Source of the DNA: Deroplatys truncata
Lineage: Eukaryota > Arthropoda > Insecta > Mantodea > Mantidae
Length of the DNA: 64,000 nucleotides
Assembly (NCBI GenBank): GCA_030765065.1
Contig: CM060975.1
Coordinates: 106,970,094 to 107,034,093, forward strand
Reading direction: 5' to 3'
Shown: positions 1 through 64,000 of the stretch, in pieces
Layout of the letters: the number at the start of each line of letters is the position of its first letter
Numbering within the stretch: position 1 is the stretch's first letter
Notes under the pieces: generated by a model
Told to the model about the DNA's origin: nothing
The model's database searches: none
What the model saw: only the letters and a program-made list of their open reading frames with translations
Made by a program: the position numbers and the translations under genes

Positions 1-119
1 TCGATTTTGAAAGGATAATACCGGTTTAGTTAGCTGACAAATTTTAATGTTGACTAAACTGTTCACTTTGAGAGGAGTCACCGACTGTTGACTTTACGAA
101 TTAATTACTTCTATAACAA

Positions 120-1598
120 TAATTAAGTGAAGCGTTAGTTGTCGTAAGTCGCAGAAATGTTGCTCGGAAAGATCCCTCGCACTAGCCGCTAAGATTTACT
201 CACTCAAGCGCGTCACTAGGCGCTACACTACTTAAAATGGAACTCGCATTCACAAGGGTAACCACACGAGTAAGTCATAGAATTAAGCAAATAAGTGACT
301 CTGATTTAGAATGAACGCCCTTTTCTTAACTTAAGCCTCTTGCGGTCCAATCTTAAGACTCGAGGTATGCTAATCTGACATTGTTTCTATGCGGAATCTC
401 CCGAATATCAGAATTTCATTCCCCTTTCTAATTTACATAATTCTTACCTACATGACTTTGCAATCGTACTGAAATTAACTCTAACTATATTCCCAGAATC
501 TTTAAGCTAATGTGTTCTATCCTCGGCTGCTACTGATGTATTCCTTACATGAATTGCTGATACCATTTTCTTTCCGGACAAATCTTTCAATTCAGACTTT
601 TACATTACACATTGATTTAAGATACGGAAATTATTTATTACAATTATTTCTTTATCTTACTATGATTTCTTTGTTTAATTTTTTTATATCTCCCTGACAG
701 TAATTACGGTATCAGGTATGTGAAAGTGTCTCAATGAAATGACATTTTCTATTCCTTATAGAACTTTTTATTCTAAAATGATAGCAATACTAAGTCTATT
801 TCAAATGTGCCACTATGTTAAATGTGGAAATGGGTTGTGCATCTTAATGCACAATAACTTTAAACTTATTTTATGACAACATCTCTGCAAGTGAAGCAAA
901 CGTTAATATTTGGCATGCATGGCATAGCATTCCTTCTTGAACGACATTCTTCATGGGCACAGAACGCGTTTTAACATAATTCTTTTTGGAGAATTTATCT
1001 TTCATAAATTAGGAAACAGCATCAAGGTTTTCATTTCCATAGTAGTTGTCTTGCCTTTCATTTATAAAAGCACCAACCTTTTTATCTATTTCACTCTGCT
1101 TCATTACTCCCCTTTGTGCAAGTGCATATCATGTAATGCTTTGAAAAGGACTAGATACTTTTATATGGGATGTTAATAAAAATTAAAACACTGATACCGT
1201 AATTATTAACAGGAAGATAAGTAATTGAAGAAATACCAGTAAGATGGAAAAATAATTGCAAAAATAATTTCCGTATATTAAATGAAGGTATAATGTAATA
1301 AGCTTGATTTGAAAAGATTTGTCCGGAAAGAAGAAGGTTTTAGCAAGTAATGTTAAGAAAAGTCATTAGCAACAGTCAGGTGAGAAAGCAAAGTTGGTGG
1401 GGGTATTGAGATGTAGGCGGAGCTAAACATAATATATGTTATTGCATTCTAAATCGGAGAGGTACTTACTGGATACTTGTGACTTACTCGTGGAGTGCTC
1501 TGTGACGCGCTTGTGTGAGTAAGATTTAGCGGCTGTTGCGCGGGGTTTTGCCAGTAAGCATTTTAGTGACTCACGGCAAATTACGCTTCTAGTTTCTT
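120..1598. mobile_element. TIR element of about 1.5 kb, non-autonomous
   Basis: The outer ~95 bases at 128-222 and 1500-1595 are imperfect inverted repeats of each other. The best shared block is AGCCGCTAA..TTACTCAC..AAGCGCGTCAC, and a weaker match extends outward to GAAGCG. The interior is AT-rich and holds no recognisable transposase. The only long frame (937-1176) resembles nothing I know. It is probably a non-autonomous DNA transposon, but I could not assign a superfamily or a target-site duplication. Confidence 0.45.
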
Positions 1599-3135
1599 TT
1601 ATTGAGGAAACAGTTATTTCAAACTGTAAAATTTATACTGCAGAAGCAAGCAGGTATCACAATTCAAGTGTTATAGTTTCGAGTGCTACGATTCATAATC
1701 AGTTTCATACTTTATTTTCAAACGGTCGATAACTCGCTCAAGTGTTAGATCACATTAAATTTTACATTTCACTCGGGCATACCTTGAGAAAGTACTACCA
1801 CTGGAGCTGGCGCACGAGATAACAGAACGAGCTATGAGATAACTACATCAGAAGCAGGTAAAGTATACTGCTTCAAAATTGTCGCACAATCGTGCGGCTT
1901 TAAAAATTCAGATAACGTGGTTATATTATCAACATAAAGTTTCATGATACACAAAAGTTGTGCCCATTTCTTATGCTTTTTAGCGTTTTAAAGTACGCTC
2001 TTTTACAGAATAACTGGCTTTTGTATCCGAATAGCATCAAGGTAGAATTGACCTAATAGCTAAAATATCCACTCTATCGAAATTTTATAAATAATGAAAC
2101 TCGGCAGAAATATTATGCTTATAAACTTTTGCCGGGTTTTAAAAGAAAATAGTTAATAATAAGAGCGATTTTTCAATTTTTGGCTTCAGAGACCTCTCTC
2201 CCCTCATTAGAATCCAACATGTTGTGGAACTAATTAAATCCCATAGAGTATTTCTCCATGTGGGTGTGAAGTAAGTTGTATACCAAGCTTCATAATAATC
2301 TTTTTTGGACATACTCGAGACGGGCGCCTGCGAGCACGCATACACACAGAGGACGAGAGACAAATTTGTGACTATTGCCTTCACTGGAGTCCATTATACA
2401 AGTTAACGTACCTTATTTGTTTAAATAGATCAGAATAATTTGTATTACGGTTTTAGTATATGTATAGATTACGCATTTGGAAATTTTTAAATGCGTTTGC
2501 TCATAACGATACTGACAATTAAGTGTCCTGAAGCAATAATTGAGAGGTTCTCTTGTGGGAAAGACAGGTAAACAACGCTAACCTAAAGCTCATCCAGTAA
2601 GATCCTGAAACCCCCTTCCTACTAGTTGAGATGCAGAGCCAAAAAGAGAGAGAGAAGGAGAGAGAACATGTGACTCGCGAAGTCGGGCTAAAGCGGAATG
2701 TCTGATAAACACGACCTGGCTCTGCAAGTAATTTGGCTAATTGCTGTAATGCATGTCTAATGTCCGTGAGGGCTGCCACGCAATTAACTGTGAAGCAAAT
2801 CATATTAGCAAAGTGTTTATACGGCGGTTGCCGCTGTATCCCCCACCAGTTTTAACATTTTTGTGTCGCTGGCAAATAATTTCTTAATCAACTTCGCGAC
2901 AGATTAGTTTCCTTTTTTTCATATCAATTTATTCTTCTTAAGCAACTGGTGAAAGTGGTTAAGTTACTTAGATGCTAACTGTGTTTTTAACAAGAATGAA
3001 ACGTAACATGCCTCAGTCAAACTTCGTTAAGCCAGTGATTAAATAAGCACACGGACTTCTGACTTCTTAAATTGGTTTTACATGAAATTTCTTCTGAGAG
3101 ATTAAAACAGAAATTTTAGAATATGGTGATTTCTC
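1599..3135. other. Unannotated intergenic DNA
   Basis: I see no gene, RNA or recognisable repeat here. Frames at 2139-2384 and 2519-2803 on the minus strand are short, of biased composition and without recognisable domains. Confidence 0.5.
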
Positions 3136-3138
3136 TTG

Positions 3139-3530
3139 GTGGCGCCGTGTCTGAGTGGTTAAACCGCTCGCCTCTCACCAAGGCATCCCGGGTACGATTC
3201 TAGGGATCCGTATGTGGGATTTGTAGTGGACTTAGCGGCGTCTGGGCGGGTTTCTTCAGGGTTCTTCGATTTCTCCCGCCATTCATTCCACCAACTGCTC
3301 CATCATCACCTTTCTTTTCATTCATTTCTCCATCATTTCATATCATGTACTTCCTCGCTCTCATACCAGGTACCGGGCTGTTCATCCATCCTGGATATTC
3401 TATCTGATCCAAAGTGTCTGCTCCTCAACGGAGAGTCTCCTCCTTTTATCTTCCTATTGCAGCGGGTCGGTTTGATGGGAGAGTTGGCTGGAAAGAGAAA
3501 TACTGATTAATAGTTATGGGTTCCTAAAGT
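3139..3530 (+). mobile_element. tRNA-derived SINE, group A
   Basis: It starts with a tRNA-like head: an A-box-like GTCTGAGTGGTTAAACC and a decayed B-box-like GGTACGATTCTAG. The body shares CCATTCATTCCACCAACTGC, CATCATCACC and GGGCTG..CATCC..CTGGAT blocks with the copy at 23.8-24.1 kb on the other strand. The 98-residue frame inside is a by-product of the repeat. Confidence 0.75.
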
Positions 3531-4374
3531 GATTCCTCTCTTGTAACTCTGCATAGGGCTCTGTTTGCACGGACAATTTGAGTTAACTAACCTTGATTCA
3601 CTTGTCTATTAATATTTATTTTAATATTGTTTACTGGCAACAATTTACTCAACATTCTCACCACTATTCCTCTAAGAGACTTCAACAATTCTGCTTTGAC
3701 TCGACCTACGCATCCGCGTGAAGCTGCGTGAAGGTTTTTCCGAGAGGGTCTTTTCTTGCTAAGAAATCTGTGCTTTCTCCGTATTATATGTTTCCCTTAC
3801 TCTGAATGGTCCCCTCAATAACGCACTTAGTTTTGGTTCGTTTATCGAAAACTTTCAGATTCCCTATTTTTTCATTGCCTTAAGCAAGTAAGGTTTTCCT
3901 TATTCTAGAAAGTTCTACCCGCGAAGGTAACATCTGCTGGGTTATGTGTTTAAAGCTAGACTATTAGTATGTTCACCCTGATCGTCATTAGGAACATACC
4001 TGCATCTCCTTTGTTGGCCCTCACCAATACGCCGAGATTCTTTTTTGCTAACAAAAGGTTTCGTAAATGTGCTCAGGGGTACAAGAAATTTGAAGCATCT
4101 GTTTAAATATTTCCTGTCAATGCTTTCTCTACAATACTCTTCATACTAATATCCCTTCACTATTAAACATATTCATCATCATAAACTACACGGTTTGAAC
4201 TCTAAGATCCGTTCCGGCTACACAGAGTTACAGTTGATTTCTCCATCGCTTCGGGGTCTTCCGACACTTCTAAATTTGGGCGAGGAGAGGACTACGGTGG
4301 TAGTCCATTCTTCGAAGGTGCGTATAACCGTTCATCTGCTTTATTTTCTATTGTTCTACTATATTTGTAATTCC

Positions 4375-4640
4375 TAATTGTTTCCTTATATCTACATTCT
4401 TTTGATGGTCAAGCAGAGGATATCCAGTCATTGGGCGTAACATTTTTATCTCTGATGCCTGAATCTTTTGTTTACATTTACTTGTGATTGTGTATACTTC
4501 TGCTCCATATACTAGGACTGGAAGTGCCAGGGCTTATAACATTCTAAGGAGCTTTTCTACTGTGTAGGAAACTGTAGACGCTAAACGATTGAATCTGGAC
4601 AATTGTTCTATTATTTTGCATTTTAATTGAAGTTTTTTCC
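4375..4640 (-). pseudogene. LINE fragment, C-terminal end of reverse transcriptase
   Basis: Read on the minus strand, one frame gives PVLVYGAEVYTITSKCKQKI followed by QASEIKMLRPMTGY. This matches the pattern (A/P-LLYG-E-W-T, then IQA-EM-FLR-GYT) found at the end of CR1/L2-like insect non-LTR reverse transcriptases. Further upstream the frame is interrupted. No 5' part or tail is visible, so this is a 5'-truncated, decayed copy. Confidence 0.6.
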
Positions 4641-5316
4641 TGACGTGTGATTTACCTCTTAAATGCCATCACCCTTGTTTTATGTAGTGTATAATATTAA
4701 ACATATTACAACCCTAATTGTAATTAACTTAACTGTGACGTATTTTACTATTACATATAATTCTATTGACTACGCATACTGTTGGTGCCGGTATGATTTA
4801 ATAGTTATTTATTCCTGTTATCCAACTATTATCAATTGGTATACATTAGTATGCGTATATGGTCTCATTTATATTACCTGTCCACTAGTGTGCTTGAAGT
4901 ATCAACGTAAGACACCACATACCATTTGTTTATCCTTCGAAGATAAGCCAATCTCATGTTTTGTTTACTACGAGCTACCATCGGTGACGATGACTATTAA
5001 ATTGAAGAATATACTATTGGATACATTTAGAAATACATATAGGGGGAATATACTATACAATGAAGGGAGTAGTATATTTGCAGGCCTCAACCTCGCTAGT
5101 AAATGCAACTCGGAACTGCGGATGTTTTCTTTACCTGACTGTCGTTCCTATGCCCTGTCCACTTGTTTCGTAACTGGTTAGTTCCTATTTCCTCCGAACG
5201 CATTCATATCGTAGCCGACTAGTATGTCCTGAGTAGCACCTGTATACTCAAATATAATCATAATATGTATTTATTTTGAGCGAATACAATTATTGTGAGT
5301 AATAGTTACTCTTACG
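4641..5316. other. Unannotated AT-rich DNA
   Basis: A 172-residue plus-strand frame covers 4663-5181. It is rich in Tyr, Ile and Cys, lacks domains or a convincing signal peptide, and has the composition expected of AT-rich noncoding DNA, so I do not call it a gene. Confidence 0.5.
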
Positions 5317-5575
5317 TCGCCCTCCGTGGTGTAGTGGTTACCACACTAGCCTCTAGGAGGGCGATGAATTTCTTTGCGGACGTAGGAATCCTGAGCGTGG
5401 CTTCCTTAGGAAGAGAATTAAACCGCTGGTTCCATGTCGTAGATTTACGGCACATAAAAGAACCACTAGCCTGATAAAGAGGCCTCTGAGCAAAATTTCC
5501 GGTTCTTTCACAACCAATATATAATGGGACGCTAAGGACCACAGCAGTTAAAGAGTGTCCACAAATAAAACTTAA
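5317..5575 (+). mobile_element. tRNA-derived SINE, group B
   Basis: The tRNA-like head CCTCCGTGGTGTAGTGGTTA is followed by a shared body (GCATGGCTTCCTTTGGAAG-like, then CGTAGATTTACGGCAC, then CCTGATAAAGAGGCCTCTGA) and an A-rich tail after AATAAAACTT. The same body occurs at 22.5 kb and 34.5 kb. This copy lacks part of the region just after the head. Confidence 0.75.
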
Positions 5576-6220
5576 AAAAAAAGTTACCCTTACAGAAACT
5601 GTATGCTAAAAGGGATATCTTTGTTCCGTCTGAAAACATCATATTTCTTGGTAAGCGCTGGGATAATTGGGGGAAGAAATTAATTGCATATTTAAACATG
5701 GCAAAGATTACAGCCTTCGGAAACAGTAGAACAGGAAACTCCATCCATAGCTATTATTGCCTCTATTGTTGCTTTCGTTGTTTAGTTGAGGTATGATGAA
5801 TTCCTCAGCAGCATTCTCCAAGCGCCTGCCTCTCGAATTTACGCAGGTAATCTCATCTGGACTTCCCCTAACGAGAACATGTGCTGTAGGCAACTGAACC
5901 ATTCGTGAATCAGATGAAGATAATCCTAGAATGCTTTCCCGGATATTACAGTGATCGATACCCACCATCATCAGAGCAAATAAATTCTGAAACCCTCATG
6001 TGCGTAGCAATGTTTCCATTTAATAGCACTGCGCCGTAATACAACGCCGTACGCAGCTCTTTGTCATAAACACTAAAGCATCCGCACAGCACTAATGAAT
6101 ATAATTTCACATGGATAGGTTTAGGCCAATGGTTACTTCCGGGTATTAAACTGAACACGCAGTTTGGAATGTGCTGTTCTTTAATTTATTCCAACAATAA
6201 AGTTACGTTTTAACTTCCTG

Positions 6221-7053
6221 TCTCACGTGCATAGTAGGTAGAAAAGATATTGCATTTCATCCAAAAATTTGATATCGAGATTTCGCCGGAAATATATGTT
6301 TTGAGGCTTTCTGAATCCAAAAAAGAGCATTTTTAGAAAAAGATCCGTGTGTGTGTATGAGAACAACATGACTAAAATGAAAAGTAGGATAAATATCAAA
6401 CTTTGTATTTAGATTCAGTACCTTCCAAAGATGCGACACAAAGATTTTCAAGAAAACCCTCCCATCCCAAACTAACCTTTACATAGAAACTTTTTGGAAA
6501 TATTTTATTCCTAAAAAAGTGCTGTAATGATTTTACTTAAAATACCATACATTAAACATATTTAGTTACAAATAAAATGTATATGTTCAATCTTCTGGAA
6601 ATAGCCTGTGAAGTCCACTTCATTCGAAAGGCATTTTATATAATCTTGTATAACTGATAAACGTTAAGAGATAGAAGAAAACAAACCGCACAAAAATATA
6701 GATCTCCTTAAAACACTCAATTTATTTCAAATCAGTTGTTTGTGGCATATTTCTGAAATATCCGTTAGCAATGTTTCGAATTGTTCATTATTTGGCCTTC
6801 TCTTGAAATCGTGACAACATTCATTTGTTTCTCGCGATTGCATGGAAACAATGTGGAATTTTAAGGCCAGCATATAGCATCCGGTTCTTAAACATTTGAC
6901 TATCGCTATCCCCTTATATTTATAACGACATGTGTACTGGAGGTATTTATGCAAAGGTTTATTTGGATTAAAATGTAGTAAGAATAGTTTGCACACCAGT
7001 TAATGAACGATAGAGGATAGAGAAGGTCATGTGAATGTATCACATCAGATTTT
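6221..7053 (-). repeat. Repeat A, copy 1
   Basis: This is a medium non-autonomous repeat, read here in reverse. It starts near TAGTAGGTAGAAAAGATATTG, passes GATATCGAGATTTCGCCGG and a GTGTGTGT stretch, and ends at AGAAGGTCATGTGAATG then CAGATTTTT. The end abuts the next copy directly, making a head-to-tail pair. No coding capacity is seen. Confidence 0.65.
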
Positions 7054-7707
7054 TACTTTCTCTACCTATAGTAGGTAAGAGGAAGTATTGTATCTCACAA
7101 ACAATTTGATATCGGGATTTCACTGGAAATATATGCTCTAAGGTTCACTGAATCCAGGAAAATACCTCCTCGCCAAAGTATCCTTTATATGCAAAAACTT
7201 TCCATACTTTTTTATTTTTGGAAAAAAATATCTATCTATATCTAGAATTTTTCGGAAATAGCCTGTAAGTCCTCTTAATTCGGAAAGAATTTTGTATAAC
7301 GGCTAAACCATAAGAAATAAACAAAAACAATCTACTCGTAGGTACATCCAGGCTTTATTTATTATTGTTTTTGTAGCATAAGCTATTTCCGAGATATTCC
7401 TTATTATTAGTTTGAAATTTTGAATATTTTGAAATATTGTTTAAAGTGCTGTCACTATTCAGTTGTTTCTCGCGATGTCATCGAAAGACTTTGGACTTTC
7501 AAGGCCAGCATATAGCATCCTGCATTTAAACATCTGGACTACCATTCGGTTTCCTCTATCCTCCTTGTATATACTTACAATGAAATGTGTAATAAAGCTA
7601 TTTCTGCAAATCTTTATCTCGATTAACGTAAAGGAGTTATTAGAAGCTATATACAAATAAAACATAGAAGGTAGAGAAGGTTCATATGAATGTAACACAT
7701 TTTTTTA
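7054..7707 (-). repeat. Repeat A, copy 2 (tandem partner)
   Basis: This copy begins with ACTTTCTCTACCTATAGTAG immediately after copy 1 and ends near AGAAGGTTCATATGAATG. It has the same orientation as copy 1 and is somewhat shorter inside. The overlapping frames at 7459-7698 and 7463-7660 are not genes. Confidence 0.6.
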
Positions 7708-9038
7708 ACAAATACTGGAAGTGTTTGATGGAAGATTGCTTAACATCGCAAGCAAAGGAATCTGTATGCATGAAATTAAAAAGTCTAATATCGCTTTGAT
7801 CCTGAGTCTCTTTATTCTTCCAGAGGCGTCCCAGTTTCATTCACTACAAGTTTTGGCGCACTATAAAATTGCTTCTTCTCCCTCGTTTGCTAGTTATACA
7901 GGCGTGCAAAATTAACGTCCATAAAGCTTCCTTTCAAGTATACAGTGGATTTAAAAGTTCAGTGTACAGTTAATTCAAAACTGACCTAGGATTTCCTCTA
8001 ATTCTTTTCCAACATGCATTGGCACTCTAAGCCCATTACAAAACTGACGTGCCATGACTTTCTCTATTAATCATTTATTTGCATCTACACAAAGTTAGTT
8101 TAAAAGCTTGCTTTACTGTTGCCTTTATTTATGGCAACTCCCTGTATAAATGTCAATATTTTGGCATAGGTACACAGCAGCACATTGGAGGTTGATACGA
8201 TAGTCAGATGCTTGAAAAACAGGTCAATACTTACTTTATATGTGCTCAAGAGAAACCAAAAGAACCATCAGTTATTTTAAGGTTAACGAACAACAGTGAA
8301 TATTATGGAAATTATTACACCACAACCATTTTTAATTGACATAAACTATACGGGTATTTAGATTTATTCGGCCTTTAGCGCCAGTCAGTTTAAATGAATG
8401 ACATTATTATTAGTTGAGCGACCCCCTTTTTTCAAGGGAGGTGTGGAATTGAACAACGGACTACATACATTTACGACTTCGTAAATAGGTTGATGTACTG
8501 TAGCAGCTGGGAACTGTTCTTTACTAGGACATTCTGTACGATCTTTGCACGCAGATGGAAGTAACCACTGATCACAGAATTTGCATGATTGAGTGCTAAG
8601 CCGAGACATTCTATGCTACAAACACCATCCAATTATTTGAGTTACCCACCAGCATACATGCTGCGATTGCGAGTTTACGAGATGCAAGCGAAAGTCGTTT
8701 CAAATGTAAATACTGGAAAGGAACTACACAAGTCCCATTTCACTAAGGTGACCTCAAAACTTTTGACATCCACCACCTCCACTCATCTTTCACTAGTCCT
8801 ATGCTTGAGACGCTGGTGATAAACTCGCGTCAAAGTATTAAAGTCATGCGCAGACAACCAACAGGCGGCAGCGGCCGCATAAATCTGAAGATCCCGTTTA
8901 TTTTAATAAAATGTGACCAGCTCCACACATTCCCCAACTGGAATGCTGGCTTTGGTGGCCTACAACAATTGCTAGTAGTATCCTTTAAAAGGAAGTTTTC
9001 AACACAAAATATTGTTACATAAAAAGGGAAGTAAGTAA

Positions 9039-9096
<58 letters not shown>

Positions 9097-10180
9097 GTCT
9101 TGGCTAACAACAGTGGATACATAACCTGTGGTATTATCAAGTTAAAAAAATTGCTCTCAATTGGAGAATGTCAAACATTTTCGGAATTAGTATGCAGTAC
9201 AAAATTGGTTACATGCGTTTATACACAGAAAACTACTTATAAGAACATAGTTCAGTGAACAAGCTATCGCCATTATGTTTTTTTATAAAGTAAGTATCGA
9301 GTATCGGTGCTCAAAAACCAGTATCGATGTCGAGAAATAGTGTTATTGTTCCTCAGTAGAAGAAAGCAATCTGCACATAAGCGTAATACGTCATCAGAGT
9401 GAATGCTGGAAGCACTCTGTATGCGGATGGACTCCAGTGCGTATCTCAGTTTTAGCACTGCCATATTATCTAACCCCTCCCATCCTTCCATTTACAAGCA
9501 GTTTTACGGCAAGAATCCGGCGCCGCGCTAAGGAGTCTTCTTTGCCCAGTAAAGCTGAGTGCAATTCAATGTTTTCCCGGACATAACCCCCAGTTTTGTG
9601 CTACGACCCATTGGCGGTAGAGTGGGTTATAACGTGGGGGCTGTATGAAGTACTACCCAATTAACCTTCCTTGCAATTACCTGGCAATGTTGCCATGTAA
9701 TGGCTCTCGACTCCGCGGCGCCTCGCATAAAAAGAACAGCAATGAAAACCTCCGCCCCAAAACTCGTATTTTCCTGCCCGGACATTTCATCGCGTAAAAA
9801 TGTCTGCAACACTTTCCAGAAGCACGTCTTCACTTCAGGGCATGACGCATATTTTTGGCTATAGAGCCTATTTTCATACAAGGGGGATTTAAGATGTACT
9901 TCATTCTGAAGAAGCTGTGTGTTGTACTCAATCTTTCGGCTTACATCGCCTTCATTTGCAATTACTTTATGATACTGCGCTTTACGACACCGGGGAGAAA
10001 AAGCATAAACGACTAGTGTAATAACACAATATCGTTTTATAGTGCTAATTCCTCCTATTATACTAAAGATTATATTACAGCATCAAGGAATTTGTAATAC
10101 AGCGCTAGCAAGTAACACGGTCGCATATCATGACTCATACCAAGAGCCAAAAGGAAAACTCTGGAAACTCCTGAGAAAAC
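7708..10180. other. Intergenic stretch with a weak MITE candidate
   Basis: No gene is recognised. TATACAGG at 7894 and CCTGTATA near 8145 face each other about 250 bases apart, as in small Tc1/mariner-type MITEs, but the match is too short to call. A GC-richer segment at 9300-9900 holds unrecognised frames. The (TTA)n run is listed separately. Confidence 0.35.
9039..9096. repeat. (TTA)n microsatellite
   Basis: About 19 perfect TTA/TAT units. Confidence 0.95.
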
Positions 10181-10186
10181 GTACAT

Positions 10187-10990
10187 GTGGTTTACAGGAT
10201 CCCGACTATATGGCATAAGACCAAGGTGCAAAAGCTTTTTTTCCCTTGGCTGAATATGCTACTGGTTTTGAAACAAATTTATGCTATTATTCAATGCATA
10301 CATGAAAACATATGGGGAGCTTACACTGTTAAACAGATCCTTATCTTCTCAGATAACCAGGCTCACTTACGGCTCTAAGTAGTCATAAGGTAACGTCAGA
10401 TTGGTTTTAAACTGCCATGCTCAGAAGCTAGGCTGATCAGAACGAAGTTCAGCTCATCTGTGTGTCGGGTTATAGTGGCATAGAGAGAGATGAAAAAGCT
10501 GATGAGTTTGCAAGACAAGGAGAAGCTTCACAATTTATTGGACCAGAGCTGGCTCTAAGAATATCTCGATGTTTAATAAGAGAGGTTATTAAGAACTGGT
10601 CCAAAGTATAACATCATAAAACCTGGCTCAAAACTCCAAGGAACAAATATGGTAAACGATTTACTAGAAAACCATGTAAGAAAACAGCTCAAAGCTTACT
10701 TAAATGTAACAGAATTTAGCTGAGAACAATTATTGCAATTCTCAGGACCTGTTCTTGTGAAAAAGCATCTTAACACGTTGGGAATGCTTCAGGGTAACTT
10801 AGATTGCAGATTGTGTAAGAATGAAACTGAAACAGCCCACCACATTATAATATCTCCTGTGAGGCCTTGGCTCAGAGGAACTATCTTGCATTTGGGAAAA
10901 TGTGTTTAGAACCAGAAGAATTTGAAACTATATCTGTTATGAGACTGTATTCCTTGGTAAAGGGTACATGCATAGTTAATTGGCTTTAAA
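10187..10990 (+). pseudogene. LINE fragment, RNase H domain and C-terminal tail
   Basis: Broken frames give QIYAIIQCIHENI and ILIFSDNQAHLR, then GYSGIERDEKADEFARQG, the RNase H block usually read as GHSGI-GNE-AD-LAR. Downstream, KKHL-TLG followed by CRLCK-ETETAHHI resembles the zinc-knuckle tail of Jockey/I-type LINEs. Several stops and frame shifts interrupt it and the catalytic-block His is Tyr here, so it is dead. The reverse transcriptase and 5' part are missing. Confidence 0.7.
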
Positions 10991-11269
10991 ACGATACAGG
11001 TAGCACAATAAGCCCAAGGCTGAAGTGCGTCCGGAGCAATGACGGAAACCTGTATGGATTTTAAATTGGAGATGTTACCATTATCTATATCAAGTTCGAA
11101 AATGGTGAAAGAATATTATATCTGCCCCAAAATTCCCTATCGAGCTTTCGTTGCAGATGTGCGTATTAAGATGTATTCAATAAAATATATTACAATAAAA
11201 TAAAAATAAATCAAGACAGGAAAAATGCGCATGTGTATCTCTGTTGAATAAAAAAAACACAAAATAAAA

Positions 11270-11875
11270 AACTTCACAGCTAAATCCAAAGCGATGGCTT
11301 GTAGAGGAACGTACTCAATTAGAGCGAAAATATAATTAAATAGAAGTATAATTGAGCAAGTTAATAAATTTAATTATTTAAGATGTTTAATTTCACATGA
11401 TGAAGAGCATGATTTAGAATAAAACCTAACTAAATTTCAGAATACCTCTTGTATGGTAATATCTACAGAACCTTGAAGAACGAAACAAGAGTTTTAAGAT
11501 TCTATAAAGTTCTAGCTTTTCCACTTCTAACATAAGTCAGTGAGAATTAGGCCCTAAATAGAACAAAGTAAAGAAAAACTTATTCCACACAGATGAAACT
11601 GCTTAAGTAAATACCTATACTTTAAGAGATTAATTATATACAATACACATATCAGAGAACAATTAGAAATCTATAGCTTACAAGAAAAATTGACCTTTTG
11701 AAACAACAGTGGTACAGATATATTGAAACAATGAATCTGAATAGAATAACAAAACAAGTATTTCTTTATACTCCACAAGGTAGAAGATTAATAAGAACAC
11801 CGAGATTGCAATGGGAAGATGGTTTTTGGGCGGGACGGCCTTTAAAGTATATCCTTGAATTGGAAGAAGAATAAT
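11270..11875 (+). pseudogene. LINE fragment, end of reverse transcriptase
   Basis: Frames read IIEQVNKFNYLRCLISHDE, matching the VN-FNYLGC-IS block typical of CR1/L2-like insect elements. Later comes a stretch like W-RYI-MN-NRITKQVF-YTP-GRR followed by RTPRLQWED, the usual C-terminal GRR-GRPR-RW block. Many stops interrupt it. It lies directly downstream of another LINE relic on the same strand but belongs to a different family. Confidence 0.6.
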
Positions 11876-13570
11876 ATAAGTAAACAAAGTAAAATATAAG
11901 TAACGGTGTGACAGGATAAGTCAAAATCAACAGTCAGAATATATTGCAGAGCACCAGGGTTGGGAACGAACCCCAGGTATCGAAGTTAGTTAAGTGTTGA
12001 AATTAGGGTACATGGTGAGTCTAGATTAACAGAACGCTGTCATTTCACAGCTGACCGAATTGAGAAACATAAGCAGACCACATCGACACCCCATACGGAA
12101 CGTTTCTACGCCGTTCGTGACCACGACAAGTACTTGTATAATTTGTGAATAAGAAATAACTTCAACAGTGTAATAAAATATGTAATAAAGTGAGGTACTT
12201 ACAGAGTGAGCCATAGATCCTTAACAGAATAAAGGGCTTAAGGATGAACAGGAACATTACTTGGAGTTTTCCTTGCCGTCGTAACCCACACCCCCTTCCC
12301 AAGCGCTGCACGCTCCTTAAGAGAGTGCTCTCCCACTGAGTAACGTCATCCGCGCAGCGCCCGGTATTTCGCGGGTCGTTATAATATGAAACCGAAATTA
12401 TAAAGGCAATAATTATCATAATATTCTGAGAAGGATAGCGATATAAAATAAGTAATAATATATTTAAAATCAGTGTATGTATAAAAAGGAGAAGTATTGT
12501 GAAAATTGTTGACTGTAAAAGCGACAGAAAAACAAGACAGGTACAGGTTAGCTAATTAGGGACCAGCCCCAGGTATAAAGAGTAAAATAGCTGAAGCCAG
12601 TTTCTCTTGGAATTCATGGGTGCAGTTGCACTGGCCGGGATGTGAAGGTCATTTAGAAGCTTCATGACGCTAAGTTTGAGGAGAATGTTTAAGGGGAGAG
12701 AGGGGAAGTTAGAAGTTTTTTCCTCTTTGTAGCGCGGTGGTGAAAGTCAGTCTGTCCTGAGTGCTTGGTGAGAGCAGGATGACATTCTCGTCGTGTGAAC
12801 ATTGGCGGCGAACATGCAAGAGGGTAGAACGTTTAGCTGTGGTTAATAATCTTCGGTCTTGGTAAAGACACAGTAGCATCGTATGCATTTTAAAAGTGAT
12901 CGGCAAACCTTAAGTCTTATTTAAATGGTGAAAATAAAAGTGTTCCAAGAAAGCGTTCGTGTTTCTCTGTACATACATTCACGCATACCCAGTGATTAAG
13001 ATCTCATGCTCGAGCAGCCGTGGCAAAGTATAAAAGAACCAACTAGGAGGAGAAAAGCAGCAACCGTGAGGTAAAGGTATTGCTTCATTGTTGGAGGACG
13101 GAGCGTGGCTGCGTCAAATATCATACATCGGCAATACAATAGACCCATTTAAGTTTTCGCAGTCTTTATGCAATGTTTAACTGTCATGCTGTGTTCAGTG
13201 TGATAGAACTGAACTAATCTTAACTACTTGCTTTATTTTATCTCGAGCTTCGGGATCCTTCAAGGAGGTTATCATAGTATTACTGCAGTGGCTTTCTGTA
13301 TATTCCTGGAACTTCGGGAACACCCGATGGAGCTATGAATCCACAGACTTCTACAGAGCGTTGGATGCTGCCACTAGCTTTCATGCAAAAAGGGATAATG
13401 TCAACTAACAATACGCGACAATAAAATCAGGCACCTTATAAAGGTGCGTTGTTAGGTTTTCAAAGAGTTTTTCCCCATCAAACAACCCTTTCCACGAAAA
13501 AAGATAAGTTTATATTTATTTTCCCAAAGCCACTATAGTCATTCTCATTACAGTATGTTTTGAGTTACTG
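11876..13570. other. Unannotated intergenic DNA
   Basis: Nothing recognised. A short GC-richer block at about 12,270-12,370 stands out but has no coding or RNA signature I can name. Confidence 0.45.
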
Positions 13571-13574
13571 ATAG

Positions 13575-13695
13575 GAGTAAAATGAATCTCCTGAATCTTT
13601 TCTAAATATCCTGTGAAGCCTTCTTTATTATGACTGAATTTTCGTAATCACTAAATCACACGAGATAGGCGAAAGCTTACTGTAGGAAAAACAAA
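13575..13695 (-). repeat. Repeat A fragment
   Basis: The CCTGTGAAGCCTTCTTTATT segment and the following AT-rich stretch match the middle of reverse-oriented Repeat A. Only about 120 bases remain. Confidence 0.45.
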
Positions 13696-14754
13696 ATGCA
13701 CATTTTAACACCGTATACGTAGCAATTGCAGTTTAGCAAATATTCGCTGTTTTGGCTTAACATTATGAAATGTTGTTATAGGCTAAAATGTATGTAATTT
13801 AATTATGCAATTGTGAGCGTAGAGAAATAAATATCAATTCATTCATACATTCATTCATAAAAGTACGTTTTTAAATATCATGGGGTCAATCTCTTGTTTC
13901 TCTTGAGTTCATGCAAAGGATATGTAACTTCGACTGGTATGTAACTATAGATCTGCTTTTTAAATAGTTGACTCGTGTCTTCTTAGGCTACAATAATACA
14001 GTGCAATTTTTTAACTGAAACAATTTCTGACTACTGATTAATACAAGTAAATAAAAATAAGTTTTTAAATGAACAATTTGTAGAGAAAACATGGAGATAA
14101 ATGAAAATGGGTCGAGAATATATGATTATTACACATCCTTTACTACAAATACACTTAAATCTATCACTGGTGTTACTTTATAAATTGGATGCATCAATAA
14201 AAGATACAATTTTTCTAAAATTTGTGAATTAAAATAAGAGTGCACAACTATTTCAAAACTCTTTTTTCTCTGAAAGTACTGAGACTATTGTTCCTGGTTC
14301 AATGTAGTGCATTTAAGCTTGTTAATATAGTATTCTCCTTCATCTTCTTACTTCATACTTTAGACATTTCTGCCTTTTGCAATTTACATAATTACCTTGT
14401 TCGTGCTATCGTTATGAGGCATAGAGTATCTGTAATAATAATTCCTGACTGCAGTACGAGCGCTGCACAGATTAAGCTGGCTGTATTTCTCTGCCTCCAG
14501 CGCCAGGATGCATTCTTTGGAGCATCTTCTTAGATATGTTACGTTAACTACAGCCAATGAATCGTGTCCACTTGTTGTGGGTCAATCTTGGCTTCCCTTC
14601 ACATTATCACTCAGCAAGTTGAAAGTACTAGATTTATCTGAGGTAGTCTTTGGTTCATTTAGTACTGAACTCCACTGCAACGACAAGGTGAGACGCCCAG
14701 GAGGGGGACATGTAGTGACTTTTATAATTTCCGTGCAGCGTTTTTATTTTTTCT

Positions 14755-15225
14755 ACTACTCACCTATAGTAAACAAAGGAATTATTACTGCATTCTACTA
14801 AAAAATGCAATATCGAGATTTCATCGGGAATACACGTTTTGAGGTCTCAAATAAAAAAAGGACTTTTAGAAAAAAGCTACGGTGTCTGTGTGTGTGTGTT
14901 TGAATAGCATGACTAAAGAACGAAACGTCAGCTAAATACCAAATCTGATATTTCAGCTCAACATCTTCCAAATATGCTACGCGAAGATATTACATAAAAT
15001 CCTCCCACCACAAACTTCCTTTGTATGGAAAATGTTTAGTTATTTTTGAATTCCTCAAAAATGTTTCTAGGTTTTGATTAAAATATTACATGTTCAAGAT
15101 ATTTTCATGGCATACAAAATGTAGAATATCTTGTATTTTCTGGGAATAACCTGTGAAGTCCTCTTCATTCTGACTGATTTTTTTAAATAACTGATAAACC
15201 ATATGAGATAGAATCTTACTTTACT
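14755..15225 (-). repeat. Repeat A, truncated copy
   Basis: It runs from a decayed CTACTCACCTATAGTAAAC end through GCAATATCGAGATTTCATCG and a GTGTGTGTG stretch to TCTGGGAATAACCTGTGAAG and AACCATATGAGATAG. The distal third is missing. Confidence 0.6.
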
Positions 15226-15799
15226 GATTAGTCCCACAAGGGTAATATCTCTAATTTGATGAAGATTGTGACTGCAAATGAAACCAGCTGCGAAATATCA
15301 ACTTGCGCTATTAATATTTAATTGCCTTTTCAAGAATTGTGACGAAAGTTTATTTGAATAATTTATTTCATTTAATAAAATGTTCTCTGGTGACATTACA
15401 CCCAATATAATCTTTGGGTGAAAGGCAGAAACAGAAAGATTGTACAAGCAGGGCGATACCACAAAAATACAAGACCTCAAAGGAGCACAATATTTTCTGT
15501 CTGTAATACTACAACGCACCACGATTATATCGTAAATATGAATTGGGCACGTGAAATTTGTCAGATTGCATATGTAGTAACAAGGCTGTGTCTAGTATTT
15601 TAAATATAAACGACTCCATTATTAAGATTTAATTTGCTTTATCATTATTTCCATCCGTATTTTCCATTTTGCTATGTCTATCAATTTGTTCTCATGTTGA
15701 AGAAACAAACCAATTGTTGATTTCATTAAAACGAATACCAATTTCCACAACAAATTATGATTTTAACGAACAAAATGACTCAAGTAGGTCATTCATTTG

Positions 15800-15905
15800 G
15801 TCATGGGTTGAAATCCTGTGTGCAGCCAATTTGACTCCATAATTTTCGTTGTTCCCCTCGGTAGACAAATATGGATATTGAATACCGTGTCCCAAATTCC
15901 AATTA
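15800..15905 (+). mobile_element. tRNA-derived SINE fragment, group D-like
   Basis: GGTCATGGGTTGAAATCCTG looks like a B box, followed by a decayed GTTCCCCTCGG..GGATATTGAATACC..CCCAAATTCCA block shared with the SINEs at 33.1 and 38.9 kb. It lies directly before a Repeat A copy. Confidence 0.35.
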
Positions 15906-16570
15906 TAGAAAAAAATATCAGATGTGTTACATTCACATAACTTTCTCTACCCTCTATCGCATATTAGTGGGTATAAAATTATTCTTATAAAAGCTTATTC
16001 TCCTATCTACTTCATTTTAATCGAGATAAATTTTCCGGAAATAGCTGCATTAGACATTTCGTTATATAAAGAGAGGGAACAGTGATATTCAAATGTTTTA
16101 GAGCTGGACACTATGCCCTGGCTTTAAAATTCCATACTATTTCCATGCAATCGCGAGAAACAATTAAAATCGACAGGACTTTCGAACTATTAACAACGGA
16201 ATATTGGAAATCGCTGATGCCACGAAAAAATTATTTGAAATACATTGTGTGTTTTAAAGCTATCAAAATTTTTTGTGTAGTACATTTTGTATATCGCTTA
16301 ACGTTTACCAGTTAATACAAGATTAAACAAAATTCCTTTCGAATGAAGGGGACTTCACAGGCTATTCCCGCAAAATTGAACACATAAATTCTATTCTTCA
16401 TGTAAATTTCTTTATTATATGGTATTTTAATCAAGCTATTTTTTTTAGAAAATAAAAAAACTTTCGAAAAATGTTCGTGTAAAGAGCAGTTTTGGGTTGG
16501 GGTATCGGATCCTTGGAATGCACTGAACCTAAATACCAGGTTTGGTATTGTAACCGACTTTCCGACACTG
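15905..16570 (+). repeat. Repeat A, copy truncated at its right end
   Basis: It begins ATCAGATGTGTTACATTCAC then TTTCTCTACCC and follows the family through TGAACCTAAATACCAGG and TTTCCGACACTG, then stops short of the right terminus, close to a SINE insertion. Confidence 0.65.
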
Positions 16571-16630
16571 ACAAAATCAATCACCCGGTTACAAAAGTAT
16601 ACCTTGCGATCAATTCAGTGGCAACATACT

Positions 16631-17200
16631 AAAGGTAAAGAGGTACGTAATCCGGAGGGGCTTCTGGAACTGAGGCAGAGCATCACACGCAAGCCAGTTG
16701 ATCCATTGTGCTTCCAACGTGACCCCTGGGAGGGAAGGATGAGGGGAAGGACCCGAAGGGCGACCAGCTCCAGATGTCAACGGGCGCAAGCACGGACGGG
16801 ATCCCTAACGTTTCCAGATAGAACGCATCCGACGTCGCGCCGTCCCTGCCCATAAGTCACCAACTTCCGGGGTACCCCAGAGCGGAGTCTCTACGCTGAA
16901 GAGAGACCGAACTGAGCGATACCCAGCGATGCCAGGGAAGAAACCTTTACAGAGCACAAGTCACCGTCCAGCCGCAACCCGCTGAACACCGTCGCTTGGT
17001 CCTTTAACCCTGAAACAGATGACAAGGATGATGATGGGTAGAGGAAATGAGAGGAAGGAGAGTCGTGGTAGAAGATGAACCACCCCAGCATTCGCCTGGC
17101 GACATGGGGAAACCACAAAAAAAACCGTGGGTCAGAGTGGGGTCGCCCGGAGCTCCCGAATGCGGGCCACAGACACAACCGACTGAGCCTCCCGCTCGGT
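16631..17200 (-). mobile_element. tRNA-derived SINE, group C, with target-site duplication
   Basis: On the minus strand the tRNA-like head (GGAGGCTCAGTCGG, TGTGGCCCGCATTCGGGAG) lies at the right end, followed by GTGGTTTCCCCATGTCGCCAG and GCGAATGCTGGGGTGG. A 15-base direct repeat with one mismatch, cagtggcaacaWact, flanks it at 16,616-16,630 and 17,201-17,215, which fits a target-site duplication and fixes the borders. The GC-rich body is much richer in G+C than its surroundings and longer (about 570 bp) than usual SINEs. Confidence 0.75.
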
Positions 17201-17261
17201 CAGTGGCAACAAACTACATGACACAGAAAGGCTACTCTGCAGCTATATTTAATAATATGTA

Positions 17262-17954
17262 CTAAAAATCTGATGTGTTACACTCACATGACTTTCTCTA
17301 CTCTTGTATAAACTATTTTTACAAACGCTTATTCTCCATATCCTTCATGTTATTCGAGATGTTAATCTTATTGCTAATTTTCTTTAGATGCAAGGAGAAT
17401 ATGGTAGGCTTTAAGCGATAGTCAAATGTTTTAAGAGCTGGTTGCTATGTGGCGCATTCCATTCTCTTTGCATGTCCAGGACAAAAAAATGAATAACGAA
17501 TTCCCATTTGAGAAAAAGTATAAGTATTAGAAAATTTAAGGGAATAACAAGCAATATCTCGAAAATGGTTCACTCAAAAAAAATGTATATAACATAAATT
17601 GTGTATTTTAACGCGATCTACATTTTTTGTGTAGTAAAATTTTGTCTATCTCTTATGGTTTACCAGTTATGCAAAAGTCGTTCACAATGAAGAATACTTT
17701 TGGAGACATTCCCAGAAAATTTGAGATATACATTGTGTTTGTCTTTAAAGTATCTTAAATATATGATATTTTAATCAAAATCGTTAGAGCCATTTTTGAG
17801 GAAATTAAAATTTTCGAAAAATGTTCCATGTAAAGGGTAATCTGGGGTGGGGGGATTTTCTTGAAAACCTTCGTGTCGCATCTCTGGAAGATACTGAACC
17901 TAAATACCAAGTTTGGTGTTTATCTGACTTCGTTTCTGAGTTATGCTGATCAAA

Positions 17955-17990
<36 letters not shown>

Positions 17991-18147
17991 TACCACACAC
18001 AGATGGACATGTTTCCAAAAATGCTTTTTTTTGGTTTCAGGGGGCCTCAAAACACATATTTCCGGTGAAATCTTGGTATCAAATTTTTGGGTGGAATACA
18101 ATACTTCGCCTACTTACTATACGTAGTAGAGAAAGTAAAAAATCTAA
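17262..18147 (+). repeat. Repeat A, full-length copy
   Basis: This is a complete copy from AAATCTGATGTGTTACAC and CATGACTTTCTCTACTC to CTACGTAGTAGAGAAAG-type right-end sequence. It is very similar to the copy at 20,573-21,453. A (CA)n run lies at 17,956-17,986, at the position where other copies carry variable CA or GT tracts. Confidence 0.8.
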
Positions 18148-19174
18148 GACAATCTTTGGGAAGTGACCTGCTGAAGAAACGTTAAATAGGTTCCCCTCCC
18201 AAAGAGACTATCTCGGTAGATGTATCTGTTTTTGATGTGATTTGGGTGCAACGCAGATTACATGCAGCTTTGCACTGGTCGTAGTGGCTATACTTACCGT
18301 ACATGAAGAGTAACGGACAACGTAACTGAAATTCACACAAAATGCTTTGTAAAATTTCATGGTTGACTTACCCACATTGCAGTAGTGGTTGAAAGTTACC
18401 CTTAATTGCAAACATCTTCGTTGTATCACGAGAAGGATTTTCTTGTGTGTTTGTCCTGATATTGCCCTTCAAGTCGCTTAATTGTGTGGATTTGAGCAAC
18501 TTCATAAATCGTAGGGATTTCTGCTACTTCGGTATCTGTTCTAAGTTGAAATATAGGCATGAAGACGAAACCACGCCTCATCGGTTGTACATGTCTTAGA
18601 TTTCAAGAATGTACTCCTCATATATCACAAGGTTCTCATAATTATTTCTTTGGCGCCAAGGTAAGCAAAGTAAGCGATTACAAAGGTGTACTAATTCACT
18701 GTGTAGATAGTTGAATGCAACGGTGAGGTAGCCCAGATTTGCATATGGAGGTTGCGTGTCATTGTATGCCAACATTTATTTCATCGTAAATAACATCGAT
18801 TCGCTGTGTAACAGCAGTAATTTTCAAGTACGATGTTGCATTAGAGGTTGAATGGTGGTGTAATTTTAATGTATGCATACCCCTGAGGCCTTTACACATT
18901 AGTATATTCTGATGGTATGTGTCTCGCATTTATGCGGTCGTGTAGTATTAATTTTACAATCCTTATGTCAGCTTTTACTACGCATATTTAATAGCCAAAC
19001 ATCAAAATCTTAAACTAATGTTGTATTGTATCTGTATTTTGTATAGTGTCATCTGTTGTAGTAATTGTTCAGCCAACGTACGGAACTAAATGAAGCGACT
19101 GTTCCGACCTTTCTGGGGTCTAACCTTCAACACTTCCCTCAGTAATCCTCCTCACCTTCTTTATTTTATGTTAT
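18148..19174. other. Unannotated intergenic DNA
   Basis: I see no recognisable gene, RNA or repeat. Confidence 0.45.
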
Positions 19175-19464
19175 TTGCTTAAGGAGCAATTAAAAACCGT
19201 ATTCCAACAATGTTCTTCTTCCAGTTAAAGGTTTGGGCCGATGACCGGTTCAGAGGCTAATTATTAACTTTATATTGGTCACTCCATGTTCTCCGAGGTT
19301 TTCTAAACCCCTTTTCCGCCCGTCTATATAATGAAGCTTGCTAAATCTGCTAAATTCATTACCCATTATTTCAGAAGCAATTTAAGATATCAAGTTTTAA
19401 ATGTTTACAGGATGCAGATACATGCATTATAAGTTCAATAATCTATTTTTATACAACAAATTTG

Positions 19465-19805
19465 TTAATCAAGACCCGAAACAAGGATGAAATCTGATAA
19501 CAATATGGCAATCCCTACGTTACTTTATGGATGTGAAAACTGGGTACCTACACAGAGGAAAATAAGTAGAACACAAAGTTGTGTAATGAAATTTTTGAGG
19601 AAAACGAAAGGATGCACAAGAGAAAACAGAATTAGGAATGAAGAAATAGGAAAATAATTAAAAGTAGAAGCTGTTAACTCAACATGTTAGGAGGATGGAA
19701 GATACCAGACTGCCAAAAATAACTTTCCAGTATGCCTCTAAAGGAAAGAAAGACGTGAAAAGGCAGCAGCTTAATTCATGAAGTGGAGGAGAAGAAGAAG
19801 AAAAA
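19465..19805 (+). pseudogene. LINE fragment, C-terminal end of reverse transcriptase
   Basis: The frame reads TLLYGCENWVPTQRKISRTQ, then MKFLRKTKGCTRENRIRNEE, the classical end of a CR1/L2-like reverse transcriptase, followed by a decayed REKAAA-type tail. Stops are present. It interrupts Repeat E and is therefore younger than that repeat copy. Confidence 0.7.
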
Positions 19806-20179
19806 TGTTTGTTTATTGAGGAGGATAGCATTATTTGCTTAATTATACCATCTTTCAGTTATAATTTATTAGCAATTATTTTTTTTAAATAACAACCATG
19901 TTGTTAACACTATGTAGACCTCTACAACAGCTCTTAGAAGTTGTTTTTAGCATTCTAAAATGTTCGCAGCCACTTCAATAGTTTCAGAAAATGGGTCATT
20001 TATATAAAAACTGTTTTTTTACAGAAACAACTGTTCAAAGCAAAAATGGAGAAACCAAACTCGAATATCTTTGCAAAGAAAGAAGCTTGAGCACACGAAG
20101 CAGTCATACTTAGCAGCACAGCAAAACGTTCCCTAAAAGATGGGGTAAAGCTTACCTATCCACTCCAACGTTTGTAGGT

Positions 20180-20497
20180 ACAGGTATAGATTACACAACG
20201 AGGGAGGACACATTTACTGTGGCTAACACCCACCCTCAGGAGGAAGGGAGGAAGATATAGACTGCTATACGCCACGAAATCTAGAAGCACACCTGAATGA
20301 TGAGAAGGAAACGGAATGAAAGGGAAATATGGAAAGGAAATCGTGATAGTTGAGAAACCATTCCAGCATTCACCTACCGACCAGGGAAAACCACGAAAAG
20401 CCCAAGGTAATAGTACACGGTCGCCGAGAATCGAACCCGGGACCTCCCGAATGCGAGCCTCACACATTACCGCGGAGCCATCTCGCTCCATGAGTGT
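20180..20497 (-). mobile_element. tRNA-derived SINE, group C
   Basis: On the minus strand it begins GAGCGAGATGGCTCCGCGG and has a clear B-box-like GGGTTCGATTC, then TTTTCGTGGTTTTCCCTGG and GGTGAATGCTGGAATGG. It splits Repeat E between TTTGTAGGT and GAGTTTTTATTTTT. The frame at 20,156-20,491 is a by-product. Confidence 0.75.
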
Positions 20498-20572
20498 ATA
20501 AGAGTTTTTATTTTTATCTTTGAAGTGGTGCAGAATTCGCGGTACAAAACGTCAGATACAGTACCATTTTTA

Positions 20573-21453
20573 AAAAAAATCTGATGTTACACTCACATGA
20601 CTTTCTCTACTCTTGTACAATCTATTTTTACAAACGCCTATTCTCCATATGCTTCATGTTAATCGAGATATCGAGATGTCAATCTTATTGGTAATTTTCT
20701 TGTAGATGCAGGGGAATATGGTAGGTTATAAGCGATAGTCAAATATTTTAACGCTGGTTGCTATGTGGCACATTTCATTCTCTTTGCATGTCCAGGACAT
20801 AAAAAAAATGAATAACGAATTTGAGAAAAAGTATAAGTATTGAAATATTTAAGGAAATAACAAGCAATATCTCGAAAACGGTTCACTCAACAAAAGAAAT
20901 GTATATGACATAAGTTGTGTATCTACATTTTTTGTGTAGTAAAATTCTGTCTATCTCTTACGGTTTACCAGTTATGCAAAAGTCGTTCACAATGAAGAAT
21001 ACTTTTGGAGACATTCCCAGAAAATTCGAGATATATATTTCATTTCTCATGACATTATCTTAAACATATGATATTTTCATCAAAATCGTTAGAGCCATTT
21101 TTGAGAAAATTAAAATTTTCGAAAAATGTTCCATGTAAAGGGTAGTCTGGGGTGGGGGGATTTTCTTGAAAACCTTCGTGTCGCATCTCTGGAAGATACT
21201 GAACCTAAATACCAAGTTTGGTGTTTATCCGACTGTTCGTTTTTGAGTTATGCTGTTCACAGACACACACACACACACAGACACACACACAGACACACAC
21301 ACACACAGACACACACACACGGACATGTTTCCAAAAATGCTTTTTTTGGATTCAGTGGGTCTCAAAACATATATTTCCGGTGAAATCTCGGTATCGAATT
21401 TTTGGGTGGAATGCAATACTTCCCCTACTTACTATACGTAGTAGAGAAAGTAA
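20573..21453 (+). repeat. Repeat A, full-length copy inside Repeat E
   Basis: Complete from AAAATCTGATGTTACACTC to ACTATACGTAGTAGAGAAAG. The (CA)n tract is interrupted by G, giving ACACAC-AGACACAC patterns at 21,260-21,322. Repeat E resumes directly after the right end. Confidence 0.8.
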
Positions 21454-21560
21454 TATGTATATTTAAAATATAAGTATTCTGCACACATTGATTAAGTATA
21501 TATCAAATTAAGGAGAAAATTTCAGTTAAAATTGCAATTTTTAACAGTTACCATTTACTC

Positions 21561-22261
21561 TCTCCTTAATACAACTGGAAAACCAATGGTAGCAAACGCA
21601 AGGGAGCACTGCCAGACTCCTACATCGCAAAGTCATGTGGAGGTACCGTGAGGAATGTGCGTGTTTACAGAGAAGGTTGCACTTTGAAGTGGGTTAAAAG
21701 GTTGTCCAAGTCGGTTTCGTGGACAAACTGTTAACTGAGGTAGACAGAGAGGAAATTCATCATTTAAAGGGACAATAATATGAACTGAGCTGCAGATTCA
21801 GTTATGAGCGAAAACCGAACGCACCTAAGAGAGTTGGCCTGTTCACAAAGTTGTGCAACCCACTCAGTGTAGAAGTAAAGCCATGAAACGCAGCACGGTG
21901 TGCCCATTAGAGTTCAGAACAACATTCCGCCTAAGGATAGAGGATTTACTGCACACATTTCCCTACAGTCCCAAAGCACCTGTTGTTACACAATTTCCCA
22001 CAATTGTAACCAGCCAAAGATACTCAGTTTTCGCAAAACGCGAGCAAGTCTGCATCATTACTTCTACCTTGCAACAGAAAACGTATCTAATTCTGCGTGT
22101 TTCATTAGAAGATCAGTCTGCACAAAGTCTGTCTAAATAAACTCGGAGAAACAAAGCTGTATTAAAATCTATTTTTTGAGAATTATGTACCTGGTGCTAG
22201 GCGTAAGGATATCACTCATTCTTTAAACCAAAAGGGTAATGTTTACCATATGCGTGTAAAC
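21561..22261. other. Unannotated intergenic DNA
   Basis: Frames at 21,853-22,140 and 21,900-22,136 overlap in different phases and show no domain. Nothing else is recognised. Confidence 0.45.
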
Positions 22262-23610
22262 TTGCTTTTACTCTCTCTGCTATGTATAGTAAGTACGGGA
22301 AGTATTGTATTCCACCCAAAAATTGGATACCGAGATTTCACTGCAAAACATCATGTTTTGAGGCCCGCTCAATAAAAAATTAGAAAAAGACCCATGTGAA
22401 TGTGTGTGTCTGTGAACATCATAACTCAAAAACGAAAAGCCGGATGACAACAAAACTTAGCATTTAAGCTCAGTACCTTCCAAAGATGCGACACAAAGAT
22501 TTTCAAGAAAGTCCCCCATCCACTAGTATCCATCGCGGCGGAGGCGTAAAAATCCTTAGCATGGCTTCCTTTGGAAGGGAAGTAAAGCCGGTGGTCCCGT
22601 GTCGTAGATTTACAACACGTAAAAGAACCTCAAGACTGATAAAGAGGCCTCTGAGCAAAATTGCCATTCTTTCACGTCCAGTATAGAATGGGACGCTAAA
22701 GACCACAGTAGTTAAAGAGCGTCCATAAATAAAACTCAATTTAATTTATCCTCAAGTGTCCTTTACATGGTACATTTTTCAAAATTTTCGTTTTTCTCAA
22801 AAATGCCTCTAACGATTTTGATTAAAATAGCACATATTAAAGATATTGACATGAAAAATATAGCATGTATCTTGAATTTTCTGGAATAGCCTGTGAAGTC
22901 CTCTTCATTCGGAAGGAATTTTGGAGAATCTTTTATAACTTGTAAACGTTAACCAATAGGCGAAAACGCACTACACAAAAAATGTGGGTATCTTTAAACA
23001 CCTAATTTATTTCAAATAAGTTGTTTTGTGCCATAAGCAATTTCTGAGATATCCGTCATTAATGGTTCGAATTGTTCAATATTTTATCATTCTCTTAAAG
23101 TGCTGTTCTTTTAAACAATCAAAAGAACTGTAAAGTTCTTTTAAACAGTTGTTTGTGGCGACTGCATGGAAGGAGAATAAAAGCCTAGCATATAACGTCC
23201 AGTTCAATATTTGACTATCACCATTTTCTTTCCATTTATGACGAAATGTGTAATATAGCTATTTCTGCAACGGTTTATCTCGATAGATTCATATGAAGTA
23301 GACAGAAAAATAAGCTTTCTTGAGATAAGTTTTTATACACATTTATAAGAGTAGAGTAGGGTGGTGTATTTGTTGGCCTTAGATGTTGTAAACGTTCAAG
23401 TTCACACATCGCACGGGTCAGATAGACCGTATGTGCATATCTAAGAAATTAAAAGGAAAGAAAAGAAAACAAAAGTTAAACTAACAAAAAAAAAATCACA
23501 CAAACAAAACAAGAGAAGAAGAAAAAAAATACTTCTTCACATGCTCACGCTATCACCTTTATAAATGATATAGTCATGTGAATATAACATAAGATTTTTT
23601 AGTATCACTA
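22262..23610 (-). repeat. Repeat A, copy interrupted by insertions
   Basis: Reverse-oriented copy from TACTCTCTCTGCTATGTATAG to TAGTCATGTGAATATAAC. It is split by a group B SINE at about 22,510-22,742 and, near its far end (about 23,365-23,565), by a segment ending in a long A-rich tract that I could not identify. A small local AAGAACT duplication occurs near 23,105-23,145. Confidence 0.65.
22510..22742 (+). mobile_element. tRNA-derived SINE, group B, head lost
   Basis: GGCGGAGGCGTAAAAATCC leads into the shared group B body and ends in AATAAAACTCAATTTAATTT. Most of the tRNA head is missing. It lies inside a Repeat A copy. Confidence 0.7.
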
Positions 23611-23769
23611 GAACAAAAAACATACAACTACTAATTATATATAAGGAAAATCAGACCAAAACAAAAATATGATGTTTAACAGAGACAGGGCTGTCTCTCT
23701 TCATTGTATTATTTGTTTGCGTAGCTATTTTATATTCATTCATTATCTGTTTACCCTCCTCTTATGTAG

Positions 23770-24077
23770 GACTTACACCCCCCAGACTTACAGGCGGGTG
23801 CCTGGGGTCAGAGACCCGTCGAGGAGCAATCAGACAGAACATCCAGTATGGGTGATCAGCCCGATGAAGGAAGTAGATGAAACGAAATGTTGGTGAAATG
23901 GATGAAAGGAAAGGTGATGATGGAGCAGTTGGTGGAATGAATGGCGGGGGAAACCCGGAGAAAACCCACCCAGACGCCGCTTCGTCCACCACAAATCCCA
24001 TATGCAGGTCCCTGGGATCGAACCCGGTCCGCCTCGGTGGGAGGCGAGCGGTCTAACCACTCGGCCACGGCGCCGCC
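23770..24077 (-). mobile_element. tRNA-derived SINE, group A, well preserved
   Basis: On the minus strand it begins GGCGCCGTGGCCGAGTGG with A-box GGCCGAGTGGTTAGACC and B-box CGGGTTCGATCCCAGG, close to a Leu/Ser-type tRNA. The body ends GGGCTGATCACCC and CTGACCCCAGGCACCC. It is better preserved than the copy at 3.1 kb. Confidence 0.8.
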
Positions 24078-25074
24078 AGCTATTTTATATACTTTTCTAA
24101 ATAGAAATATTATTTTTCCATATGTTTTCTGTTAATCTAATAAATATAGGCGATAAATAATTTTAGTTAGTGCATAGAAGTATATGTTTAATATATTTAG
24201 CAGCCTGATACAATAGAAAATAGCTTAAAGCACCAGCCAATATATTGTGTGTGATGGATATTGTGAAGTTTTAACATTTCGAAGTGTAGCACTTTAAAAT
24301 GCGAGAAAAATTAAGGATGAGTGACAGAAAAACTACTAAAATAGTTAATAACAAAAACATTTTCTGTAGAAGAAATTGCAAACATAATGATATCCACACT
24401 TTTTCTGCAGTAAGATTTGCTGTCTCTTATGTAAAGTTATGTAGAATTCAGTACGAAAGGAGTCGGTTTCGTCCTATAATTATAGCAGATGCAAGGTATA
24501 GCTACTGTATGTCGTTCCTTATGCCAAAAATGTTTAAACCAATTACTATAGTTGTTTATAAACAATTTAAAACTATAAAATTACACGAGTTTATATAAAA
24601 ATATTGACCCGAATAGCAAATGTAAAGTAAGGCACTAAAAACTCTCGTTAATATTTCTTATATAGCTTTTCGAGAGTATTAACTACATTTCTATAATTTG
24701 TGTTAACGTTAAAATCCCATTATAGAAAAAATTTGAGTGAAAACATATATTTTTGTAAAGAACCTCTTTTGAGCTCCAAATTATCTAAATAGCAATAATG
24801 TAATACATAAAAATTATTATATTTTCCCCTTACATAATGATCCTTTATAGAGACGTCTAGCTGGAGATCATTGATTGCACTTCTGTATGTACAATAATTT
24901 GCAAAGTACGGAAGTGAATAACAATAATAACAGCAACAATTATTATTATTTATTTGCATAAATAAATATCATTACTGTATTACAATATAGACATCAATCA
25001 AACACAAAAACCATTCTGTCTTACTATTATATTATAGCTCAATAGAAGTGCAGCACACAAAAATGTATACAGAA
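24078..25074. other. Unannotated AT-rich DNA
   Basis: Frames at 24,299-24,598 and 24,720-24,959 are AT-driven and have no recognisable content. Confidence 0.45.
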
Positions 25075-25882
25075 TATTTAAAAAAAGGTATTCCACATTT
25101 TCAGAGGTAATGGGCCAAAACAAGAAAGAAATTTCCATTAAACAGGGGTTCTAAAATGCATACCTTAAGAGCTATGGGCACTTGTTTATCTTCGTTGCTG
25201 TGAAACAACATCTCTTCCAATGCAAACTCTTTGTAGTTATGTATGACCTACAGAATGCAGTAAACAAAGAGTAAACAAATGAGGACTGTGAAACGGCATA
25301 GCTTCTAATGTAATCTGCTTTCGATTACATATGATCTGCACCTGTGAACCATCGCTAAAGGAGGAGCTCAATACGGTTCCTATTCATAGTAAGGCATGCT
25401 TTGTCCGACGTTAGGGAATGATGTATTCTCTTAAAGACACCAGATTAGCCACGGATGCTCTGGCAGGTATTGGTGACGTCTTTCCCTAGTGATTGTACAT
25501 CATTAATGGGGATTGATTACACCAAAGATTTCAAGATAAAACTACGATGTAAAAGCATTTCACAACTAATTCCATTAGTACTAATAGGAATACGCGCTGC
25601 ACTTATCCAGAACTGAAAATACGGTTTACAGTAACCATACTAACAGATGTTTAGTGCACACAGTATCCATAGACAATAACAGTCCTCATTTGTTTACTGT
25701 GTAGGTCGTATATAATATCTACGCAAGCGTAGATGAGATGATTTACATCAGCAAAGATGAACAAGTGTTCATAGCTCTTAAGGTGTGCATTTTAGAACCC
25801 ATGTTTACTGGACATTTGTTTCTTGTTTTGTTCCATAATACCACCTCTCAAAATATGGAATACTTTTTTTTAACACATGGTA
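25075..25882. mobile_element. Foldback (MITE-like) element with long inverted ends
   Basis: About 180 bases at 25,080-25,300 return as an inverted copy at 25,670-25,875. Shared blocks are GTATTCCACATTTT, AAAACAAGAAA, GGGTTCTAAAATGC, CCTTAAGAGCTATG and GTAAACAAATGAGGACTGT. The ~350-bp centre is unrelated to the arms. No coding capacity is seen. The end sequence resembles a repeat family I associate with cockroach and termite genomes; this is recollection, not a search. Confidence 0.65.
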
Positions 25883-26159
25883 TATTGAAGATAAAATCAT
25901 TATTTGTGACCTTAGCAGAAAAGGTAAAGCATGGCATTCATTGCTCCTCAACTGTGCTCATGTAGGATGCTTTCGTCGAATTAAACGTTTATAAAAGTTA
26001 TACTAACTGCTGCTGTCTTCATCATAGTAAGTAATCTACGCTTTACATGTTTAAAATGGATATGCTGTATTGGCTTTTGATAAACGTAAATAGTGAAATT
26101 GCATTTAAGGACGTTATTTCACTATTTGTTGGCTAATGAGAAATATTAGCTGCGGTCAT

Positions 26160-27113
26160 CTTAAAGGAAGTTTAAAAGCCCTATACCGTCAATGTTAAAT
26201 CTCCTAAATTCATGACCCATTATCTCAGGAACTATTTTATATATAGGACAGAAATTATTACAGGATATATAGTCATGCCTTTTAAGTTCATACATCTAGT
26301 TTTATCCAATATACTTTTTAATAAAGAAGATAAGAATTTTCCTCAATTATACAATCCTTGGATTGAAATTTATCAGCACTCATTTGGGGGGATAAATAAC
26401 AAAACATCTAATTTACACCAAGTAGATCCATAAACAGCACTTAGAGATTGTGTTTATCATCATAACAAGTAATTTGGCTACCTACAATAGTTTTTTTCGA
26501 TTGAACAGAAAATTAATTTTACGTACTTATCCCAGATAAACTCGATTATGGGACTCGCCATTTCACAGAATGACCTACCAATTAAAACCCCGTCACCCGA
26601 AGAAAGGAGAAGAGAAAAGGAGTAATTCAACTGAGGAGGTGCAGCAGTACCGCTATTGCACCTGCAGATTCCAGCACGGGATTATATTGGCCGGCCAGTT
26701 TCTGAGAAAACGGATTATTTATACTAGAAAGTATCATTTATAGAAAAAGCTCGGAAAATGGTAAAAACAAACTAGAATACATTTACGATGAAAGAAATCT
26801 TATGTCTTGAGTACACAGAAGCTGCCATATTTAACAGCAGCACCATTTTGTAGAGAGAACATTTCCCTAAAACGGGGTAAGTTTACCTTACTACTCTAAG
26901 TGTGTAGGAGTGAGTTATGAACTTTTCTATGCTGTTGCATAATTCAAAGTAAAAAATGGAAGCTGCAATACCATTATAAAATATATTAAAATATAAGTAT
27001 TGTTTCTGCAATAATAAAATGTATGCGAAATTAAGGAGGGAATTCGAATTTATAAGCCAGCACAGAAACTAAGACTGTATTTTTTGGGGCAATTTTTGCC
27101 ATTTAGTCTTCCC
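26160..27113 (+). repeat. Repeat E, copy 2
   Basis: Starts AAAGGAAGTTTAAAAGCCC and ends TTTTTGCCATTTAGTC. Key blocks are AAATTCATGACCCATTATCT, CACAGAAGCTGCCATATTT and TTCCCTAAAACGGGGTAAG. About 190 bases near 26,500-26,695 are not shared with other copies and may be a small insertion. Confidence 0.65.
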
Positions 27114-28740
27114 TTGAGTGATTCTCCATGTGTACGCAATGACTTTTAGGGGATGAGAAGGAAGACAAAAAACAATTAAACATTGTCATTAATTCCCAAC
27201 AGCTGTCTGACGTGCAAATCTCATTAATGCGTTACTACAGAAGGAAAACAGAATGTTGAAAATGTCACTTCGCCAACATTTGCCCTCCAAGGAGCTTTCT
27301 CGGAGGACTTTCTTAGTAAATAATGTTGGCAGCTTAGCTTAACATAACAATGCAAAATTTCCCGCTTTTCATCACCGCAAATTCCAGACTCAATTATTTA
27401 CTCCGGCCTCCCGATGACAAGTTCACGTCATGTTAGGATCGCTAACGAGATTGACAAACGAGCATCGCGACCTGCGTGCCTCCCGCGGCGTCTGTTGCAA
27501 TTAAAAGTGAAGGGAAACAGAGATTGGTGTAGAGCGGGGGTGAGAAGGGAGAGGCAGCTGTTGGATTTGCTAATCTTTTAGGGTTGATTTGCATCCAACG
27601 TATTTTATCTTGTACCTCACTACTTGCTATTTTGCACAGCCATTATTTAAATTGTGTAAGTAAAAGATGATGATTAAGTCATCAGCAAATTCAATTTTCG
27701 CAATGGGTAAAGTTTGGTGAAGAGATTTATCAGCAGCAGTTTCTGGCATGACAGATGTAAATGTGAGCTGCCTTCACAAGCGAAGAGAAATTAGGTTGTA
27801 ATTGTTTGCTTAACTTTGTGTACCACGATAGATTTAAACGAATTCATGTTTTTTGTCACAGATTGTATTTATTTGATAAGGAAGAGCAGGACATAATAAT
27901 GATTTGAAAATTTCCACTTGTGTTATTTTTTTCCAATCGAATCCCTGCCAATATCTCTCCTGTCACTGAACACAAAAGCAGCGGTCGGGAGTTTAACTTC
28001 AAACGAAAACATAAAGTTTCTTTTATTCCATATTGTATTATAGAAAATACTGCTCTCTTTCTCTCTGTGAAGGTGTCAGCTTGGAATATCAATTGATGAC
28101 GTCCCTTTTGCGGTTTATGCGGCTCTATAGTGCGTTTATGGAGGGATGCTCAGGTATACACGAATTATAACATGTAATCAAGTCACAAATGTAGCTGAAT
28201 TAATAAAATGGACTTATTAGGAAATACTGGTTTATAACTTTATGCAACGATTAAAATGAAAAAGAGTAAGAGAAATGAAATGACACAATTTCTCTTTTAC
28301 TTTTCTAGTGTAAACAAATTTTGGAGTAAATTAACAAATTACAACAGCGCATATTAATAACGCATATACTCCCTCATGTTTGAATGACTGTTTATATTCT
28401 TCTAGGCATGTTTTTCATCACATTGTTGATATTGAGGATTGCCAATGTTTTCCAGATTGGAGGAAGAATTTTTCAAACCGTGAAGTGTATTTGCCGGCAG
28501 AGTAAGCTATTCCATCGCTTTATTGCACATCTCGCCCATGTGGAATGTGTTCAGGGGACCAAGGTTGGAATTGTACATTATGCATTTCCAGATGAGGTGT
28601 AATTTTTGATGAGGAATATTGTCACTACTTTGACGTTATCTGGGAAGTGGTTTCATAATGTTGCTAATGACATTCATTACACTTTCACGAATGCAAAGCT
28701 TAGTTAGAAAGTAGATTCTCATTTTTGCTGGCAGCCAGGC
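27114..28740. other. Unannotated intergenic DNA
   Basis: No gene or repeat recognised. A modestly GC-richer patch lies at about 27,420-27,560. Confidence 0.45.
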
Positions 28741-28744
28741 CGAT

Positions 28745-28985
28745 CTGTTGACTCTCAAATCTCACCAAGTAATTCCAGGATTTTGTGGAGCGGTTTACAA
28801 TACCTCACAGCCCTATCCACACAAAACCAGCTGGAAATTCACTGGATCCCTGGCCACTGTTGCAGTGGCAACAATAAAGAGGTGGACCGACTCGCCAAGG
28901 AAACAGCAGAACCCCTTTATTGGATCTGGTCCAGTCATTCCTGCCAGCAGGACTAAAATCAAAACTATTCTCTAATAAGAGATTA
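28745..28985 (+). pseudogene. LINE fragment, RNase H domain
   Basis: The frame reads QNQLEIHWIPGHCCSGNNKE then VDRLAKETAEP, matching the RNase H block W-PGHSG--GNE-VDRLAKE of non-LTR elements. A stop follows soon after. No adjoining reverse transcriptase is visible. Confidence 0.6.
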
Positions 28986-30439
28986 GTTGGAAGAACCAGT
29001 GAACCAGGATTCTGTTGATAGAACGTTTTGTCCAAACATTGGATAAACCTTAGTAAAATTAGCTCAGGACTTGACCAAATCCCACTTTAAGGAATCGCAG
29101 AGATGTCAGGAAATCATTAGTCTAGTGATTTCTAATATCGAAACTTCAGGAAACGTCTCCAGTCTATGAAGTCTTGAACGCAGGTCTTACCTGTGGACTC
29201 TACGGACAGTCAAAAGAGACTGCAGAACCTCTTCTAGTAGAGTATGAAGAGCTATAGAAAGACGTAGGAATTTTATCTTTCAAGAACCCTATCCATAAGA
29301 TAAAGGCACAAACCTCATTGAGACGATCTTGAATCTTTTTGAAAATTTAGATTTATAAATATGAACGTAAAACAGGAGTGCATAGAATCCAAAGAGTGAC
29401 GTGTCAACAATCTTAGACATGTTCCTATCATACTCATTATCACTATCCTGGATGCAGAACTCTTTTGGCCCTAGAAGCAGATACCAATTCAGTCTATTAC
29501 AGTGCAGCCTCTGTAAGATACAGCTTCTTCACTGGGCGTAATTTTTTGGTGTTTCTCCAAGAATAGTGTAAGTATGAGGACTAATATCAGGAACTACTTG
29601 GTATGGCATACTTCATGCCATGTACGGTGGTACGTAATTTCCCAATGAAGTCCCTCTCCTCTGTGTACGGCTGTAAGAGTCTGGCGCAGCGGACATCTCC
29701 ACCATAATCCAACTTTAGAGATTATCTCTTAGCACGACTAAGACTTACTAGCAAGTACACCTATAGCATTTTGGAGATTCTGAGACAGTCGCTGAATTGT
29801 TAATGTTACATGTGTTCTAGCCTCTAACATAAAACATCTGTCGCCTACCAGTGCTGATTTTCTTGCTCTTCACTATGAATATTTTTAGAACTGATCTGTT
29901 ATCTCTGGTGCCTAATGAACTGCTGCTGATGTGTTAGACATTTAGAAAGTTTCAAGTATTCCTTTGGCGTGATCTCTTGCGTTTTCTTCGTGTTACCAGA
30001 TTTCATTCCAGTTTAGTTTAGTATTGAAATCAGACGACATCCTTCGTAGTTTATTGAAAATATTGGTCATTATGAAGGCCTCTCAAGTTCGTACCGCCGA
30101 ACGTGCATCTGCATTCGTTGACTATTTATATTAATGCATGTTTTTAGTTTGGCCCAGACAAAACTTTGGACCCTTGCGTTTTTGGATTCGGCAGCAATTA
30201 TTACAGGCTCTTCTACAGCTTTCAAAACCTTCAGTTACCGTTTATCTATAACCCCTCACATATAAATGTACACTATTTGACCTATCAGGATAAACATAGA
30301 ATACTAACGCTACATTACTCGGCGAAGCTATAGTGTGAGGCAGTGTTCATAGCGCATTTTGATCGCGTAAAATAAGTGCAGATAGTACATAAAGATAAGT
30401 GTATGACACTGTGTTCTATTGTTAATGGGAGGTGATTTT
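28986..30439. other. Unannotated intergenic DNA
   Basis: Possibly decayed retroelement sequence continuing from the RNase H relic, but I cannot identify any block with confidence. Confidence 0.35.
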
Positions 30440-30800
30440 TTCTGTGGTCAACGTGGAGAGGTGGACTTCCGAACATCGTGCTTTCACCGCTAAAACTTAT
30501 TTCAAGAATAATGATAGTGTGGTTAGTACTCTATGCATATTCAGGTGAGACTTCAATTTGGGGCGCCATGAAAAAGTGCCGGATTGTCGCACTATTACCA
30601 GGTGAGATAGTTCCTTCAGGTCAACTGCAAAATCTGTAATCGTAAGAGAAGCGAGTGAGAGAACTGTGCGGGCACTGAATGTGGTTGAAAATATTCGTGC
30701 TCAATCTTATGGAGCCCAAAGAAATCTGCTCGACGGCACTCTGCAGCTTTAGTTACTTCAGACCATACATTCAGAAGAATAGTGCATGAGGACTTCAGTT
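30440..30800 (+). pseudogene. Tc1/mariner-type transposase N-terminus (DUF4817-like), broken
   Basis: Two frames give conserved pieces in the right order. The first is VERWTSEHRAFTAKTYFKNN and DSVVSTLCIFR. The second, after a frame change, is SPKKSARRHSAALVTS and RRIVHEDFSFH. They match the helix-turn-helix start of an insect transposase family with EHR-F-V--Y-KNN-S and SPRRSARKHA-AL--RRILHEDL blocks (DUF4817). An in-frame stop and at least one shift break it, and no catalytic DDE/D part follows. Confidence 0.65.
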
Positions 30801-31269
30801 TTCATCTCTATTAACCCCAAATTGCCTACGAACTTAAACCTATAGATTTCGCTGCCACGAGAACAGTTTAAGTCCAGGGTTGTTGCAAAAGGGACACGGT
30901 TTAATCCATTCTTTCGTTTTGTTATTCGGTTGCGTTGGAGGGAGAAAGGAGAAGAATGGCACTTAGTGCCACAAAATGACATGCCTGGAGCAGATTCAAA
31001 CATTAAATCATAAATGACAATCCTACAACTGCTAACAATATTTGTGCTAACAAATGAAGTAAAAAGGTAGTTGTTTGCTTAATGTCCAATGTTATAAGTT
31101 ATGCTATGAACGCTACCGCAAACCTGTATAAACTACCCCCCACATTTCTTTTCGACGCATTAAAAGCAAAATATATTGACTGATCTGGAACAAATCTTAG
31201 GTCAATGCCAGACAAAACGTTACGTAATTCTTTACAAATTTAACCTTGATTATATTTTGAAACTCTTAC

Positions 31270-31345
31270 CTCAGGGGTCAACAACTCAGTGCGCGGGCAC
31301 GGCATTAAAGTTGCATAGTGCGCTGACCTGTCCTTGATATAGCTT
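31270..31345 (+). mobile_element. hAT-like terminal fragment
   Basis: CAGGGGTCAACAACTCAGTG followed by CGCGGGCACGG resembles hAT ends of the CAGGGGT-GGCAACCTGCGGCCCGCGGGC type. No partner end or transposase is visible nearby. Confidence 0.35.
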
Positions 31346-31649
31346 ACACGCAGAAAGGGAAAGCAGACACGCTGATAATAATGGCGTCTTGCTGTACGGC
31401 CGACAGCTAAAAGGGTATCATAATTAATAAGTATATAAAACAGCTTTTGTTTTAAGGGAAAGGAAATGAACATGACAGTGTCTCGCGCAATCTTAATAAT
31501 GTTGCGACTTACTCTTATTAAAATAGATTCCAATAAAACAGTGGCTTTTATTTTTTACGAGAGATTAAATGATAAAAATTGCCGAAAATATAACATTTTT
31601 AGTTTTTTGTGCACTATTGTAAAATGGAAGTTCCTCTTTAATTTTATAT

Positions 31650-31651
31650 TT

Positions 31652-31680
<29 letters not shown>
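31650..31680. repeat. (CA)n/(TA)n microsatellite
   Basis: A run of about 12 AC units followed by TATATATA. Confidence 0.9.
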
Positions 31681-31684
<4 letters not shown>

Positions 31685-31699
31685 ACATGTTATTGTAGG

Positions 31700-32325
31700 C
31701 AAAATACTCAGATTTTAAACATATTTTCAAAAATAGTACTACATCTGGCGTTTTTACTGTGAATTCTGTACCATTTCACAGAAAAAAAATCGAAACTCCT
31801 GACACACTTTGGAGTAAAGAGAAGTCATCTTTTAGGGGAAACTTAGCTCTACAAACCTACACTAAAGTTAAATGTGGGAAATTATGTATGCTTAAGCCAT
31901 GTGGTTTCCTTATTTGAAAATATATGCGAGTTTGTTTTTTTCCAGTTTTGCGTTAGGCAGCTTTTTCTATGAATGGTATTTCTTGGTCCATTATTTCAGA
32001 AACTATTCAAGATAAGTAAATGAAATTTTAGAATGAGTTCTGCTATGGATGTATTTTGGTGTTAATAAACCGTTGGTAATTTTTTAAAAAGATAATTGCT
32101 GATAAATGCTAACCAAAATGGTATAATTCACAAGTAATTCCACCTTCCTTAATAAACAAATTATTGGATAAGGATATGCATATCAGTGAACTTTGAAGGC
32201 ATTTACATTCTGTAAATAATTCAGTCCGGCATCCTATATAATTTCGGGGGTAACGGGTCATTAACTTAGCAGATTTAATATTGATAAGACAGACCTTTTA
32301 ATCTCCCTTTAAAGTAACTGTGAAT
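31700..32325 (-). repeat. Repeat E, copy 3, shortened
   Basis: Reverse orientation, from GTGAATTCTGTACCATTTCAC through GGTCCATTATTTCAGAAACT to GGGTCATTAACTTAGCAG and CTCCCTTTAAAG. Part of the family's distal segment is missing. Confidence 0.65.
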
Positions 32326-33059
32326 AAAAAAACACGAATTGCTTCCGTGACATCATTATAATTATTATCAATGAATGAATTAAATAAAGACACGCCGGAC
32401 ACATATCGTTTGGTCATCTTATTATATAGGATATGTGATACAACAGCCTGAATTATAATGATAAATATGCTAGAAGGTATACAGAACTAAGTTAATTTCA
32501 CTTCTTATAAAATAGACACTTCCTTTTTATTAATCGGAAATTTAAACAGTTTATTAAAATGCTGGTGCAGATTACTAAGCTATGAAAATAATAATGATAT
32601 GCAATTAATGGTTATTATGGCATTTGTAGGTTAGTAAACTGTGCTTCGTTACTCTGTTAAATTGCCGGGAAAAAAACAGTAAAAGTAAGGTTTATTTTTA
32701 TGTAACAATGTCATATCAATTCTCGAAAAATTAGTAATAAATTCTGCTTCGCTAAAATTGTAACAAAATATAACGTAATGACAAGATATTCTTTTGCACA
32801 TCATTGGAGATTCCATATACTTATCAGCGAACCCACCATTGTGACAGTATTGACCGAACTATCTCCGTGCAACTCCGCAGAATCACTGCAGCAACTGTGG
32901 AAGTGGACAAAAATAAGGTATCAGTTAGTTATATCGCCTAAACAATGCAATACAGTTAAGCTATAGTATCTGGGAAAACTAGACTTCAGAACTTCAGAAG
33001 CGATTCATGTTTTCAACCCTTCACGTTATGCAAATCTGCCCGTAAGCGATCTAGACAAA

Positions 33060-33515
33060 ACTTTGGAGCTCAGGCGGTAACTCCTGTGGCCTGCATTCGG
33101 GTGGTCCGGGTTCAAAGCCCATGGGACGAGCATTTTGACTGTCTTTTTTCTGTTTCCCTCAGTCGCCAAGCTAAATGCCGGATTGGATACTTAATACCAC
33201 AGCCCAAAGTTCCACCTTAAGTCAAAAATAGTAAAATGTAAAATAGACCGTAGTAGCGAATGTTCTGCCGTCTATCCACATATAATGAAAGCAGGTAGTC
33301 TGGACGGCACCCTAATGCCATCAGCCCGGCTCGTGTAGAAGCAGAGGTACAGTTGCTGTACACATGCCTCTGTGGACACGTGTCGAAGCTACCATCTGCT
33401 CGTCACAGAAGCAGAGGCACAGATGCAATGCACATGCCTCTGTGGACATGGTATGGATAAGATGGTATGGTACAGGGATGAGACCTAGAAGACTAACTTT
33501 ACTACACCACACACA
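33060..33515 (+). mobile_element. tRNA-derived SINE, group D, with internal monomers
   Basis: The head has GCTCAGGCGGTAACTCC and a B-box-like CGGGTTCAAAGCCC, followed by TTTCCCTCAGTCGCCAAGC and ATACTTAATACC. The tail (33,240-33,500) holds GAAAGCAGGTAGTCTGGACGG, then two copies of a segment centred on GAAGCAGAGG-AC and CATGCCTCTGTGGACA-G. The same tail occurs in reverse at 38.3-38.8 kb. Confidence 0.7.
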
Positions 33516-34003
33516 CCGATCCACAAGGTATCTCCTAACAGATCTGTTGCGATATGATCAGTAGTTAAAGTGGCGTAAATAAACAGAGATGAAAAGCTTT
33601 GGTCAGATAACGATTTAGAATTCAGTAAAAGTTATAGGTTATTTTTGGGTTGTTTTCAGAAACCATCTTATTTGCAACCTGTGTGTTTTATTCATATTTA
33701 TACTTCAGAACCAATAAAAAATGTAAAGACTATATTGAAGACTTAAAAATTATCACCGTGTTATTTTCACTCCCTTACCAGGAGAAATGTTCGTACAGTT
33801 GCACTTTAGTAGACAACAAGAATGTTAATTTTTCAGAAATTATAATTTTATTTTAATCTCTTGCATATTGTTTTGTCTGTAAAATCATAGGGAATTTAAG
33901 AGCCATCTTAGAGTATTGAAAAACTACCCCTAATGGTGTTTTCAATTCTTTATATACAATTCTTTATACACAATTCTTTATTTTTATACTTACTTTTTAG
34001 ATA

Positions 34004-35085
34004 TAAAAATTAGATGCGCTACATTCATATGACTTTCTCTACCCTCTATCGCCTATTAGGTATACAAGTTATTCTTAGAAAGTTTGTTTTCCTATCTAAT
34101 TCATTTTAATCGGGATAAGCCTTTCCGGAAATAGCTGCATTACACATTTTTTTATAGTTACAAAGGCAATAGTCAATTTTTTTTTAGAACTAGACGCTAT
34201 ACGGGCTTTAAAATTCCATACCCTTTCCATGATATAGCGAGAAGCAACCGAAAATCGACAGGATATGGATATCTTCGGAACCAGGATAGGCCACAAATAG
34301 CGTTATTTGAAATAAATTGCATGTTTTGAAGAGAACTAATTTTTTGTATACTGCATTTCGTCTATCTTTTAACGTTTGCAGTTATGCAAATCCTACCAAA
34401 TGAAGAGGACTTCGCAAACTATTCCCAGAATATTCAAGATATACATTTTATTTATATGTAAATACCTTCATCATATGGTATTTTAGGTAATGAAAATCCT
34501 TAGAGCATTTGTCGTCCTCCGTGGACTAGTGGTACCGTGCTAGCCTCTAGTTCCCAAGTTTCAAACCCGGCGGAGGGTGATGGATTTTTTCGGGCGAAAA
34601 AAACCTTAGCATGGCTTCCTTTGGAAGGGAAGTAAAGCCGGTGGTTCCATGCCGTAGATTTACGGCACGTAAAAGAACCTCAAGCCTGATAAAGAGGCCT
34701 CTGACAAACTTACCGGTCTTTCACGTCCAATATAGAATGAGACGCTAAGTACCGTAGTAGTTAAAGAGCGTCCATAAATAAAAATCAAATTTAAATTAAT
34801 TTACAGCCTTTTTTGAAAAATAAAAAATGTACAAAAATGTTCCATGTAATGGTAATTTGAGTTGGGGGAGATATTCGTGAAAATCTTCGTGTCGTATCTT
34901 TGAAAGATCCTGAACTTAAATACCACGTTTTGTATTTATCCGACATTTCGTTTTTGGGTAATGCTGTTCACACACACAATGCTTTTTTCATTCAGGGGCC
35001 TCAAAACTCGTACCGGTGAAATCTCGCTATAGAATTCTTGGGTGGAATGCAATATCTTTTCTACCTACTACGTGGTAGAGAAAGT
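34004..35085 (+). repeat. Repeat A, copy interrupted by a SINE
   Basis: From TACATTCATATGACTTTCTC at the left to ACTACGTGGTAGAGAAAG at the right, split by a group B SINE. The (CA)n tract is reduced to CACACACA. It lies about 20 bases from the LTR-like fossil. Confidence 0.75.
34514..34800 (+). mobile_element. tRNA-derived SINE, group B, nearly complete
   Basis: Head CGTCCTCCGTGGACTAGTGG with a B-box-like AGTTTCAAACCCGG, then the full group B body and AAATAAAAATCAAATTT tail. It is the most complete of the three group B copies and lies inside Repeat A. Confidence 0.8.
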
Positions 35086-35106
35086 AAAAAAATCACCCTT
35101 GCAACA

Positions 35107-36085
35107 TGAGGCAGTATTTTTAACACTAAAATGATTTCAGTCAAATTATATAATATATATATTCAATAACAGCCCGCCTTGAAGCAATATGTGTATGAAA
35201 TAATTTGTAAAATGTATGTAAAAGTCATTGCATATGCTTATAGTATTGTAAACATGTTTAATAATGTTATGTGAAAGTATTACGTAATTTAATAATGTAG
35301 GAGCTGTGAGAATAATAAGTTAAAAGTTGCTAACAATGAGGTAACAATGAGGTAACCTTGAGGCTATAATGAATTTGAAGGTTTAAATGCTACTAGTCAT
35401 TATTGGAGCAACAATAATGTAATTTTTGTGACAGTTTATAAAATAGGCAATCAATAACCAGAAAAAGCTTTAGTTAAATGAAGGTATTCTATTGGAGTAG
35501 GATTAGCCAATCAGAAACTGAAAAGGAGAAATATTTACAAATTCAGAAGTCAGTTGCCTGCAGACAGTGATTGTAACCAGACGCAAAAAGTGTCCTCGAA
35601 AGAAGTATAATACGTATTCGTGTGAGACGTAAAGTAAGTTTACGTGTTAAAAAGTGAAATTAATTAATAAAAAGAATCTCACAGCTTTCTATCAGTGAAG
35701 TATTATTAAGGTCGCGTCAAGCATTAATAAAAGGAGTGAAGTAAAATTATAATCTTTGTAAGCCTACATTCTTAGTCGCACCACAACCCTGCTAAGAGAA
35801 ACGTGTCTCTAACAATAATATTGACGCAGCCGAGGCAAACATAAATATAATATTTAAAGAAACAGTCAAATTAAAAAGTACATATTTTTAAACTTGGGGC
35901 GAAGGCTACCAGAAAGCGGGTACCATACGTGCGGTTGCAACTACTTCAAGTTCGGCTCCCAACAGCTGAACTACAATACGACAAAATAACCTTGTTCAAA
36001 TTGACGCCCAAAGCGTGGTGCAAATAACGTAACAAACCAACTTCTCAAATTGGCTCCGTACGTGGAGCTAATAAAGATATCTTCT
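35107..36085 (+). mobile_element. LTR-retroelement fossil (solo LTR plus leader), family unclear
   Basis: It shares about 700 bases with an inverted copy at 42.1-43.0 kb (roughly 85-90% alike by eye over the best stretch). The first part starts TGAGGCAG and holds TTTATAAAATAGG and AATAAAAGG signals, as LTRs do. After GACGCAGCCGAGGCAAAC a leader has two CAAATTGRC-CC--CGTGG-GC motifs, resembling lysine-tRNA primer-binding sequences. No coding part is present; it is an old fossil. Gypsy-like or BEL-like origin cannot be told apart here. Confidence 0.45.
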
Positions 36086-36689
36086 TTAAACATTAGGTAA
36101 GACAGGTTGTAAAGAATGTTTATAAAAAATATAGAATTTAACGAACATAAGCATAATATTATGGGTTCATTTAATTATGGATTGATCTCTCTTCATTTAC
36201 AGCAAAACAGAAGTAAACTTTAGAATGTCTGACACAGTTAATGGATATCAAGTTATGCTAGTTTATTTTGAATATTGAAGGTAGTTTCCAAGACGAAGAC
36301 GCTGTACCTGAGTAAGAATAGAGGCTAATAAGCAGTTCCATCATGCTTTGCTGCATGGGGAAATAGCAGGGAGCTGTTTCACTTGATTGAATTTTCCCCA
36401 GGCTAGCATTAAAGGCGACCACAATCTCTCGGAAAGGTGTGGATAAAACAGCACCAAGGGTAGAGTACATGGTGTAGGGAAGTTACTGCGACCTCTCAAG
36501 TGAATGGACCAAGTCTCCGTCCTCTACAAAGTGGAAGTGGTAGCCTCCGCTGCAGTTATATAGGGTAACTGATACAGGTACTGTTCCTTCGCCTCAAAGC
36601 AACGTTTTGAAGCTGGCACTACAGTGAGTTGTTGCGATCGCACTCCTTCATGATGTCCATTGCTAGCGAAGTGGTATACTACTCCTATT

Positions 36690-38182
36690 AACGCGAGATT
36701 AAAGTTTTAACCCACCATGTTAAATCCACTAAATTCATAACACATTCTGGAACTATTGATGATGTCAGACCGAAATTTTTGCAGAATGTGAGTGTATGCC
36801 TTCTACCTTCACTGATGCACTTTAACACAAAATCTTTGTATTAAGGAAGATAGAATTTTTTTCTGAGTATACCGTCTTTTGATTAAAATTTGTAAACAAT
36901 TAACCTTTTTTAAAAAAATTATGTGTTGCACTCACATTACCTACTCCACTCACTCTATGCAAACTATTATTAAAAGGCTTATTCTGCCTACGTCATATTA
37001 ATTCAGATAAACATTTACAAAAACTGCCTTATTACATATATCCTTATAGGTACAAGGGGATTGGGGGATAATAAAATCTTTTAAAAGTGGGTCACTATGT
37101 GATGGCTTTGAAATTTCGTTCTCTTTGCCTGGCCAAATGAGAGAGAGAGAGACAGAGAGGGAGAGGGAGAGAGTGAATAACGACTTCCTATTTGAGAAAA
37201 GTAATACGTATTTAAAAATTCAAACTAATAACAAGAGTATCTCAGAAATGGCTAACTCCATAAATTATATATTTGACATAAATTTTATGCTTTAACCAGA
37301 CATTTACATTTTTTGCCTAAGTCTTAAGTTTACCAGTTATGCAAAAGTCATTCAGAATGAAGAGGTTCTTCAGAGGTTATTCCCAGAAAATACAACATAT
37401 ACATCTAGTTTTCATGAAAATATCTTAAACATATGCTATTCTAATCAAAATCGTTAGAGCTATTTTTGAGAAAATTAAAATTTTCGAAAAATGTTCTATG
37501 CAAAGAGTAATTTGGGGTGGGGGAATTTATTGAAAATCTTCGTTTTAGATGCTCAACCAAGTACAGTATTTAACTGAATTTTCGTTTTTTATTAAGCTGT
37601 TCACAAACACGAACCTTGCTCTTTTTATTTCAGGAGACCTCAAACCATATGTTTCTGGTGAAATCTGAATATCGAAATTACGGAGCAGAAAACAGACCAA
37701 CTATCTTCGAAGTAGATCCGCAATAGGAATTAAAGGTTGGTTTTATCTTCCGAAAATTTAATTTAGCTATTTTCCGTAGTTTCTAAGAAAATGGGTTATT
37801 CATAGAAAAAGCTATTTAAAGCAAAAACGGCGAAAACAAACTGACATATATCTGCAAAGAAAGAAACCACGTGGCTTGAGCACACAGAAGCTGCCATATT
37901 TAACAGCAGTGCTAACATAAGGAAAAAATTTCCCCTAAAGGATAGGCTTAAGTTTACCTCTCTACTCCAAAGTCTGTAGGGGTTATGATTTTTTTCTGAG
38001 AATTGTGTGCAGAATTCACAGCACAAAGTGAAACATGCAATAGCATTTAAAATATATATTTACATTATAAGTATTATGCCTAGAATGATAAAATATATAT
38101 CAAATTAAAGATAAAATCCCAATTAATAATACCACACAACACTAACAATATCATTTTTGGACAATTTCTGCCATTTAGTCTA
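36690..38182 (+). repeat. Repeat E, copy 4, interrupted by Repeat A
   Basis: Starts GAGATTAAAGTTTTAACCC and ends TTTCTGCCATTTAGTC. A Repeat A copy splits it between TTAACCTTTTTT and GGAATTAAAGG. It keeps the CACAGAAGCTGCCATATTT and GTGCAGAATTCACAGCAC blocks. Confidence 0.7.
36918..37700 (+). repeat. Repeat A, copy inside Repeat E
   Basis: From TTATGTGTTGCACTCACATT to TATCTTCGAAGTAGATCCG, with decayed ends. It has a GA-rich microsatellite (37,138-37,175) where other copies have none, and its CA tract is lost. Confidence 0.65.
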
Positions 38183-38284
38183 TTAGCCATTTAGTCACGC
38201 AAAATTAAAGGGCAATTAATTAATTACTTACCCTATTTGTTTTACACCACTTTAACTACATGGTCATATTGACCTGTTAGTGAG

Positions 38285-38985
38285 TAAATCTTAGATGGAT
38301 GTGTGGCAAACAGTTAGCTTTCTAGCTCTCATCCCTGTAGCCACTCGTTTTGCCACGTAACCACAGAGACCCTAGTGCATAGCAACTGGATCTTCTTCTT
38401 CGTGTCGTGAAGATGGAATTAAGATGCCGTCCTGTCTAATTGCTTTTCATATAGAAAGGCAGTTAGCCTTCTAGGTCTCATCCCTGTAGCCACTCGCTTC
38501 GTCACGTATCCACAGAGGCCCTAGATCTTTTGTTTCGTGCCGTGCAGATGGCATTAGGATGCCGTTCAGTCTGCCTGATGCTTTCATATAGAAAGGTGGA
38601 CAGTTATCCTTCTAGGTCTTATCCCTAAAACCATGGCATTTTGCTTCGTCACGTGTCCACAGAGACCCTAGTGACTATGCATCAACCAGATCTTCTGCTT
38701 CGTGCCGTGTAGATGGCATTAGGGTGGTGTCTAGTCTACCTGCTTTCATTGTCTGTGAATAAATAGCATGGCATTCGCTATTACCACCTACATTTTTACT
38801 ATTATTTTAGGCTTAAGGTGGAACTTTGGGTCGTGGTATTAAATATCCAATCTGCTGATTAGCTTAGCGGCTGAGGGAAACCACGAAAAAACCTCCGTCA
38901 GATTGGTCGGCTCACGGAATTTGAACCCGGGACCTCCCGAATGCGGGCCACAGACGTTACCGCCTGAGCCATCCCGCTTGGTTAA
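38285..38985 (-). mobile_element. tRNA-derived SINE, group D, tail expanded into tandem monomers
   Basis: On the minus strand the head (GGATGGCTCAGGCGGTAACG, B-box CGGGTTCAAATTCC) sits at the right end and is followed by AATATTTAATACCACG-type sequence. The tail then repeats a ~150-bp monomer three times (CTTCTAGGTCTCATCCCTG, CGTGTCCACAGAG, CAGATGGCATTAGG on the plus strand). Confidence 0.7.
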
Positions 38986-39246
38986 AAGGGAATTGTGGGC
39001 TATGTTGAAAGCTAGTAACCAGTAAAGAGCGTGTCATTCAAATATTTGTATTATTTCGCCACTCGCTTGTTTACATACTATAAAGACATTCACTGTCTGC
39101 TAGTGCATTTGAAGAGGTGAACCTTACTCCCTCTTCCACACCTTCTTTCCAATTGCTGCAGTCTTACTATAAAGGGAGAGCAGGATGACAAAGTTCCAGG
39201 ATCACGTAAAGCGCGCCAAACCGTCATTCAGCGGTTTCCTTAAGGG

Positions 39247-40090
39247 GAGGCTAAATGGCAATGGTTGCTAAAAACTGGTACTTTTACTTTTTGGTGAAGT
39301 GTAATTATCCCCTTTTAATTTAATATACGTTTTTTCAGTGTAGTTACAATACTTATATTTTGAGCATATTTTAAAATAGATCTACCATTTTGTACTGTGA
39401 ATTCTCCACAACTTCACAGAAAAAAAAATCATAACTACTACAAACTTTGGAAGAGTGGTAAACTTTAGCTCATCTTTCTGAGGAAGTTTTGTTCTACAAA
39501 TTGGTACCACTGTTAAGAATGACAGCTTGTGTGTGCAAGCCACAATGTTTCTTTCTTTGCAAATATATGCGAGTTTGTCCTCTCCATTTTTGCTTTTATT
39601 GGCATATTGTTTTCTTCTGTGAATGAAAATTTTTAATGTAAATCACCGATTTTCTAGGAAACTATTAACTTCCTTGTATTTGTTCTTCAATAGGTCTAAA
39701 CAAAAGCAGCTCGCGGGCCAGGTTCGGTTCCCGGGCCGTAGTTTGGCAAACCGTGTATTAGAGGACAGACGTGTGAAGATAGCTAAACTAATTCTCATGA
39801 TAATTAAAAACAAAGTCTAAGTGCACTTGTGAATCTGGTTTAGTAACATGGTTATTTTTTAAGAAAGTAATTGCTAATGCATTTAAATCAAAAGATGGAA
39901 CAATTAAGAAAAAAACCTTCCTAATAAGCAAACTTATTGTATAAAAGTAGATCAGTGCAGGAAGAAGCCATGTATCCACATACTGTAAACGTTTCAGTCT
40001 TATATCTAAAATAGTTTTTGATATAATGGGCCATGAATTTAACAAATTTAACATTGGAGGGATAGGGCAATAATCTCTCTTTAACATATA
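39247..40090 (-). repeat. Repeat E, copy 5
   Basis: Reverse orientation, nearly complete: AAATGGCAATGGTTGC at its start, ACTTCACAGAAAAAAAAATC and GGGCCATGAATTTAAC further on, ending near ATCTCTCTTTAAC. A hAT-like fragment interrupts it near 39,690-39,790. Confidence 0.7.
39692..39757 (-). mobile_element. hAT-like terminal fragment
   Basis: On the minus strand: CACGGTTTGCCAAACTACGG, CCCGGGAACC and TGGCCCGCGAGCTGC. This matches the common hAT end CAG-GGTTCCCAAACTACGGCCCGCGGGCC-GGCCCGCGAGC. It sits inside Repeat E with no transposase. Confidence 0.55.
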
Positions 40091-42064
40091 TGATTGCTTA
40101 CAGGAGTATCTGTCGTACTACTAACTAGTAGTTTATCAACTATAGGAGAGATGGAATTCAAAGTAGAATTTTCACCAGGCAGAATGCCTTAGACTTCTGT
40201 AATGCGTCCCGTAAGAAGTTGCAGCAGCCTAAAGTAAGTTAGTAGCGCTGCATTCAAAGATAAAAACATCACACAAAACAATACAAAGTTAACAGATACC
40301 CAAAAGGTTGTTCAGGAATGTTGTAATGGCAAAAGCGAATTGACTCAAATTTGTTAATACTTCTTGAATGTGTAATGGAAACAGTGATATATAAAGTTTA
40401 TATTGCACTATTTGAAATTTATAACACTGATATTAAAGGCATTATCTACGATACGGGATTGTTTACTGTAATTTAATCTGCATTTTTCTTTGAAACGAGA
40501 AGATATTAAGGAAATTATACCGGTTCTTTGGTACTAACATTTAAGCAATACGTTACATTTTAATTTCTTTATTTTCTTATAAAGCTTTGTTTATATGCAC
40601 TTTATAGTAATCATTAAATTCAGACAGAAAGTAATAATTGCTTAAAACTGTCCCAAGTTGATGAATTTCCATAATGGTTTAGTATATCAGTAGCAAATAT
40701 ATTTCCAGGAGTTTTGGATTCAAACATTCCCTCTCTGTAACTAATTGCACGTTCTTGTTTGATGTAATTATAATCACAGAAGCAAATGTATTAAATACTT
40801 ACTTACTATCTGTTAAGCGACAGTTTAGCTAGGGATGGGGGAGGGAGCCCTTCCAAGCAGGTAGGAGGTGTTTGCTTGATCTGAGGCAAGTGAGGCGTAA
40901 AGACACGCGATAGTGAAAGACTGTTGACTGTTTTCAACTGCACGCATCCCACGCGGCAGGAGTTCAGCATACTGTGTACCCTACCACCAGCTAAAGCTTT
41001 ACCTGAGAGATCAGTCACCCCGCTTCATTAGCTGAAACGTCACTGGTCAGAAAGTAATACAAGACACTTAAAGTAATAACGATATTATTTTACTCCCTAG
41101 TAAACTATTACATTGACACGGGTGGCTGTGCTTTAAAGGATGATTTCGTGAAGGGAGCTTTGTGGATCAAATTCCGTCAGGACCGTCCTCCTTGACTGAG
41201 TTTTTTTTATCACGTTTTCTTCAGTCCTCATAACTGCCAAATGTGGCTAGGTATACTAAACTTAGACCTGGCACGTTTCTTCCCCCTCTGGTACAGTTTT
41301 CCAATAAACATTTTATTTCATGTATTATTAGCAGGCAGAGGATCCGGGACAAGTTAGCAACTAATGTATGTGCAACTTTACTAAAGTGTTTCGTAAACAC
41401 ACTATCCAAATACGCAAAGCGCTGCCTTAGTTACTACTGTGAACAGTATAGTCCAGTAATGGAGGAAAATGCAACATACATCGGAATGAGAGAAAGAGTA
41501 CGATATTGTACCTCTAATCACGAAGGGGATCGTACACGGACTCACAGGTAAACAACAACCTAATGCGCTACCTCACTCCATCTTACTCGACGCGCTGTAA
41601 ACTTCACTTCACTTTTAAGTTGTCCTGGATCTTTAGACTGTTCATCACTGCCCACCGCCTCTGGTGCAGTATTCAGTAAGAATGGACGTTACTCATTACA
41701 AACAAACAAAAAAAACTCTACGGAGTATATTACAGATACAGTGTTGTTCAAATCATTGCATAGATATATTTTAAGTCGTAATACATCATGTTTTATGTTA
41801 GGGATTAGAATTATTTGAAATGCTATTATAGCAATGATTATCTTCTACACTATGCGTTCCTTTTGCATGCAGACTATGAAACGTTTAAGAAAATGTTAAA
41901 ATATAGACTAGCTAGGTCAAACACAAACACTACTGTAAATTGTTATTGATCAAAGCATTTAAATATCATTTATACAGGTGCTGTCTACTTTACGATATTA
42001 CATTAAATTGCAAACTAGTTCTTCTGTAACATGAGGCGTAGCTTCCTATAAAGCTTTAAGATGA
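40091..42064. other. Unannotated intergenic DNA
   Basis: A GC-richer block lies at 40,830-41,040. A 102-residue frame at 41,243-41,551 has no recognisable domain. Nothing else is identified. Confidence 0.4.
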
Positions 42065-43000
42065 AGTAGATATTGTCTTTACGTTGGAGTTGTTTATGTT
42101 TGCTCCACATATGGACGTCAATTTGAAGTAGGATTGTTCGTTACGTAATATGCTGCTACGTATGTAAAGACGATTTGAAGATGTATTTTTGTTGTTACGC
42201 CCAAGTTTAAAAAATAATATTAACTTTGTTATTACACTGCTTCTATAGATAATATTTATGTTTATATTTGCCTCGGCTGCGTCAGTATTACTTTAGAGAC
42301 ACGTTTCTCTTAATCAGGGCGTGGTGAGACAAGAATGTAGGCTTACACAGATTTTAAGTTTAAATTCACTTCTTTTTATTAATCCTTGACACAAATTAAA
42401 TACCACTACACTGATATCAAGAGCTGTGAGATTCTTTAATTTAATACTTGCACTTTGTTAACGCATATACATAATTTTCATTTCACACGAATACGTAATA
42501 TTTCTCTAGAGAACACATCTTCCATCCGGTTACTACCAAGCTCTGCAGGCAACTAAACATATTTCAACCGTCCGAACCCGTAAACCTCTGTGTTTCAAGT
42601 CTCTGATTGGCTAATCCTAGTCCAATAGAATACCTGCATTTAATTAAAGCTTTTCCTGGCTGTCAATTGGCTATTTTTAAACTGTCACAAAATTTACATT
42701 ATCGTTGCTCTAATCATGACTAGTAGCATTCGAACTCTCAAACTCATTATTGCCTCAAGGTTACCTCATTGTTAGCAAATTTAAACTTATTATTCTCACA
42801 GCTCTTGCATTATTAAATTACGTAATGCATTCACATAACATTATTGAACATGTTTACAATAATATAAGCATATGCAATGACTGTTACATACATTTTTATA
42901 AATTATTACATACATATTGCTTCAAGGCGGGCTGTTATTGAATTCACATATTATATAATTTAATTTAAATAATTCAAGTGTTAAAAATACTGCCTCAAAG
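42065..43000 (-). mobile_element. LTR-retroelement fossil, inverted partner of the one at 35.1 kb
   Basis: On the minus strand it begins TGAGGCAGTATTTTTAACAC and carries the same LTR-like body, AAGAGAAACGTGTCTCTAA, GACGCAGCCGAGGCAAA and one CAAATTGACGTCCATATGTGG leader motif. It stops at about the same place in the leader as its partner. No coding part. Same family, old. Confidence 0.45.
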
Positions 43001-43446
43001 ACTAACCTAATCCTCCAACCTAAAACACTGCTTTATATTATTATCTTTTAGGGTTATTCCTTGCTAATCTGTTTTTAAAGCTTTTTCCTTTCATTTCGCC
43101 AATTATTATGAAATTGTGCGTTGAACACGAATCCGCTCACTTTGCGAACTTTCGCACATGCGCATTTCACTTACGATTGAAAGAGGGATCGTGCAAAATG
43201 TCTTTCTGTCAGTCTAGCCTAACCATAAGCTAATCTGTAGTGTATGATAGGCCATTTCCACATTAGCTGGTTTAAAATATGTTTTCTGCTGTTACTGTTG
43301 CTGTGACGGTTGTTGAGCCTAAGTAATGCTTATTTTGTAGCTACTATAATAAAGTGTATTTTGTGCCTCTAAATTAAATATTGATAAAATATATTGCATA
43401 TACAGTGAGAATTCAGTGATACTACATTGTTAGTATTAGCACCAAT

Positions 43447-43960
43447 ACCGAGGGGGTTGGCTCAGGCGATGTCTGTGGCCGCATTCGGGATGTCTGACTC
43501 ATGGGTTGTTGGGGGTTTACCCGGGTCGTCAGGCGAATGCTGGAGTGCTTTCTTTCATTCCCAGAATTTCCGTCGCTCCATTTCGTTCAATTAACCATTT
43601 CATACATCCTTCACCCCGTTTAGTCCGTTTCGGGGTTGGAAGTGTCGGCGATGGTGTTTCGGTGCAGCTTGGCAGGGAAAAGGATGCTCTCTATGAACTT
43701 TCTCCGTCCCTCGGCCTTCGGCTCGTTGGAGGTGTATAAGGACCGCGCCTTAGAGGGGTGGGATCCTATGTGGAGCAGGGTCCCCGGTCTGCCTGTCTGA
43801 CTGCCGGGGTATCTCAATCCGGAAACTGTATGCACCCTGTCCTTGTTGTTTAGTCGCTCCTGGTTTCGGTAGCCCGGTGTTTCCTTCCACCTCATTCCTC
43901 CCTGTCAGGGGCGACCCCTCGGGAACGTTGCTACAATATCCTCACTTCTGGATTTGTGGC
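43447..43960 (+). mobile_element. tRNA-derived SINE, group C
   Basis: Head GGTTGGCTCAGGCGATG and GTGGCCGCATTCGGGATG with a decayed B box, then CGTCAGGCGAATGCTGGAGTG as in the copies at 16.6 and 20.2 kb. The body is GC-rich (about 50%) against the AT-rich surroundings. The overlapping frames are not genes. Confidence 0.65.
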
Positions 43961-46015
43961 GAATCCCTTCTGCTTCACAATCCAACCCAATTCAATAACA
44001 TCAATTAAGATCTTAGTATCAAATCTACAAGGTTTAACAGTTTTTGTTTTAGCCGCCCTAGCATATAAAGTAAACTGCTAATAGAATGTGGGTTCCAATT
44101 AACAAATCCCAGCGTAGCTGGATGTAACCATCATTCTAGAAGTGGATTTACCAGGTATAGGAGTTCTTAAGCAGTTGGCTTCAACTTGGTTACACTCAAA
44201 CCATTATGACTATGAAGAACATAATGGACAGCTGCCCAGGGTCACTGAGAGGCAGGTAAAAACTGATCTGAATGGTGTCCGCAAACTCCAAAAACTGTAC
44301 TAGGGACGGGGTGGTTTGTTACCTGCGATATTCCTGCATATAGTCTAGTAACAGTTCATCACATTTCCTTCCGTCCTGGCTTTAATGCTTAGAAATTCCT
44401 GCGTCCGGTAATTACCAAATTATTTACAGTTTTTTTTCAAAACATGACGACCTCGCTCCATTCCCATGACCAGAGCCTTTCCCCTACCACAGGGTAATAA
44501 TCATTAGCAAACAAAAGGTGACACTCAGGAGGATGAGAAGCATTTCCTTCAGCTTCGTCAGCAGCCAATCTAATTTCATGTTTGATGTTGTAAGCTTGGA
44601 AACCGGCGAGTTAGTGCACAACATGTTGTGTTCTTTCCGACTCTGGATATCATCTGCACTCCTGTGAAAAACAAAACTAGCTTCGTCACTGGAAAACGTG
44701 CTAGGAGGTTACATAAACAAACACTTTCATGTGTACCACCTGAGAATCGCGCTGCTCAGTTTAAGAACTCCTAGACATGGCAACTGTGAGGTTTGTTTTA
44801 AACCGCAAACTCTGCAAAACCAACCCTCAAAGCTTTGACGACTTGGGTAGGGGTGGGAAGCGAGACCGTCATGTTTTGAAAAATACTGTAAATGACGTGG
44901 AAAATGAAATTTGGAACAGTAATTCAACCCGATCAGCTGAACGATTATTAACATGTCACAAAGTATGAAGTTAATCTATTGTTCTTACTTTGAATAACAA
45001 CATATTCATGTTCACTGGCATTATTTAAGATTCCGCAGAATATTCCACTGCAACAGAGAATTTTAGAACTGCTTGTAGCTTTAAAGAACTTGGAACGTGA
45101 GGATAAAATATTCCTAAATACCTAGCAAAAAAAAAAAAATTGTGAAGTACAAGCCAGCATTTGACAGGTGATGTAATTCATTGGAAGTTTAGTACAGAAC
45201 ATTGTTACCGAAAGATAAAAAGATTACTCGGTGAAATTTTGTGCATATGGTCTTGATATTTCAATTGCGAATAAAACTTGTCAGAAAACTGGATTTCTTA
45301 TTTATCTGTATACTCTCAGAGCAATACCTCTTTGAATTCAAACAGAAAATATTAAAAGTATTAGTATATTAATTTACAAATACAGCACTTAGATCTGGTG
45401 AAATACCTCCTTTTAGCGCTCATTGGTTCGATTTTTCATAAGTTAACACTACATCCCTGATTGGAAGTTAGGAATAGTCGTGCACGTGAGAGAAGGTTAT
45501 AGTTTAATCACATTAAAATGCACTTCATGGTATTCGTTGGCTTCACAGAGGGATGGCCACTCTTAACAAATTTACTAACTTTATTCAAAAGGTTTTTCAG
45601 GTATTGTATGTTGAGTACTGGGTCATATACCCTTTAGCAGAGACAGTGAAGGAAGAAGCAGAGTTACCATTTTACGTTGCTACAGTGTCGTTTCGGAGGA
45701 CGCAACGACTCCGCATTACGACCTTTGCGACTTACTGCAAAGTTCGTCCGATTCCTTGCCTCTTTGCTATGGTATTGATCAAGATGCATGGCTGTCTCTT
45801 ACTTAACTGTTTTACCTATTTATAAGGTCAACAAAGAGATCAGTTTGAAGTAGCCTTTGTGAAGAGGACACATAAAATTATCTATAGCTTTACCATTTAC
45901 TTTCAGTGCGATTCGAGGCATGCTTTAGCCTCTGTCTGGAGTTGTTAATAACTATGAAAGTAAACATCTGTATATAGTAGTGTATTTATTTTAATTTAGA
46001 AATACCGATAATGAT
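43961..46015. other. Unannotated intergenic DNA with a short inverted repeat
   Basis: About 35 bases at 44,427-44,460 (TTTACAG, T-run, CAAAACATGACG) return inverted at 44,865-44,896 (CGTCATGTTTTG, AAAATACTGTAAA). This could be the ends of a ~470-bp element or chance. Frames at 44,777-44,968 and 45,553-45,825 are unrecognised. Confidence 0.35.
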
Positions 46016-46019
46016 CCAT

Positions 46020-46735
46020 GTCCATCGTATAGTGAGAAGGGATGTTGGAAAAGAGTTAGATTGAGGATTGAAGATATGGAAAGACAGGAAATAATTGGTA
46101 GTTTTAATTAGAAAAGATCATTATATGTATATAGAGAGATTAAAAGGACATGGGAAAGAGAAAACTATGTTGATGTTTGTAATAAAATAGCAAGAGAGGG
46201 CTTTGCATGGGCTAGGTCAGGGGTGGTGAGATTAAAAGGCATAGGTGAAGGAGAAAATGAAAGCAAATGTCCATTGTGTAATAGCAAATTTAATAATTAT
46301 TTGCATTTAATGTTAGAATGTGAAGAAATAATGAATACGAGGAAAAATTGCAAAGAAACAATTGGTCTGGTCTAGATTACCAAATGAAATTATGGGTAAA
46401 GGGATATTAAGAGTTAAATCCAAGGAAAGTTAATTGAAATAGGAAAATATTTAGGTGTACTGAGAAATAAATGGTTGAAAAGAATTAGAAATAGGGAATA
46501 GAAAGAAAATGTACATTGTTGAATCATAAAATTAAATAGGACCCAATAACTCGACAACCATGGTGTTGGATGTTTGCGGGCCCTTAGTAATGCAGCAACT
46601 TAGTGAAAGAGAAAATTATATGTAAAGGGTAATGTGTAGAGATAAAATTATGTATTATAGAACTTTATATGAGAATTAATTTATGTAAATAACGAAGTGA
46701 AATAAAATATCTATCTATCTATCCTTTCAAAATAC
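46020..46735 (+). pseudogene. LINE 3' end with (TATC)n tail
   Basis: Frames give KCPLCNSKFNNYLHLMLECEE, a CxxC-x-HxxxxC knuckle found at the end of several non-LTR ORF2 proteins, and IEIGKYLGVLRNKWLKRIRN. The copy ends GAAATAAAATATCTATCTATC, a repetitive tail typical of LINE insertion. Stops and shifts break the frame, and everything upstream of the knuckle region is short or lost. Confidence 0.65.
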
Positions 46736-46867
46736 ACAATGTAATAAAGAAAGCGAGAAAGAAATACTAATTGCAAAAAAATCATCACTGGAATTAAGGA
46801 GAGAAAGTTTATATAACCATGTATAACAACTTATAAAAATGTTATAAGCAGCAATCAACGGAATACC

Positions 46868-46905
46868 TTCTTCTTCTTCTTCTTCTTCTTCTTCTTCCTC
46901 CTCCC
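46868..46905. repeat. (TTC)n microsatellite
   Basis: About ten TTC units followed by CCTCC. Confidence 0.9.
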
Positions 46906-46914
46906 CTTTCATGA

Positions 46915-47190
46915 CTTAGACCATTCGCCTGCATTTCCGTCTTAACTCTTCCTATTCGACTTCTCATTTTCGGTTTATAATCCAGCATCTTTCTTGGTAG
47001 TCCGCTTGTTACCATTCTATTAATATGGTATTTTCACTTTTGTTCATGTTCTATAACTTCTCATATTGGGTTAACCAATAGGTCTGCTCTTACTTCTTCA
47101 TTGGTTAATCCATCCCATCTTGTTATTCCATTGACAAATCTCAAAAATCTCATTTCTGCCGCCTGAACTAATTCCTACTTTCACCCTCAT
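46915..47190 (-). pseudogene. LINE fragment, end of reverse transcriptase
   Basis: On the minus strand: QAAEMRFLRFVNGITRWDGL then TNEEVRADLLV, followed by HINRMVTSGLPRKMLDYKP and an RIGRVKTEMQ end. This is the usual EMRFLR-GVTR-D-IRNE--R terminal region. It faces the LINE relic at 46.0 kb across the TTC tract. Confidence 0.65.
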
Positions 47191-48354
47191 AAAGTGAACT
47201 GAGACGGCCATGATTTTATGGAATTTAAGTTCGTTTCCTGTTTAATGGAAAACGTTACTAAGATAATATGGTCCTGATGTATTGTGATACATAAGAGTAT
47301 TTAAGATAAAAATGCAATAGCACTCAAATATAAAATCCGACACTAAACATGATAGATTTAGCACTTTTCACACCGCTTCTCCGATCATCAGCCTGAGTTG
47401 TCTCATAATAAGTAAATTTTCTCTACCCCTACTCCTACATCTTGCCTGCCTATGTAGCCCAACATTCACACTTCCTGATAAATATTTTACTTTCCATTCT
47501 TTCATCCTCTTCTCAAATTGGATGGAATCTCGTACCGTTTCCATCATTATCATCCAGCATGCGAGCCCCCGACATCTACCAGCATGTGTAGTGCCTAAGG
47601 TGAAATTTGGAAATATGGTGCTACTATGTGGTCCAGTTTATAGGTAAAGACGGTATTGACAACTTATTACTCTACCAGGTAATGGCACAGAAGCTGGATA
47701 CCAGGATATCAGTTTACTTGCCGAAGGCTGATGAGGCAACAAGCGATGTCTATAATACCAACATGAAATCATCCTGCACTGGCCGTTGGGCAGTGTCGTT
47801 CGCGATAACAATATACAGACAATGAGCTATTCTGCTGTGAGTCCTGATATAAATAAAATAAGCCATGCATTGTGCGTTTGGAAGAGCTGAATTCGTCTCA
47901 GGCAATTAAGGTCAACATTGATGTCCGATTTCATTCCAGCACTGCACGAGAATGACCAGCCATTAATCAGGAAAGCTTTCGTAACCTCACTGCAAGTGGG
48001 CATGCCTGCTAGAGTGGAGGCTAATATAAGGCAAAGACGGTATAATTTCATATTCGCTATTGCATGAATTTGAAACATGAGAAAACTTCCATTGCGGCAG
48101 GTTGTGCTTTGGATACTTTTGATCACGTGGTGGGACTCTCTTAAGGCAAGGTTCTATGAGAAGGATCCACAAAAAGCTTTTAAATTAAGATGAGCATTTA
48201 CGTGACAACGTTTCTTTTATGCGATGTGTTCCATTTTCTCTCTCTCTTCTTTTTCTTCGCTACAGTCGCAGTTGCTTCTAAGCTCAACATGTCAATTCGT
48301 TTTTGTAGCGCTGCAGCAATGAGTCTTCGCATCGATGTCGATCTGATCGCCTTC
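47191..48354. other. Unannotated intergenic DNA
   Basis: Several overlapping short frames on both strands (47.4-48.2 kb) have no recognisable domain. Confidence 0.4.
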
Positions 48355-48500
48355 CGTCTTGCGCTTGTTATACAGCACAACCTTTCTCATACCTCTCATC
48401 ACTACATTTCATTATCTTATTCTTCTTCACTGCCATAGCAGGCATTGGGCTGATCACTCATCCTGGATATGCTACGATCCAGAGTTTGCTTGCTCCTCTA
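48355..48500 (+). mobile_element. tRNA-derived SINE fragment, group A body
   Basis: CTCTCATCACTACATTTCATT, then TTGGGCTGATCACTCATCC and GGATATGCTACGATCC, match the 3' half of group A copies. The tRNA head is missing. Confidence 0.5.
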
Positions 48501-48689
48501 CAGGCTACTGACTCAAGGCAATGGTTTGTAGTCCTTGGGGGATACAAGTCCTACAACAAGGAGGATAAAGAATATTTAGGGGCATGGTGGACAACAAAGG
48601 CTTCTCGAAAATTCAGGGTTTCAAAGTATACAGTGCACCTTGTCTATTTACTGACATGTCTATTGGAGAGCGGTTAAAACAAAAGAGGG

Positions 48690-48835
48690 TTTTATTAGAC
48701 ACGACCTGGTGTACTTAGACTTAGCGCATGGCAGATGATAAATATTGACGACAGAAATGTTAACAGATTCTATCCAATTTGTGAGGAGGAGGAGGAATTT
48801 TGAGTACATATCTTGGCAAACTGTAGAGTCTCATC
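48690..48835 (+). pseudogene. Possible LINE tail fragment (zinc-knuckle region)
   Basis: A frame reads NVNRFYPICEEEEEF, then a stop, then VHILANCRV. This resembles the C-x2-C-x-H-x4-C end of LINE ORF2 proteins with one knuckle Cys not evident. The stretch is short. Confidence 0.35.
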
Positions 48836-50640
48836 AAGCTCATACTCTCTCACTGGATCCCTACTATGCATATAGTATTTCGCCACTGCGTCATTCCGAA
48901 GTTGCATAGCCCAATGACGGCGTTCCACATATCGGTGAAGCGACGCATACAGCTTGCTGGTATGGCAATTATCCGACACTGGAAACAAAATACTTGTTTG
49001 GAAGAGTTAAGGTGCTAATACCCTGAGCGATTTCCTTATGATGGTAGGTGTAGCTAATTGTCGGTCTCTTCGACAAACTCTTAGATGTTTAGCATTTTTG
49101 GCTTTGGACCTCCCGACATGTTCCCTCCTCACTATGGCATCGAAAAGAGTAACTCAATAAAGTACATTTAGGGCACCTGAATCTTCTACATCCCTTTATT
49201 ACACTTGTAGGATCTAGTCTGCTGATCACGTTGGAAGTTGTGATCTTCGCAGAACCGCCCACTCTGATCTTCAACGCTACTACGAACGTTAGATGAATGT
49301 TCCACGCTATCGACGAGTCTAAAATTCTTAACCTATTTGATAAAAGATCCATTAATGTATTTTTCTCAAAATGCTGTTATTTGATTTTATATTGTTTCTT
49401 TATAGAATTTAATACATTATTATGTAATTCCTTATGTGATTCATTTTCCTATGAATACAAGAACAATGTAATGAGTACGTTGCAGTGAGATTAATGTAGT
49501 TTCCGATTCAGCCCTGTATTAGGATTTTGTACTGAAACAGTACCATTAATAGCATTTCGTGATGTATGAAAATACAAGCGCATGCATGTTCAAAGAAGAC
49601 CACAAAGTCATAAGATTTAGGGACATTTGGATAGTAGATATACTGCACCCATAAAACAAACTTTCAATGCACATTATTTTACCTACAGGTCTATACACCG
49701 AGATAAAATGGCTGAACCTTCTGTTACAGAATAGCGCAGCAGGAATTATAGCTACGGCTGTACCTTTTCTCCAGCACTTCAATTAAAATTTAAATCCCTG
49801 TGATAAAAGTTTGATGAACACGGTGACAAGTTCCGTTTAACACATTAAAGAGATTGGCCAAGCATACCTACTTCACTTCTTTTAAAAGAAACTTTAATAA
49901 TAGGGAGGAATGGCACCATACGAAATGGAGGAGAAAGGAGGAGAAAAGTGAAAGGTTGTAGGACGTTTCTAGTTACCTCGTACCTCTCCCAAAGGAGCGA
50001 GCTGCAAGTTTAAGAATGTCTAACCTTTTGTAGAACCCACTGATAACCAGCATCCTCCTTAGAGCCCAAATGGAACATGAGACATGGGATAGGTGAAGGA
50101 AAAAGCACTCCTTTGAATCAGAATAAGCTGTGTTCAGGAGCTTTTCTTCTGGGAGAGAGTGAAATTGGAAGTAGAGAAATTCATTTTAATAAACTGAATA
50201 TTTATTTGGTTACTGCTCCACTTTTCCTGGCTTGGTAGAGCTAGCATGTTATGTGTAATGTGCAATGCATGTGTAATGCACTTAGGTTTTTCAAAGCGTA
50301 TGCATAATTTTAAATTAAGTGGGTTGGCGTCTTTATAGTAAACTGCTCAGCTATGTTTACTCTTATTTCTTAAGGATCTATATACATACAAACTGTTTTG
50401 TAGGCATGGAGGCAGGCTATACATCATCGAAGGAAATTTTAAATACAACCCACATTTTTCTCATATTTTCTGAAAGATATTTAAAAGACATTGTAGCAGG
50501 TGGGCGGTTCTCATGTATGCGCGTGATGTCTCACCTGGATGATGACTCGAGGTGGAACTCCTCTGAAGTTCTCTGTCTTGACTATGAGTCGGTAGAGCTG
50601 TGAACAAATTCTATTCCTAGCTACCTAGCTTTGTTGAACT
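48836..50640. other. Unannotated intergenic DNA
   Basis: No gene or repeat recognised. Frames at 49,089-49,352 and 50,319-50,603 lack recognisable content. Confidence 0.4.
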
Positions 50641-51400
50641 CAGGATATATTTGGGTGAAGGCAAATTAATAACATCAGTAGGGGAAATGGGCATTCTAAA
50701 ACAGTTAATTTATGCATGGCTATTCATATGCAAATGAGCTCCCCCACCTCCTCCCTCCCCCACCCCCTGCTACTTGGCATGGGCATTCTGAAACAGTTAG
50801 CCCCGCCCCCTCCCTCCCCCACCCCCACCCCCCGCTGTGCCTTGGTAGTTTTAGTTGCAGCTGCGGTCGTAAATCATGTTGAGTACAATGGAGGCTTGAC
50901 AGTTAGGTAATTAAAGCTGTCAATCAACTGTCAAAACGAACAAAGGGGTCATAAATTTAAGGTTCTGCAACAAAGGCGAGATGTTTTTCCTACCCATTCC
51001 ACACCCGGCCACTTCTGCACCTGGTCAGTTACCCACCCCCACTTCCATTGTGTGTCGAACACGTGGCATACTCGTTCCACTAGCTTTTAACAAAAGAACA
51101 ATGCTTAACCTTCAGCTGTCAAAATGAACAAAGCCCATGATGAATTAGGGTTGTAACAAAGCCTGACCCTTTCCATTGTGTAAGAGATTCTATTGTGTGT
51201 GCCTTTCTATTGTCCGATGCAAGCATTCTTTAGAAAGACACCTGCAGCGTTCCCATCCCAATAACAAAGCCTGACCCTTTCCATTGTGTAAGAGATTCTA
51301 TTGTCCTTGGCAAGGCTAGTTTAGAAAGACACCTGCAGCGTTCCCATTGTTTGGCCACCTGCTAGTTTAACAAAAGAATTCGAGGGTTGCTTTATACTCG
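50641..51400. repeat. C-rich and tandem duplicated block
   Basis: GGGCATTCTRAAACAGTTA occurs twice (about 50,690 and 50,780), each followed by CCTCCCTCCCCCACCCCC-type C-rich DNA. TGTCAAAACGAACAAAG recurs as TGTCAAAATGAACAAAG. A segment AACAAAGCCTGACCCTTTCC plus ATTGTGTAAGAGATTC is duplicated about 106 bases apart (51,156 and 51,262). No coding sequence is evident. Confidence 0.7.
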
Positions 51401-51609
51401 TCCTGTCCTTGTTTGTGTGAAAGAGAGAGAAACTTGTTTACCAACTCTGTGTGACGTCATTGTCGGCCATCATGATTTTGCCTGAGGGAGTTCTCTCCGA
51501 TGTTTTACGACCTCCTACGAATATACCCGAGCATAGTTAACAAGCATTCTGTTTCAGCCAACGACTCCGAAAAAAGCGTCTAATATACATTTCATTACGT
51601 GCATTAAAC

Positions 51610-52375
51610 CTCTGAGTGATATCCATAGATCGGTGTTCGATTCTTACTGTAATCAAAAGTTTATTGCTAATGAGAAATTAATGATTGATATTATTATATC
51701 ATTACCCTAATTAATAAAAAGGCGTTCAGAGAATTCTAGCTCGAGTCTTACCAAGTGAAACTCTAACGCGTAATAACTATTAAACTATGCAAGGTCAGAT
51801 TAAAAAAATGTATTTATCAATTATAATTTAATTTTTTATATATCATTACCCTAATTAATGAAAGGGTGTTCAGAGGGTTCTAGTTCGAATCTTACCCAAC
51901 GAAACTCTAATGCTTAATAAATATTAAACTATGCAAGGTCAGATTAAAATGCATTTAACAAATTTAATTTTTATATATCATTACAATAATTAATAAAAGG
52001 GTGTTCAGTGGGTTCTAGATCGAATCTCTAATGCTTAATAAATATTAAACTATGTGAGTATTGCGCGGCCAGATTAAAACGTGTTTAACGAATATAATTT
52101 AATTAATGAAACGGTGTTCAGGGGGATCCTAGATCGAATCTGCGAAACTCTAATGCTTAATAAATATTAAACTATGCACGACCAGATTAAAATGTGTTTA
52201 ACAAATATAATTTAATATACACGACATTACAATGTTTAACGATCTGTATTCTTAGGAACCAGAGGTCCATAGTTCGAATCCAACCCTGTGAAACGCTATA
52301 ATAACTATTAAGTTATTGAAGCAGCGGGCGGTCGGATTAAAATTGCATTTAACAACTATAATTATTTATATTAAA
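51610..52375. repeat. Tandem repeat, about six copies of a 110-145-bp unit
   Basis: Each unit has GGTGTTCAG-GGGTTCTAG, TTCGAATC, AACTCTAATGCTTAATAA, TATTAAACTATGCA and GGTCAGATTAAAA blocks. Copies start near 51,612, 51,726, 51,868, 52,001, 52,113 and 52,237, with lengths varying through small indels. The TTCGAATC core looks like a tRNA T-arm/B-box motif, but no cloverleaf or A box is evident. Confidence 0.8.
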
Positions 52376-52484
52376 CCCTGATGCATACTTAGATATCTCG
52401 ATGCCTAGACAACATTCTTTCTTCTTCTCCTCTCTTTTTCTTGCTATCTATCTCTTTCTTTCTCCACGACTTGTACACATTCAG

Positions 52485-52765
52485 GCGTTCACATATACAC
52501 GAGCGCTTGTACACACATCAGCAATCATACACAGGTGCACGCATGCAAGCACATACACACACACACACTCACATACATACAATAGTACACACACACACAC
52601 ACACATACACGCATTCACGCACCTCATGCGTATACATACATACACCAGTGCTCTTACACTCACACATACATATACATGGACAAACACACACACGTGCAAG
52701 CACATATGCCTGTTCACTTACACCCAGCAGCACCAACCAACACACGCACACACCAACTCACGCGC
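52485..52765. repeat. CA-rich interrupted microsatellite
   Basis: ACACAC runs are mixed with ATACAC, GCAC and TTCAC steps. Long frames across it (125 and 146 residues, His/Thr-rich) reflect the simple repeat and are not genes. Confidence 0.9.
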
Positions 52766-52883
52766 ATGTCCTGAATGAAAAGAGACAAAATGATGCAATA
52801 AAAACTAATTATAGCTCGGGATGCAAGGCTCCATTTACGATTGCTCGAAACCGGTCTTCTAATAACTCCAAAACTAATTAAAA

Positions 52884-53606
52884 TAAAGACAGTAAATAAA
52901 CTTTATTACTTTTATGCCATTAGCTCGTTTCTTGTGCATGTATATTAGAGTCCAGGTGTCATGGGTTCGATCCTTAACTTTAAAATCTCAATTATCTCAG
53001 AAACTAGCAGGGATTAAGGTGCGGACCAAAGCACGATTTTTAGTTTCTACGATGAACAATTAATGCTTTATATAATTTCCAATCAGTGTCCCTAGCTCGA
53101 AACCCGATCTTTCAGTGACTTCCTTAATTTTCCACTGTGTTCTAGAATATATCACTTAGATAAATGTTGCAACTGCATACAGGTCTTTTAAACACATCAA
53201 ACTAATATTATAAATAATTTTGTTTCTGGCGTTCTGAGTTCGAATACCGATTCAGTGAAGTTTACTTATAAATTTAATAACAGTAAATAATTAAGACAAA
53301 GGTACCAAATAAACCTATTACGTTTATGTCATCAGATAATATCTTGCGGTGTATATTAGGGTACCTGACGTCCAGGGTTCGATCCTTAAGTTTAAATCTC
53401 AATTATCGCAGAAACTAGCAGAGATAGAGCTGTAGACGAAAGCATGTTTGATAGCTCATACAATGAACAATTAATGCTGTATATAATTTTCAATCAGTTG
53501 CCCCTAGTTCGAACCCCGATCTTTCAATGACTTCACTGATTTTCCTCTGTACTCTGGAATGCATCGCTTAGATTGATGCTTTAACTGCATGCAGCTTTGT
53601 GTAACG
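52884..53606. repeat. Two tandem copies of a ~409-bp unit
   Basis: Copies start at about 52,884 and 53,293. Shared blocks include GGGTTCGATCCTTAA, CAGAAACTAGCAG, GAACAATTAATGCT, TCGAAMCCCGATCTTTCA and GCATRCAG. Each carries two or three B-box-like TTCGA motifs. The second copy stops before the GA-rich tract at 53.63 kb. Confidence 0.8.
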
Positions 53607-53626
53607 ACATTATGGATGTACTCTGT

Positions 53627-53955
53627 GTGAGAGAGAGCGAGAGAGGGAGAGAGAGAGAGGGAGAGGAAGTGAAACAAGCAGGGATAGAAGTGCTGAGGGC
53701 CTCTGCGCAAGCGTAGCAAGAGATGATGCCATTGGCTGCAATAATCACGTGACGTGTAAGCATCACAGCCATGATGACGTGCAGGCATCGCCTGGAGGGG
53801 GTTTAGATCCCTATATAAACAGACATCTGTCCCATGTTAGAACTGTTGTGTACTTATTAACTTTACATTCAAGTTTTAAAGAGCTTTAAAAGCAACGTGA
53901 GCTACAGGCCGTCTACACATTCAGCACATATCAAAACGGGGCAATGCAAGGTGAG
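53627..53955 (+). promoter_or_regulatory. Promoter-like region at the left edge of the virus-like element
   Basis: In order: a GA-rich tract at 53,627-53,672 (GAGAG runs, as bound by GAGA factor in insects), GCGCAAGCG at 53,705, an inverted CCAAT (ATTGG, 53,731-53,735), CACGTGACGTG at 53,746-53,756, TGACGT at 53,775-53,780 and TATATAAA at 53,812-53,819. About 130 bases after the TATA box is a consensus 5' splice site (CAAG/GTGAGT, junction at 53,950/53,951), suggesting a short leader exon. The only gene downstream on this strand is the 117-residue frame at 54.7 kb. The assignment to that gene is inferred. Confidence 0.55.
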
Positions 53956-54069
53956 TTTTAAATAACTATACAAAATCACTGTTGGCTTTTACAATACATT
54001 TAATTTTATTTAAACGTTACAGTACATGAAAGACGATTCGTTACAAAGAGCATCATATTTTCTAATCTG

Positions 54070-54640
54070 TGCTTTACATTCACATGGATTTCACTGCATA
54101 CTCTTCTTCAGTTCACATGATTTTCGCCACACATTCTTCTTACATAAACATTCATACGACTTTCCCCTCATTCTTTGTTTCCCTATACACTCACATGATT
54201 TCCTCTACTCATTCTTTATTCCACCTACAGGTTCATGCTCTGTTAACATTCACATGACTTTCTCTTCACATTCTTTGCTTCCATTAACATTCACATGATT
54301 TTCGCCACACATTCTTCTTACATAAACATTCATACGACTTTACCCTCATTCTTTGTTTCACTATACAGTCACATGATTTCCTCTACTCATTCTTTGTCCC
54401 CCTGCAGGTTCATGCTTTGTTAACATTCACACGACGTTCTCAGCTCATTTCTCTATTGACATTCACATGATCTTCTCAACACATTCTTCTTACTTAAACA
54501 TTCATACGATTTTCCCCCTCATTCTTTGTTTCACTATACATTCGCACACGATTTCCTCTACTCATTCTTTGGTTCTCTGCTGGCTCATCTTCAATGAACA
54601 TTCACATGATTTCTGTACTTATTCTTTATTTCTCTACACC
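54070..54640 (+). repeat. Iterated motif array, left arm
   Basis: About 13 copies of an ACATTCACATGAYTTTCTC-like motif are spaced roughly 35-58 bases apart, interleaved with TCATTCTTTGTTTC-type pyrimidine stretches. A larger period of about 175 bases (copies from 54,111, 54,290 and 54,461) is also visible. The best single copy, at 54,247, reads ACATTCACATGACTTTCTCT. The plus strand is pyrimidine-rich. Short Phe/His/Ser-rich frames across it are not genes. Confidence 0.8.
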
Positions 54641-54712
54641 CTCATAGGCTTACTTACAAAACATACACACCCTAGTTCTTCAACTTGAATAATGTAGTGA
54701 AAATAATAATTC

Positions 54713-55066
54713 ATGACAATGTCTGTTACAGATTGTTTAGCTGATAGACTTAACAAGATGGTGGAAGAGCGTAGTTTCCTACCGACTCGTCGAGTTCAAG
54801 ATCTCGAAATAGGTCTTAACTATGAGATAAAGTCCTTAAAGAGAGTTCAAACAAGATATGGTACCAGGATCGTATCTTCGCTGGAGGATTGTCAAGTGTT
54901 CTTGCCAGAGCGCTATAATTCGTTAACCGATCAAGAGATTGCAGAAATACCTGGGAGCGTATACCTACAGTATAATGGCATGGCAGAGAAGGGGAAATTT
55001 AAGACATGTAAATTGTCTTTTTTACATGCAAAGAAGGTGCGTAGAAGTGTCAAACTTAAGTATTGA
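54713..55066 (+). CDS. Small conserved-looking protein of the virus-like element, left-arm copy
   Basis: 117 residues from an ATG, with a second Met at residue 3. An N-terminal helical stretch (residues 7-33) is followed by a beta-rich domain with VQTRYGTRIV (45-54), VFLPERY (62-68), an LTDQEI turn (71-76) and a basic C-terminus KKVRRSVKLKY (107-117). I recall similar short proteins with a K-V-T-YG-R and VFLP-R pattern in invertebrate virus-like elements. Their function is unknown to me; a nucleic-acid-binding role would fit the fold pattern and basic tail, but this is inference. AATAAA follows at about 55,099. A promoter and donor-like splice site lie about 0.8 kb upstream. The copy in the right arm encodes the same protein. 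Confidence 0.6.
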   Translation: MTMSVTDCLADRLNKMVEERSFLPTRRVQDLEIGLNYEIKSLKRVQTRYGTRIVSSLEDCQVFLPERYNSLTDQEIAEIPGSVYLQYNGMAEKGKFKTCKLSFLHAKKVRRSVKLKY

Positions 55067-56449
55067 ATGTTCTCCCATTTCACAATGAAAAATTCATAAA
55101 TAAAACAACTGACTCATTGATATTACATATAAGGATACAAAAGATGCATATTATAGAATTTTATAAAAAATTAACGAAATTACAATATCACATGCTTGAG
55201 TTTAATTATATCTAGCGCATTGAAATAACTCTAAATATCCGAATGTTTATACAAATCTTTGTGCTTCTTTTTACATGTGCCATATGCTTCATTTTACATG
55301 TATCATAACAAAAAATGTAATTCTTTCCAGGTTGCCTTTACTTGACCAAGATAGTTTTCTAAGACTTTCATTTTGCAATGTTTCAGGGTGTGCAATAAGA
55401 GGAAGAAGAAGAAGAGGAATAGCCTGCTGGCATGCAAAGGATGCTGACGCTATGGGAGGGTAGAATACCTACAAGAAACATTTCGGCAACAAACGGGTGC
55501 TGAGACATCTACATCACCGAAACACATTAAGACAGGATCCTTATATAACATTACAGGGTATACAATGAAAAAATAGGGTCCATTTTGTATACAATTCAAT
55601 GCATGGCTGAGAGTTAGCTCGAACTAGTCTCCCTATATTCACTGAAATTAAGCATTGTGAGCAATAATTTAAGTGACTGTGAAAATACTTTAAGTAATGG
55701 TGAAATTTGTATCCTAAAAGACTTGAGCCCTGTATACATTAACAGCATTAAGGCTGTTTGCCACGCTGGAATACAAATTATGAAAATAAAAAGACTTTCA
55801 TTTAAATAATAAGGAAATTTGCATAACCTGCTGTTACAAGTGTAATGACATATACAGAAACAATGAGTCGGACGAGAAAGTGATGGAAATGTGAGATAAA
55901 TAATAACAATAAAAGAATTAAGGTATGCTTTTACATAGTGTTTTTATTCATTAAAAATCCTTGTATTCCTAATGAAAAATAAATCATTACAATGATTAGT
56001 TTAAGTTATATCACAATGATCAAAAAGAGAACCTTCTTTAGATGCATTACTCGATCTTAAGTCAGAGCACCAAAAAATGACAAATCACGGCTTCTCCATT
56101 TTAGATGTGGTGTCACTATTCAGGTAAATTCATGTAACACAACAGGTTGAGTATGCAGATCTGTGGTCCTAAATGGGTGAAACAGAGTATTATCCAGCTT
56201 AACAGTCTTGAGATCTCACCATCAGAAAGTCGAATCACAAGCCTTCTCCACTCGCTGAGCACAGGTTTAACAACAGCATTCTCTTCACCCTGAGACGATG
56301 TAAAGTATATAAATGTTCAACTTGACAAGGGATTCTAAACTGGTTGTTAGAGTCCAGAACTGATGTATTATATGGTGAACACACATGTTCCTCTTCTTAG
56401 CGATCTTGTCGTCGAATCTCGGTGTCGATAACATTGAAGATGCCCATGA
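55067..56449. other. Arm spacer without a firm gene
   Basis: It lies between two converging frames. A pyrimidine-rich acceptor-like site (TTTGCAATGTTTCAG) at about 55,371-55,385 precedes an Arg/Lys-codon-rich stretch (55,396-55,425), which could be a small 3' exon. The 62-residue frame at 55,275-55,463 across it is not convincing by itself. The same sequence is present inverted in the right arm. Confidence 0.4.
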
Positions 56450-56803
56450 TTATAGGATTCTGAAGCCCAAAAACTGTAGGAACTGCTGATTGCGTGATGT
56501 TAACCTGATGGGCGTCAAGGGCAGAGCATGATGTGTGCGTCGAATCATTCCATTATTATATCCTCGACGTCGTTGACTTCTTCTAAAAACTATAGGCATT
56601 ATGCTTATATCCTTGTTTCTAAAGGCAATGATATTGCTGTTAGGCTCCCCTGTTTGCTCTATGAAGCGGATGTTTATGAACAACAGGTAAAATTTGATTT
56701 GATGGTTCCTGTGAAATACGTTATCCAGCCGTAACAGATGGGAAAACTGGTAGATGGAATGTCCACTTTTACTATAGAGGAAGGAGACTGATGCAATACT
56801 GCG
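56450..56803 (-). CDS. Outward-reading exon-like frame of the virus-like element, left-arm copy
   Basis: An open frame of 117 codons, without an ATG near its start, is preceded by an acceptor-like AATTTAGCGCAG. This suggests a 3' exon, not a stand-alone gene. Readable parts are RLDNVFHRNHQIKFYLLFIN, IEQTGEPNSNIIAFRNKDIS, RRSQRRRGYNNGMIRRTHH and a C-terminal RLTSRNQQFLQFLGFRIL. The Arg-rich stretch and the L(T/S)-N--FL--LGF ending look conserved to me, and I associate the latter with virus-like elements, though I cannot name the protein. It lies downstream of the minor-capsid-like gene on the same strand and converges with the 117-residue gene from outside. Confidence 0.5.
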   Translation of the reverse strand, partial: RSIASVSFLYSKSGHSIYQFSHLLRLDNVFHRNHQIKFYLLFINIRFIEQTGEPNSNIIAFRNKDISIMPIVFRRSQRRRGYNNGMIRRTHHALPLTPIRLTSRNQQFLQFLGFRIL

Positions 56804-56978
56804 CTAAATTCGTATGATGCTCAACTTAAATATGTTCACTAGGAAATCAGATTCAGACAGCTGATTAGATGGAATAACTTTGTCACCGAAGGGTCGCAGA
56901 ACGTTCCTATAGAACAATCACTGGAAAAAATCAAGAGTGAAAGGTCATTTTAATGACATTTTTAATATTATTATTATT

Positions 56979-56984
56979 TTTATT
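56979..56984 (-). terminator. Poly(A) signal, left arm
   Basis: AATAAA on the minus strand, about 95 bases after the stop of the minor-capsid-like gene. The inverted copy in the right arm sits in the equivalent place after the zinc-finger gene. It lies in an (ATT)n stretch, so chance occurrence is possible. Confidence 0.4.
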
Positions 56985-57078
56985 ATTATTACTATTCACT
57001 GATCTAATAAAGAAGACATTCGCATCCTAATATGAGGAATCTTTAAACGTCGGGCGTACAAGTCCAGGTCTATGTTAC

Positions 57079-57585
57079 TCAATGTTTTTTCCGGGACAAG
57101 TATAGCCCCCTGCCAGAGTTTTTTGAATTCCCTTTCAGGCTCTGTCTCCTCTTCGTTTCTGTGTTTCTTCGCTTATTCTTCTTCACTCGAAAACCTCTCC
57201 CTCTTGCTTCAATTTCTCTGTTACGTCTCATCATTTCAGCAAGTTGTTTATCCGCAGCTTTTTTCGTATTTACAGCTGTAGCAATTTGTGATGCTCCTCC
57301 AGCGGCGGCTCCTAGTGCTGCAATAATTGGTATGAGCTGTAGAAATCCTCCTCGTTTCTTCTTTTTGGACCCTCCGCCAACAGATACCTTTCTCTCAATT
57401 TCTCTCTTATGCCTCATCATTTCGGCAAGTTGTTTATCTGCTGCCTTTTCCTTATTTACTGCTGAGGCAATTTGGGCTGCACCTCCAGCAGCAGCGCCTA
57501 GAGCTGCAATAATTGGTATGAGAGGTAGAAATCCTCCTCGTTTCTTCTTCATGGTTACTGCACCTGGAGCTACCTTTCCCTTCAT
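57079..57585 (-). CDS. Minor-capsid-like protein with internal duplication
   Basis: 168 residues from ATG. Two tandem units of 62 residues repeat the plan KKKRGGFL-LIPIIAALGAAA (13-33 and 75-95), then GGA-QIA-AVN and an ADKQLAEMMR-(H/R)-(K/N)REIE helix (50-64 and 112-126). The C-terminus is very basic and ends SGRGLYLSRKKH. A basic head, a Gly/Ala-rich amphipathic or membrane-active helix and a GLYL motif are what I recall from adenovirus pX/pVI-like minor capsid proteins of Polinton-type elements. A single unit is the usual form, so the duplication is unusual. A minus-strand TATA box lies at 57,926-57,932. The gene looks whole. Alternative: an unrelated membrane-active peptide precursor. Confidence 0.6.
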   Translation of the reverse strand: MKGKVAPGAVTMKKKRGGFLPLIPIIAALGAAAGGAAQIASAVNKEKAADKQLAEMMRHKREIERKVSVGGGSKKKKRGGFLQLIPIIAALGAAAGGASQIATAVNTKKAADKQLAEMMRRNREIEARGRGFRVKKNKRRNTETKRRQSLKGNSKNSGRGLYLSRKKH

Positions 57586-57925
57586 AATTGCTGTTACTAG
57601 TCACGCTGCCAACTTTTTCACCTAATGTAACATCAGATTGCACGCTTTACCAAGTCGTTTCAGTCAGATCTTGGCAGCAATGTTTCTCGAAGCAGAGACC
57701 TTATGCTGAGCGTTGGCAATGCCACTAAGATTACACGAATCGTCTAACGGAATGATTCCAGGGTCTCCTATCTTTAATTTTTCTCTAGCTTTACCACAGT
57801 TCCTCAGCCTATGTAACCAGGTAAATGTACTTCAATGGTTGCAGGCTAGTGAGAGAGTTAATTAAACCGAAACCTCTTGCGAGCTTAACCACGTTATACT
57901 AATCGATTTTTATTCAGGATAGTTC

Positions 57926-57932
57926 TTTTATA
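57926..57932 (-). promoter_or_regulatory. TATA box for the minor-capsid-like gene
   Basis: TATAAAA on the minus strand, within GTATAAAAG, about 340 bases upstream of the ATG at 57,585. It lies between the minisatellite and the gene. The long leader could contain an intron, which is not resolved here. Confidence 0.5.
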
Positions 57933-58117
57933 CTTTCTCATTAGCGTATATACATTAAGAGCGATTTATTTTACTTTAGCTGTCAAGCTAGAGAGGATGA
58001 AACAAGAATGCTCACAGCCTATTGATATGTTAGACTTTGAAAGCGACTTTAGATGTGAACTTAGTGGAAAACTGTTTCATGTCAACGTTATATACGTTCC
58101 CATCATGTAACCCATTC

Positions 58118-60440
58118 AGGGAAAAGGTGACCAGCAAAGGGAAAAAGGTGACTAGCAAAGGGAAAAAGGTGACCAGCAAAGGGAAAAAGGTGACCAGCAA
58201 AGGGAAAAAGGTGACCAGCAAAGGGAAAAAGGTGACCAGGAAAGGGAAAAAGGTGACCAGCAAAGGGAAAAAGGTGACCAGCAAAGGGAAAAAGGTGACC
58301 AGCAAAGGGAAAAAGGTGACCAGGAAAGGTAAAAAGGTGACCAGCAAAGGGAAAAAGGTGACCAGCAAAGGGAAAAAGGTGACCAGGAAAGGGAAAAAGG
58401 TGACCAGCAAAGGGAAAAAGGTGACCAGGAAAGGGAAAAAGGTGACCAGCAAAGGGAAAAAGGTGACCAGCAAAGGGAAAAAGGTGACCAGCAAAGGGAA
58501 AAAGGTGACCAGCAAAGGGAAAAAGGTGACCAGGAAAGGGAAAAAGGTGACCAGCAAAGGGAAAAAGGTGACCAGCAAAGGGAAAAAGGTGACCAGCAAA
58601 GGGAAAAAGGTGACCAGGAAAGGGAAAAAGGTGACCAGCAAAGGGAAAAAGGTGACCAGGAAAGGGAAAAAGGTGACCAGCAAAGGGAAAAAGGTGACCA
58701 GGAAAGGGAAAAAGGTGACCAGGAAAGGGAAAAAGGTGACCCGCAAAGGGAAAAAGGTGACCAGCAAAGGGAAAAAGGTGACCAGCAAAGGGAAAAAGGT
58801 GACCAGCAAAGGGAAAAACATGACCAGCAAAGGGAAAAAGGTGACCAGGAAAGGGAAAAAGGTGACCAGGAGAGGGAAAAAGGTGACCAGCAAAGGGAAA
58901 AAGGTGACCAGCAAAGGGAAAAAGGTGACCAGCAAAGGGAAAAAGGTGACCAGCAAAGGGAAAAACGTGACCAGCAAAGGGAAAAAGGTGACCAGCAAAG
59001 GGAAAAACGTGACCAGCAAAGGGAAAAAGGTGACCAGCAAAGGGAAAAAGGTGACCAGCAAAGGGAAAAAGGTGACCAGAAAGGGAAAAAGGTGACCAGG
59101 AAAGGGAAAAATGTGATCAGCAAAGGGAAAAAGGTGACCAGCAAAGGGAAAAAGGTGACCAGCAATGGGAAAAACGTGACCAGCAAAGGGAAAAATGTGA
59201 CCAGCAAAGGGAAAAATGCGACCTACAAAGGGAAAAAGGTGACCAGGAAAGGGAAAAAGGTGACCAGGAAAGGGAAAAAGGTGACCAGCAAAGGGAAAAA
59301 GGTGACCAGAAAAGGGAAAAAGGTGACCAGCAAAGGGAAAAAGGTGACCAGGAAAGGGAAAAAGGTGACCAGCAAAGGCAAAAAGGTGACCAGGAAAGGG
59401 AAAAAGGTGACCAGCAAAGGGAAAAAGGTGACCAGGAAAGGGAAAAAGGTGACCAGCAAAGGGAAAAAGGTGACCAGCAAAGGGAAAAAGGTGACCAGAA
59501 AAGGGAAAAAGGTGACCAGGAAAGGGAAAAAGGTGACCAGGAAAGGGAAAAAGGTGACCAGGAAAGGGTAAAAGGTGACCAGCAAAGGGAAAAAGGTGAC
59601 CAGCAAAGGGAAAAAGGTGACCAGGAGAGGGAAAACGGTGACCAGCAAAGGGAAAAAGGTGACCAGGAAAGGGAAAAAGGTGACCAGCAAAGGGAAAAAG
59701 GTGACCAGGAAAGGGAAAAAGGTGACCAGCAAAGGGAAAAAGGTGACCAGCAAAGGGAAAAAGGTGACCAGGAAAGGGAAAAAGGTGACCAGCAAAGGGA
59801 AAAAGGTGACCAGCAAAGGGAAAAAGGTGACCATCAAAGGGAAAAAGGTGACCAGCAAAGGGAAAAAGGTGACCAGGAAAGGGAAAAAGGTGACCAGCAA
59901 AGGGAAAAAGGTGACCAGCAAAGGGAAAAAGGTGACCAGCAAAGGGAAAAAACGTGACCAGCAAAGGGAAAAACGTGACCAGCAAAGGGAAAAAGGTGAC
60001 CAGCAAAGGGAAAAAGGTGACCAGCAAAGGGAAAAAGGTGACCAGCAAAGGGAAAAAGGTGACCAGCAAAGGGAAAAATGTGATCAGCAAAGGGAAAAAG
60101 GTGACCAGGAAAGGGAAAAAGGTGACCAGCAATGGGAAAAACGTGACCAGTAAAGGGAAAAATGTGACCAGCAAAGGGAAAAATGCGACCTGCAAAGGGA
60201 AAAAGTGACCTGCAAAGGGAAAAAATGTTACCAGCAAAGGGAAAAATGTGACCAGCAAAGGGAAAAATGTGACCAGCAAAGGGAAAAAGGTGATCAGTAA
60301 AGGGAAAAATGGGACCAGAAGAGGGAAAAACGTGACCTGCAAAGGGAAAAAGGTGACCAGCAAAGGGGAAAATGTGACCAGCAAAGGGAAAAAGGTGGCC
60401 AGCAAAGGGAAAAAAAGGTGACCTGCAAAGGGAAAATGAC
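58118..60440. repeat. Minisatellite, about 110 copies of a 21-bp unit
   Basis: The unit is GGTGACCAGCAAAGGG followed by A5 on the plus strand. The main variants are CAGC/CAGG at the first AG and GGTGACC/ACGTGACC/ATGTGACC/ATGCGACC at the start. Because 21 is a multiple of three and only one of six frames has a stop in the unit, long frames run across it: 817 codons on the minus strand with FFPLLVT or FPFAGHL units, and plus-strand frames with VTSKGKK or DQQREKG units. Unit-length changes that are not multiples of three occur, and phase is not preserved, so I regard these frames as non-coding. Units are more variable toward the right end. Confidence 0.9.
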
Positions 60441-60755
60441 CAGTATCTCCCTCAACTCTCGCATTCTCTGTGCTAACTATCAAGAAAACTTGTACTCTTA
60501 CCTCTATGAATTCATTTCTAGCTACTTGAATCTGCTTGTGCTTAATGAGATAGTTATAATTAACGAAATTACAACTATTATGTGCGAATGCTACAATATT
60601 TTGCTTAGTCTAATTCGGCATGGGTGTTTATATGCATCAAAACCTGAGTACATATATAAATACATAAATGTTAAAAAATAGCTCAGTCTCGTGTTATCGT
60701 ATACGAATTCAACATCTACAGTATACATTGACTAGTTTATATATACTGCTTGAGC

Positions 60756-61328
60756 ATGAATACTCACAAAGACGGTCAATTACAGTCAATTTACGAGAAT
60801 CTTGATTTTTCGTATGTTTCCCAAGGGGGGAGTAATCGCTTTGATAAGTGCTGCATATGTAATAGAACTTTAAAGAACAGGACAATTTCAAGGCTTAAAC
60901 AACATAGGAGAAGATGCTGTAAAGCAATGACCAGCTGTGCATTGACTACAACACCCAAACGAGATCCTGAAATCTTCACAAGTCCCGAAGAGCGGGATTC
61001 AAGATGTACCGTACTTGGAACCAGTTCAAGCGACCCTGTAATAACGTCAAGAGCTACCACTGATGAAGCAATGACAGCAGTTTCTTTGAATGAGCAAGCT
61101 CTGAATAAACACACCAATGAAAGCAAGCATACTAGTGTCAAATCACCTAGATTAGAAGATATATCCAAAGCGAATACAGAGGAGATGCTATGCCGCTACA
61201 CCGATCCTAATGATTTGGTACACATGCTAAGGGTACTCAGGATGCTTCATACACCAGATAAAAATGACTTTTCCGATGCGATTAACGACATTATTCAGGA
61301 TTTAAAGCTGGGTGGTTTTATAGCGTGA
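60756..61328 (+). CDS. C2HC zinc-finger protein of the virus-like element
   Basis: 190 residues from the first ATG at 60,756. The frame is open slightly further upstream, and CTACAG at about 60,716-60,721 could be a splice acceptor. Residues 32-55 form CCICNRTLKNRT then SRLKQHRRRCC: a C-x2-C pair (32, 35), His50 and Cys54 or Cys55, with a basic helix between, as in single BED-like or C2HC DNA-binding fingers. Residues 60-130 are Ser/Thr-rich and probably unstructured. Residues 131-190 are acidic and helical (DPNDLVHMLRVLRML, then DINDII-like DLKLGG end) and could be a partner-binding region. A likely role is DNA-binding regulation of the element, inferred from the finger alone. AATAAA follows at 61,419. 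The gene looks whole and is not duplicated. Confidence 0.6.
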   Translation: MNTHKDGQLQSIYENLDFSYVSQGGSNRFDKCCICNRTLKNRTISRLKQHRRRCCKAMTSCALTTTPKRDPEIFTSPEERDSRCTVLGTSSSDPVITSRATTDEAMTAVSLNEQALNKHTNESKHTSVKSPRLEDISKANTEEMLCRYTDPNDLVHMLRVLRMLHTPDKNDFSDAINDIIQDLKLGGFIA

Positions 61329-61418
61329 TTAGCATTTGCAAAACCATGAAAGAGTTTAAAAGATTCCTCATATTAGGATGCGAATGTCTTGTTTATTAGA
61401 TCAGTGAATAATAATAAT

Positions 61419-61424
61419 AATAAA
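61419..61424 (+). terminator. Poly(A) signal, right arm
   Basis: AATAAA about 90 bases after the zinc-finger gene stop. It is the inverted counterpart of the signal at 56,979-56,984. Confidence 0.4.
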
Positions 61425-61581
61425 AATGTCATTAAAATGTCCTTTCACTCTTGATTTTTTCCAGTGATTGTTCTATAGGAACGTTCTGCGACCCTTCAGT
61501 GACAAAGTTATTCCATCTAATCAGCTCTCTGAATCTGATTTCCTAGTGAATATATTTAAGTTGAGCATCATACGAATTTAG

Positions 61582-61935
61582 CGCAGTATTGCATCAGTCT
61601 CCTTCCTCTATAGTAAAAGTGGACACTCCATCTACCAGTTTTCCCATCTGTTACGGCTGGATAACGTATTTCACAGGAACCATCAAATCAAATTTTACCT
61701 GTTGTTCATAAACATCCGCTTCATAGAGCAAACAGGGGAGCCTAACAGCAATATCATTGCCTTTAGAAACAAGGATATAAGCATAATGCCTATAGTTTTT
61801 AGAAGAAGTCAACGACGTCGAGGATATAATAATGGAATGATTCGACGCACACATCATGCTCTGCCCTTGACGCCCATCAGGTTAACATCACGCAATCAGC
61901 AGTTCCTACAGTTTTTGGGCTTCAGAATCCTATAA
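61582..61935 (+). CDS. Outward-reading exon-like frame of the virus-like element, right-arm copy
   Basis: Inverted copy of the frame at 56,450-56,803, with the same readable content (RLDNVFHRNHQ start region, Arg-rich middle, RLTSRNQQFLQFLGFRIL end). Here it lies downstream of the zinc-finger gene on the same strand, so the same 3' module follows two different upstream genes. No ATG is near the start, and an acceptor-like site precedes it. Function unknown. Confidence 0.5.
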   Translation, partial: RSIASVSFLYSKSGHSIYQFSHLLRLDNVFHRNHQIKFYLLFINIRFIEQTGEPNSNIIAFRNKDISIMPIVFRRSQRRRGYNNGMIRRTHHALPLTPIRLTSRNQQFLQFLGFRIL

Positions 61936-63318
61936 TCATGGGCATCTTCAATGTTATCGACACCGAGATTCGACGACAAGATCGCTAAGAAGAGGAACAT
62001 GTGTGTTCACCATATAATACATCAGTTCTGGACTCTAACAACCAGTTTAGAATCCCTTGTCAAGTTGAACATTTATATACTTTACATCGTCTCAGGGTGA
62101 AGAGAATGCTGTTGTTAAACCTGTGCTCAGCGAGTGGAGAAGGCTTGTGATTCGACTTTCTGATGGTGAGATCTCAAGACTGTTAAGCTGGATAATACTC
62201 TGTTTCACCCATTTAGGACCACAGATCTGCATACTCAACCTGTTGTGTTACATGAATTTACCTGAATAGTGACACCACATCTAAAATGGAGAAGCCGTGA
62301 TTTGTCATTTTTTGGTGCTCTGACTTAAGATCGAGTAATGCATCTAAAGAAGGTTCTCTTTTTGATCACTGTGATATAACTTAAACTAATCATTGTAATG
62401 ATTTATTTTTCATTAGGAATACAAGGATTTTTAATGAATAAAAACACTATGTAAAAGCATACCTTAATTCTTTTATTGTTATTATTTATCTCACATTTCC
62501 ATCACTTTCTCGTCCGACTCATTGTTTCTGTATATGTCATTACACTTGTAACAGCAGGTTATGCAAATCTCCTTATTATTTAAATGAAAGTCTTTTTATT
62601 TTCATAATTTGTATTCCAGCGTGGCAAACAGCCTTAATGCTGTTAATGTATACAGGGCTCAAGTCTTTTAGGATACAAATTTCACCATTACTTAAAGTAT
62701 TTTCACAGTCACTTAAGTTATTGCTCACAATGCTTAATTTCAGTGAATATAGGGAGACTAGTTCGAGCTAACTCTCAGCCATGCATTGAATTGTATACAA
62801 AATGGACCCTATTTTTTCATTGTATACCCTGTAATGTTATATAAGGATCCTGTCTTAATGTGTTTCGGTGATGTAGATGTCACAGCACCCGTTTCTTGCC
62901 GAAATGTTTCTTGTAGGTATTCTACCCTCCCATAGCGTCAGCATCCTTTGCATGCCAGCAGGCTATTCCTCTTCTTCTTCTTCCTCTTATTGCACACCCT
63001 GAAACATTGCACAATGAAAGTCTTAGAAAACTATCTTGGTCAAGTAAAGGCAACCTGGAAAGAATTACATTTTTTGTTATGATACATGTAAAATGAAGCA
63101 TATGGCACATGTAAAAAGAAGCACAAAGATTTGTATAAACATTCGGATATTTAGAGTTATTTCAATGCGCTAGATATAATTAAACTCAAGCATGTGATAT
63201 TGTAATTTCGTTAATTTTTTATAAAATTCTATAATATGCATCTTTTGTATCCTTATATGTAATATCAATGAGTCAGTTGTTTTATTTATGAATTTTTCAT
63301 TGTGAAATGGGAGAACAT
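61936..63318. other. Arm spacer, right copy
   Basis: Inverted copy of 55,067-56,449, with a few single differences. It holds the same acceptor-like site and Arg/Lys-codon stretch, now on the minus strand, and no firm gene. Confidence 0.4.
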
Positions 63319-63672
63319 TCAATACTTAAGTTTGACACTTCTACGCACCTTCTTTGCATGTAAAAAAGACAATTTACATGTCTTAAATTTCCCCTTCTCT
63401 GCCATGCCATTATACTGTAGGTATACGCTCCCAGGTATTTCTGCAATCTCTTGATCGGTTAACGAATTATAGCGCTCTGGCAAGAACACTTGACAATCCT
63501 CCAGCGAAGATACGATCCTGGTACCATATCTTGTTTGAACTCTCTTTAAGGACTTTATCTCATAGTTAAGACCTATTTCGAGATCTTGAACTCGACGAGT
63601 CGGTAGGAAACTACGCTCTTCCACCATCTTGTTAAGTCTATCAGCTAAACAATCTGTAACAGACATTGTCAT
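63319..63672 (-). CDS. Small conserved-looking protein of the virus-like element, right-arm copy
   Basis: 117 residues, identical to the product of 54,713-55,066, including the VQTRYGTRIV and VFLPERY segments. It reads inward from the arm's outer end and converges with the exon-like frame at 61,582-61,935. Its promoter would lie beyond the window, mirrored from the one at 53.6-53.95 kb. Function unknown; see the left copy. Confidence 0.6.
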   Translation of the reverse strand: MTMSVTDCLADRLNKMVEERSFLPTRRVQDLEIGLNYEIKSLKRVQTRYGTRIVSSLEDCQVFLPERYNSLTDQEIAEIPGSVYLQYNGMAEKGKFKTCKLSFLHAKKVRRSVKLKY

Positions 63673-63734
63673 GAATTATTATTTTCACTACATTATTCAA
63701 GTTGAAGAACTAGGGTGTGTATGTTTTGTAAGTA

Positions 63735-64000
63735 AGCCTATGAGGGTGTAGAGAAATAAAGAATAAGTACAGAAATCATGTGAATGTTCATTGAAGATGA
63801 GCCAGCAGAGAACCAAAGAATGAGTAGAGGAAATCGTGTGCGAATGTATAGTGAAACAAAGAATGAGGGGGAAAATCGTATGAATGTTTAAGTAAGAAGA
63901 ATGTGTTGAGAAGATCATGTGAATGTCAATAGAGAAATGAGCTGAGAACGTCGTGTGAATGTTAACAAAGCATGAACCTGCAGGGGGACAAAGAATGAGT
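63735..64000 (-). repeat. Iterated motif array, right arm (incomplete)
   Basis: Reverse complement of the left array: CATGTGAATGTTCATTG, CGTATGAATGTTTAAG, GATCATGTGAATGTC and similar, spaced as on the left. It continues past the window end. Confidence 0.75.

Follow-up and report, generated by a model that had tools for sequence, protein, structure and literature searches.

Among described mobile elements, the Polintons or Mavericks (polintoviruses, adintoviruses) stand closest to the element presented here, which has their AGTAG.. ends, terminal inverted repeats (TIRs), 6-bp target-site duplications and pX-like gene, keeps remains of capsid and ATPase genes, and shares its genome with a full relative. 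It departs from them in that neither a polymerase or integrase gene nor an intact capsid gene is visible, and in that its TIRs bear genes and are 6.4-6.6 kb long, whereas those of the autonomous copy examined measure 2.27 kb. Repbase includes non-autonomous Polinton entries. Among the literature matches listed, titles and abstract openings presented no study of palindromic Polinton derivatives or of derivatives with gene-bearing TIRs. Polinton-like viruses (PLVs) are likewise reported to have TIRs of hundreds to thousands of base pairs and short duplications (PMC12220804, PMC4642659), and one survey accepted TIRs from 100 bp to 8 kb (PMC12220804). As described, these surveys start by design from elements with a capsid gene, whereas the present element keeps capsid relics only.

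Non-autonomous DNA transposons of the MITE-like, internally deleted kind resemble the element in having kept the ends, lost the enzymes and seemingly become commoner than the autonomous family; they are short, whereas this element is large, gene-bearing and palindromic. Virophages and other satellite systems offer a parallel in their parasitism on a larger element, which is a proposal in the present case, but here the helper would be a co-resident Polinton rather than a giant virus, and the element has no capsid of its own. Snap-back defective viral genomes consist of an inverted self-copy with an unpaired loop, short or long, and depend on a helper; fold-back defective genomes are usually regarded as short-lived by-products of virus replication. 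The element studied here likewise pairs an inverted copy of itself with a loop present once, and it is collinear with the parental type, but it is a DNA element fixed in about 900 germline copies and carries a gene that was not seen in any helper copy examined. In our view it is probably a non-autonomous, satellite-like Polinton that arose by snap-back of an autonomous ancestor and is mobilised in trans.

Limits and architecture of the element

The window is the whole stretch analysed, 64,000 nucleotides of contig CM060975.1 of the insect Deroplatys truncata (positions 106,970,094 to 107,034,093). The element spans 17,266 bp from 50677 to 67942, beyond the window end, with the 6-bp duplication AACATC on both sides (Table 1). 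On the left, host AACATC gives way at 50677 to the element's first letters, AGTAGGGG; the outer end sought to the right of position 64,000 lies at C1:107038035, which is window coordinate 67942, with AACATC directly beyond it. A single G distinguishes the two terminal sequences, while the host flanks of the two arms are unlike each other.

A preliminary description had proposed a giant inverted repeat with genes in both arms, the same iterated motifs in each and a unique centre of 4.3 kb, and this architecture stands. The core of the repeat, 54385-56978 against 61407-64000, is 2,594 nt of 100% complementarity, with 83 nt more at 90% further inward; the 117-aa and 49-codon frames occur twice, once on each side of the 4,308-bp centre. 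The nearly identical arms of at least 2.65 kb were correctly judged as to likeness (99.65% between left and right over the 3,183 bp of outer arm compared) but their true length is 6.37 and 6.59 kb, and the left edge, once placed at 53627, moves out to 50677. As for such arms being unusual, they are genuine and recurrent, but long TIRs are not exceptional as such in the survey range reported for PLVs (PMC12220804). The Polinton-type assignment agrees with the shared ends, the 6-bp duplications and the Adeno_PX-like gene, and the suggestion of a derived form with the fuller relative that this genome also contains. As had been noted, replication and integration genes are missing from view: apart from frames in the 21-bp array, no PolB-sized or integrase-sized ORF occurs in 50800-61500, Pfam matched no integrase in the three main ORFs, and the capsid and packaging ATPase genes survive only as shortened relics.

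Table 1. Features of the palindromic element and their positions in the window
Feature	Position	Strand	Remarks
Left target-site duplication AACATC	50671..50676	.	Partner outside window, directly after C1:107038035; from both edge sequences
Left arm, giant terminal inverted repeat, 6,371 bp	50677..57047	+	
Outer TIR segment common with autonomous Polinton C10:81923464-81945559	50799..52563	+	
Tandem repeat, ~144 bp, outer arm	51695..52104	.	
Iterated motif block, CATTCACATGA.. units	54112..54627	.	Motifs iterated in both arms
117-aa gene, family unassigned, left copy	54713..55066	+	
Capsid-side gene remains, broken and shortened	55281..56954	-	Mirrored in right arm
Arginine-rich ORF, 49 codons	56450..56599	-	Mirrored at 61786-61935
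Unique centre (loop), 4,308 bp	57048..61355	.	
pX / mu-like core-protein frame, two tandem units	57079..57600	-	Adeno_PX 29.7 bits, cut-off 25
Packaging ATPase gene start, relic	57815..58053	+	75.6% identical at the DNA level; truncated by the array
21-bp tandem array, 110 copies	58118..60436	+	
192-aa ORF, N-terminal part Cys/His-rich	60750..61328	+	
Right arm, in-window part	61356..64000	-	Runs on to 67942 (C1:107038035), total 6,587 bp
117-aa gene, right-arm copy	63319..63672	-	

A young family with matched arms

The genome contains 1,823 occurrences of a 47-mer taken from the arm gene and 0 of its reversed control, which gives roughly 900 elements provided that all arm genes are paired. 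The 90 zero-mismatch arm-gene matches listed on C1 form 37 convergent pairs, with 16 unpaired and no other close arrangement. Ten further elements were sampled with both arms, which speaks against chance and against a local fold of the assembly. The 6-bp duplication was exact by script in 8 of the 11 element pairs. In the other three, the window element is exact, L018/L019 is flanked by CATATG left and right, and L028/L029 has one mismatch in six bases, the last two pairs being judged by eye.

Sister arms of the 11 elements are 0 to 1.09% apart, with three pairs identical in the 731-bp segment compared, and the difference is 0.32% (0.0032) between sister arms against 1.39% (0.0139) between arms of different elements. 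The partner arm is the closest or joint closest for 20 of the 22 arms; the exception is L018/L019, one element in 11, whose arms are nearer those of other elements than each other. The window element is a member of a young family whose arms are homogenised within elements. A copy of 7.2 kb on C11 has both outer ends yet a single 117-aa gene (4 kb read), so that doubled arms are perhaps unneeded for mobility, or the copy was cut after insertion.

An autonomous Polinton in the same genome

A full Polinton, located through a pair of outer-arm matches with an unusual span, lies at C10:81923464-81945559. Its ends are very similar to those of the window element, it is flanked by the 6-bp duplication GTGGTA, and it encodes a DJR capsid (E 3.8e-110), an rve integrase (3.4e-10) and an A32 ATPase (8.3e-7). 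Its PolB was assigned by a YMDTDS motif and weak similarity to PolB ORFs (best E 1.3e-4, 20.5% identity); Pfam DNA_pol_B_2 left this presumed PolB unmatched at E 0.1, and a PDB sequence search with part of it returned nothing useful. A 47-mer of the autonomous capsid occurs 614 times. The arm probe, of which an element carries two, reaches 1,823, and the derivative thus seems to outnumber the autonomous family. A pX 41-mer (838 occurrences) also fits the autonomous copy, with 2 mismatches in L058, and was left unused as a count of the derivative.

The outer TIR is 97.6% identical to that of the C10 Polinton in block 50799-51460 and 93.7% in block 51296-51912, with the remaining blocks lower. 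Read from the capsid end of that Polinton, the two elements are collinear over seven DNA blocks and over the C-terminal part of the 192-aa ORF; past this stretch, the window element carries its arm again, inverted. The capsid-side remains form collinear blocks of 79-85% DNA identity, the arginine-rich ORF has 78% amino-acid identity to the ORF in the same place, and the C-terminal 53 aa of the 192-aa ORF show 38% identity to the ORF that precedes the integrase gene in the autonomous copy. A block resembling the iterated arm motifs sits on the PolB side in two autonomous copies. The inner blocks, taken together, are only 76-85% identical to the present-day autonomous family, which is thus not the direct parent, and we infer an ancestor instead. 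Another PolB-bearing copy, at C3:71.46 Mb (L052/L053), was rejected as a partner: only one 32-bp match to the window element was found, and no TIR was seen between its two 9-kb pieces. With no common sequence beyond those 32 bp, it belongs to a separate Polinton lineage.

A second palindrome

At C10:165153671-165168796 lies a separate palindrome made of the capsid half of the autonomous element. Comparison of 4.57 kb of its arms gave 99.67% identity, and the 330 bp left unpaired lie inside the ATPase gene. The ends read AGTAGTAGGG, the target-site duplication is GATACT, and the flanks have no match to each other. The junction is asymmetric, within one gene, and has a 2-bp overlap, with one pair of ends and one duplication. 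Since this palindrome has a 6-bp duplication of its own, fold-back forms do arise and integrate, although it is the only palindrome noticed in the autonomous family, which counts against the snap-back reading.

Origin and mode of life

Protein-primed copying of an autonomous ancestor could be the setting of the fold-back. The growing strand would have copied one TIR, the capsid genes, the start of the ATPase gene and the integrase-adjacent ORF before switching to its own product and copying back to the end, so that an inverted capsid-side arm took the place of the integrase, the polymerase and the other terminus. A product of this kind has two full, correct ends, and so polymerase and integrase from an autonomous relative could replicate this product and integrate it, leaving 6-bp duplications. 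Mobilisation in trans, and with it dependence on the relative, is suggested by the ends, the duplications and the copy number; the product may also be packaged, and its genes may have roles in this cycle. Since each arm can template the other, the arms would be equalised at every round and drift apart only after insertion, although chromosomal gene conversion could also account for their likeness. Later changes would have been decay of the arm capsid genes, duplication of the pX unit, growth of the 21-bp array and gain of the 117-aa gene.

Large inverted repeats are a familiar class of assembly error, and a single true arm with a mis-joined mirror copy would also yield a palindrome. Such an artefact is extremely improbable given that sister arms differ by up to 1.09% (three pairs of 11 are identical in the 731-bp segment), that the host sequence differs at the two arms yet the 6-bp duplications match, and that 37 convergent pairs occur on C1. 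As far as the assembly shows, many other copies share the architecture and sister arms are slightly different, so that a palindromic assembly error does not fit, nor does a host duplication standing alone. A Foldback or Galileo-type transposon with captured virus genes is scarcely credible either. Its long, internally repetitive TIRs with tandem blocks, as Galileo is described (PMC3573991), do recall the arms, but such elements have a P-class transposase, while the ends, 6-bp duplications and outer TIR here match a Polinton of the same genome with an rve integrase, at up to 97.6%.

Alternatively, two ordinary Polinton fragments could have inserted in head-to-head orientation, or nested copies could have undergone gene conversion, the result being fixed as a unit and then amplified with no fold-back during replication. 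Nested and adjacent insertions happen in repeat-rich genomes, and the arm resembles both sides of the autonomous element, with the iterated block known from near PolB as well as capsid relics; we nevertheless regard this course as unlikely. The window element is collinear through its loop, and the second palindrome, with its one pair of ends, single duplication and asymmetric in-gene junction overlapping by 2 bp, fits a switch during copying, unlike two insertions. It is very doubtful that the element is a small self-sufficient virus whose replication genes, the 117-aa and 192-aa frames, escape recognition. The 117-aa frame is widely kept open and its product matches no known family, but there is no ORF of polymerase or integrase size outside the array frames and the ends match those of the autonomous family. 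The snap-back origin retains an explanatory gap of its own: the 117-aa gene was not found in the autonomous copies examined, and fold-back leaves its presence unexplained.

Beyond the snap-back origin, it is conceivable, if somewhat doubtful, that what began as a defective Polinton genome is now a lasting germline parasite that recaptures the ends of its helper and outnumbers it. Recapture of current helper ends is suggested by the 97.6% identity of the outer block against 76-85% for the inner blocks. A tentative part of the same proposal is the 117-aa gene, carried in two doses and not found in the helper copies examined. If this satellite reading is true, the family is an animal-genome counterpart of virophage and satellite systems, with the type of its founding event visible elsewhere in the genome. 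A fold-back form appears to have been turned into a large heritable DNA family, and the second palindrome still displays a junction within a gene of the autonomous element. Together they may provide a genomic record of Polinton copying, with a start at one end, strand switching and mutual correction of arms, a mode otherwise mostly deduced from gene content.

Genes of the element and selection

Of 26 copies (20 picked by neighbouring DNA, 6 fetched earlier), 25 keep the 117-aa frame open, as do the 150 listed by protein score. The protein has no match in Pfam, PHROGs or PDB sequences, and its AlphaFold2 model, made without an alignment, is poor (mean pLDDT 50.8); an OB-like fold was no more than a first impression, and we do not propose it. 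IMG/VR was also scanned with three proteins (117-aa, pX and capsid), and no relative was confirmed. The gene was not found in the five pieces of the C10 autonomous copy or in the PolB-side stretch of the second copy. Its dN/dS of 0.47 is not significant (P 0.18; 25 copies, being the 6 earlier ones and those left after L077, with a 1-base deletion, was dropped). Should the gene be under selection, the element would exemplify a satellite that acquires a function of its own within an animal germline, whether in opposition to its helper or in concert with it.

Selection on the element's own genes appears only partly supported by such counts. For pX, dN/dS against the autonomous unit is 0.12 and 0.26, and within the family 13 synonymous and 12 nonsynonymous changes give ~0.29 from 15 loci, a sample biased to few changes in which 12 of the 15 were chosen by protein score and the window and C16:77.78 Mb elements contribute two loci each. 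The arginine-rich ORF has a dN/dS of 0.53 between families and 9 synonymous against 18 nonsynonymous changes within the family, in a sample that includes several loci of one element. The 192-aa ORF is open in two of four loci, the window copy among them, and broken in the other two. Units of the 21-bp array are present at all 12 pX loci checked, one of which is the window copy.

Extent of the Element and Its Family

In the 4.29 Gb genome of Deroplatys truncata, the inverted repeat put forward in the preliminary description holds: its halves pair over 2,594 nt (100% complementary) and, further in, over 83 nt (90%), with a centre of 4,308 bp between them. An insect host agrees with 37 genomic matches above the cut-off to the odorant-receptor family PF02949, which is specific to insects and was hit in 0 of 14 control genomes. 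The left limit then proposed has to be moved, since arm homology, judged against the sequence right of the window and ten other elements, extends outward to approximately window position 50,680. The flank right of the window, suggested as the place to look for the outer end and a target-site duplication (TSD), supplied both: the left edge reads AACATC then AGTAGGGG, and the right edge reads CCCCCTACT then AACATC. The features discussed below are collected in the table. Two tandem blocks in the outer arm are seemingly variable among arms.

A 47-mer of the arm gene gave 911 and 912 genomic matches at three or fewer mismatches, while its reversed control gave 0. Ninety of the 100 matches listed lie on C1, all with zero mismatches; pairing them at distances of up to 15 kb gives 37 convergent pairs and leaves 16 with no zero-mismatch partner, and no non-convergent close pair occurs among the 90. 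The arm search advised earlier has therefore recovered other copies of the same architecture. Gene-to-gene spacing within the pairs ranges from 2.5 to 11.3 kb and is 7-9 kb in 25 of the 37. Eleven elements had their ends examined; an exact 6-bp duplication was recorded by script in eight, while the window element is also exact and two others, assessed by eye, are exact (L018/L019) or carry one mismatch (L028/L029). The window element is a member of a mobile family. Five of the 37 pairs are spaced only 2.5-3.8 kb apart, so their centres are probably largely lost. On C11 lies a short copy whose two outer ends are separated by about 7.2 kb; the part read contains one 117-aa gene, with the centre and one inner arm apparently missing.

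Coordinates of the window element, its relatives and other features
Feature	Location	Details
Window	C1:106970094-107034093
Window element	C1:107020770-107038035	17,266 bp; arms 6,371 and 6,587 bp
Outer-arm block shared with autonomous TIR	window 50799-51460	97.6% identical
Partly overlapping block	window 51296-51912	93.7% identical
Outer-arm tandem block	near window 51154-51460	matched more than once by other arms
Outer-arm tandem block	window 51695-52104	~144 bp units
Seven inner blocks, inward	window 55281-55467, 55837-56004, 56004-56303, 56300-56954, 57026-57390, 57388-57807, 57815-58053	76-85% identity to autonomous relative
pX unit, doubled in tandem within one frame	window 57209-57549	period 186 bp
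21-bp array	window 58118-60436	110 units
Closely spaced arm-gene pairs (examples)	C1:69089573/69092356, 127411950/127414722, 138441664/138444159
Short copy	C11:52548049-52555248	4 kb read (L055, 52549500-52553500)
Autonomous relative	C10:81923464-81945559	TSD GTGGTA; TIRs 2.27 kb, 98.6% alike
Insertion in its left part (L056-L057)	about C10:81925950-81928140	ORFs resembling reverse transcriptase (by eye)
Second autonomous copy, stretch (L080)	C1:192043900-192047600
Capsid-half palindrome (L082-L084)	C10:165153671-165168796	15,126 bp
Different Polinton lineage (L052-L053)	C3:71456000-71474000

A Fuller Relative in the Same Genome

A search with the outer arm returned a pair of matches 21.6 kb apart on C10 and thereby an autonomous relative. 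Its ORFs match Pfam models for a DJR capsid (E 3.8e-110), an rve integrase (3.4e-10) and a poxvirus A32-type ATPase (8.3e-7), and more weakly an adenovirus protease, below the cut-off (0.032). A 1,217-aa ORF has no polymerase match in Pfam; it contains a YMDTDS motif and is weakly similar to other PolB ORFs of the genome (best E 1.3e-4, 20.5% identity), and with caution it may be read as PolB. A 47-mer of the family's capsid gene has 614 genomic matches (reversed control 0). In a separate search that scored 103 capsid matches, the best ones only, 93 have no stop.

The seven inner blocks follow the same order as the autonomous element read from its capsid end to its middle. The order is continued by the C-terminus of the 192-aa ORF, which is 38% identical over 53 aa to an ORF beside the autonomous integrase; beyond it comes the inverted arm instead of integrase and polymerase. 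The window element lacks an equivalent for much of the major-capsid, minor-capsid and protease genes, so what it retains of them is relic sequence. The earlier guess of a derived Polinton-type form is borne out by the shared ends, the 6-bp duplications, the Adeno_PX-like gene and this fuller relative. Judged by its sequence, the window element has a snap-back genome plan, in which an inverted self-copy would arise when a growing strand switches onto its own product.

Probable Origin and Propagation of the Inverted Arms

A separate palindrome on C10 was built from the capsid half of the autonomous family. Two capsid genes lie there back to back, and the surrounding 9.5 kb is an inverted repeat, with 3,701 nt at 100% and 888 nt at 99%, the inner arms being separated by 330 nt. 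Compared with the capsid half of the autonomous copy, its arms show 98.5-99.5% identity; the palindrome turns back within the ATPase gene, with a 2 bp overlap. Both outer ends are AGTAGTAGGG, and GATACT is present in both flanks, which are otherwise unmatched to each other; the palindrome is integrated as one unit. Since its arms are 99.67% identical over the part compared, it is no perfect assembly mirror. Visual inspection of the 103 capsid matches scored, and of the sites listed from the 614 of the capsid 47-mer, showed no other such pair.

The likeness of sister arms was sampled over a 731-bp segment in 22 arms of 11 elements. Sister arms diverge by a mean of 0.0032 (range 0 to 0.0109), as against 0.0139 across elements (range 0.0027 to 0.0288 in 220 pairs). 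For 20 of the 22 arms no other arm is closer than the sister, both exceptions being the arms of one element (L018/L019). Because sister arms are closer than arms across elements, either one arm is copied from the other in each round or both are equalised then; drift would follow after insertion. The same likeness may also reflect gene conversion after insertion.

A fold-back event would yield a molecule with two proper ends. Protein-primed copying initiates at either end in this polymerase class, and so a two-ended element could be replicated by the helper polymerase and inserted by the helper integrase. The likeness of the outer ends to the helper is recent while the interior is older, which suggests that the ends are renewed from the helper or kept by selection for compatibility. 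Packaging of the derivative in helper capsids is possible, if hypothetical, because the pX gene has been kept.

Two reports describe short duplications in PLVs whose TIRs range from hundreds to thousands of bp (PMC12220804; PMC4642659), and in both respects the window element is like them. Literature searches, whose coverage lay largely outside subscription journals, listed no study of palindromic, gene-bearing Polinton derivatives. Within that coverage, PLVs with long TIRs are known and a palindromic, gene-bearing derivative is apparently new.

Genes of the Derivative

The pX of the window element exceeds the Pfam cut-off for Adeno_PX. Its two units, whose doubling is marked by the overlap of two window blocks, have dN/dS values of 0.12 and 0.26 against the single autonomous unit, and among the 150 best matches 135 are free of stops; the pX frame of the C10 autonomous copy contains a stop. 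Selection on the derivative's pX is likely from these ratios, though part of any signal measured against the autonomous copy may stem from the autonomous side.

Selection on the two arm frames is possible. The 117-aa frame, present twice in the window element, is stop-free in the best 150 matches, chosen by protein score, and 118 of these are 100% identical; among 20 copies picked by neighbouring DNA, one has a 1-base deletion. Pooling the 19 remaining with six earlier ones (25 copies) gave 11 synonymous and 19 non-synonymous changes, a dN/dS of ~0.47 that is suggestive only (P 0.18). Neither the C10 autonomous copy, read in five pieces, nor L080, a PolB-side stretch of a second copy, yielded the gene, and its protein matched no known family in Pfam, PHROGs or PDB sequences. 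The 49-codon R-rich ORF has a dN/dS of 0.53 against the autonomous copy, while the other two frames give 1.4 and 1.9. It is intact in 20 of 20 equal-length loci, some of the same element (L047 omitted for length), and within the family it shows 9 synonymous and 18 non-synonymous changes. Of four loci seen for the 192-aa ORF, two have an open frame, the window copy among them. Several frames are open on both strands of the 21-bp array, and as its units occur in 12 of 12 pX loci checked (one being the window), the array looks like a family feature.

Other Polintons in the Genome

Further PolB lineages are present, with 152 matches from 76 scored candidates. The C3 Polinton encodes a long, open PolB along with other ORFs and shares no sequence of note with the window element. 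In the second autonomous copy, two small ORFs upstream of PolB share a PPPPGFED-type motif.
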